From contig NZ_ARQE01000001.1 of the NCBI RefSeq assembly GCF_000382705.1, positions 229,551 through 293,550 on the forward strand: a DNA stretch of 64,000 bases. Reading direction: 5' to 3'. This DNA comes from Aureimonas ureilytica DSM 18598 = NBRC 106430 (GTDB lineage: Bacteria > Pseudomonadota > Alphaproteobacteria > Rhizobiales > Rhizobiaceae). The first letter of the stretch is position 1. Every line of letters begins with the position of its first letter. Below, one piece after another: positions 1-64,000 of the stretch. The notes beneath the pieces were generated by a model. It saw only the letters and a program-made list of their open reading frames with translations, had not been told where the DNA came from and made no database searches. Made by a program: the position numbers and the translations under genes.

Positions 1-43
1 AGGGCCCGTCGAGCCGTCTCCGGCGGGCGGTTCGGACGGTCAT
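1..43 (-). CDS. possible 5' end of the next gene of the cellulose cluster (partial)
   Basis: An ATG at 43 on the minus strand opens a frame with no stop through the window edge, giving about 14 residues that begin MTVRTARRRR. It lies 22 bases after the stop of the TPR gene and on the same strand, so it could be the next gene of the operon. The bases around the start (ATTGATGACCGTCCG) repeat those around the bcsB start near 6408. There is no strong ribosome-binding site. Too little is visible to name a product, and it may not be a gene. Confidence 0.2.
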   Translation of the reverse strand, partial: MTVRTARRRRLDGP

Positions 44-65
44 CAATGCCCGCGAAGAGCGGTTC

Positions 66-2687
66 TCAGCCGCCGTTCGGATATTGGCCGAGCGCCTGGC
101 GCACGGCTTCGAGGCCGCGCGCGCCCTCGCGGTTGCCGGTGCGCGAGACGGCGGAGAACACGCGCTCGGCATCGCCGAAGCGGCGCAGTTCCAGATAGGC
201 GTAGCCGCGCAGCACCATGAGATCGAGCCGCTCGGGCGCAAGGCGCGCGCGCTCGTCCAGCGCCTGGAGCGTTTCCACCGGACGGCGCGCTTCATAGGCA
301 CTGGTCGCCCGCGCGCTCAGAATGGCGACGTCGAGTTCAGTGCGGCGGCGGGCCGGCTGCGGCGCGCGGCTGGCCGCCACGGCGGCACGGTCGGACACGC
401 CGATGCGCAGATAGGCGAGGCTTTCGCCATAGGCGGCGTCCTGGCGCGTCTGGCCTTCGCCGCGCCGGGCGGCGCTTTCGAAATAGGCCGCCGCTTCCAG
501 CGAGCGGTCGAGATCGAGAAGACACCAGCCCTGCGCCATCGCCGCGTCGGGCGCGAGCGTTCCGGGGTCGCGGCCCGTCTGGGCGCAGCGACCGGCACGG
601 CCTCGCGCGGCAGGGGCGGCTGAGGCGACCGGCGCGGCGGATGCGACGGTCGCGGCTGGCTCGGCGGCGCGGCGAACCGGCGCGCGCACGCGCTGGACGG
701 GCTCGGCCTCGACAGGCGCGACCATCGCCATCGCCGGCGCGGCCTCGCTCGGCGCCATGGTCTGCACCGGCAAGGGCGCGGCGAGCGAGGGCGCGGCGGC
801 ATAGGCGGTGGCGGCAGGTGCGGGCGACGAGGCAACCGAAGGCGCCACCATCATCGGCGCCGTGCCCATGGGCATCATGTTGGAGGGCGTGCCCATCTGC
901 ATCGTGCCGGGGGGCATCGGACTCGGAGCCGCCGTGCCGGCGGGCGTAGCCATGCCCGCGACCATCGGCGCGGTGCCGGCGACCAGCGCGGGCGGCGGGC
1001 CGCCGCTGCGCTCGCGCGCGGCCTGGGCGGCGGCGACCTCGGCCTGATCCGGGCGACCGATCGCGGCGATGCGCGGCGAGCGCCCGCCCCACTGGCGCTG
1101 AAGCGCGGCGAGCCCGGCGCGGTCGCCGACGCGCTGGCGCACGAGGGCGAGCCCATAGGCCGATTGTTCGTCCGAAGGCTTCCAGCCGAGCGCCGTTTCG
1201 AACCATTGCGCGGCGGTCGGAAACTGGTTCAGCGCATAGGCGTACCAGCCGAGCTGCTGCGCGCTCGCCGCATCGCGCGCCGCGCCGACCGCCGGCACGA
1301 TGCGGGCGAGAACGGCGGGGTCCACCGGCTGGCCGCTGAGCGAAGCCAAGAGATTGGCGGCGGCGGCGAGATACACGGCCCGCGCCCCGTCGGACTTGTC
1401 CCGCCAGGGGGCCATCGCCTCCTCGGCCTCGCCGTAGCGGCCGAGCGGGATCAGCGACAGGGCGTAGCCCTGCGAAATGCTCTGCGAGTCTTCCTTGGCG
1501 CGGGCGCGCCCGAAGAGATCGAGCGCATCGGCCAGATCGCCCCGGCGGAGCGAATACCAGCCCAGAAGCTCCAGATCGGAGGGCTTGCCGTTCGGCCCGG
1601 CGAGCGCGCGCATCGTCTCGAGGTCCGAGGGCAGGACGGTGACGCCGGCATCGTTGGCGGCGGCGGCGAAGCTGCGGCGGGCGAGATCGTCGCGCACGGC
1701 CTGGAACTCGCCGACGCCCTGCGGGGTCTTGCGCTCGGTCGCCAGAAGCGGGTCGAGATCGGCGCGCGGCAGGAACTGGCTCGCCATCTGGATCGTGGCG
1801 AGGCGCTCGCCCGTGTTGTCGCAATTGGTCAGAATATAGAGATAGGCGTCGCGCCCGCGCTCCGGCCGGTCGGTGCCGACGAAGGCGCGCGCGAGGCGCC
1901 AGAGCACGTCGACGTCGGAGCAGGTCAGAAGGCTCGGATTGTCCGTGGCGAGACGCACCACCGTGTCGAATTGCTGAAGGTTCGACGCGTTGACGAGGCG
2001 CGCGCGGGATTCGGCGAGGTCGAGGCGTGTCAGAAGATCCTGCGGCGGCTGCCAGCCCGCTTCGCTTTCCTGCCGCGCGGCGATCGCCTCGCGCGCTTCG
2101 GCATAGCGCCCTTCGGAATAGAGCTTCCAGATGCGGTCGAGCTCGGGGTCGCCCACCGGCTGCACGTCGAGCGGATTCTCCGGCGGGCGCCAGTTCGGGT
2201 AGAGGGCGCGAAGGCGCGCGATCTCGGCCTCCACGCGGCGCATGTCGCCCTGCTGGGCGAAATAGCGCAGCGCCGTCAGGTCGATCTCGGGCTGCGCGGC
2301 GGCGTCGGCGCTGGCGGCCGAGGCGGAGGCCGCCGGCGCGCTGCCTTGCGTGCGCGGCGCGGGGGCGGCACCGGAGGATGTCGAAGCCGGCGAAGACGCG
2401 CCCGACGCACCCGTCGCCCCGGGAGCCTGCGCCGTCAGAAACGGGACGGGAGCGGGTTTCGGCGGAGCGGGCGCGGACGGGCCGGGAAGGCTAGGCGCCA
2501 TGTCCGCCACGCGCTGGGGCTCGCGCGCGATTTTGTGCGGGCCGTGGGCGACGGGCTGCGAGGCCGCCGGCGCATGGGCGGCGAACAAAGCCGGCCAGTT
2601 CGGCGGGAAGCCGCTCTGCGACCCCTGGATGAGCAGGGCAAAGCTGGCCGCGGCGCCCAGAGCCGCCGTGGTCTTCAACGCAAACAT
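66..2687 (-). CDS. TPR-repeat protein of the cellulose cluster (BcsK/BcsC-like)
   Basis: The product is 873 residues. I chose the ATG at 2687 because it begins a clear signal peptide (MFALKTTAALGAAASFALLI) and overlaps the end of bcsZ by 13 bases. A Pro/Ala-rich linker (about 60-135) follows, then a long alpha-helical region with TPR-like repeats (for example ALRYFAQQGDMRRVEAEI and LGWYSLRRGDLADALDLF). A low-complexity Pro/Ala/Met stretch comes near residues 560-690, and further TPR units run to the C-terminus. In type III alphaproteobacterial bcs operons a TPR protein called BcsK stands where BcsC is found elsewhere; position and composition fit that role. I see no C-terminal beta-barrel of the BcsC type, so it is probably a periplasmic scaffold for cellulose export or assembly. 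The exact family is inferred. Confidence 0.8.
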   Translation of the reverse strand: MFALKTTAALGAAASFALLIQGSQSGFPPNWPALFAAHAPAASQPVAHGPHKIAREPQRVADMAPSLPGPSAPAPPKPAPVPFLTAQAPGATGASGASSPASTSSGAAPAPRTQGSAPAASASAASADAAAQPEIDLTALRYFAQQGDMRRVEAEIARLRALYPNWRPPENPLDVQPVGDPELDRIWKLYSEGRYAEAREAIAARQESEAGWQPPQDLLTRLDLAESRARLVNASNLQQFDTVVRLATDNPSLLTCSDVDVLWRLARAFVGTDRPERGRDAYLYILTNCDNTGERLATIQMASQFLPRADLDPLLATERKTPQGVGEFQAVRDDLARRSFAAAANDAGVTVLPSDLETMRALAGPNGKPSDLELLGWYSLRRGDLADALDLFGRARAKEDSQSISQGYALSLIPLGRYGEAEEAMAPWRDKSDGARAVYLAAAANLLASLSGQPVDPAVLARIVPAVGAARDAASAQQLGWYAYALNQFPTAAQWFETALGWKPSDEQSAYGLALVRQRVGDRAGLAALQRQWGGRSPRIAAIGRPDQAEVAAAQAARERSGGPPPALVAGTAPMVAGMATPAGTAAPSPMPPGTMQMGTPSNMMPMGTAPMMVAPSVASSPAPAATAYAAAPSLAAPLPVQTMAPSEAAPAMAMVAPVEAEPVQRVRAPVRRAAEPAATVASAAPVASAAPAARGRAGRCAQTGRDPGTLAPDAAMAQGWCLLDLDRSLEAAAYFESAARRGEGQTRQDAAYGESLAYLRIGVSDRAAVAASRAPQPARRRTELDVAILSARATSAYEARRPVETLQALDERARLAPERLDLMVLRGYAYLELRRFGDAERVFSAVSRTGNREGARGLEAVRQALGQYPNGG

Positions 2688-3721
2688 TCCGGTCGCTGTT
2701 CGGTGAGAAACGCCATAACCAGAAGATGCAGCGTGGATGGATAATAAAGTGTTGACGCATAGGCGCGCAGCGGTTCGGGAACGGGCGTCCGGTCGAGCAC
2801 GCATTGGACCGCCGCCGGCAGAATCCGGTAGCCGGGGTCGGTCAGGCTCGCCACCGTCGCGCCGGTCTTGAGGTCCACCAGCCGCACCGCGCCGTCCGGC
2901 CCGGTCATGCCGGTGACGAAAGGCCGCAGCAGTCCCTCGCCGGTTTCCCCGGCGCGCAGGAGATAAAGCGGAATGCGCAGGGCGTTGTAGCCGAATTCCG
3001 GCGCGAAGCCGTCCGCCGGCTTCGGGCGGCGGGCCACCGACAGCCATTCCGGCGGCAGGCTGCCGCCCTCCAGAACCGTGGCGAGAAGCGCGCGGCCGCC
3101 CGCATCGAGGCCCGACCAGTCGTAGGACGGGGCGAGGCGCGCCAGAACCGGCAGCGCCTCGTAGACCCAGTAGGACAGATTGACCACCGGGCCGTCCGGC
3201 CGGTCCTCGCGCCCATAGCCCGCCGCGCCCGGCCGCAGGAGAACCTGCCCCTCGCTTTCGAACAGGAGCCGGCTGCCGATCGCCTCGGCGATCGTGCGAG
3301 CGGCCTGCGTCAGATCGTCCCGGCCCCAGGCCTCGCCGGCCCGGCCGAGCGCATAGGCGATCAGGATGTCGCCATCCGAGGCGTCGTTGAGATCGGTGAC
3401 ATGGGGCGTCTCGCCGGGCGACCAGCGCCAGGCGGCGAGCCCGTCGTCGCGCAGGAGAAGCTCGGTGCGCGTGAAACTCCAGATCCGGTCGAAATTGGCG
3501 GGATCGTCGGCGAGCACCGCCAGAAGCAGGCCATAGCCCTGCCCCTCGCTGTGGCTGATGCCGCCATTGCCGGTGTCGATGATGCGCCCCGAGGCGTCGA
3601 GAAAGCTGGCGCGGTAGCTCTCCCAGGCGGCGGGCGGCACGAGCGGCGCGGCGGCGCCGGCGCTCGCGAAAGGCAGCGTGGCGGCGAGAACGAGACCCGG
3701 CAGGACATGCGTCAGCGCCAT
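2675..3721 (-). CDS. bcsZ: endo-1,4-beta-glucanase BcsZ (glycoside hydrolase family 8)
   Basis: The product is 348 residues with a signal peptide (MALTHVLPGLVLAATLPFASAGA). The GH8 fold is shown by the segment HSEGQGYGLLLAV around residue 60, which holds the general-acid Glu, and by the Asp-rich motif LNDASDGDILIAYAL around 115. BcsZ cuts beta-1,4-glucan in the periplasm and is needed for normal cellulose output in bacterial cellulose operons. The start ATG at 3721 shares its ATGA with the bcsB stop, and the end overlaps the next gene by 13 bases, so expression is probably translationally coupled. The length is usual for the family. Confidence 0.93.
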   Translation of the reverse strand: MALTHVLPGLVLAATLPFASAGAAAPLVPPAAWESYRASFLDASGRIIDTGNGGISHSEGQGYGLLLAVLADDPANFDRIWSFTRTELLLRDDGLAAWRWSPGETPHVTDLNDASDGDILIAYALGRAGEAWGRDDLTQAARTIAEAIGSRLLFESEGQVLLRPGAAGYGREDRPDGPVVNLSYWVYEALPVLARLAPSYDWSGLDAGGRALLATVLEGGSLPPEWLSVARRPKPADGFAPEFGYNALRIPLYLLRAGETGEGLLRPFVTGMTGPDGAVRLVDLKTGATVASLTDPGYRILPAAVQCVLDRTPVPEPLRAYASTLYYPSTLHLLVMAFLTEQRPECLR

Positions 3722-6408
3722 CACTTCTGCCCCAGCGAGCGAACGAAGACCGTCGTGGACAGGCCGAGCAAGAGGGCCACGAGCACGATCAGGGTGGCAT
3801 AGGCGAGGACGTTTTCCGACAACCAATTGGCCACGATCAGGCGCAGGTTGGCGAGCGAGAAGGGCTGCGAGGGCAGGAAGCTCGCTTCGCCCACGCGCTC
3901 CACCACGAAGCGCCCGGTGCTGCCGTCGACCGTGGTGGCATGGCCGGCGAGCTGCACCCAGTTCGCCTCGCCGGCGATGTCGGCGACGCCGCGCCGCAGC
4001 GCCTCGGTGGTCGGCGCGGAGACCACGGTCCAGACATAGCCGGGGGTCGGGGATTCGCCCTGCCCGATAAGAAGCGTCGCGTCCGGGCCGGGCGCGAGCG
4101 GCTCGGTGCTGCCGGGCAGGAAGCGCAGCCCGTCCTGCTCGATGTCGAAGGTCGAGCGCATCCAGTCGCCGATCGGCTGGAGAACCGAGCGCCAGCCACT
4201 GTCCTCGCCGAACTGCTCGCGCCAGCGCTCCAGCGAGAGCGTCGCGGGCTGGTCGGGCGCGGGGGCCTGACCGCCCCAGAGCGCGGCGCTCGCGGGGTCG
4301 ATATTGGCCTTGGCGAGAACGGCGGGCGGCAGTTGGCGCGGCGTGCCGATGAAGATCGCGTTGCCGTTTCTGGGCTGGCCCTGCACGCTGCCGAGATCGA
4401 TCGGAAAGGGCCGGCCGGCGGCGAAGGTCAGGCGCGACAGGAAGGTCGCGGCCGTATCCAGCTCGGCGATGCGGTCGTCCCCCAGAACCAGCGTCACCGG
4501 CTCCTCGGCGCGGTTATAGGGAAAGCCGACGCCCTGCATGGCGGCGAGATCGGGCACGCGGGCAATGCGCGCATAGGTCGGAATCTCGATCCGCGACGTG
4601 TCGAACAGGGCAAAGCGCACCGGCCCCCCCGCCGTCGCGCCCGGGGCGCAGACCTCGTCGGCCTCGGTCTGGAGATTGGCCTCGATCGCGATCGTGTTGG
4701 CGCCGGGGCGCAGGTGCCGCATCGTGACCTTCAGCGGGAAGGCGTCGAGAATGCCCCGGCCCCCGCCGCCGATCGGCAGCGTGGTGGCGATGTTGCCGTT
4801 GACATAGACATTGATCTCGCTGCCCGGCCGGATGTCCGCGCTATAGGCCGCGTCGAGGCGCAAGAGCGCCTCGCCATAGGCTTCGGCGAAGAAGTCGCCG
4901 GGAACCGCCACGGCGAATTCGGTGCGGAAGCGCCGGCCGGAAAATTCCTGCGAGGGCACGCCGAGATCGCGGAACGTGACCGTTCCGCCCTCGCGCACCA
5001 GCGGCGCGTCGGGCGTGCGCAGCGCGGGGTTGGCGATCGCTGGGCGCGGCGTCAGATCGCTGCCGCCCGCAAAGGCCACGATGCGCTCGGCCCCGGCCAT
5101 GACGTCCTGCCAGTTGGGCCCGGTGACGACGAGGCGCGGGCGCCCCTCCGGCCCGGGCAGGAAGGCGAGCGTCGTGCCCGCCCCGGCGGAGGCCGGCAGG
5201 TCGGGCACGAGCGGCGCAAGCGCGGCGGCCGGTCCGAAGGCGACGTCCAGAACGCCCGGCTCGGCGGGGGGCGCGGTCCCTTGCACGATCTCGACGCGCT
5301 GGTTCGGCATGGCCGTCAGGAGCGACAGGCCCTGCGTCAGGCGCAGAAGCGGCTCGGCGGCGTCCGGCGCGTCGCCGTCGGGCGCGAGCACACGAAGCCG
5401 CGTCTGCCCGCTCGCGTCGAGCCCCGTGGCGCGCAGGTCGTCGAGCCGGCGCGGGCCGAAGGCGGCGGGCGTGCCGGAAAATTCGAGGACGCTGCGGGCC
5501 GAATCGATCTCGGTCCACAGGTCGAAGGTGGAGCGGATCGTGCAGTCCGTGCGGTGGCGCAGGTCGCTTTCCACGGTGATCGTGTTGAGACCCGGCCGCA
5601 GGAGCCCCTCGGGCACGCGCACGGCGAGTTCGCGCACCGTGGAGGGCGAGGCGACGGGCTCCTCGATCAGCCTCGTGTCGTTGATGAAAACGCGCAGATG
5701 CGAGGCTTCGGGCGCGACGAAAATGGCGTTCTGATAGGCGATCCGCAGCGTCGCCGGCGCGTTCGCCTCCTCGCGCGTGAGCGGGATCGACCAGCGCCGC
5801 CGGTCGATCTCGCCCGACAGGGACAGTTCCGGCCCGGCGATCAGATGGCGCTTCCAATTGCCGGCATCCGTGGCGGCGGGCCGGGCCGACGCGCCGGAAG
5901 GCGCGCGCTGGGACGCGCTTGGGGGGGCGCTCTGGGGCGCGGCAGTGGCGGCAGCGGGCGCGGCGGGGGATGGCGTGGCCGCTGGCGGAGCGGCGAGCGC
6001 GGGCGTCTGGCGCACCGCCGGCGCGGGCTGGGGCGATGGGGCGGCCCCGGCCTGGAAGGGCGGCGGTGGCGCGGTGCGAGCGGCGGGCGCGGCGGAAGGC
6101 GCGGCAGAGGGCGTGGGCGAGGCCGCGCTCGGGGCTTCGGCCGGTGCCGGGTTCGCGGAGGACGGCGGCGCGCCGGCATCAAGCCGGCTGGCCGGCGGGT
6201 TCCCTGCCGGTGCGGTGATGGCGGGCGCGCTCGCGGGGGGCGCGCTCGAAGGGGCCCCGGTCGAAGGGGACGCCGTGCCGCGCTCCGGGCTCATGTCGAA
6301 GGGCGCGGGCTGCTGCGCAGAAGCAGCGGACACGAGCGCGACCGTGCTCAGCGAAGCCAGAAGCGCGAGCGCGCGAGGAAGCGCGCGCAGGGACGGACGG
6401 ACGGTCAT
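3721..6408 (-). CDS. bcsB: cellulose synthase regulatory subunit BcsB
   Basis: The product is 895 residues. A signal peptide (residues 1 to about 30, ending SAASAQ) is followed by a long Pro/Ala/Ser-rich stretch to about residue 170, then the periplasmic carbohydrate-binding and flavodoxin-like region typical of BcsB. A single membrane helix (about 865-890, LAYATLIVLVALLLGLSTTVF) closes the protein and would anchor it to BcsA. BcsB guides the nascent glucan through the periplasm and its C-terminal helix is required for BcsA activity. The start overlaps the bcsA stop as ATGA. The extended Pro/Ala linker is longer than in well-known BcsB proteins and may be a flexible spacer; this part is low complexity and of uncertain role. 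Confidence 0.93.
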   Translation of the reverse strand: MTVRPSLRALPRALALLASLSTVALVSAASAQQPAPFDMSPERGTASPSTGAPSSAPPASAPAITAPAGNPPASRLDAGAPPSSANPAPAEAPSAASPTPSAAPSAAPAARTAPPPPFQAGAAPSPQPAPAVRQTPALAAPPAATPSPAAPAAATAAPQSAPPSASQRAPSGASARPAATDAGNWKRHLIAGPELSLSGEIDRRRWSIPLTREEANAPATLRIAYQNAIFVAPEASHLRVFINDTRLIEEPVASPSTVRELAVRVPEGLLRPGLNTITVESDLRHRTDCTIRSTFDLWTEIDSARSVLEFSGTPAAFGPRRLDDLRATGLDASGQTRLRVLAPDGDAPDAAEPLLRLTQGLSLLTAMPNQRVEIVQGTAPPAEPGVLDVAFGPAAALAPLVPDLPASAGAGTTLAFLPGPEGRPRLVVTGPNWQDVMAGAERIVAFAGGSDLTPRPAIANPALRTPDAPLVREGGTVTFRDLGVPSQEFSGRRFRTEFAVAVPGDFFAEAYGEALLRLDAAYSADIRPGSEINVYVNGNIATTLPIGGGGRGILDAFPLKVTMRHLRPGANTIAIEANLQTEADEVCAPGATAGGPVRFALFDTSRIEIPTYARIARVPDLAAMQGVGFPYNRAEEPVTLVLGDDRIAELDTAATFLSRLTFAAGRPFPIDLGSVQGQPRNGNAIFIGTPRQLPPAVLAKANIDPASAALWGGQAPAPDQPATLSLERWREQFGEDSGWRSVLQPIGDWMRSTFDIEQDGLRFLPGSTEPLAPGPDATLLIGQGESPTPGYVWTVVSAPTTEALRRGVADIAGEANWVQLAGHATTVDGSTGRFVVERVGEASFLPSQPFSLANLRLIVANWLSENVLAYATLIVLVALLLGLSTTVFVRSLGQK

Positions 6409-8606
6409 CAATGCGCCTCCTTCGCCGGGCGGCCGGGTTCGGGCCGCCGCCCTGTTCCCCGGACGAGATAACCAAGGCCCCGGAACGTCTGGTAGAAGCA
6501 GACCGCGAAGAACCAGAGCGAGCCCATGAACAGGCCGGGATTGCGGCGGCGGCGGCGCTGGAAGAGCTGCCACTGGCCGGAATCGGCGAAGATGAGGTCG
6601 GCGACCAGCCGGTGGTGATGGGCGCCCTGCGTGACGAAGGCGCAACCGAGCACGGTGGCGTCGCCCTCGCGCCGGATGCCCTTCACCTTGATCGGGATCG
6701 TGTCGCCACCAAGTTCCCGGTCCACCTTCAGGCGCAGCGTCGCCATCGCGTCGCGCCCGAGCCCGGCGGGCGGCGCGCCCGCGATGCGGATCGCCGCGCC
6801 GGACACCGACACGTCCTCGATGCCGCCCGCGACCACCGCCTCGCCGAAGGCGACCTCGCAGCGGCGCTTGAGCGAAATGCGCTGCGACAGGCTCGGCGTG
6901 CCGCGCTCCGACACGACGCCGAGCGCGCAGCCGGCGATCAGGAGGTTGAGGACGTTCCAGGCGCCGACCACCAGCGTCAGGTCGGCGCGATAGGGCTCGT
7001 TGACGACGCGCCAGGCGGTGACGCCGACGCCCACCAGAAGCACCGCGAAGATGACGTAGAAGGGAAAGCCGATCTCCGACACGCGACTCGCGACGATCGA
7101 CTCGTCCTTGGCGGTGACGTTGAAGGTCGGCTTGCGCGGATGAAGAATGGTCGAGACCACCGCCGGCAGGAGATGGACGCTCTGGACGTATTCGTAGAGC
7201 TCGGAAATCCAGGGCCAGCGGAACGAGCCGTACATGTAGTTCTGCATCATCAGGTTCACGGCCATGTAGGTGAGCGTGTAGGCCACGAACTCGCCCGAGG
7301 ACGCCGTGAAGATCTGCAGGTCGAGGAAGAGGTAGAAGAGCGGCGCGATGAGGAACATCAGGCGCGGAAACGGAAACAGCCAGAACAGCGTCGAGGACAT
7401 GTAGCAAAGGCGCTGCGGAAACGAGAGGCCGCGCTTCAGGAGCGGGAAGCGGAAGAACAGGATCTGCATCATGCCCTGCGCCCAGCGCGAGCGCTGCCCG
7501 ATGAAGGAGGCGAAGGTGGCGGGCTGGAGCCCCGCGATCAACGGCTTGTCGACATAAAGGCTGTTCCAGCCTCGGCTGTGCAGCTCCACCGCCGTCTCGC
7601 AATCCTCGGTGATGGAAATCCCGGAGAAGCCGCCCGTCTCGTTCAGCGCCTCGCGCCGCAGCAGCGCCGCCGAGCCGCAGAAGAAGGCGGCGTTCCACTT
7701 GTCGAGCCCGCGCTGGATGATGCCGTAGAACATCTCGTTCTCGGAGGGCATCTTGGCGAAGGTCTGGAGATTGCGCTCCAGCGGATCGGGGTTGAGGAAG
7801 AAATGCGGCGTCTGCACCAGGAACAGGCGCGGGTCGTCCTCGAAATAGCCGACCGTTTCCACGAGGAAGTCGCGCGCCGGGGCGTGGTCGGCGTCGAACA
7901 CGGCGATCAGCTCGCCGGTGGAATGGGCCATGCCGTTGTTGAGATTGCCGGCCTTGGCCTGAAGGTTGCGCGCGCGGGTGAGATAGCGCGCGCCGAGTTC
8001 CTCGCAGAGCCGGTTCAGCTCGTGGAAGCGCTGCTCGGCGGCCTGCGCGCTCGCCACGTCGTCGGACTGGCGCTTCTGGTCCGTGCCGCCGTCGTCCAGC
8101 AGCCAGACCGTGAAGCGGTCGCGCGGATAGTTCAGCGACAGCGCGGCGGCGATCGTGTTGGCGAGGAGCTTGGGCGGCTCGTTGTAGGTGGGAATGAAGA
8201 TGTCGACATGCGGCGGCTCGCGCCCCGCATCCAGCCCGCGCGTCGGCCGCGAGGGCACGGGCTGCGCCACCACGAAGAGGCTGAGCGCCAGCATGAAGAC
8301 GCTGTACATCTCGGCGATGTAGAGAAGAATGCCGGGAATGAAGTTCTCGAGCTGGTTCACCGGCGGCAGCGTCGAAGTGGTGCGCCAGTAGACGTAGCGC
8401 AGGACGATGGACGTGCCGAGCGCCAGGGCCACGAGACGCCAGACGCCGCCGAGATCCAGAACCTTCAGCACCACCATGACGCCGAGCACGAAAAGAACGG
8501 CGAAGAGTTGGGCCTGGAGGCTGACCGGCAGGGTGATCACCACGATCGCCAGCGCGGCGGTGACGATCCAGATCAGCGTCATTCCAAGTCTGAGCATTGC
8601 ACGCAA
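6408..8606 (-). CDS. bcsA: cellulose synthase catalytic subunit BcsA (UDP-forming)
   Basis: The product is a 732-residue membrane glycosyltransferase that polymerises UDP-glucose into cellulose and exports it. Visible motifs are DDG (171-173), DAD (238-240), FFCGS (308-312), TED (333-335), QRSRW (371-375) and the gating-loop FNVTAK (495-500). Membrane helices lie before residue 120 and at about 385-560. A C-terminal PilZ region starts near 573 and has DVSVSG (598-603), matching the D/NxSxxG c-di-GMP motif. The paired arginines before it are irregular (see findings). The first in-frame codon is a TTG at 8606 with a GAGA four bases upstream; an ATG three codons later (8597) lacks a nearby ribosome-binding site but is also possible. 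It heads the overlapping bcsA-bcsB-bcsZ set. Confidence 0.95.
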   Translation of the reverse strand: MRAMLRLGMTLIWIVTAALAIVVITLPVSLQAQLFAVLFVLGVMVVLKVLDLGGVWRLVALALGTSIVLRYVYWRTTSTLPPVNQLENFIPGILLYIAEMYSVFMLALSLFVVAQPVPSRPTRGLDAGREPPHVDIFIPTYNEPPKLLANTIAAALSLNYPRDRFTVWLLDDGGTDQKRQSDDVASAQAAEQRFHELNRLCEELGARYLTRARNLQAKAGNLNNGMAHSTGELIAVFDADHAPARDFLVETVGYFEDDPRLFLVQTPHFFLNPDPLERNLQTFAKMPSENEMFYGIIQRGLDKWNAAFFCGSAALLRREALNETGGFSGISITEDCETAVELHSRGWNSLYVDKPLIAGLQPATFASFIGQRSRWAQGMMQILFFRFPLLKRGLSFPQRLCYMSSTLFWLFPFPRLMFLIAPLFYLFLDLQIFTASSGEFVAYTLTYMAVNLMMQNYMYGSFRWPWISELYEYVQSVHLLPAVVSTILHPRKPTFNVTAKDESIVASRVSEIGFPFYVIFAVLLVGVGVTAWRVVNEPYRADLTLVVGAWNVLNLLIAGCALGVVSERGTPSLSQRISLKRRCEVAFGEAVVAGGIEDVSVSGAAIRIAGAPPAGLGRDAMATLRLKVDRELGGDTIPIKVKGIRREGDATVLGCAFVTQGAHHHRLVADLIFADSGQWQLFQRRRRRNPGLFMGSLWFFAVCFYQTFRGLGYLVRGTGRRPEPGRPAKEAH

Positions 8607-8742
8607 CCCGTCTCTTTCAGGAGACGTGGTTGGCGCGGCACGCCCTCCCGGAGGTCAGGCTGTGCAGCGGGCCCTCGTCTCGGACCGACCGGACGCGAGA
8701 GCATCGCGCACGATCGTAAGGATAGAACACGTTTCTCAAGTC

Positions 8743-8758
8743 TGTTTCACGTGAAACA
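8743..8758. promoter_or_regulatory. parS centromere-like site (ParB binding), perfect
   Basis: TGTTTCACGTGAAACA is a perfect 16-bp palindrome identical to the bacterial parS consensus bound by ParB/Spo0J. It sits between the bcsN stop and the bcsA start. A ParA-ParB pair is encoded at 61-63 kb of the same window. Confidence 0.9.
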
Positions 8759-8776
8759 CTACCCAGGGTTAACGCC

Positions 8777-9895
8777 TCAGCAGCCGGACGTCGACATCAA
8801 GCGCCCATCCGCGCAGACGGCGGGCGGTGCGACAGGAGGACGCGTGGCGGCCGGGAGGGTTCCGGCGACGGGAGCCGTGAGTGCCCCGGCAGCGGTGGCA
8901 GCGGGAATTCCGGGTGATGCGGCCGACGCGGGCGCGGCTGCGGGCAGGCCGGCGGACGCGGGGAAAGCCGAGGCGGCGGCGGGCGGCGGCGGCACGAGTG
9001 GCCCGACCGGGGCGGGAAGCGGCTGGATGACCTGCGGCGGCGGCGCGGCGACCCGCTCGACGCGCGGCGCGGCCGGGCGGGCGCGACGCGGCCGGGGCGG
9101 CGCGGCAACCGGCTCCGGCGGGGCGGGCGGCGTGTAGCCGATCGGCGGGCCGGCCGGGGCGACGGGATAGATCGGCGCGCCGGTCTCGCCGAGCGACGCG
9201 TCCGGTCCCGGCGGCGCGCCATAGGGCACCCAGGAGAAGTGGTTCAGGAAGGCGTTGATCCCCAGCCCGTACATGACCGACAGGAGCTGCGCTTCGCTGG
9301 CGCCCGCCTCGCACAGGCGCAGGCGCAGATTGATGATGCCGCGCGGGCGCAGGATCAGCGTGGCGTCGTCCGTCCCGCTCATGCGCTGCCAGGCGTAGAG
9401 GCAGGCCGTCGCGCCGCTGCGCCCGGTGGCGTAGCCGAACGGCCCGTAGCGGTTCTGAACGTAGAGCGGCGAGCGCACCATCGCGACGCCGGGAAATTCC
9501 TGCCGCAATTCGCGGCCGATCTCGGTGCGAGCGAGCGAGCGCTCCGACAGGGCGGTGCGGCCGGAGGTGGACTCGTCCACCGGCCCGATGAACTGCACGC
9601 GCATCATGTTGGAGGAGGACACGAAGCCGCCGCCCGACAGGACGATCTCCTGCTCGACGCCGTTGTTGTAGCGCCGCTCCAGGACGCCGAGGATGGACGG
9701 GCCGCCCGCGCCGGGCATCACGAAGGCCTCGCGCGGGGACACGTCGCGCACCGCCGAGAAGCGGTCGATCTCGCCGCGCGTGGCGCAGCCCGCCAGAAGC
9801 GCGAGAGCCAGACCCGCACCGATCCGCGCCGTCGTCGCGCGGCGCGACTTGCGATGCGCCCGTCCGGTGGCGGCTTTGCCCTGGCGCGCCTTCAT
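8777..9895 (-). CDS. bcsN: cellulose biosynthesis protein BcsN, predicted lipoprotein
   Basis: From the ATG at 9895 the product is 372 residues. A basic N-terminus is followed by a hydrophobic segment ending in the lipobox LLAGC, so it is probably lipidated. The central region (REAFVMPGAGGPSILGV, FVSSSNMMRVQFIG, FNHFSWVPYG-like segments) matches the BcsN family found in type III cellulose operons of Rhizobiales; its biochemical role is not established. The C-terminal 130 residues are Pro/Ala-rich and low complexity. It precedes bcsA on the same strand with a 170-base gap holding a parS site. Upstream alternatives (GTG at 9904, TTG at 9925) exist; none has an ideally spaced ribosome-binding site, so the start is uncertain. 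Confidence 0.8.
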   Translation of the reverse strand: MKARQGKAATGRAHRKSRRATTARIGAGLALALLAGCATRGEIDRFSAVRDVSPREAFVMPGAGGPSILGVLERRYNNGVEQEIVLSGGGFVSSSNMMRVQFIGPVDESTSGRTALSERSLARTEIGRELRQEFPGVAMVRSPLYVQNRYGPFGYATGRSGATACLYAWQRMSGTDDATLILRPRGIINLRLRLCEAGASEAQLLSVMYGLGINAFLNHFSWVPYGAPPGPDASLGETGAPIYPVAPAGPPIGYTPPAPPEPVAAPPRPRRARPAAPRVERVAAPPPQVIQPLPAPVGPLVPPPPAAASAFPASAGLPAAAPASAASPGIPAATAAGALTAPVAGTLPAATRPPVAPPAVCADGRLMSTSGC

Positions 9896-10114
9896 CTCCA
9901 GCACTTGTGCATCCCATCTTCGCAAGGAGCGCGGAATGCGCCGTCCCCCAATCGGGGGAGACGCTAGAAGCCGAGGCTTTCGCGAAACTCATGCGAAGTT
10001 ACGATCAGCAGGACAGATTGACGCAGGATTTGCACAAGATCGCCTCGGGCTCTTCGGGCCGCCGGATCGCGGCGCCTGCCCTGCCCCGTCGCTCCCCACG
10101 TCCCCCCACGTCCG

Positions 10115-11908
10115 TCAGGCCGCGGGATCGAGACGCTGCTCCTGCTCGACGCTGCGGGCATGGAACGCCCGTTCCATCCGCTCGTCGAACAGGCACAGCC
10201 GATTGCGGCCCTGGGCCTTCGCTTCGTAGAGCGCCATGTCGGCCTGATGGCAGAGCGTGGCGAGCGTGGTGCCGTGATCGCGCAGGACGGCGACGCCGAC
10301 GCTGCTGCCGATGCGGGCGATGCCGCCCTTCACCTCGAAAGGCCGCGACAGGAGCTTCACGATCCGCCCCGCGAGGTCCATCTGGTCGCGCTCGTCCAGC
10401 CCGTCGCACAGGACGGCGAACTCGTCGCCGCCGATGCGCGCGAACAGGATGCATTCGGTCTCGAGCGCTTCCAGACGGCGCGCCACCTTGAACAGAACCT
10501 CGTCGCCGGCCTGATGGCCGAACGTGTCGTTGACGTTCTTGAACAGGTCGAGATCGAACAAAAGCACGCCCAACCGGCCGACCTGCGCCGTTTGCAGCCG
10601 GTGCGCGGCCAGCGTTTCGAAGCGGCACCGGTTCGCCAGCTTGGTCAGGCGGTCGGTCTCGGCCTGGACGCGGAACTGTTCCAGAAGCAGCCGGCGCTCG
10701 CTGGTCTGCTCGGCCAGAACCGAGACGGCGGAAAACAAGGTGCGCATCTCGCTGATCGCTTCGGGGGCCTCCGTCTGGTTCTGGATGGTCTGGTTGGCGG
10801 CGAGCGAGACGATCATGTCGCGCGCGCTGAGAAGCGGCGTCAGGATCTTGCGACGCACCGAGTTCAGGAGCCAGAAGACCATCGCCAGAAACAGGGCGGC
10901 GGCGATGCAGGTCAGGACAACCTGCTGGAAGGCGGCACGGCTTTGGGCCCGGAACTCGTCGACCATGCCGGTGAGGTAAAGCGTGCGCAGGTCCTCCAAC
11001 GGCTTCAAGGTCGGCACGTAGGTCGCGGTGAGGTCGCTCACGGAGAGCGTATAGTCCCCGCCCGCGCGGCCCTGTTCCACGAGCCGCTTCAGGAGACCGA
11101 GCCCCTGCGCGAAGAAGCGACCTCGAACGTCCTCGGAGATCGACCGGAACACCGGCCCCTCGTTGAGCAGGCTCTGCGATTCCAGAAGCCGCTGGAGTTC
11201 CCACAGGCGCCCTTCCGCCACATGGAAGCGCTCGATCACCTCAGGGGTCAGCGGCTGCCGGCGCGCGATGGAGGGAACGATGACAGAGGCGATGCGGCCG
11301 CCGAACTCGCGCAGGTCGCTCACGCTCTGCGCGGTCAGCGCGGCGCCGCCGATTTGCGAATCCAACCGGCCCAGCATCCGCGCGCTGCTGTTGATCAGCG
11401 GCTGGTAACGGTCCACCACCGCGATCATGCCATCCACGGCGTTGCGCACATTGCCTTGCGAGCGCTGCGCGTTGGGAAGCGCGGCGATCCGATCCACTTC
11501 GGCGCGCGCCTCGGCCAGATCGTTCTGCGTCGCACGGACGGAAGCGGACAGAATGTCGAAGAAGCGCGCCTCGCCCCAGCTCCGGTCGAGGTCGTACAGG
11601 GCGGCGAGCGACCGGTCCGTCCGCTCGCGAAAGGTCTGGAGACGCTCCAGCGCCGCGCCGTCCGATCCGGGTTCGATCGACATCAGGAGGTTGGACGGGC
11701 CGCGCTCGGAGGACAGGTTGTTGGCCGCCGTCAGGAGAAGCCCATAGGCCTCCATCCCCCGCAGATTGCGCTCGGCCGCCCGGTAATGCGACACGAGCGG
11801 CCAGATGCTCATCGCCACCGCGAGCAGAAGGCTCACGGCAAAGCCGGTGAAGGCGGCCTGCAGCCACCTCTTCAACGAAACCACCCTGGGGGAGGCATCC
11901 AGCGGCAT
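10115..11908 (-). CDS. membrane-bound diguanylate cyclase (GGDEF protein)
   Basis: The product is 597 residues from the ATG at 11908, chosen for the GGAAGG four bases upstream. Two membrane helices (about 14-36, and near 330-350, VVLTCIAAALFLAMVFWLL) enclose a roughly 290-residue periplasmic sensor region of unrecognised type. A short helical linker leads to a C-terminal GGDEF domain with an intact GGDEF at 493-497. Such domains make c-di-GMP from two GTP. The residues where the inhibitory I-site (RxxD, five before GGDEF) should be are TECI, so product inhibition at that site looks absent. No EAL domain is present. It is the gene immediately upstream of bcsN-bcsA on the same strand, which suggests that it supplies c-di-GMP to the PilZ domain of BcsA; that link is inference. 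Confidence 0.9.
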   Translation of the reverse strand: MPLDASPRVVSLKRWLQAAFTGFAVSLLLAVAMSIWPLVSHYRAAERNLRGMEAYGLLLTAANNLSSERGPSNLLMSIEPGSDGAALERLQTFRERTDRSLAALYDLDRSWGEARFFDILSASVRATQNDLAEARAEVDRIAALPNAQRSQGNVRNAVDGMIAVVDRYQPLINSSARMLGRLDSQIGGAALTAQSVSDLREFGGRIASVIVPSIARRQPLTPEVIERFHVAEGRLWELQRLLESQSLLNEGPVFRSISEDVRGRFFAQGLGLLKRLVEQGRAGGDYTLSVSDLTATYVPTLKPLEDLRTLYLTGMVDEFRAQSRAAFQQVVLTCIAAALFLAMVFWLLNSVRRKILTPLLSARDMIVSLAANQTIQNQTEAPEAISEMRTLFSAVSVLAEQTSERRLLLEQFRVQAETDRLTKLANRCRFETLAAHRLQTAQVGRLGVLLFDLDLFKNVNDTFGHQAGDEVLFKVARRLEALETECILFARIGGDEFAVLCDGLDERDQMDLAGRIVKLLSRPFEVKGGIARIGSSVGVAVLRDHGTTLATLCHQADMALYEAKAQGRNRLCLFDERMERAFHARSVEQEQRLDPAA

Positions 11909-12151
11909 CAGACCTTCCCGGCGCTTTGGAAGCTCCTGACTATACGTCAAGGTTGAAGATTGTCTGACCGGATGCCCGAGCCTGAAGACGATCGCCCGGC
12001 TCGCTTCTCGCCTCTAAAAGTAACCGACCATGACGATCATAGAGACTGCCGTTCCTGTCGTTTGCGGGTTCGAGCTGGCCCGCGCGGCGGGCGGGGGGCC
12101 TTGCCGGCGACGGGCACAGCGCGGGCGTCGCGGCCCTTCCGCCCGCGCGCG

Positions 12152-12180
12152 CTTGAAATGCGCCCTCCGCGCCGCCATCT
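12152..12180 (+). promoter_or_regulatory. probable heat-shock (sigma-32) promoter of htpG
   Basis: CTTGAA at 12152-12157 and CCATCT at 12175-12180 are separated by 17 bases, close to the alphaproteobacterial RpoH pattern of CTTGAA followed by a CCATAT-like -10. Transcription would start near 12187, giving htpG a leader of about 34 bases. The gene is a classical heat-shock gene, which supports the reading. Confidence 0.5.
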
Positions 12181-12220
12181 CGCGCGGCGAACCCCACAAG
12201 GAGGCTCTTGGAACGCGACC

Positions 12221-14104
12221 ATGACAGTTGAAACCGCTGCGCCCGAAACCCGCGCCTTCGAGGCCGATGTCGCCAAGCTCCTGCACCTGATGGTGCACTC
12301 GGTCTATTCCGACAAGGACGTCTTCTTTCGCGAGCTGATCTCCAACGCGGCGGATGCCTGCGAGAAGCTGCGTTTCGAGGCCCTGAGCGATGCGTCGCTG
12401 ATCTCGGGCGAGACGCCGTTCCAGATCACGGTCACGCTCGACCCGGACGCCAGGCAGCTGTCGATCGAGGACAACGGCATCGGCATGAGCGAGGCGGACC
12501 TGACCGACGCGCTCGGCACGATCGCGCGCTCGGGCACCAAGGCCTTCATGGAGCGTGTCGCCGGCTCGAAGGAGGCGGAAGGCAGCCATTTCATCGGCCA
12601 GTTCGGCGTCGGCTTCTATTCCGCCTTCATGGTGGCGGACGAGGTGGAGGTCGTGACGCGGCGCGCCGGCGCCGATCAGGCGTGGCGCTGGCGCTCGGAC
12701 GGGCTCGGCACCTACACGATCCAGCCGGTGGAGCTCGGCGAGGCGCCCGCGCGCGGCACCCGCGTCACGCTGCACCTCAAGGAGGACGCCGCGAGCTACG
12801 CGGAGGCCTACACGGCCGAATCCACGATCAAGTCGCAGTCCGGCCATGTGCCGGTGCCCATCTGGCTGAAGGAGAAGCCCGATGCCGAGCCGCGCCAGAT
12901 CGCGGACGGCGCGGCGCTCTGGATGCGCCCGAAATCCGAACTGAAGCCGGAGGACTATACCGACTTCTACCGCTCCTTCGCCGGCCAGTACGACGAACCC
13001 GCGCTGACGCTGCATTACCGCGCCGAAGGGCTGCACGAATATTCCGTGCTCGCCTTCGTGCCGGAATCGAAACCCTTCGACCTCTTCGACCCCGACCGCG
13101 CCGGGCGCATGAAGCTTTATGTGCGCCGCGTCTTCATCACCGACGAGGCCGAAATCCTGCCGCGCTACCTGCGCTTCGTGCGCGGCCTCGTGGATTCGGC
13201 CGACCTGCCGCTCAACGTCTCGCGCGAGATGATCCAGGAAAGCCCGGCGCTCGCGGCGATCAAGAAGGGCGTCACCAACCGCGTCCTGTCCGAGCTGGAA
13301 AAGCTCGCCGACAAGGAGCCCGAGCGCTACCTGAAGATCTGGGACGTGTTCGGCCCGGTGCTGAAGGAAGGTCTCTACGAGGATTACGGCCGCCGCGCCG
13401 CCCTCCTTTCGCTCGCCCGCTTCAAGACGACGGGCTCGGGCGGCGAATGGCGCTCGCTGAAGGATTACGTCGCCAATCTCAAGGAGGGCCAGGACGCGAT
13501 CTACTACGCCGTCGGCACCGATCTCGACCGGCTCGCCGCCTCGCCGCAGCTGGAAGGGTTCCGCGCGCGCGGCATCGACGTTCTGCTTCTGCCCGATCAT
13601 GTCGACAGTTTCTGGGTCACGGGCGGCATCGAGCACGAGGGCAAGCCCTTCCGCTCGGTGACGCAGGGTCTCGCCGATCTCGGCAAGATCAAGCTCCAGG
13701 AGGGCGAAAGCGAGACGGCGGATGTTTCCGGCGAGGTCGGCGACTTCATCGCCTTCGCCAAGGGCGTGCTCGGCGACAGCGTGTCGGACGTGCGCGCCTC
13801 CGAGCGCCTGCGCGAAAGCGCGGTCTGCCTCGTCGCGCCCGACAACGGCATGGATCGGCAGCTGGAGCGGCTTCTGGCGAGCGCGGGCCGCGCGCCCACC
13901 CCGACGAAGCCCGTCTTGGAGATCAACCCGCGCCACGAGCTGGTGGAGCGGCTGAGCCGGCTCGGGGAGGCGGACACGAGCCTTCGCGAGGACGCCGCGC
14001 ATCTCCTGTTCGACGAGGCGCGCATCGCGGACGGCGAAGCGCCGCTCGACCCGCGCGGCTTCTCGGCGCGCCTTGCCCGCGTCCTGACCCGCGCCGTGGG
14101 CTGA
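12221..14104 (+). CDS. htpG: chaperone protein HtpG (Hsp90 family)
   Basis: The product is 627 residues, the usual bacterial length. The N-terminal GHKL ATPase region shows FFRELISNAADACEKLR with the Mg-binding Asn, EDNGIGM, and GQFGVGFYSAFMVAD, all diagnostic for Hsp90. The middle domain carries LPLNVSREMIQES. HtpG is a cytosolic ATP-dependent chaperone. An AGGAGG lies 16 bases before the ATG at 12221, rather far for a ribosome-binding site, but no other in-frame start fits better. The gene is divergent from the diguanylate cyclase and ends at a perfect inverted repeat. Confidence 0.97.
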   Translation: MTVETAAPETRAFEADVAKLLHLMVHSVYSDKDVFFRELISNAADACEKLRFEALSDASLISGETPFQITVTLDPDARQLSIEDNGIGMSEADLTDALGTIARSGTKAFMERVAGSKEAEGSHFIGQFGVGFYSAFMVADEVEVVTRRAGADQAWRWRSDGLGTYTIQPVELGEAPARGTRVTLHLKEDAASYAEAYTAESTIKSQSGHVPVPIWLKEKPDAEPRQIADGAALWMRPKSELKPEDYTDFYRSFAGQYDEPALTLHYRAEGLHEYSVLAFVPESKPFDLFDPDRAGRMKLYVRRVFITDEAEILPRYLRFVRGLVDSADLPLNVSREMIQESPALAAIKKGVTNRVLSELEKLADKEPERYLKIWDVFGPVLKEGLYEDYGRRAALLSLARFKTTGSGGEWRSLKDYVANLKEGQDAIYYAVGTDLDRLAASPQLEGFRARGIDVLLLPDHVDSFWVTGGIEHEGKPFRSVTQGLADLGKIKLQEGESETADVSGEVGDFIAFAKGVLGDSVSDVRASERLRESAVCLVAPDNGMDRQLERLLASAGRAPTPTKPVLEINPRHELVERLSRLGEADTSLREDAAHLLFDEARIADGEAPLDPRGFSARLARVLTRAVG

Positions 14105-14131
14105 CGCGCCGCCTCCCGGCTTGCGACGACC

Positions 14132-14168
14132 AGACCCGCGCGGCGCGTTGGACGCGCCGCGCGGGTCT
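14132..14168. terminator. perfect 16-bp inverted repeat after htpG (terminator-like hairpin)
   Basis: Arms at 14132-14147 and 14153-14168 are perfectly complementary with a 5-base loop (TTGGA) and almost pure G/C. There is no T-run, so it is a strong hairpin rather than a textbook intrinsic terminator. It starts 27 bases after the htpG stop. Confidence 0.5.
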
Positions 14169-14237
14169 CGGCTGCCCGTCGCGCTTTTGCACCAGTCTGT
14201 GGACCGATCCCGCGATTGGGGCCGAAAGGCGCTTTTC

Positions 14238-14280
14238 GTAAGGAGATAATATGACTAAAGGAATCATATTATCTCCTTAC
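14238..14280 (+). promoter_or_regulatory. perfect 17-bp inverted repeat in the leader of the TonB receptor
   Basis: Arms at 14238-14254 and 14264-14280 are perfectly complementary around a 9-base loop. The element is strikingly AT-rich for this DNA and ends 14 bases before the receptor ATG. Its left arm contains AAGGAG, five bases, then an ATG (14251). An RNA hairpin would therefore hide a complete translation start. As DNA it could be an operator: TGA and TCA flank the loop, near the RirA iron-box pattern but one base shorter. Both readings are inference. Confidence 0.6.
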
Positions 14281-14427
14281 GGTCGAGTTCCCCGATGCGC
14301 CTTCGCCTTGCCCCCCGCCCTCAGCGCTCGCGCCTGGTCGCGACGCTCTCCGGCTCGGCCGCCCTTCTCGCCCTTCTGCCGCTCGGCCAGGCGCTGGCGC
14401 AGGACACGGTGGTTCTCGACACGGTGA
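14251..14427 (+). CDS. possible 58-residue leader ORF overlapping the TonB receptor start
   Basis: The ATG at 14251 has an ideal ribosome-binding site (AAGGAG, spacing 5) inside the inverted repeat. Its frame begins MTKGIILSPYGRV and ends at a TGA at 14425, overlapping the first 133 bases of the receptor gene in another frame. Beyond about residue 15 it is Arg/Ser/Pro-rich, as expected for an out-of-frame reading of the receptor. Translation would pass through the receptor start, so it could act as a regulatory leader. It may also be a chance ORF. No homology is recognised. Confidence 0.3.
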   Translation: MTKGIILSPYGRVPRCAFALPPALSARAWSRRSPARPPFSPFCRSARRWRRTRWFSTR

Positions 14428-16481
14428 CGGTCGAGGGCAGCGGCGGTGGCGGCCGGACGGGGCCGGGCGGCGTCAACGAGCAGCAGGGTTTCGTCGCGAC
14501 GCGCAGCGCCGGCGCGACCAAGACCAACACGCCCCTCATCGAAACGCCGCAGTCGATCTCGGTCGTCACCAGCGACCAGATCGAGGAGCAGGAGCTGCGC
14601 TCCATCCGCGCCACGACGCGCTACACGGCGGGCGTGACGCCCGAGATCACCGGCGGATCGGACACGCGCTTCGGCGGCTTCAACATTCGCGGCTTCGACG
14701 CCACGGCCAATGCGAGCTTCATCGACGGGCTGCGCCTGCCCTCCACCTCGGTGATCAATTTCCTCGGCCTCGATCCCTATGGCGCCGAGCGCATCGAGAT
14801 CCTGAAAGGCCCCTCCTCCGTTCTCTACGGGCAGAACGGGCCGGGCGGGCTCGTCAACTACGTCACCAAGAAGCCGACCGAGACGCAGCTGCGTCAGGTC
14901 GAGGTGCTCGGCGGCTCCTTCGGCCTTCTGGAAGGGCGCTTCGACCTGTCCGGCCCGATCGCGGACGGCAGCCCCTGGAGCTACCGCCTGACATCAGTCG
15001 CGCGCACATCGGAGAACCAGGTCGACACGGTGGACGACGACCGGCTCTTCATCGCCCCCGTCCTGCAATGGCAGCCGGACGCCGACACGACGCTGACGCT
15101 TCTTGGCAACTACCAGCGCGACCGCGCCGGCTGGGGCCTGCAGTTCATGCCCTATTCCGGCACGGTGGTGGACAATCTCGGCCGTCGCATTCCGCGCAGC
15201 CGCTTTCTCGGCGAGCCGGCCTTCGACTATTACGACACGGACATGGGCTCGGTCGGCTGGCAGTTCGACACCAAGCTGAACGACGATCTGACCTTCCGCC
15301 AGAACGCGCGCTATTCGCGGCTGACGCATTCTGAAGCCAGCGTCTATGGCGGCGGCTATCAGGACGAGGTGGCCGGCATCCTCAACCGCAATGCCGGATC
15401 GGGCGATGTCGCACTCGACACGGCCTCGGTCGACAACCAGCTTCAGGCCGAGTTCGACACGGGGCCGCTCCAGCACACGCTGCTCGGCGGCGTCGACTAT
15501 CGCTACACCGGCTATGACGATCTGATCGACATCTACAGCGCAGGCCCGCTCAATGTCTTCGCGCCGGTCTATGGCGGCCCGGTCGATTTCCTCTACACCT
15601 ATACCGACCGCCACGTGCGGCAGGATCAGACGGGCCTCTATATCCAGGACCAGATCAAGCTCGACCGACTGTCCCTCACCCTGTCGGGCCGGCAGGACTT
15701 CGCGCGCACGCAGTCCGACAACCGGCTGGCCGATCAGCAGGTCTCGAAGGATTCCAACGCCTTCACCGGCCGCGTCGGGGCGATCTACAATTTCGACAGC
15801 GGCGTCGCGCCCTTCCTTTCCTATTCGGAATCCTTCCTGCCGCCGCTCGACACGGATGTGAACGGCAATCTGTTCGAGCCCGAGACGGGGCGCCAGTGGG
15901 AAGGCGGCGTGAAGTATCAGCCGCCGGGCTGGAACGCCTTCCTGACGGCCAGCGTGTTCGAGATCGTGCGCGACAACGCCATCCGCTTCGACGCGGTGGG
16001 CGGCACGTTCCAGGCGCGCCAGACCGGGCAGATCACCTCGCGCGGCGTCGAACTGGAGGGCACGGCGAGCCTCACCGACAGTCTCGACCTGCGCCTCGCC
16101 TATACCTATCTCGACGTCGAGATCACCAGCGACCCGGACGGCGGCAACAAGGGCCGGATGCCGACCACCATTCCGCACAACACGGTGGCGGCCTGGGCCG
16201 ACTACACGATCCGCGACGGGGGCATGTTCGACGGGCTCGGCGCGGGGCTCGGCATCCGCTATGTCGGCTCCAGCTTCGGCGACGACGCCAACACGTTCAA
16301 GGTGCCGGGCGCGACCGTGGTGGACGCGGCGCTCAGCTACGAGCGCGACCAGTTCAAGCTCTCGGTCAACGCCAGCAACCTCTTCGACAAGGACTATGTG
16401 GCGTCCTGCGGCAATCGCGACTTCTTCTGCTTCCGCGGCGAGGGGCGGCGCGTGACGGGCAAGCTCAGCGTCAACTGGTAG
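14295..16481 (+). CDS. TonB-dependent siderophore receptor
   Basis: The product is 728 residues. A signal peptide ends near ALAQ (residue 36), followed by a likely TonB box (DTVTVEG), a plug domain (TPQSISVVTSDQI, FNIRGFDA, ERIEILKGPSSVLYGQ, GGLVNYVTKKP) and a 22-strand barrel. It ends in a terminal aromatic residue (SVNW), as expected for an outer-membrane protein. Plug motifs are those of ferric-siderophore receptors of the FhuA/FpvA group, so it probably imports an iron chelate using TonB-ExbB energy; the ligand is unknown. The ATG at 14295 has only a weak GAG seven bases upstream. No siderophore synthesis genes are adjacent. The inverted repeat before it is the obvious candidate for regulation. 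Confidence 0.93.
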   Translation: MRLRLAPRPQRSRLVATLSGSAALLALLPLGQALAQDTVVLDTVTVEGSGGGGRTGPGGVNEQQGFVATRSAGATKTNTPLIETPQSISVVTSDQIEEQELRSIRATTRYTAGVTPEITGGSDTRFGGFNIRGFDATANASFIDGLRLPSTSVINFLGLDPYGAERIEILKGPSSVLYGQNGPGGLVNYVTKKPTETQLRQVEVLGGSFGLLEGRFDLSGPIADGSPWSYRLTSVARTSENQVDTVDDDRLFIAPVLQWQPDADTTLTLLGNYQRDRAGWGLQFMPYSGTVVDNLGRRIPRSRFLGEPAFDYYDTDMGSVGWQFDTKLNDDLTFRQNARYSRLTHSEASVYGGGYQDEVAGILNRNAGSGDVALDTASVDNQLQAEFDTGPLQHTLLGGVDYRYTGYDDLIDIYSAGPLNVFAPVYGGPVDFLYTYTDRHVRQDQTGLYIQDQIKLDRLSLTLSGRQDFARTQSDNRLADQQVSKDSNAFTGRVGAIYNFDSGVAPFLSYSESFLPPLDTDVNGNLFEPETGRQWEGGVKYQPPGWNAFLTASVFEIVRDNAIRFDAVGGTFQARQTGQITSRGVELEGTASLTDSLDLRLAYTYLDVEITSDPDGGNKGRMPTTIPHNTVAAWADYTIRDGGMFDGLGAGLGIRYVGSSFGDDANTFKVPGATVVDAALSYERDQFKLSVNASNLFDKDYVASCGNRDFFCFRGEGRRVTGKLSVNW

Positions 16482-16623
16482 GGCCTAGCTCGCCCCATCT
16501 TGCGCGACGGCACACCGGAGACTTGTGGTCGGTGGTCAGCCATCGTTCGGGAAACGCAACGATCGGACTGCAAAATTGTTAGGAGATCATGAGGTTAGGG
16601 ATTCAGAAGGAGCCTCGGAACTC

Positions 16624-16842
16624 ATGTCACGAACTGTTCGCATCGTTCACCGTCCGCCCACCGTCTGGGAACGCAACCAGGACCAGGGTGGCATTCGACA
16701 CCATCAAGTCGCGGCCTATCGCGAAGTAACGCGTGTCTTCGTGCATTCTCGCCGATCGGACGCAGCCCTGCCGAGCGCGGCCGTCGCATCGAAGGCCCTC
16801 GAAGCCAATGCCGCCGAACAAGGGGCCTGCGTCACGGCCTGA
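16624..16842 (+). CDS. hypothetical small protein (72 aa)
   Basis: The frame from the ATG at 16624 has AAGGAG eleven bases upstream and encodes MSRTVRIVHRPPTVWERN... with no signal peptide or membrane segment. Third codon positions favour C/G but less than in the neighbours. It lies between the TonB receptor and a strong bidirectional hairpin, on the receptor strand. I recognise no family; it may be a small real gene or a chance ORF in a 460-base gap. Confidence 0.35.
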   Translation: MSRTVRIVHRPPTVWERNQDQGGIRHHQVAAYREVTRVFVHSRRSDAALPSAAVASKALEANAAEQGACVTA

Positions 16843-16860
16843 CGGGCATAGACCCCTGTC

Positions 16861-16905
16861 ATGCGAAAGGGCCGGTCCACTCGCGGCGGACCGGCCCTTT
16901 CGCAT
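16861..16905. terminator. perfect 18-bp inverted repeat, bidirectional terminator-like hairpin
   Basis: Arms at 16861-16878 and 16888-16905 are perfectly complementary with a 9-base loop. An AAAGG/CCTTT end lies in each arm. It separates the plus-strand receptor unit from the convergent ilvD, which ends at 16948, and so probably stops transcription from both sides. Confidence 0.65.
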
Positions 16906-16947
16906 GTCTGAGGATGGGCCGCGCTCCGAGGACGCGGCCTTATAATC

Positions 16948-18792
16948 TCAGTCGAGCTGACGCACCGCGCCCTTGGCGGCGCTGGTGGTCATCGAGGCAT
17001 AGGCCTTCAGCGCGGTCGTGACCTTGCGCTTGCGGATTTCGGCGGGCTTCCAGGCGTCGCGGCCCTTGGCCTCCATCTCGGCGCGGCGGCGCGCGAGTTC
17101 CGCGTCGTTCACCGCGAGATGGATCGAGCGGTTCGGAATGTCGATCTCGATCCGGTCGCCTTCCTCGGCCAGCGCGATCAAGCCGCCTTCCGCCGCTTCC
17201 GGCGAGACGTGGCCGATCGACAGGCCCGAGGAGCCGCCCGAGAAGCGCCCGTCGGTGACGAGGGCGCAGGCCTTTCCGAGGCCCTTCGACTTCAGATAGC
17301 TCGTCGGATAGAGCATTTCCTGCATGCCCGGCCCGCCGCGCGGTCCCTCGTAGCGGATCAGGACGACGTCGCCCGGCTCGATCTGGCCGGACAGGATCGC
17401 CTTCACCGACGCGTCCTGGCTCTCGAAGACGCGGGCGCGGCCGGTGAACTTGAGGATCGATTCATCGACGCCCGCCGTCTTCACGATGCAGCCGTCCTCG
17501 GCGAGATTGCCGTAGAGAACAGCCAAGCCGCCGTCGCGCGAGAAGGCGTGTTCGAGATTGCGGATGACGCCGGCGTCGCGGTCGTCGTCCACATTGTCGA
17601 AGCGGCGATCCTGGCTGAAGGCGACCTGCGTCGGCACGCCGCCCGGCGCGGCGCGGAAGAAGTCGCGAACCGTCTGGCTTTCGGTGCGCTTGATGTCCCA
17701 GCGCTCCAGCGCGGCGCCGAGATTCTCGGCATGGACCGAGCCGACCGAGGTGTCGAGAAGGCCGGCGCGGTCGAGTTCGCCGAGAATGCCCATGATGCCG
17801 CCGGCGCGATGCACGTCCTCCATATGGACATTGGCGATCGAGGGCGCGACCTTGCAGAGCACGGGAACGCGGCGCGACAGGCGGTCGATATCGGCCATGG
17901 TGAAATCCACCTCGGCCTCGTGCGCGGCGGCCAGGAGATGCAGCACCGTGTTGGTGGAGCCGCCCATGGCGATGTCGAGCGTCATGGCGTTCTCGAAGGC
18001 CGCGAAGCTCGCGATGGAGCGCGGCAGGACGCCCGCGTCCTCCTGCTCGTAATAGCGGCGCGCCAGATCGACGATCAGGTGGCCGGCCTCCACGAAGAGG
18101 CGCTTGCGCTCGGCATGGGTCGCGAGCGTCGAGCCGTTGCCGGGCAGCGACAGGCCGAGGGCCTCGGTCAGGCAGTTCATCGAGTTGGCGGTGAACATGC
18201 CCGAACACGAGCCGCAGGTCGGGCAGGCCGAACGCTCGATCGTCTTGACGTCCTCGTCCGAGATGCGGTCGTCGGCGGCCGCGATCATCGCGTCCACGAG
18301 GTCGAGCTTCTTTTCGGTCTGGTCCGGCCAGATCACCTTGCCCGCTTCCATCGGACCGCCCGAGACGAAGACGGCGGGGATGTTGAGGCGCATGGCGGCC
18401 ATCAGCATGCCCGGCGTGATCTTGTCGCAGTTGGAGATGCAGACCATGGCGTCGGCGCAGTGCGCGTTGACCATGTACTCGACCGAGTCGGCGATCAGCT
18501 CGCGCGAGGGCAGCGAGTAGAGCATGCCGTCATGGCCCATCGCGATGCCGTCGTCGACGGCGATCGTGTTGAACTCCTTGGCGACGCCCCCGGCCGCCTC
18601 GATCTCGCGGGCGACGAGCTGGCCGAGGTCCTTCAGATGCACATGGCCCGGCACGAACTGCGTGAAGGAATTGACCACGGCGATGATCGGCTTGCCGAAG
18701 TCGGAATCCTTCATTCCCGTGGCGCGCCAGAGGCCGCGGGCCCCGGCCATGTTGCGGCCATGGGTGGTCGTGCGGGAACGATATGCGGGCAT
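16948..18792 (-). CDS. ilvD: dihydroxy-acid dehydratase IlvD
   Basis: The product is 614 residues from the ATG at 18792, which has AGGAGG five bases upstream. It converts 2,3-dihydroxy-isovalerate and its methylvalerate analogue to the 2-keto acids of valine and isoleucine synthesis. Diagnostic motifs are [15 protein letters not shown] (iron-sulfur Cys and substrate region) and [18 protein letters not shown]. The C-terminal part has [20 protein letters not shown]. The enzyme is cytosolic and carries an Fe-S cluster. It is a single-gene unit; an upstream in-frame extension to 18879 is unlikely given the good ribosome-binding site. Confidence 0.97.
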
Positions 18793-18931
18793 GAAAACCT
18801 CCTGTGCCCGAGTGGGCGTACCCGCCATTACACCTATTTCCGAATCATTCCAACCACCTGCCGACGGGAGTTTTCGCAAAGCCCATCGCGCGGCAGGCCG
18901 GACCCTTTGACCGGGTTTCCAGACGGACCCT

Positions 18932-19513
18932 TCAGTCCGGCGCCGGCAGGGCGGGCACGAAACGCGGCCGATTGGCCGAAAGATAGGCGAATGTCTGGTC
19001 CGTCACCCCGAGATAGGAAAACAGGGGGCGCGACGTCAGCGAGGTCTCCACGAGGAGGATCGAATCCCCGTCCCCGACGACGGGGAGTTTCGCCGCCAGA
19101 GGGGCGAGGTCGGTCAGCGGAATCTGGGGCGCCTGCGCGCGGGACCAGTCGATCACCATCTTGTCCTTGACCTTCTTCACGCTGGTGACGCGAAACAGGA
19201 CGTCGGCGGGCGCATGCCGCGTGATGGCCAGAAACAGGGCGTGGCTGGCCTTGAGATCGGGCTTTGTGGTGCTGCGCGACAGCACGTCCGAGACCGTGTA
19301 GGTGGCGCGCTCGGCGGTGCGCGAGTCGCGCACCAGGGTGAACACGGTGGTGCCGCCCAGAAGCAGGAGGAGCAGGATCGGCGCGATCAGCGCGAACTCG
19401 ATTCCCGACGTGCCCCGGTGCTCGGCCGCGAAACGGCGGGTCGCGCGCCCGAGCGCGTTCTCCCGCGCCCTCGCCCGCCCGATCCGCCAGGTCCGCCAGG
19501 TCCGCCCTCTCAC
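18932..19513 (-). CDS. TadE-like pilus assembly protein (first of two)
   Basis: The product is 193 residues from a GTG at 19513 that overlaps the stop of the preceding gene (GTGA). The basic N-terminus is followed by [26 protein letters not shown], the class III signal/TadE-like motif with Glu at +5 of the hydrophobic stretch. The remainder is a presumably extracytoplasmic domain ([14 protein letters not shown]). TadE-like proteins are pseudopilins of tight-adherence (Flp) systems. It ends a three-gene overlapping operon, and no ATPase or secretin of a Tad system is in the window. Confidence 0.75.
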
Positions 19514-20061
19514 GAGCGTGGCTCGTTCATGAAGGCCGAGGCGGACACGAGGCTGTAGCCGCCTTTCGAATCCTTGTTCATCTGCAGGCCGAGGCCCATG
19601 AAGGGGGCCAGCGGATCGCTGACGAGACAGGCGCGCACATACATGATCTGCCCTTCGTCGCCGGTGGAGAAGCTGACGACCGGCTGGATCGCGGCGCCCC
19701 GGTCGACGCAGGTGGCGCCGGTGGTCGGAAAATCGGCGGCCGACTTCACCGGCGTCATCTCGATCAGGAGCGCCGCTTCGCAGTCGGGCACGATCAGCAT
19801 CCGACCGCACACCGCCTTCTTCATCTCGACTTGCGACTTCGGCGCGTCCTTGGCCGTGCGCACGGCGCGCACGGCGATGTCGAGCGAGCGGTCCAGCAGC
19901 ATGGCCTTGGTCATCATCCAGCCCGCCTCCAGGATCGAGAAGGACAAAGCCAGGAGGAGCGGCGCGACGATGGCGAATTCCAGCGCCGTCGCGCCGGAGC
20001 GGTCCGTGCGCAGAGACCGTTCATGCCTTCGAGCGCTCCTCGCGGCGTCCACCCGGCTCAT
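19510..20061 (-). CDS. TadE-like pilus assembly protein (second)
   Basis: The product is 183 residues. DRSGATALEFAIVAPLLLALSFSILEAG near the N-terminus is the TadE/TadG-type pseudopilin signature. The C-terminal domain contains Cys residues near 82, 90, 114 and 145 that could form disulfides outside the membrane. Its ATG overlaps the upstream tadG-like stop as ATGA, and its stop overlaps the next GTG, so the three genes are translationally coupled. Function in surface-structure assembly is inferred from family and context. Confidence 0.75.
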   Translation of the reverse strand: MSRVDAARSARRHERSLRTDRSGATALEFAIVAPLLLALSFSILEAGWMMTKAMLLDRSLDIAVRAVRTAKDAPKSQVEMKKAVCGRMLIVPDCEAALLIEMTPVKSAADFPTTGATCVDRGAAIQPVVSFSTGDEGQIMYVRACLVSDPLAPFMGLGLQMNKDSKGGYSLVSASAFMNEPRS

Positions 20062-21464
20062 TCGGTGATCCGGATCTTCTGCATCGTGGCGGCGATGGAC
20101 TTGAACGCCTGGCCCATGTCGAGCCCGTCCACCTTGTAGGCATAGGCCGGCTTGGAGGCGCAGCGCGCGATCGTGGCGGCTGTGTCGTCCGACACTTTGA
20201 AGGCGATCGTGAAGATCGTGATGCCCTCGGATTTCGCGTAGCTGCAGACCTGCTCGTAGTGGCTCTTGGCCTGCCCTTCGGAATAGGCCGGCGCGGGAGA
20301 GGTCACGTACATGCCCCAACCGCTGATATTGTCGCCGGTGACGACATAGGACTCCCTCTTGTTGGGGAATTTCGGCAGAATCTCACTATAGGCCTTGTCG
20401 GTCGGGCGCGGCTGGAAGCCGATCTGCCCGTCGGTCATCAGGACGATGAACTTCAGCGTGTCCTTGTCGTCGAAGGCGACGGGCCGGGCGCGGAAGCTCG
20501 CGGGGATGGACACGTCCGCCTTGTTGGCCACAGCCGAGAGGATCGGCCGCATGGATGGATTGAGCAGGAGCTCGGCCCATTTCATGCCGTAGGCGGTGCC
20601 CGTGCCGTCATAGGGATAGAGCGCGTCCACACCCGCCTTCAGCTTGGCGATGTCATTGGTCATGTAGGTGATGGGCGCGCCGTCCGCGCACCACCAGGGC
20701 TTCTTGGCGGAAGCGTTGATATTGTAATAGCTGAAATGCGGGGTCTGCTCCCGGTCCACGAAGCTCGGCAAGCCGGCGGCGAAATCCTGGGGCAGAAGGT
20801 CGAAGCAGTAGGAATAGTCGTGCCGCTTGGGATAGGGCAGCGGGCGCCGTGTGTATTCCTGACTGACGACGTGTTCGAACAGGCTCTTGCCGACATTCAC
20901 CTGCCCCGCGAAGGGCACGATGCTGATCGAGGTCGTGTCCTTGGTGTCCTTGGTCAGAACCGTGTCGAGAAAGTCCTTCGCCGCCGGGCGAAGCTGCCCG
21001 ATGCCGCCATTGTCCTGCATGGAGCCCGAGATATCGAGCACCATGGAAATCTCGAAGCTCCGGCGCTGGTCCTCGGCGGTGGACTTGGCCTTGAGGTCGA
21101 GATTGCTCGAGCCGATCAGCCCGAGAAACACGGTGCTGTAGGGAAGGCTCGCCGTGGCCGTCACCTTGCGCGAGTTGAGCGTGCGCGTTTCCTGAACGTC
21201 CAGCGTCACCTTCTCGCCATTGGGAATGGTCTTCAGGTAGCTCTTGACGACGGCGGTGGCGTCCTCCGTCTGCTTCATGGCGGCGGCCGCGAGAACGCCC
21301 CGGTCCAGCGCGTCCTGCAAGGCGATCCGGCCGTGCTCGTAGAGGCCGAGATCGACCGCGCCGCCCACGGTCAGAAGCATGGGAACGATGAGGGCGGCCG
21401 TCATGATCGGCACGCTGCCACTCCTTTCGGACCGCAAACGCGCGCGCGCAGGCCGCAGGATCAT
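20058..21464 (-). CDS. TadG-like protein with von Willebrand factor A domain
   Basis: The product is 468 residues with GGGAGAG six bases before the ATG at 21464. The N-terminus (RSERSGSVPIMTAALIVPMLLTVGGAVDLG) is the TadG/RcpC-like membrane anchor. From about residue 140 a vWA domain begins with the MIDAS motif DISGS (VLDISGSM) and later has VLMTDGQIGF. Several Cys residues and a Trp/Tyr-rich loop lie between. TadG-type proteins are thought to anchor or regulate Flp pili at the envelope. It is first in the three-gene operon. Confidence 0.85.
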   Translation of the reverse strand: MILRPARARLRSERSGSVPIMTAALIVPMLLTVGGAVDLGLYEHGRIALQDALDRGVLAAAAMKQTEDATAVVKSYLKTIPNGEKVTLDVQETRTLNSRKVTATASLPYSTVFLGLIGSSNLDLKAKSTAEDQRRSFEISMVLDISGSMQDNGGIGQLRPAAKDFLDTVLTKDTKDTTSISIVPFAGQVNVGKSLFEHVVSQEYTRRPLPYPKRHDYSYCFDLLPQDFAAGLPSFVDREQTPHFSYYNINASAKKPWWCADGAPITYMTNDIAKLKAGVDALYPYDGTGTAYGMKWAELLLNPSMRPILSAVANKADVSIPASFRARPVAFDDKDTLKFIVLMTDGQIGFQPRPTDKAYSEILPKFPNKRESYVVTGDNISGWGMYVTSPAPAYSEGQAKSHYEQVCSYAKSEGITIFTIAFKVSDDTAATIARCASKPAYAYKVDGLDMGQAFKSIAATMQKIRITE

Positions 21465-21701
21465 CGTTTTCTCTCCCGAATGAACGGGACATTCGTACCA
21501 TTGCCGGCCTTAACGAATGCAGAACCGCAGCATCCCTTCTTTGGGACTGATGAACAAATGGCAAACGCCACATGGGCAAACTGTGCACACCGATCACGCT
21601 GGCGTGAAAGTCATCCGCGTGTCATGGACCCCGCCTATGCGCCGGGGCAAACTCGAATGGTGCGCCGCCCTTACGGCGCACGGCCTGTTGGGAGTCTGTC
21701 G

Positions 21702-22679
21702 ATGCTGCGTTTCTGGGGCCTTGCGGCCAGCCTGTCCGTCCTCGCCCTCGCGCTGCCCGCCGGCGCGGCGGAGAAGATCACGCTCTACACGAGCCAGCCC
21801 AACGAGGACGCGCAGGCGACCGTCGACGCCTTCAAGGCCAAGCATCCGGACGTCGAGGTCGAGTGGGTCCGCGAGGGCACGACCAAGATCATGGCCAAGC
21901 TCCAGGCCGAGTTCACCGCCGGCAGCCCGCAGCCCGACGTGCTTCTGATCGCCGACAGCGTGACCATGGAAGGCCTGAAGCGCGACGACCGGCTCATGCC
22001 CTTCCCCGAAGCCAAGACCGAGGGCTTCGATAAGGCGCTGATCGACAAGGACCACACCTATTTCTCGACCAAGCTCATCACCACGGGTCTGGTGGGCAAC
22101 ACGCAGGCCGGCGAAGCGCCGCGCGCCTGGAAGGATCTCCTGAAGCCCGACATGGCGGCGCGCACCACCATGCCGAGCCCGCTCACCTCGGGCGCGGCGC
22201 TGGTGCATGTGGCGACGCTCGCGCAGAACCCGGATTTCGGCTGGGCCTATTGGGACGCGCTCGCCAAGGGCGGCATGACGGCGACCGGCGGCAACGGCGC
22301 GGTGATGAAGTCCGTCGCCGGCGGCGAGAAGGCCTATGGCATGGTGGTGGACTATCTGCCGATCCGCGAAGCGGCCAAGGGCTCGCCGGTCGGCTTCCAG
22401 TTCCCGACGGAGGGCGTGTCCGCCGTCACCGAGCCGGTCGCGATCCTGAAGACCGCCAAGAACCCGGAGGGCGCCAAGCTCTTCGTCGATTTCCTCCTGA
22501 GCGAAGACGGGCAGAGGCTCGCGGCCAGCCAAGGCTACCTGCCGGCGCGCGACGGCGTCGCCGGCCCCGCCGGCTTCCCCAAGCGCGAAGACATCAAGCT
22601 CCTGCCCTTCGACGCGGCCAAGGCGCTGGCCGACGAGACGGAGAACAAGAAGCGCTTCTCCGAGCTCTTCGGCGGTTGA
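21702..22679 (+). CDS. iron(III)-type ABC transporter substrate-binding protein
   Basis: The product is 325 residues from the ATG at 21702 (GGGAG seven bases upstream). A signal peptide ending AAGA-type (ALPAGAAEK) leads into ITLYTSQPNEDAQATVDAFKAKHPDVEVEWVREGTTK, the typical opening of periplasmic binding proteins of the AfuA/FutA/PhnS group. GQRLAASQGYLPAR near the C-terminus is also family-typical. The substrate could be ferric iron or a phosphonate/organophosphate; sequence alone does not settle this. The permease follows 10 bases downstream. A GTGCGCCG hairpin (21660-21681) lies just before the ribosome-binding site. Confidence 0.85.
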   Translation: MLRFWGLAASLSVLALALPAGAAEKITLYTSQPNEDAQATVDAFKAKHPDVEVEWVREGTTKIMAKLQAEFTAGSPQPDVLLIADSVTMEGLKRDDRLMPFPEAKTEGFDKALIDKDHTYFSTKLITTGLVGNTQAGEAPRAWKDLLKPDMAARTTMPSPLTSGAALVHVATLAQNPDFGWAYWDALAKGGMTATGGNGAVMKSVAGGEKAYGMVVDYLPIREAAKGSPVGFQFPTEGVSAVTEPVAILKTAKNPEGAKLFVDFLLSEDGQRLAASQGYLPARDGVAGPAGFPKREDIKLLPFDAAKALADETENKKRFSELFGG

Positions 22680-22689
22680 TCGGCACGAC

Positions 22690-24378
22690 GTGAAGCTGGC
22701 CGGTTCCGAACGCCTGACCGTCGCGGCGCTGGCCGCGCTGGTCGCCCTTTTCTGCGTCCTGCCCGTCGCGCGGCTGGCCTTCGAGGCCGTGCTGCCCGGC
22801 GGGCGCCTCGACCCCAGGCTCGCGCTCGGCGTCCTGCAGGCGCGCTCCACCTGGGTCGCGACGCTCCACACGCTGGAAAGCGCGGCGGTGGGCACGCTGA
22901 TCGCGGTGGCGCTCGGCCTCGTTCTGGCCCTTCTCGTCGGCCTCACCGACATTCGCGGCAAGACGGCGCTGGTGTTCTTCGCGCTTCTGCCGGCGATGAT
23001 CCCGCCGCAGGTGACGGCGCTCGCCTGGGCGCAGCTCTTCGGCCCCTCCAGCCCGCTCCTGCGCACGCTCGGCCTCGCCCCGCCGATCGGCACGCCCAAT
23101 CCGCTCTACAGCGCCGGCGGCATCATGCTGCTGCTCGGCGTCCAGCACGCCCCGCTCGTGTTCCTGTCGGTGCGCGCGGGCCTGCGCGCCCTGCCGCGCG
23201 ATCTCGTGGAAGCGGCGCGCGCCTGCGGGGCGAGCCGGCGCCGCGTGCTTCTCACCGTCATCCTGCCGGTCATGACGCCGCCGCTGGTGGCCGGCGCGGC
23301 GATCGCCTTCGTGTCGGCGGTCGGCAATTTCGGCATTCCCGCGCTTCTCGGCATTCCCGCCGGCTACACCGTCCTGCCGACGCTCATCTACCAGCGCCTC
23401 GCCGGCTTCGGCCCGGCGATCATCGGCGAAACGGCGGTGCTGTCGATTCTCGTCGGCCTCGTCGCCTTTGCCGGCTTCGCGGTCCAGGGGCTCGCGCTGC
23501 GGGGGCGCGATTATCGCCTGAGCGGCACCGGCGCGCCGCTCGAGCCCTTCGCGCTCGGCCGCTGGCGTCCCCTCGCCGAGGCCCTGGTGGTGGGTCTCAT
23601 GCTGGTGATCGTCGCGGCCCCCCTTCTCGGCCTCCTCGCGACCTCGCTCGTGCCGGCCTATGGCGTGCCGCTCGGCCCCGGCACGGCGACCCTCGGCAAT
23701 TATGCGGAGGTCCTGTTCCGGCAGGACGTGACGGTGCGCGCCTTCCGCAACTCGGCCGCCCTGTCGCTCGGGGCGGCGCTGGTTCTGGCGCTCATCGCCG
23801 TGCCGCTCGGCATGCTTCTCGTCTGGCGGGGAAGCCGGCTCCTGCGCGCGCTGTCGGCGGCGGCCGACATTCCCTATGCGCTGCCCGGCATCGTGCTCGG
23901 CATCGCCTCCATTCTCCTGTTCCTGAAGCCGCTGCCCCTTTTCGGCTTCAGCCTCTACAACACGATCTGGATCATCTTCTTCGCCTATCTCGCGCGCTTC
24001 CTGGTTCTGGAACTGCGCCCGATCGTGGCGGGCCTGCGCCAGCTCGACCCGGCGCTGGACGAGGCCGCGCGCATGACGGGCGCGGGCTTCCTTTTTCGCC
24101 TGCGCACCGTGATCCTGCCGCTCGTCTCGCCCATGGCGGCCGCCGGCGCGATCCTCGTCTTCATGACCGCCTTCAACGAGCTGACGGTCTCGGCGCTTCT
24201 CTGGTCGGCGGGCAACGAGACGCTCGGCGTCGCCGTGTTCAATCTGGACGATTCCGGCAACGCGCCGCTCGCCTCCGCGCTCGCCAGCGTGACGGTGGTG
24301 GTGATTCTGGCCCTGATGGCGCTCGGCTCGGCCCTCGCCCCGCTTCTGCCGCGCGGCGCCCTGCCCTGGACGAAATAA
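22690..24378 (+). CDS. ABC transporter permease, two fused transmembrane domains (iron type)
   Basis: The product is 562 residues starting with GTG at 22690. About twelve membrane helices form two repeated halves, each with a coupling-loop EAA motif (EAARACGASRRRVLLTVILPVM near 180 and DEAARMTGAGFLFRLRTVILPLV near 455). This is the FbpB/AfuB arrangement. It forms the membrane channel for the binding protein encoded immediately upstream. The gene ends 7 bases before the stop of a convergent ABC ATPase gene, which probably supplies the energy. Confidence 0.9.
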   Translation: MKLAGSERLTVAALAALVALFCVLPVARLAFEAVLPGGRLDPRLALGVLQARSTWVATLHTLESAAVGTLIAVALGLVLALLVGLTDIRGKTALVFFALLPAMIPPQVTALAWAQLFGPSSPLLRTLGLAPPIGTPNPLYSAGGIMLLLGVQHAPLVFLSVRAGLRALPRDLVEAARACGASRRRVLLTVILPVMTPPLVAGAAIAFVSAVGNFGIPALLGIPAGYTVLPTLIYQRLAGFGPAIIGETAVLSILVGLVAFAGFAVQGLALRGRDYRLSGTGAPLEPFALGRWRPLAEALVVGLMLVIVAAPLLGLLATSLVPAYGVPLGPGTATLGNYAEVLFRQDVTVRAFRNSAALSLGAALVLALIAVPLGMLLVWRGSRLLRALSAAADIPYALPGIVLGIASILLFLKPLPLFGFSLYNTIWIIFFAYLARFLVLELRPIVAGLRQLDPALDEAARMTGAGFLFRLRTVILPLVSPMAAAGAILVFMTAFNELTVSALLWSAGNETLGVAVFNLDDSGNAPLASALASVTVVVILALMALGSALAPLLPRGALPWTK

Positions 24379-24385
24379 CCCGCGC

Positions 24386-25495
24386 TCAGGCCGGCACGGG
24401 CTCGCAGGCTGTCGCCGCCACGGCCGCGCCGTCCGGCAGGAGCCAGCCATCGCGCAGGGCGACCCGCACGGTTTCGCCCTCCGCGCGCCTGTGTGGCGCG
24501 TTGAGCGCAAGGCGCGTGCCGGGCGCGGCCAGAGGCTCCACGACGAGCCGCACATGCGAGCCCTTGAAGGTCGAGGACAGGACGCGCGCCGCAAAGCCCT
24601 CGGGACCGTCGATTTCCAGATCCTCCGCCCGCAGGCAGACCCGCCCCATCCGGCCCGCGAGCGGACGCGCCCCGGCCGCGCAGCGGATGTCGGCCTGCGT
24701 GCCGAACAGGCGCACGCGCGCATGGCCATCGCCCGGAGCGAGGAGGATCTCGGCATCCGCGATCGCGCCATGGCCGACGAAGCGGGCGACCGCCTCGCTC
24801 GCGGGCTCGGCATAAAGGGTCGCCGGCGCGCTCGCCTGGAGAATGCGCCCACGCTCCATCACCGCGATCCGGTCGGCCAGCGCCATGGCCTCGCCCTGGT
24901 CGTGCGTGACATAGACGAGCGTCGCGCCCGTGCGCTTGTGGAAGGCGCGGAAGGTTTCCTCCATGGAGGCGCGCAAATGCACGTCGAGATTGGCGAGCGG
25001 CTCGTCCAGGAGCACGATGCCGGGCTCCATGGCGAGGCAGCGGGCGAGCGCGACGCGCTGGCGCTGGCCGCCCGACAGATCGGCCGGACGCCGCGCCTCG
25101 AAACCCGAAAGGTCCACCGCCGCCAGCGCTTCGGCCACCTTCTGCGCCTGGCTCGCGCCGCGCACGCCCTTCACCCGCAGGGGATAGCCGACATTCTCGC
25201 CAACGGTCATATGCGGCCAGAGCGCGTAGGACTGGAAGACGATCGCGACGTTGCGCGCCTCGGGCTGCACGAAGCAGCCCGGCCCGGCGATCAGCCTGTC
25301 GTCGAAGCGAAGCCGCCCGGCGCTCGGCGTCTCGAAACCGGCGATCAGGCGCAGAAGCGTCGTCTTGCCGCAACCGGACGGGCCGAGCAGGGCCAGGAAC
25401 TCGCCCGCCCTGATCTCCAGCGACACGTCGTCCAGCGCCGCCGGCCCCCGGTCGAAGCGCCGCGTCAGTCCTTCGAGATGGATGGATACGGCCAT
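24386..25495 (-). CDS. ABC transporter ATP-binding protein (FbpC/PotA type)
   Basis: The product is 369 residues from the ATG at 25495. Walker A (GPSGCGKTT, about 39-47), Q-loop (VFQSYALWPHM), signature LSGGQRQR, Walker B (IVLLDEP) and the switch His (VTHDQGEAM) are all present. A C-terminal TOBE-type domain follows (about 245-369). The family energises iron, polyamine, sulfate or sugar uptake. It lies tail to tail with the fused permease, 7 bases apart and on the opposite strand, so it is not co-transcribed with it. Partnership is likely but inferred. Confidence 0.9.
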   Translation of the reverse strand: MAVSIHLEGLTRRFDRGPAALDDVSLEIRAGEFLALLGPSGCGKTTLLRLIAGFETPSAGRLRFDDRLIAGPGCFVQPEARNVAIVFQSYALWPHMTVGENVGYPLRVKGVRGASQAQKVAEALAAVDLSGFEARRPADLSGGQRQRVALARCLAMEPGIVLLDEPLANLDVHLRASMEETFRAFHKRTGATLVYVTHDQGEAMALADRIAVMERGRILQASAPATLYAEPASEAVARFVGHGAIADAEILLAPGDGHARVRLFGTQADIRCAAGARPLAGRMGRVCLRAEDLEIDGPEGFAARVLSSTFKGSHVRLVVEPLAAPGTRLALNAPHRRAEGETVRVALRDGWLLPDGAAVAATACEPVPA

Positions 25496-25874
25496 GACCT
25501 GTTCCGAACGCGTGTGAAGACTGTTTGACATGAGGGGCAGCGGCTGGCCGGCCGGACGGTTTTCAGCCGTCCCGTCCCGCCGGATGCCGAGCCGGTAGCT
25601 TCGAGGAGAATGAGAGAAGCGCGGCCGGCCCGGCCGAGTGGTCGAAGAGCCCCTTGGGTTTTCGTCGATTTTCCAGGGGCCTGACATGACGCGATGACAT
25701 CCCGATGACAAGCGCTGCGACGGCTTTCCGCCCCTCCCTCAAACGTGAAGGGAAAACAGCTCGGGGCCGCACAAAAAGCTTGTGCACGTCGGAACATTCG
25801 ATCGGGTCGCGCGCTTCTGCTCCCGAATGATGTGTCGATCGGATGACGAGACACACGAAAGATTGGAGCCCACG

Positions 25875-26270
25875 ATGAAGACCCTTGCCATCACCCTCTC
25901 CGCCTTCGCTCTCATGGGCGGCGTCGCCGTGGCGCAGACCCTCCCCGCCCCGACGTCGGGCACCAAGGAGTCCATGAGCACCGTTCCGGTTCCGGGCAAC
26001 ACTTCGGGCATCGACAGCACGATGCCGGCCGATGCCGCCTCCACCGTGACGACCACGATGGACGCGCCGGTCGTGACCGACCAGACGAGCACCAGCTCCG
26101 TCCCGGTTCCGGGCAATGACTCGGGCATCGACAGCACCATGCCGGCCGACGCCGCCTCGCGCGTGATTGTGCCGACCGATGCGGTTCCCGCCGACACGCA
26201 GGCCGGCCGCTCCTCGGTTCCGGTCCCGGGCAACACGTCGGGCATCGACTCGACCGCGCCGGTCCGCTGA
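25875..26270 (+). CDS. small secreted protein with three VPVPGN-SGIDST repeats
   Basis: The product is 131 residues from the ATG at 25875 (GGAG six bases upstream). A signal peptide (MKTLAITLSAFALMGGVAVAQ) is followed by a Thr/Ser/Pro/Ala-rich mature chain with almost no basic residues and no Cys. Three copies of S-S/T-VPVPGN-T/D-SGIDST start at bases 25977, 26094 and 26211, exactly 117 bases (39 residues) apart; the first two also share MPADAAS. The gene is followed by a strong terminator and is monocistronic. I recognise no family. It is probably periplasmic or exported; its role is unknown. Confidence 0.8.
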   Translation: MKTLAITLSAFALMGGVAVAQTLPAPTSGTKESMSTVPVPGNTSGIDSTMPADAASTVTTTMDAPVVTDQTSTSSVPVPGNDSGIDSTMPADAASRVIVPTDAVPADTQAGRSSVPVPGNTSGIDSTAPVR

Positions 26271-26302
26271 ACCGACAGGCGTTCCAGCCAAGCTGAAAGA
26301 GG

Positions 26303-26333
26303 GGGTGCATCCGTCAGGATGCGCCCTTTTTTT
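26303..26333 (+). terminator. intrinsic terminator of the repeat-protein gene
   Basis: GGGTGCATCC and GGATGCGCCC pair across a 4-base loop with one T-G wobble, followed by seven Ts (26327-26333). It lies 33 bases after the stop. Confidence 0.85.
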
Positions 26334-26559
26334 GCGCGGGATGCGCAAGCGCCTCCCGGCGAGGAGGCGGGTTTGCAGGCAGACCGGACGAGGGTTGGCC
26401 CGTCGCCCCGGCTCGTTTCACTCGCAGTCCATGACGCCCAGGCGCGGCCTCCGGCCGTCAAGATTTCCCCCTTGCGCCTCAAGCTGGAGCCGGCGCGCTC
26501 CCGGCTCCAGCGCGCCGCGGCTTCCCGGGTGTCGGTCCGACGCACCTTCGGCACGACAC

Positions 26560-26594
26560 GAAAGAAGGGGCGCCCTTCGGGCGCCCCTTCTTTC
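26560..26594. terminator. perfect 16-bp inverted repeat after the chemoreceptor gene
   Basis: Arms at 26560-26575 and 26579-26594 are perfectly complementary with a 3-base loop; each begins or ends with GAAAGAAGGGG or its complement. It is 38 bases beyond the stop of the minus-strand chemoreceptor gene and probably terminates it. The 330 bases between 26300 and 26632 hold only this and the preceding terminator. Confidence 0.6.
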
Positions 26595-26632
26595 AAACCA
26601 GAAAGCGGATGCCGCCCGGACGGCGCCTCGGC

Positions 26633-28318
26633 TCAGGCGGCGCGGGCCAGCGGGCCTGAGCCGCTCCGGCCGGTCTCGCTCGCGCGGTCCGTCCCCGACG
26701 CCGCTTGGCGGCTGTTCGCGTATTCGACCGCGAGCGCTTGCAGGGCCTTGATGTCCTGATTGGCGTCGATCGCTCGCGAGATGATCTCGGCCTCGTTCCG
26801 CTCCAGATGGAAGGTCGCCATGCGTTCGCTGACCCGCTCGGCTTCGGCCGCGAGCTGTTCGGCGGTGGCCGTCATCTCGCCGGCCGCGCTGGCATTGGCC
26901 TGCGTGACCTGATCGAGCTGCTGGATCGCCTGGTTGATCTGCTCGACGCCGATCGACTGCTCGCGGCAGGCAGCCGAGATTTCGGACACGAGTTCCGCCG
27001 TCTTGCGGATGTCGGGCACCAGACGCTCCAGACGCGAGCCCGCATCCTCGGCGACGCCGAGCGTGCGCACCGAGAGATCGCCGATCTCGCTCGCCGCCGT
27101 CTGGCAGCGCTCGGCGAGCTTGCGCACTTCGGAGGCGACGACGGCAAAGCCCTTGCCATGGCTTCCGGCGCGGGCGGCTTCGATGGCGGCGTTCAGGGCG
27201 AGGAGGTCGGTCTGGCGGGCGATTTCCTGTACCACCGCAATCTTCTCGGCGATTGCGCGCATCGCCTTGGTCGACTGCGCCACGGCCTCGCCCGTCGTGC
27301 CCGCATGGTCGGCGGCCTGAGCCGCGATTTTCTCGGTCGTGGACGCGTTGTCGGCGTTCTGTCGGATATTGGCCGACATCTCCTCGATGGCGGCGGAGGC
27401 CTGCTCGGACGCGGCGGCCTGCTCGGTCGAGCCCGACGACAGGCGCTCGGCGGTGGAAGCCGAGAGCGCCGAGCCGGAGGCGACACGGGCGGAGGCGGTT
27501 TGAACCGCGAAGACCGTGCCGGCCAGACGAAGCCGGGTCTGGCACAGGCGGGTCAGAAGGTCGCCGAGTTCGTCGCGGCGCGAATGAACGATGCGATGCG
27601 ACAGGTCGCCGAGCGCGATGCGATCGACATTCTCCTCGATCTGCCGCAGGCCCCGCACCAGGGACAGAGCCATCCAGAAGGCCAGCCCGGCGCCGAGCGC
27701 GACGGCAAGGCCGATCGCCGCCACGAGCCAGAGACGCGTGGTGCCATAAGCGGCATGGGCTTCGGTGAGGAGAGCATCCATCCGCCGGTCGGCCCGCTCG
27801 GTCAGCTGGTCGATGCGCTCGCTCGCCTGGCGCGCGAGCGGCAATTGGCGTGCGGCGACAAACGTCAGAAAGGCGTCCCGTATTTCGTCCTCGACCCCCG
27901 GCGCCGCGCCGACAGCCCGGTCCATGACAGTCAAGGCCTCGTCGGAGACCGCCTTCAGTGCCGCGATCTGATCCGGAAAGTCGGCGATCTCGCGGCGTCC
28001 CTCCTCGCTCATCACGGCCTGCCGATAGGTGGCGAGCGCCGCGTCGGCGTCCTCCCAGGTCCTCGCATAGTCCGTGCGCAAGGAGGCGAGATCGGACGCT
28101 GGGACGGTCGCGGCGGTCCGCAGGAGGCGGCGGACCCGTTCCAGATCCAGCGTCAGCTTGCCGAGGCTTCGGGTCTGCATGAGGGAGCGAGCCGAGAACT
28201 GCTCGAACCGGGCGACGCTGGACGAGAGCGCGAAGAGCCCAACGGCGCCGACACCGATGGTGACGAGAAGAACGAGTCCGAAACTGAAGGCAAGGCGTGT
28301 TTTTAGGGATAGGCGCAT
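26633..28318 (-). CDS. methyl-accepting chemotaxis protein
   Basis: The product is 561 residues. Membrane helices at about 8-28 and 196-220 flank a mostly helical periplasmic domain of about 165 residues, resembling a four-helix-bundle sensor. A HAMP-like linker ([24 protein letters not shown]) precedes the signalling domain, whose hairpin tip [38 protein letters not shown] is diagnostic. It would signal to CheA/CheW. No CheR-binding pentapeptide ends the protein. I chose the ATG at 28318; an upstream ATG at 28351 sits right after a stop and has no ribosome-binding site. No che genes are in the window. Confidence 0.93.
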
Positions 28319-28950
28319 ACGGCAGCGATCCGACAATGTGCGAGAAATCATCTAGCCGTACACATAGTTCGAATATCGGGCATTGCGTCTAGGGCCGAAG
28401 GTTCCAGGCTCGAAAGTTACCGAACTTGGTGTCCACGCTGTGAATCCTTTCCCCGAATTCGCGCCTTTTCTTTCACTCTTCTTTCACCCATTCCCGGACT
28501 GCTTGCGCTTTCGGAAAATCGACCCGCCTGGGTTGAGAAGAGAACTGCGGAGCGGAGACGACGAGCCCGATCGGATTCGAATCGGCTTTGGCGACGGGAT
28601 GCGTCACGTGCCCCCGGCGCGCTGCGCGAGGGAGCCCAACATGCCCTCGGACGCGCGCCCCCCGGAGCCCGCGCGCGCCCGAGGGCTTGGGCGGTGCCGG
28701 CTGAGCGGACAAACCGAACCGGCATCCAGACCGGGAACGCGCACCGCCGGAGACGCCGGCTTTCCGAAGGCGACCGATCGAACGCTCGCCGACCGAAAGT
28801 CCCGTTGAGTCCTGCAACAGTTCTGGCGGCCGATAACCCGCCGCCGGGGCGTCAGCCGCTCGAGCTCACGCGCAAGGGATCGCCGGGCGTTCTTGCCGGG
28901 AGGATGCAGATCGAAATGGATCCGGGGAGAAGAACCGCCAAACGCGGCGG
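28319..28950. other. intergenic stretch with no supported gene
   Basis: About 630 bases between the chemoreceptor start and the tRNA terminator. Short ORFs on both strands are Arg/Pro-rich shadows without ribosome-binding sites. The promoter of the chemoreceptor should lie near 28320-28450, where the DNA is less GC-rich, but I cannot place it. Confidence 0.5.
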
Positions 28951-28971
28951 AAACCCACGCTTTGGCGCGGG
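28951..28971 (-). terminator. probable terminator of tRNA-Ala
   Basis: On the minus strand CCCGCGC and GCGTGGG pair (one G-T wobble) around CAAA and are followed by TTT. It lies 27 bases downstream of the tRNA 3' end. Confidence 0.45.
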
Positions 28972-28997
28972 TTGTGTCAGATGCGATTTTGAGGGGA

Positions 28998-29073
<76 letters not shown>

Positions 29074-29328
29074 AGTGCCACCGAAGTGGCAACCTCGTCA
29101 GGGCCGTTGGGCCGGCCCCGCATCTGGTGTGAGCGCTTTCTAGGAGAAGGCCCTTCGGAACGCAAGCGAAAAAGCGGGCGGACCGACATGAAAATGAAAT
29201 CCGCTTGCCAACCTCCTGTCATGAAAGGGTTTTCGAGGAATTCGCGCCCTGCCGGACGGGCGATGGCCGGCCGGAAACTCGCCCGTGCGGCCCGCTCTTG
29301 GCCGCGCAAGGCGGACGAATCATCGAAT

Positions 29329-31625
<2,297 letters not shown>

Positions 31626-31638
31626 GCGCTCCGGCCCG

Positions 31639-32112
31639 ATGAGCCCGACGGATGCGGCCGCGCTCGCCGGCTTTCTCCTGGTCTTCGCGCCGCTCGCCTT
31701 CCTCTACGGGCGGCGGGTGGCGGCCCGTGTTCAGGCGCGGGCGCGCCGCGACGGTCGCTCCGCCCTGGCTCTCCTGGCGCCCAAGCTGGTTCTGCCGGCC
31801 TTCGTCGCCGCCGCGCTCCTCGTCCGCTTTTCCGGCACGGGTTGGGAAGGCTGGATGCAGGCAACAGCGAGCGGCACGCTCAGCGCCGCGCTCGCGGCCT
31901 TCTGGTTCGCCGGCTCGCTCTTCGGCATCCTGTTCTTCCTGTCGATCCCCTTCGTGTTCGGCCGCTTGTTTGCGCTCCTTGCCGTCAGTCTCGGCTGGTT
32001 CGCCCAAGGGGCGAGCGAGGCCCCCACCCCAGAGCCCCCCGAGACCCTGTCCTTCCGCGAGCGGGCACGGCGCGCGGCGGGCGAGGACGAGGACGAGGAC
32101 GAGGCGCCCTGA
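31639..32112 (+). CDS. hypothetical membrane protein (157 aa)
   Basis: The ATG at 31639 follows the aroA stop by 13 bases, so the two are probably co-transcribed. Three hydrophobic helices are visible (about 6-24, 46-62 and 77-121, the last long enough for two). A short cytoplasmic tail rich in Pro and then Glu/Asp (EDEDEDEAP) ends the protein. I recognise no family and see no catalytic motif. Codon usage matches the neighbours. Confidence 0.7.
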   Translation: MSPTDAAALAGFLLVFAPLAFLYGRRVAARVQARARRDGRSALALLAPKLVLPAFVAAALLVRFSGTGWEGWMQATASGTLSAALAAFWFAGSLFGILFFLSIPFVFGRLFALLAVSLGWFAQGASEAPTPEPPETLSFRERARRAAGEDEDEDEAP

Positions 32113-32206
32113 CGCGCTCCCGCTAGGGCGCCAAGCGGCCCTTCCGCCGGGGCTTGAGCCAAGCGCGCATCCAAGCCCAAATGCGCGCGGAACGAGGGAG
32201 GGCACC

Positions 32207-33310
32207 ATGATTCGAACCGAGCGCATCGACCGGGTGATCGACGAGGCCATCGCGTCGCGCCGTCTCGTCGGCGCCGTGGTGATGGTCGCCGAAAAGGGCG
32301 CGATCACCTATCGCCGCGCGGCGGGGCTCGCCGACCGGGAAGCCGGCGTGCCGATGCGCGAGGACACGCTGTTTCGCGCGGCCTCGCTGACGAAGCCCCT
32401 CGTGGCCTCGACGATCCTGGCGCTCGGTGACAAGGGCCGTCTCGACCTGTCCGACCCCGTGACGGTGGCCCTGCCCTTCTTCCGCCCGAAGCTGGCGGAT
32501 GGGCGCGAGCCCACGATCACGCTGGCCCAGCTCCTGACCCACACGGCGGGCCTCACCTATTCCTATCCGCGCGATCCCTCGATCACCTTCGGGCTGCAGA
32601 ATGTCGAGGACGCGCTGGAGGACACGCTCCAGCGCATCGCGCGCCAGCCCCTGGCCTTCGAGCCCGGCACCGCCTGGGCCTATTCCATGGCGACCGACGT
32701 GCTCGGCGCGGTGGCCGCCCGCGTCAACGGATCGACGCTGGGGCAGGCCGTGCGCGAGCATGTCACCGGGCCGCTTGGGATGAGCGACACGGACTTCCCG
32801 CCGGTGCGCACCGAGCGCCTCGCCGTGCCCTATGGCGACGGCGAGGCCGAGCCGGTGCGCATGGGCGAGCCGCATCGGATGACGAGCCCCTGGGGGAGCG
32901 AGCTGACCTTCTCGCCCTCGCGCATTCTGAACCCGGCCGCCTTCCAGTCCGGCGGCGCGGGCATGGCGACGACGGCCTCCGATTTCATGCGCTTTCTCCT
33001 CGCCGTCGAGGCCGGCGGCGCGCCGATCCTCCAGCGCGAAACGGTGGCCCGGGCGCTCGCCAACCAGACGGGCGCGATCGAACAGGCGCCCGGCAAGCGC
33101 TTCGGCTATCTCGGCTCGCTCACGGTCGATCCGGCGGAGGCCGGCCTGCCCTGGCCGGCGGGCACCACGAGCTGGGGCGGCATCTACGGGCATATCTGGT
33201 CGATCGACCCTTTGAGCGAGATCAGCATGGTGTCGCTCACCAACACCGCGCTTTACGGCGGCGAAGGCGCGTTTCCCCAGGCCCTGCGCGAGGCGATCTA
33301 CGCGCCGTGA
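32207..33310 (+). CDS. serine hydrolase of the beta-lactamase (class C-like/esterase) family
   Basis: The product is 367 residues with GAGGGAGG five bases before the ATG at 32207. The SxxK catalytic motif is SLTK (FRAASLTKPLVAS, near residue 64). YSMATD near 160 supplies the catalytic Tyr. GGIYGHIW near 325 replaces the KTG region. HTAGLTYSY is also typical. There is no signal peptide, so it is probably a cytoplasmic esterase or peptidase of the EstB type rather than an antibiotic beta-lactamase. It sits between aroA and cmk on the same strand. Confidence 0.88.
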   Translation: MIRTERIDRVIDEAIASRRLVGAVVMVAEKGAITYRRAAGLADREAGVPMREDTLFRAASLTKPLVASTILALGDKGRLDLSDPVTVALPFFRPKLADGREPTITLAQLLTHTAGLTYSYPRDPSITFGLQNVEDALEDTLQRIARQPLAFEPGTAWAYSMATDVLGAVAARVNGSTLGQAVREHVTGPLGMSDTDFPPVRTERLAVPYGDGEAEPVRMGEPHRMTSPWGSELTFSPSRILNPAAFQSGGAGMATTASDFMRFLLAVEAGGAPILQRETVARALANQTGAIEQAPGKRFGYLGSLTVDPAEAGLPWPAGTTSWGGIYGHIWSIDPLSEISMVSLTNTALYGGEGAFPQALREAIYAP

Positions 33311-33462
33311 AAGGCTTAGGCTGTGGCGCGTCGTCCCGCACCCGTGGCAAGGGCCCTCGCGATTTTTCGCGATGCGCGACCGGGAGCCGTTGAGCTCCGG
33401 CCGCGTTGGCGGCAAGAACGGGGGATGCACCCGCACGAGGTGCGAGCCAAGCAGGAGAGACC

Positions 33463-34092
33463 ATGGCGCTCGTGATCGCGATCGACGGACCGGCCGCCGC
33501 CGGCAAGGGAACGCTCGCCAAGCGCCTCGCGGCTCACTACGCGCTGCCCCATCTCGACACCGGGCTTCTCTACCGGGCCGTCGGGCGGCTGGCGCGCGAG
33601 CGCGGCGTCGATCTGGACGACCCGGAGGCCGCAGGCTTTGTCGCGCGCGATCTCGTGCCCTCGCATCTCGACGATGGAAGCCTGCGCGGCCACGAGGCGG
33701 GCGAGCTCGCCTCGCGCGTCGCCGCCCATCCCCCCGTGCGCCGGGCGCTCGACGCCTTTCAGCGCAGCTTCGCCGCCCAGCCGGGCGGAGCCGTCCTCGA
33801 CGGGCGCGACATCGGCACGGTGATCTGCCCGGACGCGCCGGTGAAGCTCTTCGTCACCGCCTCGCCGGAGGTGCGCGCCCGCCGGCGCACGGACGAGCTC
33901 CTCGCCAAGGGCCGGCCCGTCGACTACGAGACGATCCTCACCGAGGTGCGCGAGCGCGACCGGCGCGACGCGGGGCGAAGCGTCGCGCCCTTGAAGCCCG
34001 CCGAGGACGCGCGCTTGCTGGATACGAGCGAACTCGATATAGAGGAAGCGTTCCGGGCGGCTTGCGCGATCATCGACGCGCTGCCCCGCTAG
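33463..34092 (+). CDS. cmk: cytidylate kinase
   Basis: The product is 209 residues from the ATG at 33463 (AGGAG five bases upstream). It phosphorylates CMP and dCMP with ATP. The P-loop is GPAAAGKGT, followed by YALPHLDTGLLYRAVG, LDGRDIGTVICPDAPVKLFVTAS and the lid segment RDRRDAGRSVAPLKPAEDA. Its position directly before rpsA is the usual bacterial order. Confidence 0.97.
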   Translation: MALVIAIDGPAAAGKGTLAKRLAAHYALPHLDTGLLYRAVGRLARERGVDLDDPEAAGFVARDLVPSHLDDGSLRGHEAGELASRVAAHPPVRRALDAFQRSFAAQPGGAVLDGRDIGTVICPDAPVKLFVTASPEVRARRRTDELLAKGRPVDYETILTEVRERDRRDAGRSVAPLKPAEDARLLDTSELDIEEAFRAACAIIDALPR

Positions 34093-34333
34093 GGAACACG
34101 AACACGTCAAGCTGCCGCTTCCGGCTCTTCGAGGGCTGGAATCGTGCGGCTTTCCCGTGTTTCATAGTGACTGAAACATTGCCGACGGCCGGTCCAACGC
34201 GCCGAAACGGGCTTTGCCCGTCAGCCACGATGCCATTCCCAGAGCGGGTCGGCACCGGGGCGGGACCGCCGGACGCATCCGAAACACGAGCCCCCGGCGC
34301 CGCTCCTCCCAGGAGGAGCCTCAAGGAGAACGA

Positions 34334-36031
34334 ATGTCCAACGCAGCAGTCTCGCGCGACGATTTCGCCGCGCTTCTCGAAGCCTCGTTCCATGATCACG
34401 ACGTCGCCGAAGGCGCGGTGGTTCGTGGAACGGTCGTCGCGATCGAGAAGGACATGGCCGTCATCGATGCCGGCCTGAAGGTCGAGGGCCGCGTCGCCCT
34501 CAAGGAATTCGGCGGCAAGAACGGCCCCGAGCTGAAGGTCGGCGACACGGTCGAAGTCTATGTCGAGCGCATCGAGAACGCGCTCGGCGAAGCCGTCCTG
34601 TCGCGCGACAAGGCTCGCCGCGAGGAGAGCTGGGTCAAGCTCGAACTCAAGTTCAACGCCGGCGAGAAGGTCGAAGGCCAGATCTTCAACCAGGTCAAGG
34701 GCGGCTTCACGGTCGACCTCGACGGCGCCGTGGCCTTCCTGCCGCGCTCCCAGGTCGACATCCGTCCGATCCGCGACGTTGGCCCGCTGATGAACACGCC
34801 GCAGCCGTTCCAGATCCTCAAGATGGACAAGCGTCGCGGCAACATCGTCGTCTCGCGCCGCACCGTCCTCGAAGAGTCGCGTGCGGAACAGCGCTCCGAG
34901 ATCGTCCAGAACCTCGAAGAGGGTCAGGTCGTCGAGGGCGTGGTCAAGAACATCACCGACTACGGTGCGTTCGTCGACCTCGGTGGCATCGACGGTCTGC
35001 TCCATGTCACGGACATGGCGTGGCGCCGCGTGAACCACCCGACCGAAATCCTGCAGATCGGCCAGACCGTCAAGGTCCAGATCATCCGCATCAACCAGGA
35101 AACCCACCGCATCTCGCTCGGCATGAAGCAGCTCGAGGCGGACCCCTGGGAAGGCATCGGCGTCAAGTATCCGATGGGCGTGAAGGTCTCCGGCCGCGTC
35201 ACGAACATCACGGACTACGGCGCCTTCGTCGAGCTGGAGCCGGGCATCGAAGGCCTGATCCACGTGTCCGAGATGTCCTGGACCAAGAAGAACGTCCATC
35301 CGGGCAAGATCCTCTCGACCTCGCAGGAAGTCGAAGTGGTCGTCCTGGAAGTCGATCCGGTCAAGCGCCGCATCTCGCTCGGCCTCAAGCAGACGCTCCA
35401 GAACCCCTGGGAAGCGTTCCGCGACCAGTTCCCGGTCGGCACGATCGTCGAGGGCGAGGTCAAGAACAAGACCGAGTTCGGTCTGTTCATCGGTCTCGAC
35501 GGCGACGTCGACGGCATGGTTCACCTGTCCGACCTCGACTGGTCGCGTCCGGGCGAGCAGGTCATCGACGAGTACAACAAGGGTGACATGGTCAAGGCGC
35601 AGGTTCTCGACGTCGACGTCGAGAAGGAGCGTATCTCGCTCGGCATCAAGCAGGTCGGTGGCGACACCTTCACCGCTGCCGCCGAAAGCGGCGAGATGCG
35701 TCGCGGCTCGGTCGTCACCTGTGAAGTGACCGCCGTGAACGAAGGCGGCATCGAGGTGCAGATCGCCGAGACCGACCTCACGGCCTTCATCCGCCGTGGC
35801 GACCTCGGTCGCGATCGCGACGACCAGCGCCCCGAGAAGTTCTCGGTCGGCCAGAAGGTCGATGCGCGCATCACCCAGTTCGACAAGAAGGCGCGTCGCG
35901 TCGGCCTGTCGATCAAGGCGATGCAGATCGCCGAGGAAAAGGAAGCGGTCGCTCAGTACGGCTCGACCGACTCGGGCGCCTCGCTCGGCGACATTCTCGC
36001 CGCCGCGATGAACAAGCGCGACGAGCAGTAA
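34334..36031 (+). CDS. rpsA: 30S ribosomal protein S1
   Basis: The product is 565 residues with AAGGAG five bases before the ATG at 34334. Six S1 (OB-fold) RNA-binding repeats are visible. The four central ones have the strongest motif, such as ITDYGAFVDLGGIDGLLHVTDM and KTEFGLFIGLDGDVDGMVHLSDL. S1 brings mRNA to the 30S subunit. The 240-base leader (34093-34333) presumably holds its promoter; I cannot assign it. Third codon positions use more T than in the neighbours, as expected for a highly expressed gene. A hairpin and a strong terminator follow. Confidence 0.98.
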   Translation: MSNAAVSRDDFAALLEASFHDHDVAEGAVVRGTVVAIEKDMAVIDAGLKVEGRVALKEFGGKNGPELKVGDTVEVYVERIENALGEAVLSRDKARREESWVKLELKFNAGEKVEGQIFNQVKGGFTVDLDGAVAFLPRSQVDIRPIRDVGPLMNTPQPFQILKMDKRRGNIVVSRRTVLEESRAEQRSEIVQNLEEGQVVEGVVKNITDYGAFVDLGGIDGLLHVTDMAWRRVNHPTEILQIGQTVKVQIIRINQETHRISLGMKQLEADPWEGIGVKYPMGVKVSGRVTNITDYGAFVELEPGIEGLIHVSEMSWTKKNVHPGKILSTSQEVEVVVLEVDPVKRRISLGLKQTLQNPWEAFRDQFPVGTIVEGEVKNKTEFGLFIGLDGDVDGMVHLSDLDWSRPGEQVIDEYNKGDMVKAQVLDVDVEKERISLGIKQVGGDTFTAAAESGEMRRGSVVTCEVTAVNEGGIEVQIAETDLTAFIRRGDLGRDRDDQRPEKFSVGQKVDARITQFDKKARRVGLSIKAMQIAEEKEAVAQYGSTDSGASLGDILAAAMNKRDEQ

Positions 36032-36041
36032 GACCCGTTCG

Positions 36042-36063
36042 GAGCGGCCTTCGGGCCGCTCCC
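36042..36063 (+). terminator. UUCG-capped hairpin after rpsA
   Basis: GGAGCGGCC and GGCCGCTCC pair perfectly around TTCG, ten bases after the rpsA stop. It lacks a T-run and may protect the mRNA end. Confidence 0.5.
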
Positions 36064-36079
36064 TGCGATACACCTAAGA

Positions 36080-36112
36080 GGCCCGTGCCGAGCGATCGGC
36101 GCGGGCCTTTTT
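36080..36112 (+). terminator. intrinsic terminator of the rpsA operon
   Basis: GGCCCGTGCCGA pairs with TCGGCGCGGGCC (one T-G wobble) across GCGA and is followed by five Ts. Confidence 0.88.
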
Positions 36113-36298
36113 CGTGCCGGCACCCGAATCCGCCGGGCTCGGTCTCGAAGCTCGTGAAGGCTCGTCCATCTCCGCGACCGGCATGAAAGCCGCCCGATTC
36201 CGGATCTGCGGCCCCAAAATAGTACATCGCCGCATGACTTAGCGTCACGTCACAGAAAAAGTTTGCCACCTAACAGCCTCAAGCCGTTGGGTTTCCTG

Positions 36299-36739
36299 AT
36301 GTTGCGGCCGACTATCACCCGAATGGGTGACGACGCCTTCGGGTCCCGCGTGCAGAGAATGCTTAAGCAAATAGGCCGCATTGTCAGGTTCGAGGCAGAC
36401 TTCATGGATTTGCAGACGCAGGAACGGCGCCCAACCCCGGTCATCAGAAGAAGACCGCAATACAATTTGACGTTTACGTCACTTGGAATCGACGAAGAGA
36501 CTGCACGAAAGCTTCAGGCCTTCGGCGAGCGCTACCAATTGACGATGGCGGAGCTTCGCTTGGTGATCGTGTTGCGCGAGGGCAAGGGGCTGAAGGCGGC
36601 CGCGCGGCGGATCGGCGTCGGCTACGAGACCGTCCGCACCCAGGTCAAGTCCGTGTTCCAGAAGACCGGAACCAAGCGGCAGGCCGAAGTGATCACGCTT
36701 CTGGTCGCCTTTCAGGACGACGACGCCTCCCTTCGCTGA
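36299..36739 (+). CDS. LuxR-type helix-turn-helix transcriptional regulator
   Basis: From the ATG at 36299 the product is 146 residues. The C-terminal 65 residues form a GerE/LuxR DNA-binding domain (LTMAELRLVIVLREGKGLKAAARRIGVGYETVRTQVKSVFQKTGTKRQAEVITLL). The N-terminal 80 residues are basic and show no receiver or autoinducer domain. The start is uncertain: TTG at 36263 and ATG at 36323 are in frame and none has a convincing ribosome-binding site. DNA before and within the first part of the gene is more AT-rich than the surroundings. Targets are unknown. Confidence 0.8.
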   Translation: MLRPTITRMGDDAFGSRVQRMLKQIGRIVRFEADFMDLQTQERRPTPVIRRRPQYNLTFTSLGIDEETARKLQAFGERYQLTMAELRLVIVLREGKGLKAAARRIGVGYETVRTQVKSVFQKTGTKRQAEVITLLVAFQDDDASLR

Positions 36740-37239
36740 CCGGCTCTCGGCCGACCAGCGCCCGCTGGCCGGCCTGCGATCCGGGCGGTGTCCGCCCTCG
36801 CCGGTTCCGTTCGACGGGAAGTCCGCTGGCCGCGCGGAGGGTGTGTCAGGCCGCCGCCGCAGCCAAGTCCGTCGACATGGGGGCTTTCGTTATTGCACCT
36901 ATGTACGAGGGCCCGGATCGAATCCGCTCCCCCCCGCGTCCTGGCACGAGCGATCGACACGAGCCTGCACCGGAACACCATCCGGTCACTGCGCCTCGAG
37001 CAGGCTCATGCGTTTCCGCCTCGTCGCTCCCCGACAGGTCCGTCGTTCTCCCATGGGATCGTCCTCCCACAGGGACGACGATCCTTGCCTTCGCGGGCCG
37101 CGTTCCTCACGCACGCGCCATCAGGCGCTTCGACCGGCTGCGGACACGACCATGTCGCGGCACAGGCGGACCCCCCGCAACATGGCACTCGCTGCGGGAC
37201 GCCCTTCGACAGCGCCGAATCCGGATCGAACGGACAGGC
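36740..37239. other. 500-base intergenic stretch, no gene supported
   Basis: The region separates the LuxR-type gene from the convergent htpX. ORFs in it run across several frames and strands with Arg/Pro-rich content and lack ribosome-binding sites. I see no clear hairpin with a T-run. Confidence 0.5.
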
Positions 37240-38217
37240 TCAGCCCCAGGGGCCGCGCCGGCCCTGGCCCGGCCGTCCCCGGCCGCGCGGCGGCACCGAG
37301 GAGCCGCCCCAAGGCCCCGGCCGGGCGGGGGCTTGCGGCGCCGCGCGGGGCGCCAAGAAGGAGCCACCGAAGCCGCCTTCGGCTTCCATGGACAGAAGCG
37401 CGTCGATGCGGTTCTGCGTGTCGGGATGGGTGGAGAAGAGACCGTCCATCCGCTGCCCGTTCAGCGGGTTGATGATGAACATATGGGCGGTCGCGGGATT
37501 GCGCTCGGCGTCCAGGTTCACCGTATGGCCGGACGTGCCGGCGATCTTGGCGAGGGCCGAGGCGAGCGCGCGCGGGTTGCCGCAGATTTCCGCTCCGCGC
37601 CGGTCGGCCGAATATTCGCGCGTTCGCGAGATCGCCATCTGCACGATCATCGCCGCGAAGGGCGCGACGAGGGTGGCGACCAGCACGCCGATCAGCCCGA
37701 GCGGATTTCGGTTCTCCCCATGGCCGCCGAAGAAGAAGGCGAAATTGCCGAGCATGGAGATCGCGCCGGCAAGCGTCGCGGTGACGGTCATGGTCAGCGT
37801 GTCACGGTTCTGCACATGGGCGAGTTCGTGCGCCATGACGCCGGCCACCTCGTCCGGCGTCAGGCGCGCGAGCAGCCCCGTGGTGGCCGCGACGGCCGCG
37901 TTCTGGGGGTTGCGGCCGGTGGCGAAGGCGTTCGGCTGGTCGTTCTCGACGATATAGACGCGCGGCATGGGCAGCTCGGCGCGGGCCGCCAGCGCCGCCA
38001 CCATGCGGTAGAAATCGGGCGCCGTGCGCTCGTCCACCTCCCGCGCATTGTAGGCGCGCAGCACGAGCTTGTCGGCGTTCCAGTAGGAGAAGAGATTGGT
38101 GCCGAGCGCGATGAGAAAGGCGATCATCATGCCGCCGCGCCCGCCGATCAGAAAGCCGACGCCCATGAAAAGGGCGGTCATACCGGCCAGCAGCATGGCC
38201 GTCTTGATCTGGTTCAT
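37240..38217 (-). CDS. htpX: zinc metalloprotease HtpX homologue
   Basis: The product is 325 residues. Membrane helices lie at about 5-22, 26-45, 140-165 and 175-200. The catalytic HELAH motif ([13 protein letters not shown], near 130) faces the cytoplasm, and [16 protein letters not shown] supplies the third zinc ligand. HtpX removes damaged membrane proteins. The C-terminus has a 35-residue Pro/Gly/Arg-rich extension beyond the usual domain ([18 protein letters not shown]). The start ATG at 38217 has only a distant GAGG upstream. Confidence 0.95.
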
Positions 38218-38300
38218 AGGTCGATCGATCCTCGCCCCGGCGCGGGTCTGACGTCGCGACCGTTCGGAAATCGGCCGGGGGCCGTCTCGAACCGTCCGTG

Positions 38301-38346
38301 AGAGCCGTGGACGGAACCTCCGGGCGGAGGTTCCGTCCACGGCTCT
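38301..38346. promoter_or_regulatory. perfect 22-bp inverted repeat between htpX and SDHAF4 genes
   Basis: Arms at 38301-38322 and 38325-38346 are perfectly complementary with only two bases between them; outer sequence AGAGCCGTGG. It lies between divergent genes, 84 bases from the htpX start and 120 bases before the SDHAF4 start, so it cannot serve as a terminator for either. As RNA it would be a very stable leader hairpin; as DNA it could be a cruciform or operator. Confidence 0.7.
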
Positions 38347-38466
38347 TGGGGGCTTGCGGTCGGCGCCGTTTCGACCGATCTGCCGAGGCAGGATGTGGGG
38401 CCGGCAAGACGGCCCGTCAACGAAGCGGAGGCGGGCCCTGCCCTCCCCGAACCAAGGAGCCGATTC

Positions 38467-38673
38467 ATGAGCGACCCGATCGACCGCCCGTCCGAGCGTG
38501 TCCTGCCTCCCGCCGCCCAGCGTGCGCTGGCCGAAGCCGAGGCCCGCCGCGCGGCGGGCGAAGCCGAAAAGCTGAAAGCCGCCGAGCGCCCGCCGGAGGT
38601 CAACGGACGCGGCGGAGCCGAGCCCGCGCGCTACGGCGACTGGGAAAGGAACGGCATCATCTCGGATTTTTGA
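38467..38673 (+). CDS. succinate dehydrogenase assembly factor 4 family (DUF1674)
   Basis: The product is 68 residues from the ATG at 38467, with AAGGAG seven bases upstream. The C-terminal motif [14 protein letters not shown] is diagnostic of the DUF1674/SDHAF4 family, in which mitochondrial members bind flavinylated SdhA before complex assembly. The N-terminal half is Ala/Glu/Arg-rich. The sdh genes are not in the window. Confidence 0.92.
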
Positions 38674-39216
38674 CCGGAACCGCCGGGCGGAAGAGGGTCG
38701 CGGGCGTATCACGCGCGCGCAAGACGGAAAGCGCAGGCGATGCGAGGTCAGCATCGGCGATGCTTCGCGACAGTCTGAAGGCTGGGCGAGACACGCGGCT
38801 CGCCCTTGGCTGGCGCAACGAGCCGACCAACCGACCCCGCGAAGGTTCGTCCCGCCTTCATGAGCCCGTTCGCAAAGCCGGCGGCGCGGGATCGCGGAGG
38901 GCGGTTCGGTCTCGTGCGGCGCCCGGCGCCGGCTCCGGCGATGCTGGGCCGGGCCGGGGCGAGGCCTAGCAAGAAGACGGTGCCGGGAAGGACCCGGCGG
39001 CCCGTCCCGGCCCTTCATCCAAACGGGCGTCGAGGCCGCTTCGTCGTCAGCGGACCGAACGATCGCGCGGGGCGAAGGGCGGTCACTTTTCGGCCCTTTG
39101 CGCGTTGTCTCCTGCGAGACCTTCGGTTCGGCGCCGAACGACCGGCATTTCCATCGACTTCCCTCGTTTGCGGACCGAAATAGGAATTTAATCACTGAAG
39201 GCGTAGAAGCAGTCCC
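38674..39216. other. 543-base intergenic stretch, no gene supported
   Basis: It contains a modest hairpin (GGGCGAG/CTCGCCC, 38784-38805) and otherwise shadow ORFs without ribosome-binding sites. The DNA becomes more AT-rich just before the nuclease-like gene (39170-39200), where its promoter probably lies. Confidence 0.5.
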
Positions 39217-39696
39217 ATGCGATCCCTGTGCTTCCTTCTCCTTCTCGGCCTCACTCCCGCCTTCGCGGCGGACGAATCCTTGCCGCCGCGCGAAATCGAC
39301 GGCCCGATCACGGCGCGCGTCATCAAGGTGCGCGACGGCGATACGGTGGAGGTCGAGGCCTATATCTGGCCGCTTCAGGCCGTGACCGTCGCGGTGCGGC
39401 TTCGCGGCGTCGACGCACCGGAACTGAAGGGCCAGTGCGAGGCCGAGCGCGCCACCGCCCGCGAGGCCCGCGATCGGCTGAAGGCGCTGATCGGCGACGG
39501 GCCGGTGCATCTTCGCCGCGTGTCGGGTGACAAATATTTCGGCCGCGTCCTCGCCGATCTCGGCACCGACACCGAACCCGATCTCGGCCAGCGTCTTCTG
39601 CGCGAAGGGCTGGTCGATGCCTATGACGGCGGGCGCCGCCGCAACTGGTGCGCGACGGTCGGCTCGCTTCCCCACACGCCGCGCGCCAAGGGCTGA
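39217..39696 (+). CDS. secreted staphylococcal-nuclease-like (SNase domain) protein
   Basis: The product is 159 residues with a signal peptide ([19 protein letters not shown]). The SNase fold is indicated by [33 protein letters not shown] and [10 protein letters not shown]. These carry equivalents of the Ca-binding Asp/Thr residues, the catalytic Glu and two Arg. A late segment ([19 protein letters not shown]) matches alphaproteobacterial thermonuclease-like proteins. It is probably a periplasmic or secreted nuclease. It appears to be a single-gene unit. Confidence 0.88.
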
Positions 39697-39759
39697 TCTC
39701 TCCGGTTCCGGTCGCTCGCCTCTTGCCAAGCCGGCGCCGATCGCTATCTCAGACGCGTA

Positions 39760-39874
39760 GAAGGGACGACCCTTCGCGCCCTGACGCCTGTCCGGCGAAC
39801 GCCCCTTCGGCCTCGCGCCCGGACAAGGCGATTCATCGGATGTCAGGGCGTCGTCTTCCGCACGGGACGACCCG
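39760..39874 (+). promoter_or_regulatory. guanidine-II (mini-ykkC) riboswitch with an extended linker
   Basis: Two hairpins with identical GGG-ACGA-CCC tips are present: GAAGGG/CCCTTC around ACGA (39760-39775) and CGGG/CCCG around ACGA (39863-39874). Paired hairpins with ACGR loops define the guanidine-II class, and the gene 24 bases downstream is a SugE/Gdx exporter, its usual partner. The 87-base linker is itself structured: a 9-bp perfect stem (39777-39785 with 39842-39850) and an inner stem (39786-39795 with 39919-equivalent bases 39819 to 39829, correctly within the linker, one bulge). The ribosome-binding GGGG lies just after the second hairpin, so ligand-dependent access to it is the likely mechanism. 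Confidence 0.9.
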
Positions 39875-39898
39875 GCTCCTTTGCATCGGGGTCCTCCC

Positions 39899-40219
39899 AT
39901 GGCCTATCTTCTCCTTCTCGTCGCCGGCCTTCTCGAAGTCGGCTGGGCTTTCTCGATGAAGCTGTCGCACGGCTTCACGCGGCTCGGGCCGACGCTCTTC
40001 ACCTTCGCGCTGATGGCGGCGAGCTTCGCGCTTCTGTCGGTCGCCATGCGGTCGCTGCCGCTCGGCACGGCCTATGCGATCTGGACCGGAATCGGTGCGC
40101 TCGGCGCGTTTCTGGTCGGCATTCTGGCCCTCGGCGAAAGCGCCAGCCCGATGCGCCTCCTTGCCGCCGCGCTGATCCTCGGCGGTCTCGTCCTGATGAA
40201 GGTCTCGTCTCCTTCATAA
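39899..40219 (+). CDS. sugE: guanidinium exporter Gdx (SugE), small multidrug resistance family
   Basis: The product is 106 residues with four membrane helices. Glu13 ([18 protein letters not shown]) is the proton/substrate-coupling residue. [21 protein letters not shown] and GESASPMRL match the SugE/Gdx branch rather than the EmrE drug pumps. It would export guanidinium in exchange for protons as an antiparallel dimer. The ATG at 39899 is preceded by GGGG seven bases away. The guanidine-II riboswitch in its leader independently supports the substrate. Confidence 0.93.
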
Positions 40220-40261
40220 GGATAGGGAAGGACTGGCTCCGGCCTCGTCACGGGACTAGAA

Positions 40262-40277
40262 GGTTTCACGTGAAACA
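40262..40277. promoter_or_regulatory. parS-like site, 15 of 16 bases
   Basis: GGTTTCACGTGAAACA differs from the parS consensus only in the first base and keeps the full 14-bp palindrome. It lies just upstream of the cyclopropane synthase gene. Confidence 0.8.
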
Positions 40278-40289
40278 CCGGGAGTCCCC

Positions 40290-41588
40290 ATGACCTCTTC
40301 CTCCACCCGAACGGCCGCGGCCGAGCGCAAACTGGCCGAGGTCGTGGCGGATGCGGTGCGCGCGCTCGCCCCCGGCTTTGCCGTCCGCCTGTGGACGGGC
40401 GAGCGCATCGGCCCGGTGGACGGCCCGGTCCTGACGATCCGCAGCGCCACCACGCTGGCGCGCCTCGTGTTCCGTCCGCGCATCGACACGCTCGTCGCGC
40501 TCTGGATGGACAAGAGCCTCGATGTCGAGAACGGCACGATCTTCGACATTGCGGAAGGGCGCTCGAAAACCTCCTCGCGCGGCCTCCTGAAGCGGCTCGA
40601 CAAGTGGCGCCTCGCCAAGGCGCTGCCCTCGCTCCTGGCGCTGCGAAAGGCGGCGAAGGCGGAGGCCGACGAGGCGAAGGTCGGCGCGGATGCCGGGGCC
40701 AGCGGCTCCACCAAGGCCGCGATCCAGTTCCACTACGACGTGTCGAACCAGTTCTACGGCCTCTTCCTGGACGAGCGCATGGTCTATTCCTGCGCCTATT
40801 TCACGGAATGGCACGACGATATCGACCGCGCCCAGCGCGACAAGCTCGACATGATCTGCCGCAAGCTGCGCCTTCAGCCGGGCGAGCGGATGCTCGATAT
40901 CGGCTGCGGCTGGGGTGCGCTCCTGATCCACGCGGCCAAGACCTACGGCGTCACGGGCCATGGCGTGACGCTGAGCCAGGCGCAGTTCGACTTGGCCACC
41001 GCGCGCGTGCGCGCCGCCGGGCTGGAAGACCGGATCACGATCGAGCTGAAGCCCTTTCAGGACCTGACCGGCACGTTCGACAAGATCTCCTCGATCGGCA
41101 TGTTCGAGCATGTCGGCTTTGCCAATCACGACAGCTATTTCGGCGCGGTAAAGCGCCTTCTCCGCCCGCGCGGGCTCTACCTGCACCACACGATCGCCCG
41201 CCCCGCCAAGAAGGATGCCAAGACCTTCATGAAGGGTTCGCGCGAGTACCGTGCGTTGACCCGCTACATCTTCCCCGGCGGCGAACTCGACTGGATCGGC
41301 CATTCGCTCCAGAAGCTCGAAGCCAACCGCTTCGAGGTCCACGACGTCGAGAACTGGCGCGAGCATTACGGGCGCACCTGCCGGCTCTGGGCGCTGCGGC
41401 TCCAGGCGCGGATGGACGAGGCCGTGGCCGAGGTCGGCGAGCCGCAAGCGCGGCTCTGGCTCCTGTATCTCGCGGGCTGCGCGCTGGCCTTCGAGCGCGG
41501 CACGGTGATGATCAACCAGACGCTGGCGTCGAAACGCGACAAGGGTCCCTCCGGCCTGCCCCCGAGCCGCGCCGATCTCTATCGCTGA
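40290..41588 (+). CDS. cfa: cyclopropane-fatty-acyl-phospholipid synthase
   Basis: The product is 432 residues from the ATG at 40290 (GGGAG five bases upstream). The N-terminal third is the lipid-binding domain. The methyltransferase part has AIQFHYDVSNQFYGLFLDERMVYSCAYF, the SAM-binding loop MLDIGCGWGALLIHAA, GVTLSQAQF and SSIGMFEHVG, all typical. It transfers a methylene from SAM to membrane unsaturated fatty acids. A parS-like site lies 13 bases before the start. Confidence 0.93.
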   Translation: MTSSSTRTAAAERKLAEVVADAVRALAPGFAVRLWTGERIGPVDGPVLTIRSATTLARLVFRPRIDTLVALWMDKSLDVENGTIFDIAEGRSKTSSRGLLKRLDKWRLAKALPSLLALRKAAKAEADEAKVGADAGASGSTKAAIQFHYDVSNQFYGLFLDERMVYSCAYFTEWHDDIDRAQRDKLDMICRKLRLQPGERMLDIGCGWGALLIHAAKTYGVTGHGVTLSQAQFDLATARVRAAGLEDRITIELKPFQDLTGTFDKISSIGMFEHVGFANHDSYFGAVKRLLRPRGLYLHHTIARPAKKDAKTFMKGSREYRALTRYIFPGGELDWIGHSLQKLEANRFEVHDVENWREHYGRTCRLWALRLQARMDEAVAEVGEPQARLWLLYLAGCALAFERGTVMINQTLASKRDKGPSGLPPSRADLYR

Positions 41589-41683
41589 GAGCGGCCGAAA
41601 CGTCGCTGCATTGCGGAACATGCAACCTCCCAAACAGTTGATCGCTTCGTGAACGCGAGACACTGACGGGTCGGAGTTGCATC

Positions 41684-42907
41684 ATGCTGGACGAGGACAA
41701 CGCGTCTCCGAGGGTGAACCCGGACGGCAGGCCGACCCTTCGCGACCCGACCCTTCGTGACGGTGAGCGGCCGGGCGAAACGGCGCAGCCTTCGGATCGG
41801 TCCGGCTCCTCCGCCGACGGCCTGGCGACCCGGCCGGGCGAGACGGCCAATCCGCTAGAAGAGAAGCGCCCTTCCCTCCTCAAGCGCCACCCGTTCGCCA
41901 TCCTGCTCGGCCTCGTCCTCGTCGCCCTCGCCTGCGCCGGGGGCTACTGGTACTGGCTGACCTATTCCTATCCTTTCGAGACCACCGACGACGCCTTCGT
42001 CGATTCCCGCCAGTTCGCCATCGCGCCGCAGGTGTCGGGCGCGATCGCCGACGTGCCGGTCGAGGACAACCGGCATGTGAACAAAGGCGACGTTCTCTTC
42101 CGCATCGATCCGCGCGACTACGAGGCGGCGCTGGAAGAGGCCAAGGCGCGCGTCGCCAGCGCCCAGGCCGCCATCAACGGAGCCGACGCGCAGATCGCCG
42201 CGCAGCAGGCGCAGATCGAGGAAGCGCGCTCGCGCGTCACCCAGGCCGAGGCGAGCCTCGGCTTCGCCCAACAGCAGGCCCAGCGCGCCCAGGAACTGGT
42301 GCGGTCGGGCGCGGGCACCGTGCAGACGGCGCAGCAGCAGACCTCCGCCCTGCAGCAGCAGGAAGCGGAACTCGCCAGTGCCCGCGCCGGCGTCGTGTCG
42401 GCGCAGAAGCAGGTCGGCTCGCTCCAGGCGCAGAAGGCGACCGCGATCGCCGATCTCCGGCAGGCCGAGGCGCAGCAGTCGCAGGCCGAGCTGAACCTGT
42501 CCTATGTCACGGTGACGGCCGCGCAGCCCGGCCGCGTCGTGCGGCTGACCGGCGCCGTCGGGCAATATGTCCAGGCGGGGCAGGCGCTCGCCATGTTCGT
42601 GCCCGACGACATCTGGGTCACCGCCAATTTCAAGGAAACGCAGATCACCGACATCCGGCCCGGCCAGAGCGTCGACATCCGCATCGACGCCTATCCCGAC
42701 CACAAGATCACCGGCCATGTGGATTCGATCCAGCCGGGCTCGGGCACGGCCTTCTCGCTCCTGCCGGCCGAGAACGCGACGGGCAATTACGTGAAGGTGG
42801 TGCAGCGCGTGCCCGTGAAGATCGTCGCCGATAACTGGCCGACCGACGTCTCGATCGGCCCCGGCATGTCCGTCGTGCCGACCGTCACCGTGCATCCGCA
42901 GGACTGA
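41684..42907 (+). CDS. EmrA-type membrane fusion protein of a multidrug efflux pump
   Basis: The product is 407 residues from the ATG at 41684 (GGAG seven bases upstream). A 70-residue cytoplasmic N-terminus precedes one membrane helix (about 70-90). The periplasmic part begins TTDDAFVDSRQFAIAPQVSGAI, a barrel/lipoyl motif, continues with a long Gln/Ala-rich coiled coil (about 145-275) and returns through VTAAQPGRVVRLTG to the barrel. It would bridge the MFS pump encoded six bases downstream to an outer-membrane channel not in the window. The substrate is unknown. Confidence 0.92.
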   Translation: MLDEDNASPRVNPDGRPTLRDPTLRDGERPGETAQPSDRSGSSADGLATRPGETANPLEEKRPSLLKRHPFAILLGLVLVALACAGGYWYWLTYSYPFETTDDAFVDSRQFAIAPQVSGAIADVPVEDNRHVNKGDVLFRIDPRDYEAALEEAKARVASAQAAINGADAQIAAQQAQIEEARSRVTQAEASLGFAQQQAQRAQELVRSGAGTVQTAQQQTSALQQQEAELASARAGVVSAQKQVGSLQAQKATAIADLRQAEAQQSQAELNLSYVTVTAAQPGRVVRLTGAVGQYVQAGQALAMFVPDDIWVTANFKETQITDIRPGQSVDIRIDAYPDHKITGHVDSIQPGSGTAFSLLPAENATGNYVKVVQRVPVKIVADNWPTDVSIGPGMSVVPTVTVHPQD

Positions 42908-42913
42908 CCGGCC

Positions 42914-44509
42914 ATGAGCGCGGTTTCGTCCGTCGCCTCGGCCGGGCGGCCGAGCAATCCGTGGATCATCGCGGTGGTGGTGTCGATCGCCACCTTCATG
43001 GAAGTGCTCGACACGACCATCGCCAATGTCGCCCTGCGCTACATCTCGGGCGGGCTCGGCGTCTCCTCGGACGAGGCGTCCTGGGTGGTCACGACCTATC
43101 TCGTGTCCAACGCCATCGTGCTGACGGCCTCGAGCTTCATCGCCAAGCGCTATGGGCGCAAGCGCTTCTATCTCGGCTGCCTCGCGCTCTTCACGATCTC
43201 CTCGGTGCTCTGCGGCCTCGCCTGGAACATCGAGTCGCTGCTCTTCTTCCGCATCCTGCAGGGCTTTGCCGGCGGCGGCATGGTGCCGATCTCGCAATCG
43301 ATCCTTGCCGACAGTTTCCCGCCCGAAAAGCGCGGACAGGCCTTCGCCCTGTTCGGCGTCGCGGTGGTCGTCGCGCCGGTGATCGGCCCGACGCTCGGCG
43401 GCTGGCTGTCCGACAACTATTCCTGGCACTGGTGCTTCCTGATCAACGGCCCGGTCGGCATCCTCGCCTTCGCGCTGGTCTGGTTTCTCGTCACCGAATC
43501 CGACGAAACGCGGCGCGAGCGGGCCGAATTGAAGCAGAAGGGCATCCGCTTCGATCTCGTCGGCTTTCTGGCGGTCGCGACCTTCCTCGGCGCGCTGGAA
43601 CTCGTCCTCGATCGCGGTCAGACGGAGGACTGGTACGGCTCCAGCTTCATCATCGTCTCGACGCTGGTCTGCGTCCTCGCCTTCCTGTTCATGATCCCCT
43701 GGGAGCTGCGCCACGACAATCCGGTGGTGGACCTTCGCATGATCTTCAGCCGGCAGTTCGGCTCCTGCTTCCTCGTGATGATGGCGACCGGCGCGATCCT
43801 GATCGCCACCACGCAGTTCCTGCCCGAACTGCTCCAGACCTATTACGGCTACACCGCGACCTGGGCGGGCCTCGCGCTCTCGCCGGGCGGCGTCGTCACC
43901 ATGACGATGATGTTCGTGGTCGGACGCCTGACGAACGCGGTGCAGCCGAAATATCTGATCGCGCTCGGCGCGGCGATCGTGGCCGGCGCCATGTACGATC
44001 TGACGCGGCTCGTGCCCGATCTGAATTTCGGCTTCTTCGTCTGGTCGCGCGTTTACATCGGCCTCGGCCTGCCCCTGATCTTCATCCCGATCACCACGGC
44101 CTCCTATGACGGGATTCCGCCCGACAAGACGGACCAGGCCTCGGCGCTGATCAACGTGGCGCGCAATGTCGGCGGCTCGATCGGCGTGTCCATCGCGCAG
44201 AACACGCTGGCCTTCCGCGAGCAGTTCCACCAGAGCCGGCTGGTGGAGCACCTCGTGCCGAGCGAGCCGGCCTATCAGCAGACCCTGCAGACGATGAGCC
44301 ACTATCTGCAGACCAAGGGCTTCTCGGCCGCCGACGCTCAGTCCGGCGCGATCGCGCTGATCGGCCAGACGCTGCAACGCCAGGTCGGCACCCTCGCCTA
44401 TATCGACGTGTTCCACGTCCTCATGCTGATCTCGGCCGCCGCCGTGCCGCTCGCCCTGATCCTGCGCAACGTCAAGCGCGGGCAAGGCGCCCCGGTGGGC
44501 GGGCATTAG
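42914..44509 (+). CDS. EmrB-type MFS multidrug exporter (DHA2, 14 TM)
   Basis: The product is 531 residues. Motifs are MEVLDTTIANVAL in helix 1, AKRYGRKRFY (motif A) and GVAVVVAPVIGPTLGGWL (motif C), diagnostic of the DHA2 drug:H+ antiporter family. About fourteen hydrophobic helices are visible. It forms an EmrAB-type pump with the upstream fusion protein and shares its transcript. A bidirectional terminator follows. Confidence 0.93.
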   Translation: MSAVSSVASAGRPSNPWIIAVVVSIATFMEVLDTTIANVALRYISGGLGVSSDEASWVVTTYLVSNAIVLTASSFIAKRYGRKRFYLGCLALFTISSVLCGLAWNIESLLFFRILQGFAGGGMVPISQSILADSFPPEKRGQAFALFGVAVVVAPVIGPTLGGWLSDNYSWHWCFLINGPVGILAFALVWFLVTESDETRRERAELKQKGIRFDLVGFLAVATFLGALELVLDRGQTEDWYGSSFIIVSTLVCVLAFLFMIPWELRHDNPVVDLRMIFSRQFGSCFLVMMATGAILIATTQFLPELLQTYYGYTATWAGLALSPGGVVTMTMMFVVGRLTNAVQPKYLIALGAAIVAGAMYDLTRLVPDLNFGFFVWSRVYIGLGLPLIFIPITTASYDGIPPDKTDQASALINVARNVGGSIGVSIAQNTLAFREQFHQSRLVEHLVPSEPAYQQTLQTMSHYLQTKGFSAADAQSGAIALIGQTLQRQVGTLAYIDVFHVLMLISAAAVPLALILRNVKRGQGAPVGGH

Positions 44510-44533
44510 GCGTCAGACGGCATTCCCGATACG

Positions 44534-44562
44534 AAAAAGCCCCGCTCGGGCGGGGCTCTTTT
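44534..44562. terminator. bidirectional intrinsic terminator
   Basis: AGCCCCGC and GCGGGGCT pair perfectly around TCGG; AAAAA precedes and CTTTT follows the stem. It ends both the emrB-like gene (plus) and the DUF1003 gene (minus). Confidence 0.85.
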
Positions 44563-44598
44563 GGGGTGAGATGTGTGTTGCCTGAAGCGTCGTTGGGC

Positions 44599-45114
44599 TC
44601 AGGCGTGGATCGGATGGCCAAGCGGGGCGAGATCGTCCGTGTCCTCGTCGTCCAGCCCGCTCTGCGCCATGCGCCGGGTTTCGGCGGCGACCAGAAAGCG
44701 GATCTGCTCCTGCAGGATCGCGATTTCCTCGCCGAGCTGGGTGATCTGCGCTTCCGCGCGCAGATTGGTCTCGTAGTCCAGACGCACCTCCAGCCGGTCC
44801 TTCGCCGCCTGCCGGTTCTGGCTCATCATGATGACGGGCGCCTGGAGCGCGGCCACCATGGACAGAACCAGATTCAGGAAGATGATGGGAAACGGGTCGA
44901 AGGCGTTGGCGGCGAGCACCAAAGTATTGAGAAGGGCCCAACCGACCAGAAAGGCGGTGAAGCCGATGATGAAGCTCCAGGAGCCGCCGACGCTCGCGAC
45001 GCGATCGGCCAGACGTTCGCCGAAGGTCATGCCGTCGTTGAACATCTCGTTGGGGTCGCGCGTGCGGGAGGCGCGGCGGAGCTGATGGGCGATGAGGCGG
45101 ATGGCCGTGTTCAT
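44599..45114 (-). CDS. DUF1003 family membrane protein
   Basis: The product is 171 residues with a purine-rich GAGAG six bases before the ATG at 45114. Two membrane helices (about 45-66 and 80-100: SFIIGFTAFLVGWALLNTL, PIIFLNLVLSMVAALQAPVIMM) carry the DUF1003 motif FDPFPFIFLNLVLS-type (here FDPFPIIFLNLVLSM). A helical cytoplasmic tail of about 60 residues follows. The function is unknown. The 735 bases upstream (45115-45849) hold only the peptide unit described separately. Confidence 0.88.
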   Translation of the reverse strand: MNTAIRLIAHQLRRASRTRDPNEMFNDGMTFGERLADRVASVGGSWSFIIGFTAFLVGWALLNTLVLAANAFDPFPIIFLNLVLSMVAALQAPVIMMSQNRQAAKDRLEVRLDYETNLRAEAQITQLGEEIAILQEQIRFLVAAETRRMAQSGLDDEDTDDLAPLGHPIHA

Positions 45115-45422
45115 GGCTCACTCTCTTGTCACGACGGGCCGCAGGCCTCGTCGCGGGAGCGAACCGAGAGGATCAGCTCAGCGACAGGCTCTGCGGCACG
45201 CGCGATCGACTGGGGTCGTTGCTGGGCATGATCCTTGGGGACCGATCGATGAAGGGGAGCGCCGCGCCGCGAAGGCGGGGTGCAAGGGGGGAAATGAACC
45301 TCGCGGGCGTTTTGGTCAAGTCCGCGTGAGCGAAAAAGGCCGGTCTTGCGCAAACGCGAGAAAAGCTGCCACCACGGCGCCTCGGGAAAGGCCGCCAGTT
45401 CAGCGAAGACGGCAGGACAACG

Positions 45423-45451
45423 GAAAAGGCCGCCCCTTTCGGGACGGCCTT
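45423..45451 (-). terminator. intrinsic terminator of the 25-residue peptide gene
   Basis: On the minus strand GGCCGTCCC pairs with GGGGCGGCC (one T-G wobble) around GAAA and is followed by TTTT. It lies about 60 bases after the peptide stop. Confidence 0.65.
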
Positions 45452-45509
45452 CCGTGATTTTCGGTGATGCCGGCAGGTCGTCAAACCCTTTGCCGGATCG
45501 ACATATCGC

Positions 45510-45587
45510 TTACGCGTTCGAAAGAGGCTGCTCCACCGAACCCGCGAGATACAAAGACCCAACCGGCTTCAGACAATCACTCGACAT
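45510..45587 (-). CDS. candidate 25-residue peptide with a full-length Shine-Dalgarno
   Basis: The ATG at 45587 is preceded at ideal spacing (7 after GGAGG) by AAAGGAGGTGATCCA, whose AAGGAGGTGATCC is the exact complement of the usual 16S rRNA 3' end. The frame begins MSSDCLKP, ends PLSNA and stops with TAA at 45512. It has one Cys (residue 5) and no clear membrane segment. A terminator follows, and a possible promoter (TTGCAG, 17 bases, CATTCT) lies about 50-80 bases upstream. The unit is isolated in a 735-base gap. I recognise no family; it could be a small protein or a leader or precursor peptide. Confidence 0.55.
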   Translation of the reverse strand: MSSDCLKPVGSLYLAGSVEQPLSNA

Positions 45588-45849
45588 TGGATCACCTCCT
45601 TTCGTCTCGTTGAACATGACAAGAGAATGGGGGTGCGGGGCCGGTCCTGCAAGGGCGAGGCCTGCGTCATTGCGCCCCGGTGGATTGAGCAGAGGTTTCA
45701 ATCGCTTGCCGCGCGTCGACCAGGCGTCCCGCGCGTCGGTCCCTCCGATGTGGAGCGTTCGGCCTGAAGCGGCGTTGGCCACGGACGATGGGAGGCCGTA
45801 GAGACGCTTTCGGCCTCTGGAGAAGGAGCTGCCCGAGGGCAGAGCGACG

Positions 45850-46380
45850 ATGGACATGATCGAAACCGACCGACTGCGCCTTCGAAACTTTCGCGCCGAC
45901 GACGCGGCCGGGCTTCTGGCCTATCTGCGCGCGCCGGGCGCGCGCTGCTTCCTGTCCTCCCGCCTTGCGGACCTTGCGGCCGCCGAAGCCGAGGCGATCC
46001 GCCGCGCCTCGAGCGACGAGCACGTCGCCATCGCCCTTCGCGGCTCCGACCGGCTGATCGGCGACCTGTTCGCCATGTTCGAGGCGCCCGACACCTATTC
46101 GGTCGGATGGAATCTCGACCCCGAGTTCGCCGGGGCGGGTTTCGCGCACGAGGCCGCCCATGCGCTCGTCTCGCATCTCTTCTCCAGCCGGGGCGCCCGG
46201 CGGCTCTACGCCTATGTCGAGACCGACAACACGCCGTCCCGCCGCCTGTGCGAGAAGCTCGGAATGCGCGTCGAGGGCACGTTCATCGAGTTCGTCACCT
46301 TCACCGACAAGCCGGACGGCACCCCGCTCTTCGAGGACACGATGCAATACGCGATCCTGCGAAAGGAATGGACAGATTGA
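45850..46380 (+). CDS. GNAT family N-acetyltransferase (RimJ/RimL-like)
   Basis: The product is 176 residues. TDRLRLRNFRADDAAGL at the N-terminus, SVGWNLDPEFAGAGFAHEAAHALVSHLF (acetyl-CoA pyrophosphate loop region) and ETDNTPSRRLCEKLGMRVEGTF are typical of RimJ/RimL-like GNAT enzymes. The acceptor is unknown. The ATG at 45850 and another two codons later are both possible starts. The gene stands alone, divergent from the peptide unit. Confidence 0.88.
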   Translation: MDMIETDRLRLRNFRADDAAGLLAYLRAPGARCFLSSRLADLAAAEAEAIRRASSDEHVAIALRGSDRLIGDLFAMFEAPDTYSVGWNLDPEFAGAGFAHEAAHALVSHLFSSRGARRLYAYVETDNTPSRRLCEKLGMRVEGTFIEFVTFTDKPDGTPLFEDTMQYAILRKEWTD

Positions 46381-46495
46381 GGGCCGCTTTCGCGCTTTGA
46401 CGGCCTGGAGAGATGCGGGCCGGCCTTCGGCGGTCGCTTGCGGACACCGATCGACCGTCGTGGACGGTTTTCGGACGGTCCGGTTCGGGCGGGCG

Positions 46496-47167
46496 TCAAC
46501 TTCCCACTTGCTCCCCGTCCGGCCTTTGGAGTTCGCCGCCTTGACGGTATCTCGTCGGGAGTTCCGCGACGGGCAAATCGTCGGCCTCGAACGGCTTACC
46601 GCTGGACCATGGAAGCATGTTCAAGACGACACCGAGCGCCATGCTGACGACCCCGAACATGAGCTTGCCGAGCGGCTTTTTCCCGCCAGAAAGAAGCGCA
46701 CCGAGCGGTTTGAAGATCAGAAGCGGGATGAAAAGGAGCGGTAGGAGCAAGGTCGTCAGGATCAGCGGGGCCGCGCCCTCCATCAAAGGATCGCCGCCCT
46801 TTCGCAAGCGAAGACCCGAGTTTCGGGCAGCGGCCAGCGGGATCAGCTCTTCCATGAAGCGAACGTAGTCGGCGGACCGATCGAGGCCTTTCTCTCCCTG
46901 CCAATCCAGAGAGGATATTTCTCTTGATCCGAAGAGCGTCCTCAGACGCGCGCTATAGACGGGAAAGCCCGTGGTGCCGACCCCGCTCGTGACATGGAGA
47001 TGCAGGAACCGCAACGAAGTCCACCGGACGACTTTGACGGACCGTCCTTGCCGCACCGAAAGGCCCTCGGCCTCGATTGCGTAGGTCGTTTCGACCCCTA
47101 TCGAGCTCCCGTGATGCGGGACGACTTTGGCGGTGAAGCGGTGGGTCGGAGGGTCGTCCATCTGCAA
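46496..47167 (-). CDS. hypothetical membrane protein with a PH-like N-terminal region
   Basis: From a TTG at 47167, which has GGGAG seven bases upstream, the product is 223 residues; an ATG two codons later (47161) is also possible. The first 120 residues are beta-rich with a pattern (YAIEAEGLSVRQGRSVKVVRWTSLRFLHLH) resembling bacterial PH-like or YcxB-type domains. Two membrane helices lie at about 132-155 and 166-185. The gene is less GC-biased than its neighbours. Function is unknown. Confidence 0.65.
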   Translation of the reverse strand: MQMDDPPTHRFTAKVVPHHGSSIGVETTYAIEAEGLSVRQGRSVKVVRWTSLRFLHLHVTSGVGTTGFPVYSARLRTLFGSREISSLDWQGEKGLDRSADYVRFMEELIPLAAARNSGLRLRKGGDPLMEGAAPLILTTLLLPLLFIPLLIFKPLGALLSGGKKPLGKLMFGVVSMALGVVLNMLPWSSGKPFEADDLPVAELPTRYRQGGELQRPDGEQVGS

Positions 47168-47492
47168 TCGAGTTCTCCCATACAGTCCGACGATCGAAAT
47201 GCGGCGGGGACCGCGGATGACGGCAGGCAGGAGGATGGAGATCCGCCCTGACCGTCGCCTATGGCGCGTTTCACTCCATTCCAGCGAGATCGAAAACCGT
47301 TACCCCCGAACGCCGCCAGCGGTTCGATATGCTGCCTGTTCCCGATGCTGCCTGTTCCCGATGCCGACGCAAGGCCGTGCGGCTTCGCCACCGCTGCGAT
47401 CGCCACATCCGCAAAGCGTGGATTCCGCCAGATTCCAACGGCTAAGTCGGCCAGTTCACTGGCCTCGTTCGCCTCGATGGGTCCGAGAGACG
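47168..47492. other. intergenic stretch with a 16-bp direct repeat
   Basis: No supported gene. ATGCTGCCTGTTCCCG occurs twice in tandem (47329-47344 and 47345-47360). Plus-strand ORFs here run on into the antisense of acs and are shadows. Confidence 0.5.
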
Positions 47493-47516
47493 AAAAAAGG
47501 GGGCCGCAGCCCCCTT
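47493..47516 (-). terminator. intrinsic terminator of acs
   Basis: On the minus strand AAGGGGGC and GCCCCCTT pair perfectly around TGCG and run into six Ts. It is 30 bases after the acs stop. Confidence 0.88.
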
Positions 47517-47545
47517 CCCTCATGCCCAGTCCTGATGCATCCGGC

Positions 47546-49504
<1,959 letters not shown>

Positions 49505-49612
49505 CGTCTCGTCTCCTCCCAGTCGCGCGGTGGCGCGCGAAACGGGCGCGACTCACCTGGGGCCGGAGTCTAGAGCGGTTGCGGGCGGGAGGAAATACGC
49601 GACCTCACCGGC

Positions 49613-50683
49613 TCAATCGGCGCGTTCCACCGGCCCGCCGAGCACGTCGTCGATATAGAGCTCGCGAACCAGGGTGCGCACCACGGCGACCACCGGCACG
49701 GCGAGGACGAAGCCCAGAAGCCCGAACAGAAGGCCGAAGATCACCTGCGCGCCGAGCGTGAGGGCGGGCGGCAGCGAGGTCGTGTAGCGCTGGGCGACGG
49801 GCTGGGCGACATTGCTCTCGATTCCCTGGATCACGAGGTAGAGGCCGAGCGCCCAGAGCGCCATGTCGACGCCCTGCGCCAGGGCCGCAAGAACGATGAT
49901 CGCGCCCGCCACGAAGGCGCCCACCGTCGGCACGAAGGCGAGGAGCCCCGCCTGGAGCGCCAGGAGGAAGGCGTTGTTGACGCCGATCAGGAGAAGGCCC
50001 GCCCAGGACACGGTGAAGATCAGCGCCATGGAAATGGCGTCGCCCGCCACCCACAGGATCAGCGAATGGGCGGCCTTCTCCAGGACCTCCGACATCCGCG
50101 CGCGCTTTTCCCGCGGAAACAGCGACACCAGCCCGTCGCGGTAGAGGCCGGGCTGCCAGGACACGAAGATCGCCAGAAACAGGACCACGAAGAAATTGCC
50201 GATGGCGCCCAGCGCGCCGAACAGCGCCTGCCCCGCCTGCGTGGCGAGGCCCGAGGGCACGAGATCCTGGACCGATTGCGGACCGGCATTCGGGTCGATC
50301 GGCAGGCCCATGGACTGCAGGGATTGCAGAAGCTTGTCGGCCTGCTCCCGGACGCCGGTCAGCAGCGTGTTGAACTCCTGCACGAAGGCAAAGCCGCCCC
50401 AGGCGACGGGCGCGAGGATCAGGACGAAGGTCAGGAGATAGACCAGAAGCAGGCTTGCCCAGCGCGGCAGGCCGAGCCGCTGGAAGAGGCGCGCGATGCC
50501 GCAGAAGATGGCCGCCAGGAGAAGCGCGGCGAAGATCAGGAAGAAGCCCGTCGCGGCATAGGTGAAGACCACCACGGCGAGGATCATGCCGAGCACGATG
50601 GCCGCGATCGTGACCGCGCGATAGGCGACCGGCTGCGGCGTCGCGGGCGCGCTGGACGAGCCGCTGGAAAAGGGATTCTGCAC
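49613..50683 (-). CDS. AI-2E family transporter (PerM-like membrane protein)
   Basis: I chose the GTG at 50683, which has AGGAG nine bases upstream; the product is 356 residues. Seven or eight hydrophobic helices are visible, with the conserved C-terminal half LLAFVPTVGAFVAGAIIVLAA, ESNVAQPVAQRYTTSLPPALTLGAQVIFGLLFGLLG and VPVVAVVRTLVRELY of the family. Members are proposed autoinducer-2 or Na+/H+ transporters; the substrate here is unknown. It lies 108 bases upstream of acs on the same strand. Confidence 0.9.
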   Translation of the reverse strand: MQNPFSSGSSSAPATPQPVAYRAVTIAAIVLGMILAVVVFTYAATGFFLIFAALLLAAIFCGIARLFQRLGLPRWASLLLVYLLTFVLILAPVAWGGFAFVQEFNTLLTGVREQADKLLQSLQSMGLPIDPNAGPQSVQDLVPSGLATQAGQALFGALGAIGNFFVVLFLAIFVSWQPGLYRDGLVSLFPREKRARMSEVLEKAAHSLILWVAGDAISMALIFTVSWAGLLLIGVNNAFLLALQAGLLAFVPTVGAFVAGAIIVLAALAQGVDMALWALGLYLVIQGIESNVAQPVAQRYTTSLPPALTLGAQVIFGLLFGLLGFVLAVPVVAVVRTLVRELYIDDVLGGPVERAD

Positions 50684-51459
50684 GAAAAAGCACTCCTGAC
50701 TAACGCGCGGCCGAAGCGCGCGACCGGACAAGAGCCGGCACGCGCGGGAATATTGACCGCCCGGCGCCGAAATCGAGAGTTGGCCCGCCTATGAGGCCGG
50801 CGCGGCCCAGCGCGCCGGACGACCGGGCAGGGTCCGGGGGCGTCCGGGGGCGGGTTCGGGGGTAAGCGTTCGGGCGCTGGCCGGGCCTCGCCCGCCATCC
50901 CCCGACCGGCCCTGCCCGGCCCGGTCATGGGCGATGCCGGGGTGAAGGATGCCGGAAGGCTTGTGCGGTCTCAGCCTGCCGGGACGCGCCTTCGAGCGGC
51001 TTACCCCGTCCGGCCCGTCGCCGTCGCGCGTCCGATCCCCGGCGCCGATCGGCGCTTCGAAGCACGGGTTCTCAACGTCCGCATCCGAAAGCGCTGGGGG
51101 CGCGGTGGTTTCCCCGATCGGGGGGGATCGGCGAGGCGGTCGACCTCCGCCATGCCGTCACGCATCCCTTCGAAGCCGCAGTTCGAGGGATGCGCAGCGC
51201 CCGGTCTCGCACGGGCGGCCGGCGGAGCCCTGTTCGAACGATCGCCGCAATCGTCCCCGATGAGCGCGCCGGCGCGCGCATCCTCTGCCGGCGCCAAACA
51301 CGTCGCCGGGGGCGAAGGCGGGTTCCGCGCCGGACACGGGGCCTTCGGCGGTTCGGGCGGCGCCCGAGCGCCCTCACCCGATTTTCGGCCTCTTTGCGAT
51401 TGCGGTGTCCCCTTGATCTGCTACTCGCCTCGCCATCTGGTCCAACGGGTTCCCGCGTC
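50684..51459. other. 776-base intergenic stretch, no gene supported
   Basis: A plus-strand ORF (50927-51463) is Arg/Ser/Pro/Gly-rich without a ribosome-binding site and looks like chance. A short CCCCGATCGGGG palindrome occurs near 51113. The promoters of the two divergent flanking genes should lie here. Confidence 0.45.
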
Positions 51460-52866
51460 ATGAAGCCGATGTCCGCCGCGAGCCGCGCCCGACCCTTCGC
51501 CCGTGATGCCGTCCGGCCGGTGCCGCAGGCCGCGCTTCTCGGCACGCTCCTGGCCTTCGCGCTGCTTCTGCCGCTTCTCTTCCTCGCCAATCGCGCCATG
51601 CCGTTCTTCGCGGATGATTTCTGCCGCGCGCTCGGCCTCGGCGCGGCGGACGCGATGCGCGAGACGCTGGCCGAGTACCGGCACTGGACGGGCCGCCTCG
51701 CGGTGACCTTCACGACCTACCTGCTCCTGGGCGACCCACGCGCGCCGACGCCGCTCTTCGATCTCCTGAACAGCGGCGCCTTCCTGGCGCTGACGGGCCT
51801 TCTCGGCTTCACCGTCCGCCGCTTCCTGACCGGGCCGGCGGCCGAGCCCGACGCAAGGAGCGGTCTCGCCCGCTTCAACGAGACGCTGTTTCTGGCGCTC
51901 GCGATCTGGTGGCTGCCCTGGAGCATCGGGGAAACCGCGCTCTGGACCACCGGCTCGATCGGCTATCTCTGGAGCGCGGTTCTCGAACTCCTCGTGATCG
52001 TTCTCGTGCTTCTGGCGCGGGGGCCGGGCACGCTTCTGCTGCTTGCTCCCGTCGCCTTTTTGGCCGGCGGCTTTCTGGAAACGCTGGGGCTCGCGGTGAC
52101 GCTGTTCCTGGCCGGGCTCTGCCTCCTGCGCTGGCGCGCCGGCCGGACGATCCCCTGGGCGCCGCTCCTCGCCCATGCGCTCGGCCTCCTCTCGACGCTC
52201 GCCGCTCCCGGCAATCGCGCGCGCGCCGCCACGCTTCCCGAGAGCGATGTATGGGACCGGATAGCGGCCGTTTTCGATCTGGCGGGACGCTTGTTCCATC
52301 CCGGCTGGGCGATCCCGCTTCTGCTTCTCGCCCTGCCCGCGCTTCTCGCGCGCGTGCCGCTCGGCGCAGCCCTGTCCCCCTTGCGCCCTTCCTCGTCCTC
52401 GAGCCCGCCTTTCGCGAGCCGCGCTTCCGTCTGGGTCCTGCCCCTCGCCGCGCTCGCCTATCTGCTCCTGCATCTCGCCCTGCCGCCCGCCGCCGTCACG
52501 GCGCGGCTGAGCTTTCCGGCGAGCCTTCTTCTGGCAGGCTTCCTGTTTCTCCTGTTCCATCGGCGCCCACGGACGCGCGGCTCCGAGCGAGGGCTCGCGG
52601 TCGGCGCGATCCTGGCTCTCCTCGCCACCGTGGCGAGCGCGGCGCCCGCCCTCGAAAACCTCCGCTCCATTGGGGAAAGCTGGCACGAGGCGGCCCTTCG
52701 CCAGACCGGCGGAGAGGCTCGCGTCCCCTATGCGCTGTTCCACGATCAGCCCGTCTGGGCGCGAGGCGGCGCCCTGTTCGTGGCGCTCAGCCGCGACGCG
52801 AGGGCACCCTACAATCGCTGTTTCGCCCGCAGCTACGGCCTGTCCTCGGTGACGGCCGAGCCCTGA
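51460..52866 (+). CDS. large membrane protein of the DUF6056-like glycosyltransferase-fold type
   Basis: The product is 468 residues with about ten to eleven membrane helices. An early extracytoplasmic ADDFCRA (near residue 50), HWTGRLAVTFTTYLLLG and the segment WWLPWSIGETALWTTGSIGYLWSAVLELL resemble the DUF6056 family, thought to be related to lipid-linked glycosyltransferases. Assignment is from memory of those motifs. The start (51460, or an ATG three codons on) has no strong ribosome-binding site. The substrate is unknown. Confidence 0.7.
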   Translation: MKPMSAASRARPFARDAVRPVPQAALLGTLLAFALLLPLLFLANRAMPFFADDFCRALGLGAADAMRETLAEYRHWTGRLAVTFTTYLLLGDPRAPTPLFDLLNSGAFLALTGLLGFTVRRFLTGPAAEPDARSGLARFNETLFLALAIWWLPWSIGETALWTTGSIGYLWSAVLELLVIVLVLLARGPGTLLLLAPVAFLAGGFLETLGLAVTLFLAGLCLLRWRAGRTIPWAPLLAHALGLLSTLAAPGNRARAATLPESDVWDRIAAVFDLAGRLFHPGWAIPLLLLALPALLARVPLGAALSPLRPSSSSSPPFASRASVWVLPLAALAYLLLHLALPPAAVTARLSFPASLLLAGFLFLLFHRRPRTRGSERGLAVGAILALLATVASAAPALENLRSIGESWHEAALRQTGGEARVPYALFHDQPVWARGGALFVALSRDARAPYNRCFARSYGLSSVTAEP

Positions 52867-52910
52867 GCGCTTGCGCCGATCCGCGCCCCCTCGACATGCC
52901 TTCGCGCCTC

Positions 52911-53009
52911 TGGCACGGCGTGTCGTGCCCTGGCACAGCCCGTCATGCCCGGGCACAGCCCGTCGTGCCCGGGCATGTCCGTCGTGCCCGGGCACGACAC
53001 ATCGTGCCA
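52911..53009. repeat. 20-bp tandem repeat, five imperfect copies with internal dyad
   Basis: Units at 52911, 52931, 52951, 52971 and 52990 are 19-20 bases long. The clearest is GGGCACAGCCCGTCGTGCCC, whose ends GGGCAC and GTGCCC are complementary. The array fills most of the space between the membrane-protein gene and dedA. Units abut, so it is not a CRISPR. Confidence 0.8.
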
Positions 53010-53059
53010 TCGCCTCACATTCCTGTTACGAGCCTCGCGAGACATCTGAAGGACGTTCC

Positions 53060-53680
53060 ATGGAAGCCCTCCTCGCCCCGCTCGTCGCCGGCCTCGTCGC
53101 GGTTCTGTCCGCCGGCGGGCTCGGAGGCGTCGCCCTTCTCATGGGGCTGGAATCGGCCTGCGTGCCGCTGCCCTCCGAGATCATCATGCCCTTTGCCGGC
53201 TATCTCGCGTCCACCGGCCAGTTCAGCCTCGTCGCGGCGGCGCTCGCGGGGGCGATCGGCTGCAATCTCGGCTCGCATCTGGCCTACGAGGTCGGCGCGC
53301 GCGGCGGGCGGCCGCTGGTGGAGCGGCTGATCGCTCGGGCGCGCTGGGGCGGAAAGGAACTGGCGCTGTCGGATCGCTTCTTCGCGCGCTACGGCTCGCT
53401 CGCCATCTTCATCGGCCGCCTCCTGCCCGTGGTGCGCACCTTCCTGTCGCTGCCCGCCGGCATGGCGCGCATGAACCTCTGGCGCTTCCACCTCTACACG
53501 TTCACCGGTTCGTTTCTCTGGTGCTACGCGCTCGCCTGGCTCGGCGCGCGCCTCGGCGAACACTGGAACGACACGCCCTGGGTGAAGACCGCCTTCCATG
53601 TCGCGGACGCGCTGGTGATCCTCGCCGCGCTGGCCGGCGCCATCTGGTTCTGGCGCAGCCGCCGCAGCAGCCGCGCCTGA
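53060..53680 (+). CDS. DedA family membrane protein
   Basis: The product is 206 residues with GAAGGA six bases before the ATG at 53060. ESACVPLPSEIIMPFAGYLAS near residue 30 and FIGRLLPVVRTFLSLPAGMARM near 120 are the conserved DedA (SNARE-associated/VTT) motifs, including the membrane-embedded Glu and Arg. Family members act in undecaprenyl-phosphate or phospholipid flipping and in proton homeostasis. It follows the 20-bp repeat array. Confidence 0.92.
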   Translation: MEALLAPLVAGLVAVLSAGGLGGVALLMGLESACVPLPSEIIMPFAGYLASTGQFSLVAAALAGAIGCNLGSHLAYEVGARGGRPLVERLIARARWGGKELALSDRFFARYGSLAIFIGRLLPVVRTFLSLPAGMARMNLWRFHLYTFTGSFLWCYALAWLGARLGEHWNDTPWVKTAFHVADALVILAALAGAIWFWRSRRSSRA

Positions 53681-53694
53681 GAGGTCAAGCCTTC

Positions 53695-53740
53695 GAGCCC
53701 CGGCTCAACTCCTTGAGCCCCGGCTCAGCTCCTTGAGCCG
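53695..53740. repeat. 20-bp direct repeat at the end of the yggS-type gene
   Basis: GAGCCCCGGCTCAACTCCTT (53695-53714) is repeated with one change at 53715-53734, and six more bases follow. Each copy contains GAGCC/GGCTC. The stop of the minus-strand PLP-homeostasis gene lies inside the second copy, so it looks like a duplication of the gene's 3' end. It may also act as a terminator between convergent genes. Confidence 0.6.
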
Positions 53741-54393
53741 AAGATCGCCGAGCCGACGCGCACGCTGGTCGCGCCGAAGGGAATGGCCCGCTCGAAATCG
53801 CCGGACATGCCCATGGACAGCTTCTCGACGCCCGCCTCGCCCGCGATCTTCTGAAGAAGCGCGAAATGGGGGCCGGGATGCTCCTCGGCGGGCGGAATGC
53901 ACATGAGGCCTTCGATCGTCAGGCCATGCGCCTCGCGGCAATGCGTCACGAAGGCCACGGCCTCGCGCGGCGGGATGCCGGCCTTTTGCGGCTCCTCGCC
54001 GATATTGACCTGAACATAGAGGCGGAGCGCCCGGCCCTGCTTGTGCATTTCCTTGGCGATCTCGGCGGCGATCTTCTCGCGGTCCACCGTCTCGATCACG
54101 TCGAACAGCGCCACGGCTTCCGCCGTCTTGTTGGACTGGAGCGGGCCGATGAGATGCAGGTCCAGATCGGGGAAGCTGTCGCGCAAAAGCGGCCACTTGC
54201 CCTGCGCTTCCTGCACCCGGTTCTCTCCGAAGACGCGCTGCCCGGCCTCGATCACCGGGCGGATCTCCTCGGCCTCGAAGGTCTTGGACACCGCGACGAG
54301 CTGGACGCTGCCGGCGGCGCGCCCCGCTTCGGCTTCGGTGGCGCGGATGCGGGCCTCGATGGCGTGAAGGCGGCTGACGGCGGTCTCGCTCAT
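53725..54393 (-). CDS. pyridoxal phosphate homeostasis protein (YggS/PROSC family)
   Basis: The product is 222 residues with AAGGA five bases before the ATG at 54393. VQLVAVSKTFEAEEI holds the PLP-binding Lys, and GENRVQEAQGKWPLL, LHLIGPLQSNKTAEAV, VNIGEEPQKAG, GLMCIPP and LSMGMSGDFERAIPFGATSVRVGSAIFG are all family motifs. It binds PLP without enzymatic activity and balances B6 vitamers. It is convergent with dedA. Confidence 0.95.
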   Translation of the reverse strand: MSETAVSRLHAIEARIRATEAEAGRAAGSVQLVAVSKTFEAEEIRPVIEAGQRVFGENRVQEAQGKWPLLRDSFPDLDLHLIGPLQSNKTAEAVALFDVIETVDREKIAAEIAKEMHKQGRALRLYVQVNIGEEPQKAGIPPREAVAFVTHCREAHGLTIEGLMCIPPAEEHPGPHFALLQKIAGEAGVEKLSMGMSGDFERAIPFGATSVRVGSAIFGSRS

Positions 54394-54437
54394 GGCATTC
54401 CTTGAAGAAAAGGCCGATTTGCATTAGGTTTCGGAGT

Positions 54438-54624
54438 GAGTGTCGGAGCGCGAACTCCGACACTCGTCGCCTTAGATAATCACGCGGACCCGGAGGATGA
54501 CTTGCCAGCCTCTCCGGGTCCGTTTCATCTCAAGCGTGATGCTTAGTGGTATCAGCCACATCGCTTATCACTCCGAAAGAAGACAAAGCCGATGCCACGG
54601 CTGCGGGGGCTCATCCTCCGCAGC
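54438..54624 (+). ncRNA. cluster of stem-loops in the leuS leader (candidate structured RNA)
   Basis: Perfect stems are GAGTGTCGGAG/CTCCGACACTC (54438-54465), CGGACCCGGAG/CTCCGGGTCCG (54485-54522) and GCTGCGG/CCGCAGC (54600-54624). Between the last two a weaker pairing (GTGAT...ATCAC with AGTGG/CCAC) is possible. The stretch lies between the divergent yggS-type gene and leuS, with no ORF of its own. The strand is assumed from leuS. It could be a leader element or a separate small RNA; no known family is recognised. Confidence 0.4.
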
Positions 54625-54841
54625 GGCGCGGGCTGGCGTCGCGCGTCTGCTTCTGCCTTCTTCGCCGCGCTTTATGCGGCTTGCCCGACGGCTTGTGAAG
54701 AGAGGGCGGCGCGCTTGTCGCGAGCGGCATAAGGCAATATTGACGGGTCTATCCTTCGCCTCTGGAGGATATATCAGTCACCATCCGTCGCCATTCCTTG
54801 GCGACCCCCGCCCGCACCACCCGCACGAGACCGCTTCCGAA

Positions 54842-57463
54842 ATGGCCATCGAACGCTACAATCCCCGCGCCGCCGAACCCCGCTGGCAGGAGCGCTGGGC
54901 TTCCGAAAAGCTTTTCGAGACCGACACCGACGCGCCGGGCGAGAAATACTACGTCCTAGAAATGTTCCCCTATCCGTCGGGGCGCATCCATATGGGCCAT
55001 GTGCGCAACTACGCGATGGGTGACGTCGTCGCCCGCTACAAGCGCGCCAAGGGGTTCAACGTCCTGCACCCGATGGGCTGGGACGCGTTCGGCATGCCCG
55101 CCGAAAACGCCGCGATGCAGAACAAGGTCCACCCCGCCAAGTGGACCTACGAGAACATCGCGACCATGCGCGGGCAGCTCAAAAGCATGGGCCTGTCGCT
55201 CGACTGGTCCAGAGAGTTCGCGACCTGCGACGTCGAATATTACCAGCGCCAGCAGATGCTGTTCCTCGACCTTCTGGACAAGGGGCTCGCCTATCGCCGC
55301 AAGTCCAAGGTCAATTGGGACCCGGTCGACAACACCGTGCTCGCCAACGAGCAGGTGATCGACGGGCGCGGCTGGCGCTCGGGCGCCCTCGTCGAGCAGC
55401 GCGAGCTGACTCAATGGTTCTTCCGCATCACCGACTATGCCGACGATCTGCTCGCCGCGCTGGACCACCTGCCCGGCTGGCCGGAAAAGGTGCGCACCAT
55501 GCAGCGCAACTGGATCGGCAAGTCGGAAGGCCTTCTCGTGCGCTGGGCGCTGGCCGAGGGCTCGGCGAAGCCTGAGCTGAACGAAGTCGAGGTCTTCACC
55601 ACGCGGCCCGACACGCTGTTCGGCGCGAGCTTCCTCGCGGTCGCGGCCGACCATCCGCTCGCCAAGGCCGCCGCCGCAACCAACCCCGAGCTCGCCACCT
55701 TCATCGAGGACGTGAAGCGCGGCGGCACCTCGGCCGCCGAGATCGAGACGGCCGAGAAGCGCGGCTTCGACACGGGTCTGCGCGTCACCCATCCGTTCGA
55801 TCCCGAATGGGTGCTGCCGGTCTATGTCGCCAATTTCGTGCTCATGGAATACGGCACGGGCGCCATCTTCGGCTGCCCCGCGCATGATCAGCGCGACCTC
55901 GACTTCGCCCGCAAATACGCCCTGCCGGTCAATCCCGTCGTCCTGCCCGAGGGCGGCGACGCCGCGAGCTTCGCGGTCGAGAACACGGCCTATGACGGCG
56001 AGGGTCGCCTGTTCCATTCGCGCTTCCTCGACGGGATGACGCCTGCGGAAGGCTTTGCCGAAGTCGCCAAGCGCCTGGAAGCGACGACGCTCAACGGCCA
56101 CCCGCAGGCGGAGCGCAAGGTGAACTTCCGCCTGCGCGACTGGGGCGTGTCGCGCCAGCGCTATTGGGGCTGCCCGATCCCGGTTCTCCATTGCGAGAGC
56201 TGCGGCGTGGTGCCCGAGAAGCGCGAGAACCTGCCCGTTCGCCTGCCCGACGATATCGACTTCGACAAGCCCGGCAATCCGCTCGACCGCCATCCGACCT
56301 GGCGCCAGACCACCTGCCCGCATTGCGGCGGCCCGGCCTTGCGCGAGACCGACACGATGGACACGTTCGTGGACTCGTCCTGGTATTTCGCGCGCTTCAC
56401 GAGCCCGCGCGCCGACGAGCCGACCGTGCCCGATATCGCCAATGCCTGGCTGCCGGTCGATCAGTATATCGGCGGCATCGAGCACGCGATCCTGCATCTT
56501 CTCTATTCGCGCTTCTTCACGCGGGCGATGCGCGTCACCGGCCATGTCGGCATGGACGAGCCCTTCAAGGGCCTGTTCACGCAAGGCATGGTGGTTCACG
56601 AGACCTATCGCGAGGGCAGGGAGTGGGTGCCGCCCTCCGACGTCCTGATCGAGGAAGTGGACGGCCAGCGCCGCGCCAAGCGCCTGTCCACCGGGGCCGA
56701 GATCGAGATCGGCTCGATCGAGAAGATGTCGAAGTCCAAGAAGAATGTCGTGGACCCCGACGACATCATCGCCTCGCTCGGCGCGGATACCGCGCGCTGG
56801 TTCATGCTCTCGGACTCGCCGCCCGAGCGCGACGTGATCTGGACGGAAGCGGGCGCGGAAGGCGCGCATCGCTTCGTGCAGCGCGTCTGGCGCCTCGTGG
56901 CGGAGACGGCCGAACACCTGACGGCAAGCGCCGGTGAAACGACGGGCGAGCCGAGCGACGCCGCCAAGCTCGTGCGTCGCGCGGCCCATCGCACGGCGGC
57001 GGGCGTCGGCGACGACATCGAGCGCCTCGCCTTCAACAAGGGCGTCGCGCGGCTCTACGAGCTGGTCAACACGCTGTCCTCGGCCTTCACGCCGGACGCG
57101 CTGAAGGGCGACGCGAGCCTGCGCCAAGCTGCGCGCGAGAGCCTTTCCATCCTCGTGCGCCTCGTCGCCCCCATGATGCCGCATCTGGCGGAGGAATGCT
57201 GGACGGCCTTGGGCGAGGATGGCCTTTGCGCCGCGCAGGGCTGGCCCGTCGCCGACCCCGCGCTGCTGGTGGACGACGAGATCGTCCTGCCCGTGCAGGT
57301 CAACGGCAAGAAGCGCGGCGACATCACCGTCTCCGCCAAGGCCGAGAAGGGCGAGATCGAGGCCGCCACGCTGGCGCTCGACTTCATCAAGGAAGCCCTT
57401 GGGGGCGCGGCTCCCAAGCGCGTCGTCGTGGTTCCCGGAAGGATCGTGAATGTCGTCGTCTAG
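54842..57463 (+). CDS. leuS: leucyl-tRNA synthetase
   Basis: The product is 873 residues. It charges tRNA-Leu. [20 protein letters not shown] carries the HIGH signature (HMGH), and [13 protein letters not shown] carries KMSKS. The CP1 editing domain lies between them (for example [23 protein letters not shown]), and there is a zinc-ribbon-like insertion (CESCGV ... CPHCGG) near 455-510. The ATG at 54842 has no strong ribosome-binding site. The 448-base leader is unusually long and contains stem-loops. Its end overlaps lptE by 14 bases. Confidence 0.98.
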
Positions 57464-58025
57464 GCTCCGCCTCCCGCTTCGCCTTCTGCCGCTGGCAGCC
57501 GCCGCGATCCTTCTCGCCGGCTGCACCGCCGGCCCGCTCTACGGCGCCAAGGGCATCGACCCGGCGACGGGCGCGTCCGCCAGCGCGCTCACCGCCATGC
57601 GCGGGCGCGTGTCCATGCCGATCGCGCCGACCCGCACCTCGCAGGTCTTCCGCAACGCCATGCTCTACGCGCTGAACGGCGCCGAAGGCGCGCGCGATCC
57701 GATCTACGAGCTGCGCTACAGCGTGACGGCGAGCGATCAGGTCTCCTCGCTGGAAGCGGGCACCGGCATTCCCTCGGCCAGCCTCTACCGCATGACCGTC
57801 GATTTCGAGCTGGTGCGCCTGCAGGACGGGCGCCCGATCACCAAGGGCCAGCGCTTCGCCATGGTGCCCTATGACCGCACGCAGCAGCTCTATGCCGCCG
57901 AGCGCGCCGTGATCGACGCGCGCGATCAGGCCGGCAAGGCGGTGGCCGAGCGCGTCCTGTCGGCGATCGCGCCGGTTCTGAAGCGCGAGGCGGAAAACCC
58001 CGCGCCCGTCACCCCTTCGAAATAG
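57450..58025 (+). CDS. lptE: LPS-assembly lipoprotein LptE
   Basis: The product is 191 residues from the ATG at 57450 (GGAAGGA six bases upstream), inside the end of leuS. The signal peptide ends in the lipobox LLAGC. PLYG near residue 30, [10 protein letters not shown] and [11 protein letters not shown] fit the alphaproteobacterial LptE family, which plugs the LptD barrel in LPS export. The order leuS-lptE-holA is the common proteobacterial one and supports the call. Confidence 0.93.
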
Positions 58026-58047
58026 GCGCCGACGCCGGAGGCGAGGG

Positions 58048-59094
58048 ATGGCTCAGAAGAAAGCCGGCGAGGTCGAGGCGTTCCTGTCGCGCCCCGACAC
58101 GTCCTTTCCCGTGGTTCTCCTCTACGGCCCCGATCCCGGCCTCGTGTCGGAGCGCGCGGCGGTGGTCGCCCGGCTCTCCGGCGCCGATCTCGCCGATCCG
58201 TTCAGCACGGTGACGCTGAATGCCGACGAGCTGGAGCGCGACATCGGCCGCCTGTTCGACGAGGCGCGCACCCTGTCGCTCTTCGGCGGGCGCCGGCTGA
58301 TCCGCGTGCGCGGCGCGGGCAACGGCAAGAATCTCGCGGACGCCGTGGCCGATCTCGCGGCCGACCCGCCGGCGGGTGCGACGATCGTGATCGAGGCGGG
58401 CGATCTGAAGAAGACCGCCGCGCTCCGCCAGCAGGTCGAGCGCGGACGCGCCGCCATGGCGCTGCCCTGCTATCAGGACGAGGCGCGCGCGCTCGATCGT
58501 ATGATCGACGAGGAAATGGCCGCGTCCAACCTCACGATCGACCGGCAGGCCCGCGAAGCCCTGCGCGAGCGCCTCGGCGCCAACCGTCTGGCCTCGCGCG
58601 GCGAGGTGCAGAAGCTCTGCCTCTATGCGCTCGGCAAGGGGCAGGTGACGGAAGAGGACGTCGAGACCATCGTCGGCGATGTCTCGGCCGATACGGTAGA
58701 CGAGACGATCGACGCCGCCGCGACGGGCGAGGTGAAGAAGCTGCCCGAGCTGATCGAGCGGCTTCTCGCCTCGGGCAGTTCGACCTTCCAGCTCCATTCG
58801 GCGCTTCTGCGCCATTTCCAGGGCCTCCAGCTGATGCGCGCCGAGGTGGAGGAGGGGGGCGCGACGGTCGGCTCCGCCGTCGAGCGCCGCCGCCCGCATT
58901 TCCGGCGCAAGCCCGCCTTCGAGGCCGCGCTCGGCGCCTGGACGGGCGAGGCCATCATCCGCACGCTCCAGCGCATCGAAGCCGACATTCTCCTGTCGCG
59001 CCGCGAAAGCGCGCTCGCCGTCACGATCATGCGCCGCACGCTCACCGATATCAGCGTCGAAGCCGCCAAGCTCCGCACGCGGGGGCAGCGCTGA
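58048..59094 (+). CDS. holA: DNA polymerase III subunit delta
   Basis: The product is 348 residues. VVLLYGPDPGLVSERAAVVAR, TLSLFGGRRLIRVRGAGNGKN and RLGANRLASRGEVQKLCLYALG are typical of HolA, the wrench subunit that opens the beta clamp in the clamp loader. The ATG at 58048 has GGAGG/GAGGG upstream. It follows lptE by 22 bases in the same operon. Confidence 0.95.
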   Translation: MAQKKAGEVEAFLSRPDTSFPVVLLYGPDPGLVSERAAVVARLSGADLADPFSTVTLNADELERDIGRLFDEARTLSLFGGRRLIRVRGAGNGKNLADAVADLAADPPAGATIVIEAGDLKKTAALRQQVERGRAAMALPCYQDEARALDRMIDEEMAASNLTIDRQAREALRERLGANRLASRGEVQKLCLYALGKGQVTEEDVETIVGDVSADTVDETIDAAATGEVKKLPELIERLLASGSSTFQLHSALLRHFQGLQLMRAEVEEGGATVGSAVERRRPHFRRKPAFEAALGAWTGEAIIRTLQRIEADILLSRRESALAVTIMRRTLTDISVEAAKLRTRGQR

Positions 59095-59126
59095 TGTCGT
59101 CGCGCCAAGGGCAGGGGACCGGAGCT

Positions 59127-59570
59127 ATGAATCGAACATCTCTTTCGCAGCATATGGGCGGCGCTCTGGTGCTCGCCCTCGCGCTTCTGTCCTCCGTTCC
59201 GGCAGCGCACGCGCTGGACTGCGAAGGCGCCGCCGACCAGACGAGCCTCAATCTCTGCGCGGGGCGCGCCTATAGCGAGGCGGATCGGCGGCTCAACGAG
59301 CTGTATCGGGACCTGAAGGCGCGGCTGAAGGGCGATCCGAACCGGCTCGGGCATCTCACCAGCGCGCAGCGGGCCTGGATCGGCTTTCGCGATCTCGAAT
59401 GCGAGTTCCGTGCCTCGGCGGTGCAGGGCGGCAGCGCCCAGCCCATGGTGAAGGCCGATTGCCTGCGCGATCAGACCGAGCGGCGCATCGAGGCGTTGAA
59501 CGACTATGCCAACTGCCCGGAAGGCGATCTCGGCTGCCCCGTTCCACCGCCCATGAATCAATCGAATTAG
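59127..59570 (+). CDS. LprI-like secreted protein (DUF1311)
   Basis: From the ATG at 59127 the product is 147 residues; an upstream ATG at 59094 overlaps the holA stop (TGATG) and would add 11 residues before the signal peptide. The signal peptide ends near AAHA. The mature part (LDCEGAADQTSLNLCAGRAYSEADRRLNELYRDL ... LTSAQRAWIGFRDLECEF) has the Cys spacing and RAWI-FRD motif of the DUF1311/LprI family, some members of which inhibit lysozyme. It is probably co-transcribed with holA. Confidence 0.85.
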   Translation: MNRTSLSQHMGGALVLALALLSSVPAAHALDCEGAADQTSLNLCAGRAYSEADRRLNELYRDLKARLKGDPNRLGHLTSAQRAWIGFRDLECEFRASAVQGGSAQPMVKADCLRDQTERRIEALNDYANCPEGDLGCPVPPPMNQSN

Positions 59571-59593
59571 CCGGCTTATTCTGGAGGGTCCGG

Positions 59594-60517
59594 ATGGCGA
59601 AATGGCCGAGCCTTCCGCAATTTCGAAGCTTTCTCGCCGTGGTGGAAACCGGCAACCTGTCGCTGGCCGCCCGCCGCCTTCACCTGACCCAGCCTGCCGT
59701 GTCGCAGCAATTGCAGGAGCTGGAGCGCATTCTGGACGTGCGGCTGCTGGACCGTGCAGCGGGCAGGGCGCAGCCGACACCGGCGGGCGAGGCGCTTCTG
59801 GAACCCGCGCGCCGCGCGCTGGCCGCGATGGAAGACGCGGTGGAAACCGTGTCGCGCTATCGCGGCGAGGAAACCGGGCGGCTTCGCATCGGCACCGGCG
59901 CCACGGCCTGCGCCTTTGTTCTTCCCTCCGTGCTGGCGACTGTGAAACGCGACATGCCGGGGCTGGAGATCAGCGTCAGCATCGGCAACACGGTGGACAT
60001 TCTGCCCCGGATCGAAGCGGGCGAGATCGATGTCGGCCTCGTCACCCTGCCGGTCCCGGCGAGCCGCGCGCTGGAGACCACGCTTCTGATGCGCGAGCCG
60101 CTGCTGGCGCTGTTTCCAGACGGCAAAACCCAGCCCGACCGGGCGACGCCGGAGGCCATGGCGGCCGAGCCCCTGATCCTCTACGAGTCCGGCGGCCACA
60201 CGCGCGGCGGGCTCGATCGCTGGTTCGACGCCGCCGGCCTCACCGCCCAACCGATCATGGAACTCGGCAGCGTCGAGACGATCAAGCGGATGGTGGCCGG
60301 CGGGCTCGGCGTGTCGATTCTGCCGGGGCTGGCCTTGGGCGAGCCGATCGCCGGCACGATTTCCCGCCCGCTCGACCCGCCGCTCTGGCGCGAACTCGGG
60401 CTCACCTTGCGCGCCAACAAGATGCGCGATCGGGGCCTGCGCCTGTTCCTGCGCGAACTGGAAGAGGCCGTGCGTGGCGAGACGGCGAGCCGCGGAACGG
60501 CCGCGTCATCGACCTGA
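59594..60517 (+). CDS. LysR family transcriptional regulator
   Basis: The product is 307 residues from the ATG at 59594 (GGAGGG five bases upstream). The N-terminal winged helix (FRSFLAVVETGNLSLAARRLHLTQPAVSQQLQELERIL) is diagnostic. A substrate-binding domain follows (about 90-295), beginning GRLRIGTGATACAFVLPSVL. The effector and targets are unknown. It follows the LprI-like gene by 23 bases on the same strand, unlike the more usual divergent arrangement. Confidence 0.93.
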   Translation: MAKWPSLPQFRSFLAVVETGNLSLAARRLHLTQPAVSQQLQELERILDVRLLDRAAGRAQPTPAGEALLEPARRALAAMEDAVETVSRYRGEETGRLRIGTGATACAFVLPSVLATVKRDMPGLEISVSIGNTVDILPRIEAGEIDVGLVTLPVPASRALETTLLMREPLLALFPDGKTQPDRATPEAMAAEPLILYESGGHTRGGLDRWFDAAGLTAQPIMELGSVETIKRMVAGGLGVSILPGLALGEPIAGTISRPLDPPLWRELGLTLRANKMRDRGLRLFLRELEEAVRGETASRGTAASST

Positions 60518-61009
60518 CAAAGCAGCGACGGCAGGGGACCTGACGGGGCAGGGCAAGCCGCAAGAGCCTCCGGAGCGTCCGTCCAACCGGGAAGATAGGA
60601 GATGATACTCGTTCACGACACGAGGCCTGGGCGCGGCTGGTCAGGGGACCAACGGGCCGCCATGAGTGGATTGGGCGTGCGGAAAAGACAGCGCGGCGGG
60701 AATGGCCGCTCGGCCAGCCCCGAAACCATCGAAGGCTCTCGCTGTCCTCTTCGATGGTCGATCTCCCGCAACGCAGGGAGATCAAGGTCATGCCCCTTTC
60801 CCTTCCGCCGCAAGGCCATCCGAAGAGGCTCCGGCCCCAGCGATGGTTCGCCGGAACAGACGCTCCGCCATTTGGCGGGCTCCATGCGACGATCTTGTCC
60901 GGGCCCGACGCGTCTCAACCCTCTGACCACGCCCCCACAGCCCAGGGGTCCGATGGCCCGTCTCGGCCCTCATGGGGAGCGGGCGAAACCCGCTTCCCCC
61001 TGGCAACAT
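60518..61009. other. intergenic region between lysR and parB with two tandem hairpins
   Basis: No gene is supported. ACCATCGAAG/CTTCGATGGT (60725-60758) and GATCTCCC/GGGAGATC (60760-60783) are perfect stems one base apart. Neither has a T-run. A further G/C hairpin (AGCGGG/CCCGCT near 60978-60994) lies close to the parB stop and may help end that transcript. Confidence 0.5.
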
Positions 61010-61993
61010 TTACAGGCTGCGGATGCGCGGCTCGCTTTCGCCCGCAACCCGCGTCTGGAGCAGGCGGCAGAGATGGTCGAGCTGGTCGAGATGGCGGAAG
61101 TCGAGGCGCAGCGAGCCGCCTTCGCCGCGAAGCTCGATGGCGACGGGAAGGCCGAGCGTGTCCGACAGGAGCTTTTCCAGAGCCTGCGTGTCGCTCTCGC
61201 GCACTTCGGCGACGGAGGGCGGGGCAGGGGGCATGCGGCGCTTCGGGGCGGCGCCGCGCGGCGGGGCAGGGGGCGCCAGCGGCTCGCCGCGCGCCAGCGT
61301 CTCGGCCTCGCGCACGCTGAGGCCGCCTTCGACGATCTGCCGCGCGAAGCCTTCCGGGTCGTCCTGCGAGACGGCGGTGCGCGCCGCGCCCGCCGACAAT
61401 TCGCCCTTGGCGACCATCTCCTTAACGCTGTCGGGCAGCTTCAGGAGACGCAGCGTGTTGGCGACATGGCTGCGGCTCTTGCCGAGAATGTCGGCGAGGT
61501 CGGACTGGGTGTAGTCGTGCTCGTCGATCAGCATCTGGTAGCCCAGCGCTTCCTCGATCGGGTCGAGATCGGCGCGCTGGACGTTCTCGATGATGGCGAT
61601 TTCGAGCGACTCGCGGTCGCTGATCTCGCGCACCACGACGGGCACCTGAGTGAGGCCGGCTTCCTTGGCGGCGCGCCAGCGGCGCTCGCCGGCCACGATC
61701 TCGAACTTGCCGTCCGCCCGCTTGCGCGCCAGGATCGGCTGCACGACGCCATGCTGGCGGATCGAGGCGGTGAGCTCCGACAGGTCGGTCTCGTCGAAGC
61801 GGCGGCGCGGATTGCGCGGATTGGCGGTGAGGTCGCCCACCGCGATCTTGCGCTCGCCCGGCTCCTCGACGCGCGCAGCGCCCGGCAGCGGGAAGGGCGT
61901 GGCGGCGCGGGAGGGAACGGCGGAGGAGGCCGAGCCGCCGATCAACGAGGCGAGGCCCCGGCCCAGACGCTGGCGTCCCTTGTCTTCGCTCAT
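61010..61993 (-). CDS. parB: chromosome partitioning protein ParB
   Basis: The product is 327 residues from the ATG at 61993 (AAGGAG eight bases upstream). The N-terminal peptide RLGRGLASLIGG contacts ParA. The CTP-binding boxes ENVQR and GERRWRA are intact. A helix-turn-helix (YTQSDLADILGKSRSHVANTLRLL) binds parS, and a C-terminal dimerisation domain closes the protein. ParB loads as a CTP-dependent clamp at parS; three such sites are in this window. It is the last gene of mnmG-rsmG-parA-parB. Confidence 0.97.
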   Translation of the reverse strand: MSEDKGRQRLGRGLASLIGGSASSAVPSRAATPFPLPGAARVEEPGERKIAVGDLTANPRNPRRRFDETDLSELTASIRQHGVVQPILARKRADGKFEIVAGERRWRAAKEAGLTQVPVVVREISDRESLEIAIIENVQRADLDPIEEALGYQMLIDEHDYTQSDLADILGKSRSHVANTLRLLKLPDSVKEMVAKGELSAGAARTAVSQDDPEGFARQIVEGGLSVREAETLARGEPLAPPAPPRGAAPKRRMPPAPPSVAEVRESDTQALEKLLSDTLGLPVAIELRGEGGSLRLDFRHLDQLDHLCRLLQTRVAGESEPRIRSL

Positions 61994-62081
61994 TCTCGTC
62001 GCTCCTTGCGGATGGCTCCGCATCTGTCCTCTGGCGGGCGAGCCCGCGTCTCGTTCGTTTCGCAAGCGGAACGGCCTTCGG

Positions 62082-62891
62082 TCAGGCCGCCGCCAATTGC
62101 CGCTCGCGCTGGATCACTTCGGACGCCAGGCGGATATAGGCCTGACTGCCCGAGCATTTCACGTCGTAGAGGATCGCCGGCTTGCCGAAGCTCGGCGCTT
62201 CCGAAATGCGCACATTGCGCGGGATGATCGTCTCGTAGACATGATCGCCCATGAAGGAGCGCACGTCCCGCACCACCTGGGAGGCCAGGTTGTTGCGCCC
62301 GTCATACATGGTCAGCACGATGCCGTGCAGCGACAGGGCGGGGTTCAGCGTGTCGCGCACCTGCTCCACCGTCTCCAGAAGCTGGCTGAGACCTTCCAGC
62401 GCGAAGAACTCGCATTGCAGCGGCACGAGGATCGCGTCCGCCGCCGCCATGGCGTTGACCGTCAGGAGATTCAGCGAGGGCGGGCAGTCCACCAGGACGA
62501 AGTCGAAGAGCGGCGTCGCCTCGGCATGGAAATGCAGCGCGTCGCGCAGGCGATAGGCGCGGCTGGCCGAGCCGGAAATCTCCATCTCGACGCCGAGGAG
62601 ATCGAGCGTCGAGGGAATGATGGAGAGGTCCGGCACGGCGGTCGGCATGGCCGCCTCGGTGATCGAGGCGCTTTCCACGAGCACGTCGTAGGAGGAGACG
62701 GCACGGTCGTCCCGCTCGACGCCGAGCCCGGTCGAGGCATTGCCCTGCGGGTCGAGGTCGATCAGGAGCGTGCGCTTGCCGATCGCGGCGAGCGCGGTGG
62801 CAAGGTTGATGGCCGTCGTCGTCTTTCCCACGCCCCCCTTCTGGTTGGCGATGGTGATGACGCGCATGCGCGAAACAGGGAGCGTATCCAT
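62082..62891 (-). CDS. parA: chromosome partitioning ATPase ParA (Soj)
   Basis: From the ATG at 62891 the product is 269 residues; an in-frame GTG at 62951 would add 20 but has no ribosome-binding site. The deviant Walker A (ANQKGGVGKTTTAINLA), Walker A' (LLIDLDPQGNAST) and Walker B (VLVDCPPSLNLLTVNA) motifs are complete. ParA dimerises on DNA with ATP and is stimulated by ParB to move origins. It precedes parB by 88 bases. Confidence 0.97.
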   Translation of the reverse strand: MDTLPVSRMRVITIANQKGGVGKTTTAINLATALAAIGKRTLLIDLDPQGNASTGLGVERDDRAVSSYDVLVESASITEAAMPTAVPDLSIIPSTLDLLGVEMEISGSASRAYRLRDALHFHAEATPLFDFVLVDCPPSLNLLTVNAMAAADAILVPLQCEFFALEGLSQLLETVEQVRDTLNPALSLHGIVLTMYDGRNNLASQVVRDVRSFMGDHVYETIIPRNVRISEAPSFGKPAILYDVKCSGSQAYIRLASEVIQRERQLAAA

Positions 62892-62966
62892 ACCGTCTCG
62901 TTCCTGAGCCCGGGAACCGGCGTCGCCCTCCACGGGCAACGCGTCCGACACCTCGAAAGGCGAGGC

Positions 62967-63629
62967 TCAGGCTCCCGCCAGAGCCTTCAGCCGCCGGATT
63001 TCCAGCACCACCGAGCCGTCCTCGATCTGTGAGGAATGCTTTACCATGTCGAAGCGCCAATGGGCAGAAGCTTCCGCGATTTCCTCCTCGTGGTTTCGCC
63101 CCTTGGGAAACCAGAGCACCGCGTCCTCGCTCACATGCGGCGCGACGAGGCCGAAGAGATCGTTCAAGCTCGCCAGCGCGCGAGCGCTCACGGCCTCTGC
63201 CGCGCCCAGCGCCTCGCCGCAATCCTCGATCCGCTCGGCGTGAACCTCAGCCGGCAGCGCCAGTTCGCGGATCACCGCGCGCAGGAAGGCCGCCTTCTTG
63301 GTGTTGCTTTCGACGAGATGGACCTCGGCCCCCTCGCGCCCGCAAAGCGCGATGGCCAGAACCAGACCCGGAAAGCCCGCGCCGGAGCCGAGATCGACCC
63401 AGCGCGTGGAAGCACGCGCCAGATGCGACAGCCAGAGACCGTCCTCCAGATGGCGCGTCCAGATTTCGGGAATCGTCGCGGGCGAGATCAGGTTGATGCG
63501 GCTTTGCCACGTGCGAAGGAGTTCGACATAGGCGTCGAGCTTTTCCACTGTTTCACGTGAAACACCATGGCGCGACAGGACGAGCGAGCGCTCCTCGGCG
63601 AGCTTGGCATCCGTCGCCGCCTTGCCCAT
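62967..63629 (-). CDS. rsmG: 16S rRNA (guanine527-N7)-methyltransferase RsmG
   Basis: From the ATG at 63629 the product is 220 residues, the normal family length. A GTG at 63704, overlapping the end of mnmG by 17 bases, would add a 25-residue basic extension and cannot be excluded. LLRTWQSRINLISPATIPEIWTRHLEDGLWL and WVDLGSGAGFPGLVLAI (SAM site) are diagnostic, as is VSARALASLNDL. It modifies G527 of 16S rRNA. Codons 20-25 (VSRET) are formed by a perfect parS site. Confidence 0.93.
   Translation of the reverse strand: MGKAATDAKLAEERSLVLSRHGVSRETVEKLDAYVELLRTWQSRINLISPATIPEIWTRHLEDGLWLSHLARASTRWVDLGSGAGFPGLVLAIALCGREGAEVHLVESNTKKAAFLRAVIRELALPAEVHAERIEDCGEALGAAEAVSARALASLNDLFGLVAPHVSEDAVLWFPKGRNHEEEIAEASAHWRFDMVKHSSQIEDGSVVLEIRRLKALAGA
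63549..63564. promoter_or_regulatory. parS site inside rsmG, perfect
   Basis: TGTTTCACGTGAAACA, identical to the parS consensus, is embedded in the rsmG coding sequence and reads as part of GVSRETV in that frame. It is about 0.6 kb from parA. Confidence 0.92.
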
Positions 63630-63687
63630 GCGCGGGCGCGAGGCGGGGCGGGCGACCGCCGTGCGGGCGAAGGGTCGGACGGAGCGT

Positions 63688-64000
63688 TCAGGCTGCTTGC
63701 GCACGGTCGGTCTTTCTGAGAGCCACGAGGATGATGGCGAGGGCCGCCGGTGTCATGCCGTCGATCCGTTCCGCTTCCGCAACGGTCGCCGGACGGCGCT
63801 CGCGCAGCTTGTGGCGGATTTCGTTGGACAGGCCCTTGAGCGTGTCGAAGTCGAGATCGGCCGGGATCGCCCGTTCCTCCTCGCGCTTCAGGCGGATCTG
63901 GTCGCGCCGCTGGCGTTCGAGATAGACGTCGTAGGCCGCTTCGATCTCGATCCGCTCGCGCACCGTGCCTTGGATGGAGGCGAGCTCCGGCCAGACGGGC
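63688..64000 (-). CDS. mnmG: tRNA uridine-5-carboxymethylaminomethyl modification enzyme MnmG, C-terminal part
   Basis: The last 103 codons of the gene are visible; the rest lies beyond the window. YLERQRRDQIRLKREEERAIPADLDF, GLSNEIRHKLRERRPATVAEAERIDGMTPAAL are the conserved C-terminal helices of MnmG/GidA. With MnmE it modifies U34 of several tRNAs. It is the first visible gene of the mnmG-rsmG-parA-parB set. Confidence 0.95.
   Translation of the reverse strand, partial: PVWPELASIQGTVRERIEIEAAYDVYLERQRRDQIRLKREEERAIPADLDFDTLKGLSNEIRHKLRERRPATVAEAERIDGMTPAALAIILVALRKTDRAQAA

Follow-up and report, generated by a model that had tools for sequence, protein, structure and literature searches.

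A dispersed REP-like repeat within the long linker of a very probable guanidine-II riboswitch in Aureimonas ureilytica

Guanidine-II riboswitches (RF01068) are tandem aptamers, and single hairpins of this class cannot be accurately searched for, according to a section of PMC9481103. The linker that joins the two hairpins is given as 7–40 nt long in a passage of PMC7544219, and in the crystal structure of the Gloeobacter guanidine-II riboswitch a 14-nt linker spans 49 Å, as related in an excerpt of PMC5486947. The locus described here lies in a 64-kb stretch of the Aureimonas ureilytica genome, which is called the window throughout and denotes the whole stretch of DNA that was analysed. It resembles members of the class in having two ACGR hairpins, GC-rich stems, a SugE/Gdx-type gene downstream, and a second hairpin near the start codon, and it differs from them in an 87-nt linker, a genomic repeat enclosed by a clamp stem, and an Rfam match that is split in two. 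The guanidine-II class itself is already known; what is new here is the composite linker, in which a dispersed repeat is contained within a clamp stem. That repeat shares with the alphaproteobacterial REP-like elements Br-REP1 and Br-REP2, as portrayed in an excerpt of PMC5082802, the character of short dispersed palindromes that are mostly intergenic and lineage-restricted; it departs from them in its sequence when compared by eye, in having a copy inside a riboswitch, and in the absence of a RAYT match from the genome. Within the titles and opening abstract lines of the openly licensed literature, a scope outside which most subscription papers fall, neither a repeat inside a riboswitch linker nor a guanidine-II linker of this length was found to be described.

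A first-pass annotation, made from the letters of the DNA, had reported two hairpins with ACGA tips, 87 nt apart and 24 nt upstream of a SugE-like gene, and direct reading showed this report to be exact. The first hairpin, P1 (39760–39775; all features of the locus are on the + strand), has six base pairs (GAAGGG-ACGA-CCCTTC, loop ACGA at 39766–39769) and corresponds to RF01068 model positions 3–18. The second, P2 (39863–39874), has four base pairs (CGGG-ACGA-CCCG, loop ACGA at 39867–39870), corresponds to model positions 36–47, and ends 24 nt before the exporter ATG at 39899. P1 and P2 form the sole pair of GG-ACGR-CC hairpins (at least 4 bp, at most 150 nt apart) on either strand of the window, and GGGACGACCC occurs twice in the 64 kb, where 0.20 occurrences would be expected (4 of 100 shuffles reached two). 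The linker between the hairpins (39776–39862, 87 nt) contains a perfect 9-bp outer stem, formed by CGCCCTGAC (39777–39785) and GTCAGGGCG (39842–39850), which we refer to as the clamp, and an inner stem (39786–39795 with 39819–39829) interrupted by one bulged A. Both linker stems had been recognized at these positions beforehand, and they are present, together with P1 and P2, in the minimum free energy (MFE) fold (−60 kcal/mol, z −3.16, none of 200 shuffles as low). In a longer sequence context the z-score was only −1.44, with 20 of 200 shuffles as low, and the folding energy of the linker is not extreme, as 66 of 659 sampled 87-nt stretches from the + strand of the window fold at least as strongly. 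The spacer from the clamp to P2 (39851–39862) has eight unpaired bases in the whole-RNA fold, in which 39851 extends the clamp and 39860–39861 extend P2.

The gene that follows (39899–40219, 106 aa) encodes an exporter of the SMR family (PF00893, 92.6 bits). Its best NCBIfam model was SugE (NF008512) at 120.3 bits, just below the curated cut-off of 126, and, judging from the family, guanidine would be its substrate. The exporter was matched in 20 of the 21 genomes of the genus, the genome under study included. In the relatives, each represented by its best exporter match, a cfa (cyclopropane synthase) gene lies downstream of the exporter in 19 of 19 cases and a nuclease gene lies upstream in 14 of 19, and the sugE site is therefore orthologous across them. 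Further downstream in the window, beyond both sugE and its neighbouring cyclopropane synthase gene, an EmrA/EmrB-type multidrug efflux pair is encoded at 41684–44509. The same genome also carries a second sugE, preceded by a short-linker riboswitch (L030) with a 17-nt linker that scored 31.7 bits against RF01068.

A strict pair of hairpins was identified 5′ of the exporter in 17 of the 19 same-genus relatives, with linkers of 14–32 nt. The two relatives without a strict pair are L004 (in genome G013, a close orthologue with 90% protein identity), in which the loop of an otherwise perfect P1 is ACGC and not ACGR, and L011, in which P2 fails the strict hairpin rule. With these two excluded, P1 was aligned in 19 rows, 15 of them distinct, comprising the 17 relatives, the window site, and the second copy from the same genome (L030). 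In this alignment 90.7% of cells were paired versus 73.9% in shuffles, 18 cells were changed on both sides versus 6.6, and the covariation score was 0.543 versus 0.197; none of 500 shuffles, a control that ignores kinship among the rows, reached any of these three values. The remaining two of the five covariation measures were not above the shuffles, of which 352 and 327 out of 500 reached them. The locus displays two ACGR-tetraloop hairpins closed by G-C pairs, a position in the leader of a guanidine-related gene (the SMR exporter), and homology to clear members through the orthologous site in 19 relatives. On the basis of the orthologous hairpin pairs at the same site, the covariation in P1, and the exporter as target gene, the locus is very probably a real guanidine-II riboswitch, as the first-pass annotation had proposed.

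A covariance search with the Rfam mini-ykkC model (RF01068), which had been put forward as a check on that identity, did not reach the gathering score of 32. At gathering score, Rfam recovered only a tRNA across the window, and at a permissive threshold the P1 and P2 halves were returned as two separate matches of 13.2 and 12 bits. The gathering score was also missed by the short-linker sites L003, L004, L016, L017, and L030, and it is a detection threshold more than a biological criterion. The 87-nt linker lies outside the descriptive range of the class, and 8–13 nt of it are left unpaired after its stems fold.

Linker lengths were surveyed at 184 SMR-gene loci, leaving out L001 (the same place as L030), L028, and the pattern-search hit L147. 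This survey resulted in 95 strict pairs, 37 loci with a single hairpin, and 52 with none. The median linker of the strict pairs is 17 nt, and five linkers exceed 40 nt (48, 49, 52, 87, and 142 nt). The unpaired part of the window linker amounts to 11 nt when the linker is folded alone, to 8 nt in the whole-RNA fold, in which P2 is longer by two pairs, and, by arithmetic, to 13 nt if only the 9-bp outer stem is counted. Surveyed linkers shorter than 24 nt leave 1–23 nt unpaired, and the path at the window site is inside that ordinary range. At 24 nt and above there are 18 linkers; all but one of them keep 8–13 nt unpaired, and the exception keeps 18 nt. This short exterior path was considered as evidence of selection and rejected, because shuffled linkers gave a still shorter path on average in 15 of the 18 cases. 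All 18 of these linkers had a folding energy lower than the mean of their shuffles, with p-values of 0.05 or less in 10, in a set whose members are not all independent (L017, L018, and L020 are near-identical, and L155, L157, and L161 belong to one genus) and in which four linkers are pattern-search finds whose folds were part of the reason for retaining them. Separately, in the linkers of L033–L036, L046, L073, L082, L125, L126, L129, L132, L164, and L174 a tiny CCC...GGG hairpin was noted at, or one base after, P1; the structure could amount to a third, small helix in such ordinary linkers, or else to an alternative pairing.

When the window linker was searched against the genus with blastn, copies of its inner part were found elsewhere in the same genome and in genome G019; the copy at G000:C10:111881-111927, for instance, is 85% identical. 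A model (R1) was built from an alignment (A1) of 13 repeat copies from which the window copy was left out. Its best match in the window is 39782–39831, a segment that contains the inner stem, with 43.4 bits and an E-value of 7.2e-10. The next best, at 21.6 bits, is a weak, centre-deleted match at 265–290 (+) that is possibly a remnant copy of the repeat. With 150 candidates scored per genome, so that the counts are lower bounds, R1 has at least 17 matches at no fewer than 16 places in the genome, the linker included (15 other copies), and at least 145 matches across the genus, with E-values of 0.001 or better in at least 13 of the 21 genomes. Compared with crudely called ORFs, eight of the 15 other copies in the genome show no overlap, three overlap by 3–8 bp, and four by 28–52 bp, so that the repeat is mostly intergenic (in 11 of 15 copies any overlap is confined to 8 bp or less). 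When the linker was aligned locally with the consensus of the repeat, the score was 42, whereas 5000 shuffles gave no more than 27 and the best of the 94 other surveyed linkers gave 18. Judged by its sequence, the inner stem of the linker is a copy of a dispersed palindromic genomic repeat, which is a new finding, and the earlier picture of the linker as one evolved spacer structure is given up.

As a short palindrome that is dispersed in many copies, the repeat has the attributes of a REP element. A search of the genome for the Y1_Tnp domain of RAYT-type transposases (PF01797) gave no match, with control matches in 5 of 14 genomes; the repeat is therefore named REP-like rather than a strict REP, and mobility driven by a RAYT was rejected as its mode of spread. 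The 3′ part of the linker was also considered as a second palindromic unit of the kind that follows many of the repeat copies, and this idea was dropped, as 923 of 2000 shuffles scored as well.

The flanks of the repeat copy in the linker form the perfect 9-bp stem, a length that was reached by 1 of 5000 flank shuffles. Flank stems in 32 other repeat copies, 15 of the same genome and 17 of the genus, have a maximum length of 3–5 bp, and those in 10 further genus copies one of 3–6 bp. Because flank stems are at most 6 bp in these 42 other copies, which were examined out of the 145 genus-wide matches, the outer stem does not belong to the repeat, and that assignment was discarded. In a genus-wide blastn search that scored at most about 40 candidates per genome, the linker itself was the only one among the matches listed to span the full length of the query. 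The first-pass annotation had named beforehand a loss of the linker pairing in relatives as a result that would count against it, and the repeat insert is indeed absent from the orthologous site in all 19. This absence indicates a lineage-specific insertion and does not thereby disprove a mechanical role for the clamp, and a linker stem that would keep the tips of P1 and P2 within reach fits the anatomy.

Two origins can be proposed for the outer stem: the linker may already have held a hairpin whose loop received the repeat, or the stem may have formed once the repeat was in place. The linker hairpins of the relatives favour the first, with 5–6 bp in L014, L015, and L017–L020 and a longer hairpin in L016, and inverted repeats can be seen by eye in the linkers of G013 and G019. 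Weighing against it, P1 was misplaced when the window leader was aligned jointly with those of G019 and G013, and the linker is not convincingly alignable with those of these two nearest orthologues. We put an older hairpin somewhat short of an even chance; it concerns origin and is compatible with the explanation preferred here.

That explanation, which we regard as probable when taken as a whole, begins with a guanidine-II riboswitch that occupies the leader of an exporter gene of the SugE/Gdx type. In the lineage of this species, the linker between the hairpins would have gained one copy of the dispersed REP-like palindromic repeat, closed by a 9-bp stem that all 42 other copies examined lack. 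With the repeat closed in this way, the 87-nt linker would act like an ordinary unpaired spacer of 8–13 nt, and kissing between P1 and P2 would still be possible. Kissing stabilized by guanidine would then hold P2 closed and favour translation of the exporter, the mode of action put forward for other guanidine-II riboswitches. Guanidine binding, kissing across the linker, translational control, and selection on the clamp all enter this account as putative steps.

In this connection an excerpt of PMC5486947 describes the folded riboswitch as incompatible with a stem-loop that overlaps P2 and the ribosome binding site. The free leader folds so that the P2 strand is base-paired to the sequence around GGGG at 39888–39891, the presumed Shine–Dalgarno sequence, which is located 7 nt 5′ of the ATG. 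The free fold has an energy of −73.3 kcal/mol versus −69.3 kcal/mol with P1 and P2 forced, a cost of about 4 kcal/mol. The unpaired values of the four G residues are 0.35, 0.08, 0.07, and 0.09 in the free fold and 0.35, 0.00, 0.01, and 0.32 in the forced one, in which GGGG is mostly paired in a local 3-bp stem and mainly 39892–39893 are open. The corresponding GGGG of G019 is partly closed in both states, and the GGG of G013 is closed in both. Release of the ribosome site is extended to this locus from the class, and the folding hints at it faintly.

The pairing of GGGG in the forced fold would also suit a switch crippled by insertion of the repeat, in which P1 and P2 are kept by descent, the leader is unresponsive, and the second sugE, with its 17-nt-linker riboswitch at 31.7 bits, does the work. 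Such a loss of function would sit well with the restriction of the insert to this genome among the 19 relatives and itself, and with the two orthologues whose hairpins are imperfect (the ACGC loop of L004 and the P2 of L011). P1 and P2 of the window site are both intact, however, and the 9-bp clamp is seen only around the repeat copy in the linker, and we consider a crippled switch unlikely.

Linkers that are long or structured also occur at other loci. In one genus, L155 (G162), L157 (G131), and L161 (G052) have linkers of 142, 49, and 48 nt before sugE, that of L155 being built of tandem CCCCAGCTCGGGCTG-like units, and L075, from Candidimonas, has a linker of 52 nt. A first pattern search, which had a match in 1 of 385 genomes and in which the gap of the window site (91) was one above the limit, yielded L147 with a 71-nt linker. 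A wider pattern search resulted in 11 places in 10 of 398 genomes, the window included, and added L241 (38 nt), L245 (69 nt, before a urea-carboxylase-like gene), and L246 (50 nt); L239, L242, L243, L244, L247, L248, and L249 were set aside by eye because of short P1/P2 arms or an apparent coding context. Most forward matches of the pattern are expected to arise by chance, since the reversed-pattern control matched in many genomes. At L246 (G1065, approximately 1495–1575), an uncertain candidate, the 50-nt linker contains a strong stem, and the downstream protein gave no Pfam or NCBIfam match.

The candidates L155, L157, L161, L075, L147, L245, and L246 share with the window locus a pair of ACGR hairpins and a long linker that folds on itself. 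Unlike the window linker, those of L075, L155, L157, and L161 score at most 18 against the repeat consensus, a test outside which L147, L245, and L246 fall. The L075 and L147 linkers are single-copy: that of L075 has no second match below an E-value of 0.003 in its genome (40 of 133 candidates scored). For the G435 linker, a search of its own genome gave no second match below an E-value of 0.5. As none was found for the L075 and G435 linkers, a repeat origin is so far specific to the window. The first-pass annotation had called the architecture of the window locus unusual, which holds for the repeat and the 9-bp clamp, seen only here, and does not hold for long or structured linkers as such. 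The RF01068 gathering score was reached by only L037 and L074 of the 16 loci scanned; all eight long-linker loci scanned fell below it, as did the window site (L002). L037, from a Roseomonas sp. (approximately 1390–1480), has three successive ACGR hairpins before sugE, and its first linker carries a 6-bp hairpin.

The long linkers of L075 and G435, which fold on themselves without being repeats, would be the natural precedent for regarding the whole 87-nt linker of the window as an evolved spacer structure with a coincidental resemblance to a repeat; the R1 match (43.4 bits, E 7.2e-10), obtained with a model built without the window copy, and the consensus score of 42, against 27 for the best shuffle and 18 for the best other linker, make this highly improbable. 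A chance occurrence of two ACGA hairpins beside sugE, for which the score below the Rfam gathering threshold might be cited, is scarcely credible given that 17 of 19 relatives carry an orthologous pair at this site and that P1 covaries.

More speculatively, the guanidine-II linker may be a tolerated landing site for foreign inserts that fold on themselves, with a clamp that forms, or is kept, between P1 and P2 as a third helix of the aptamer. The REP-like repeat would then have been domesticated at this locus, tandem-repeat and other inserts would have been treated likewise in unrelated lineages, and a long-linker group of guanidine-II riboswitches would be missed by present models. This broader proposal is tentative, and we hold it to be possible rather than probable. 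The long-linker guanidine-II loci that were scanned all score below the Rfam gathering score, which points to a blind spot in detection. The window locus offers the case of a genome repeat that sits inside a riboswitch whose two sensing hairpins are without visible damage, and it would provide a natural test of the distance that can separate the two halves of a cooperative aptamer and of what the linker between them must do.
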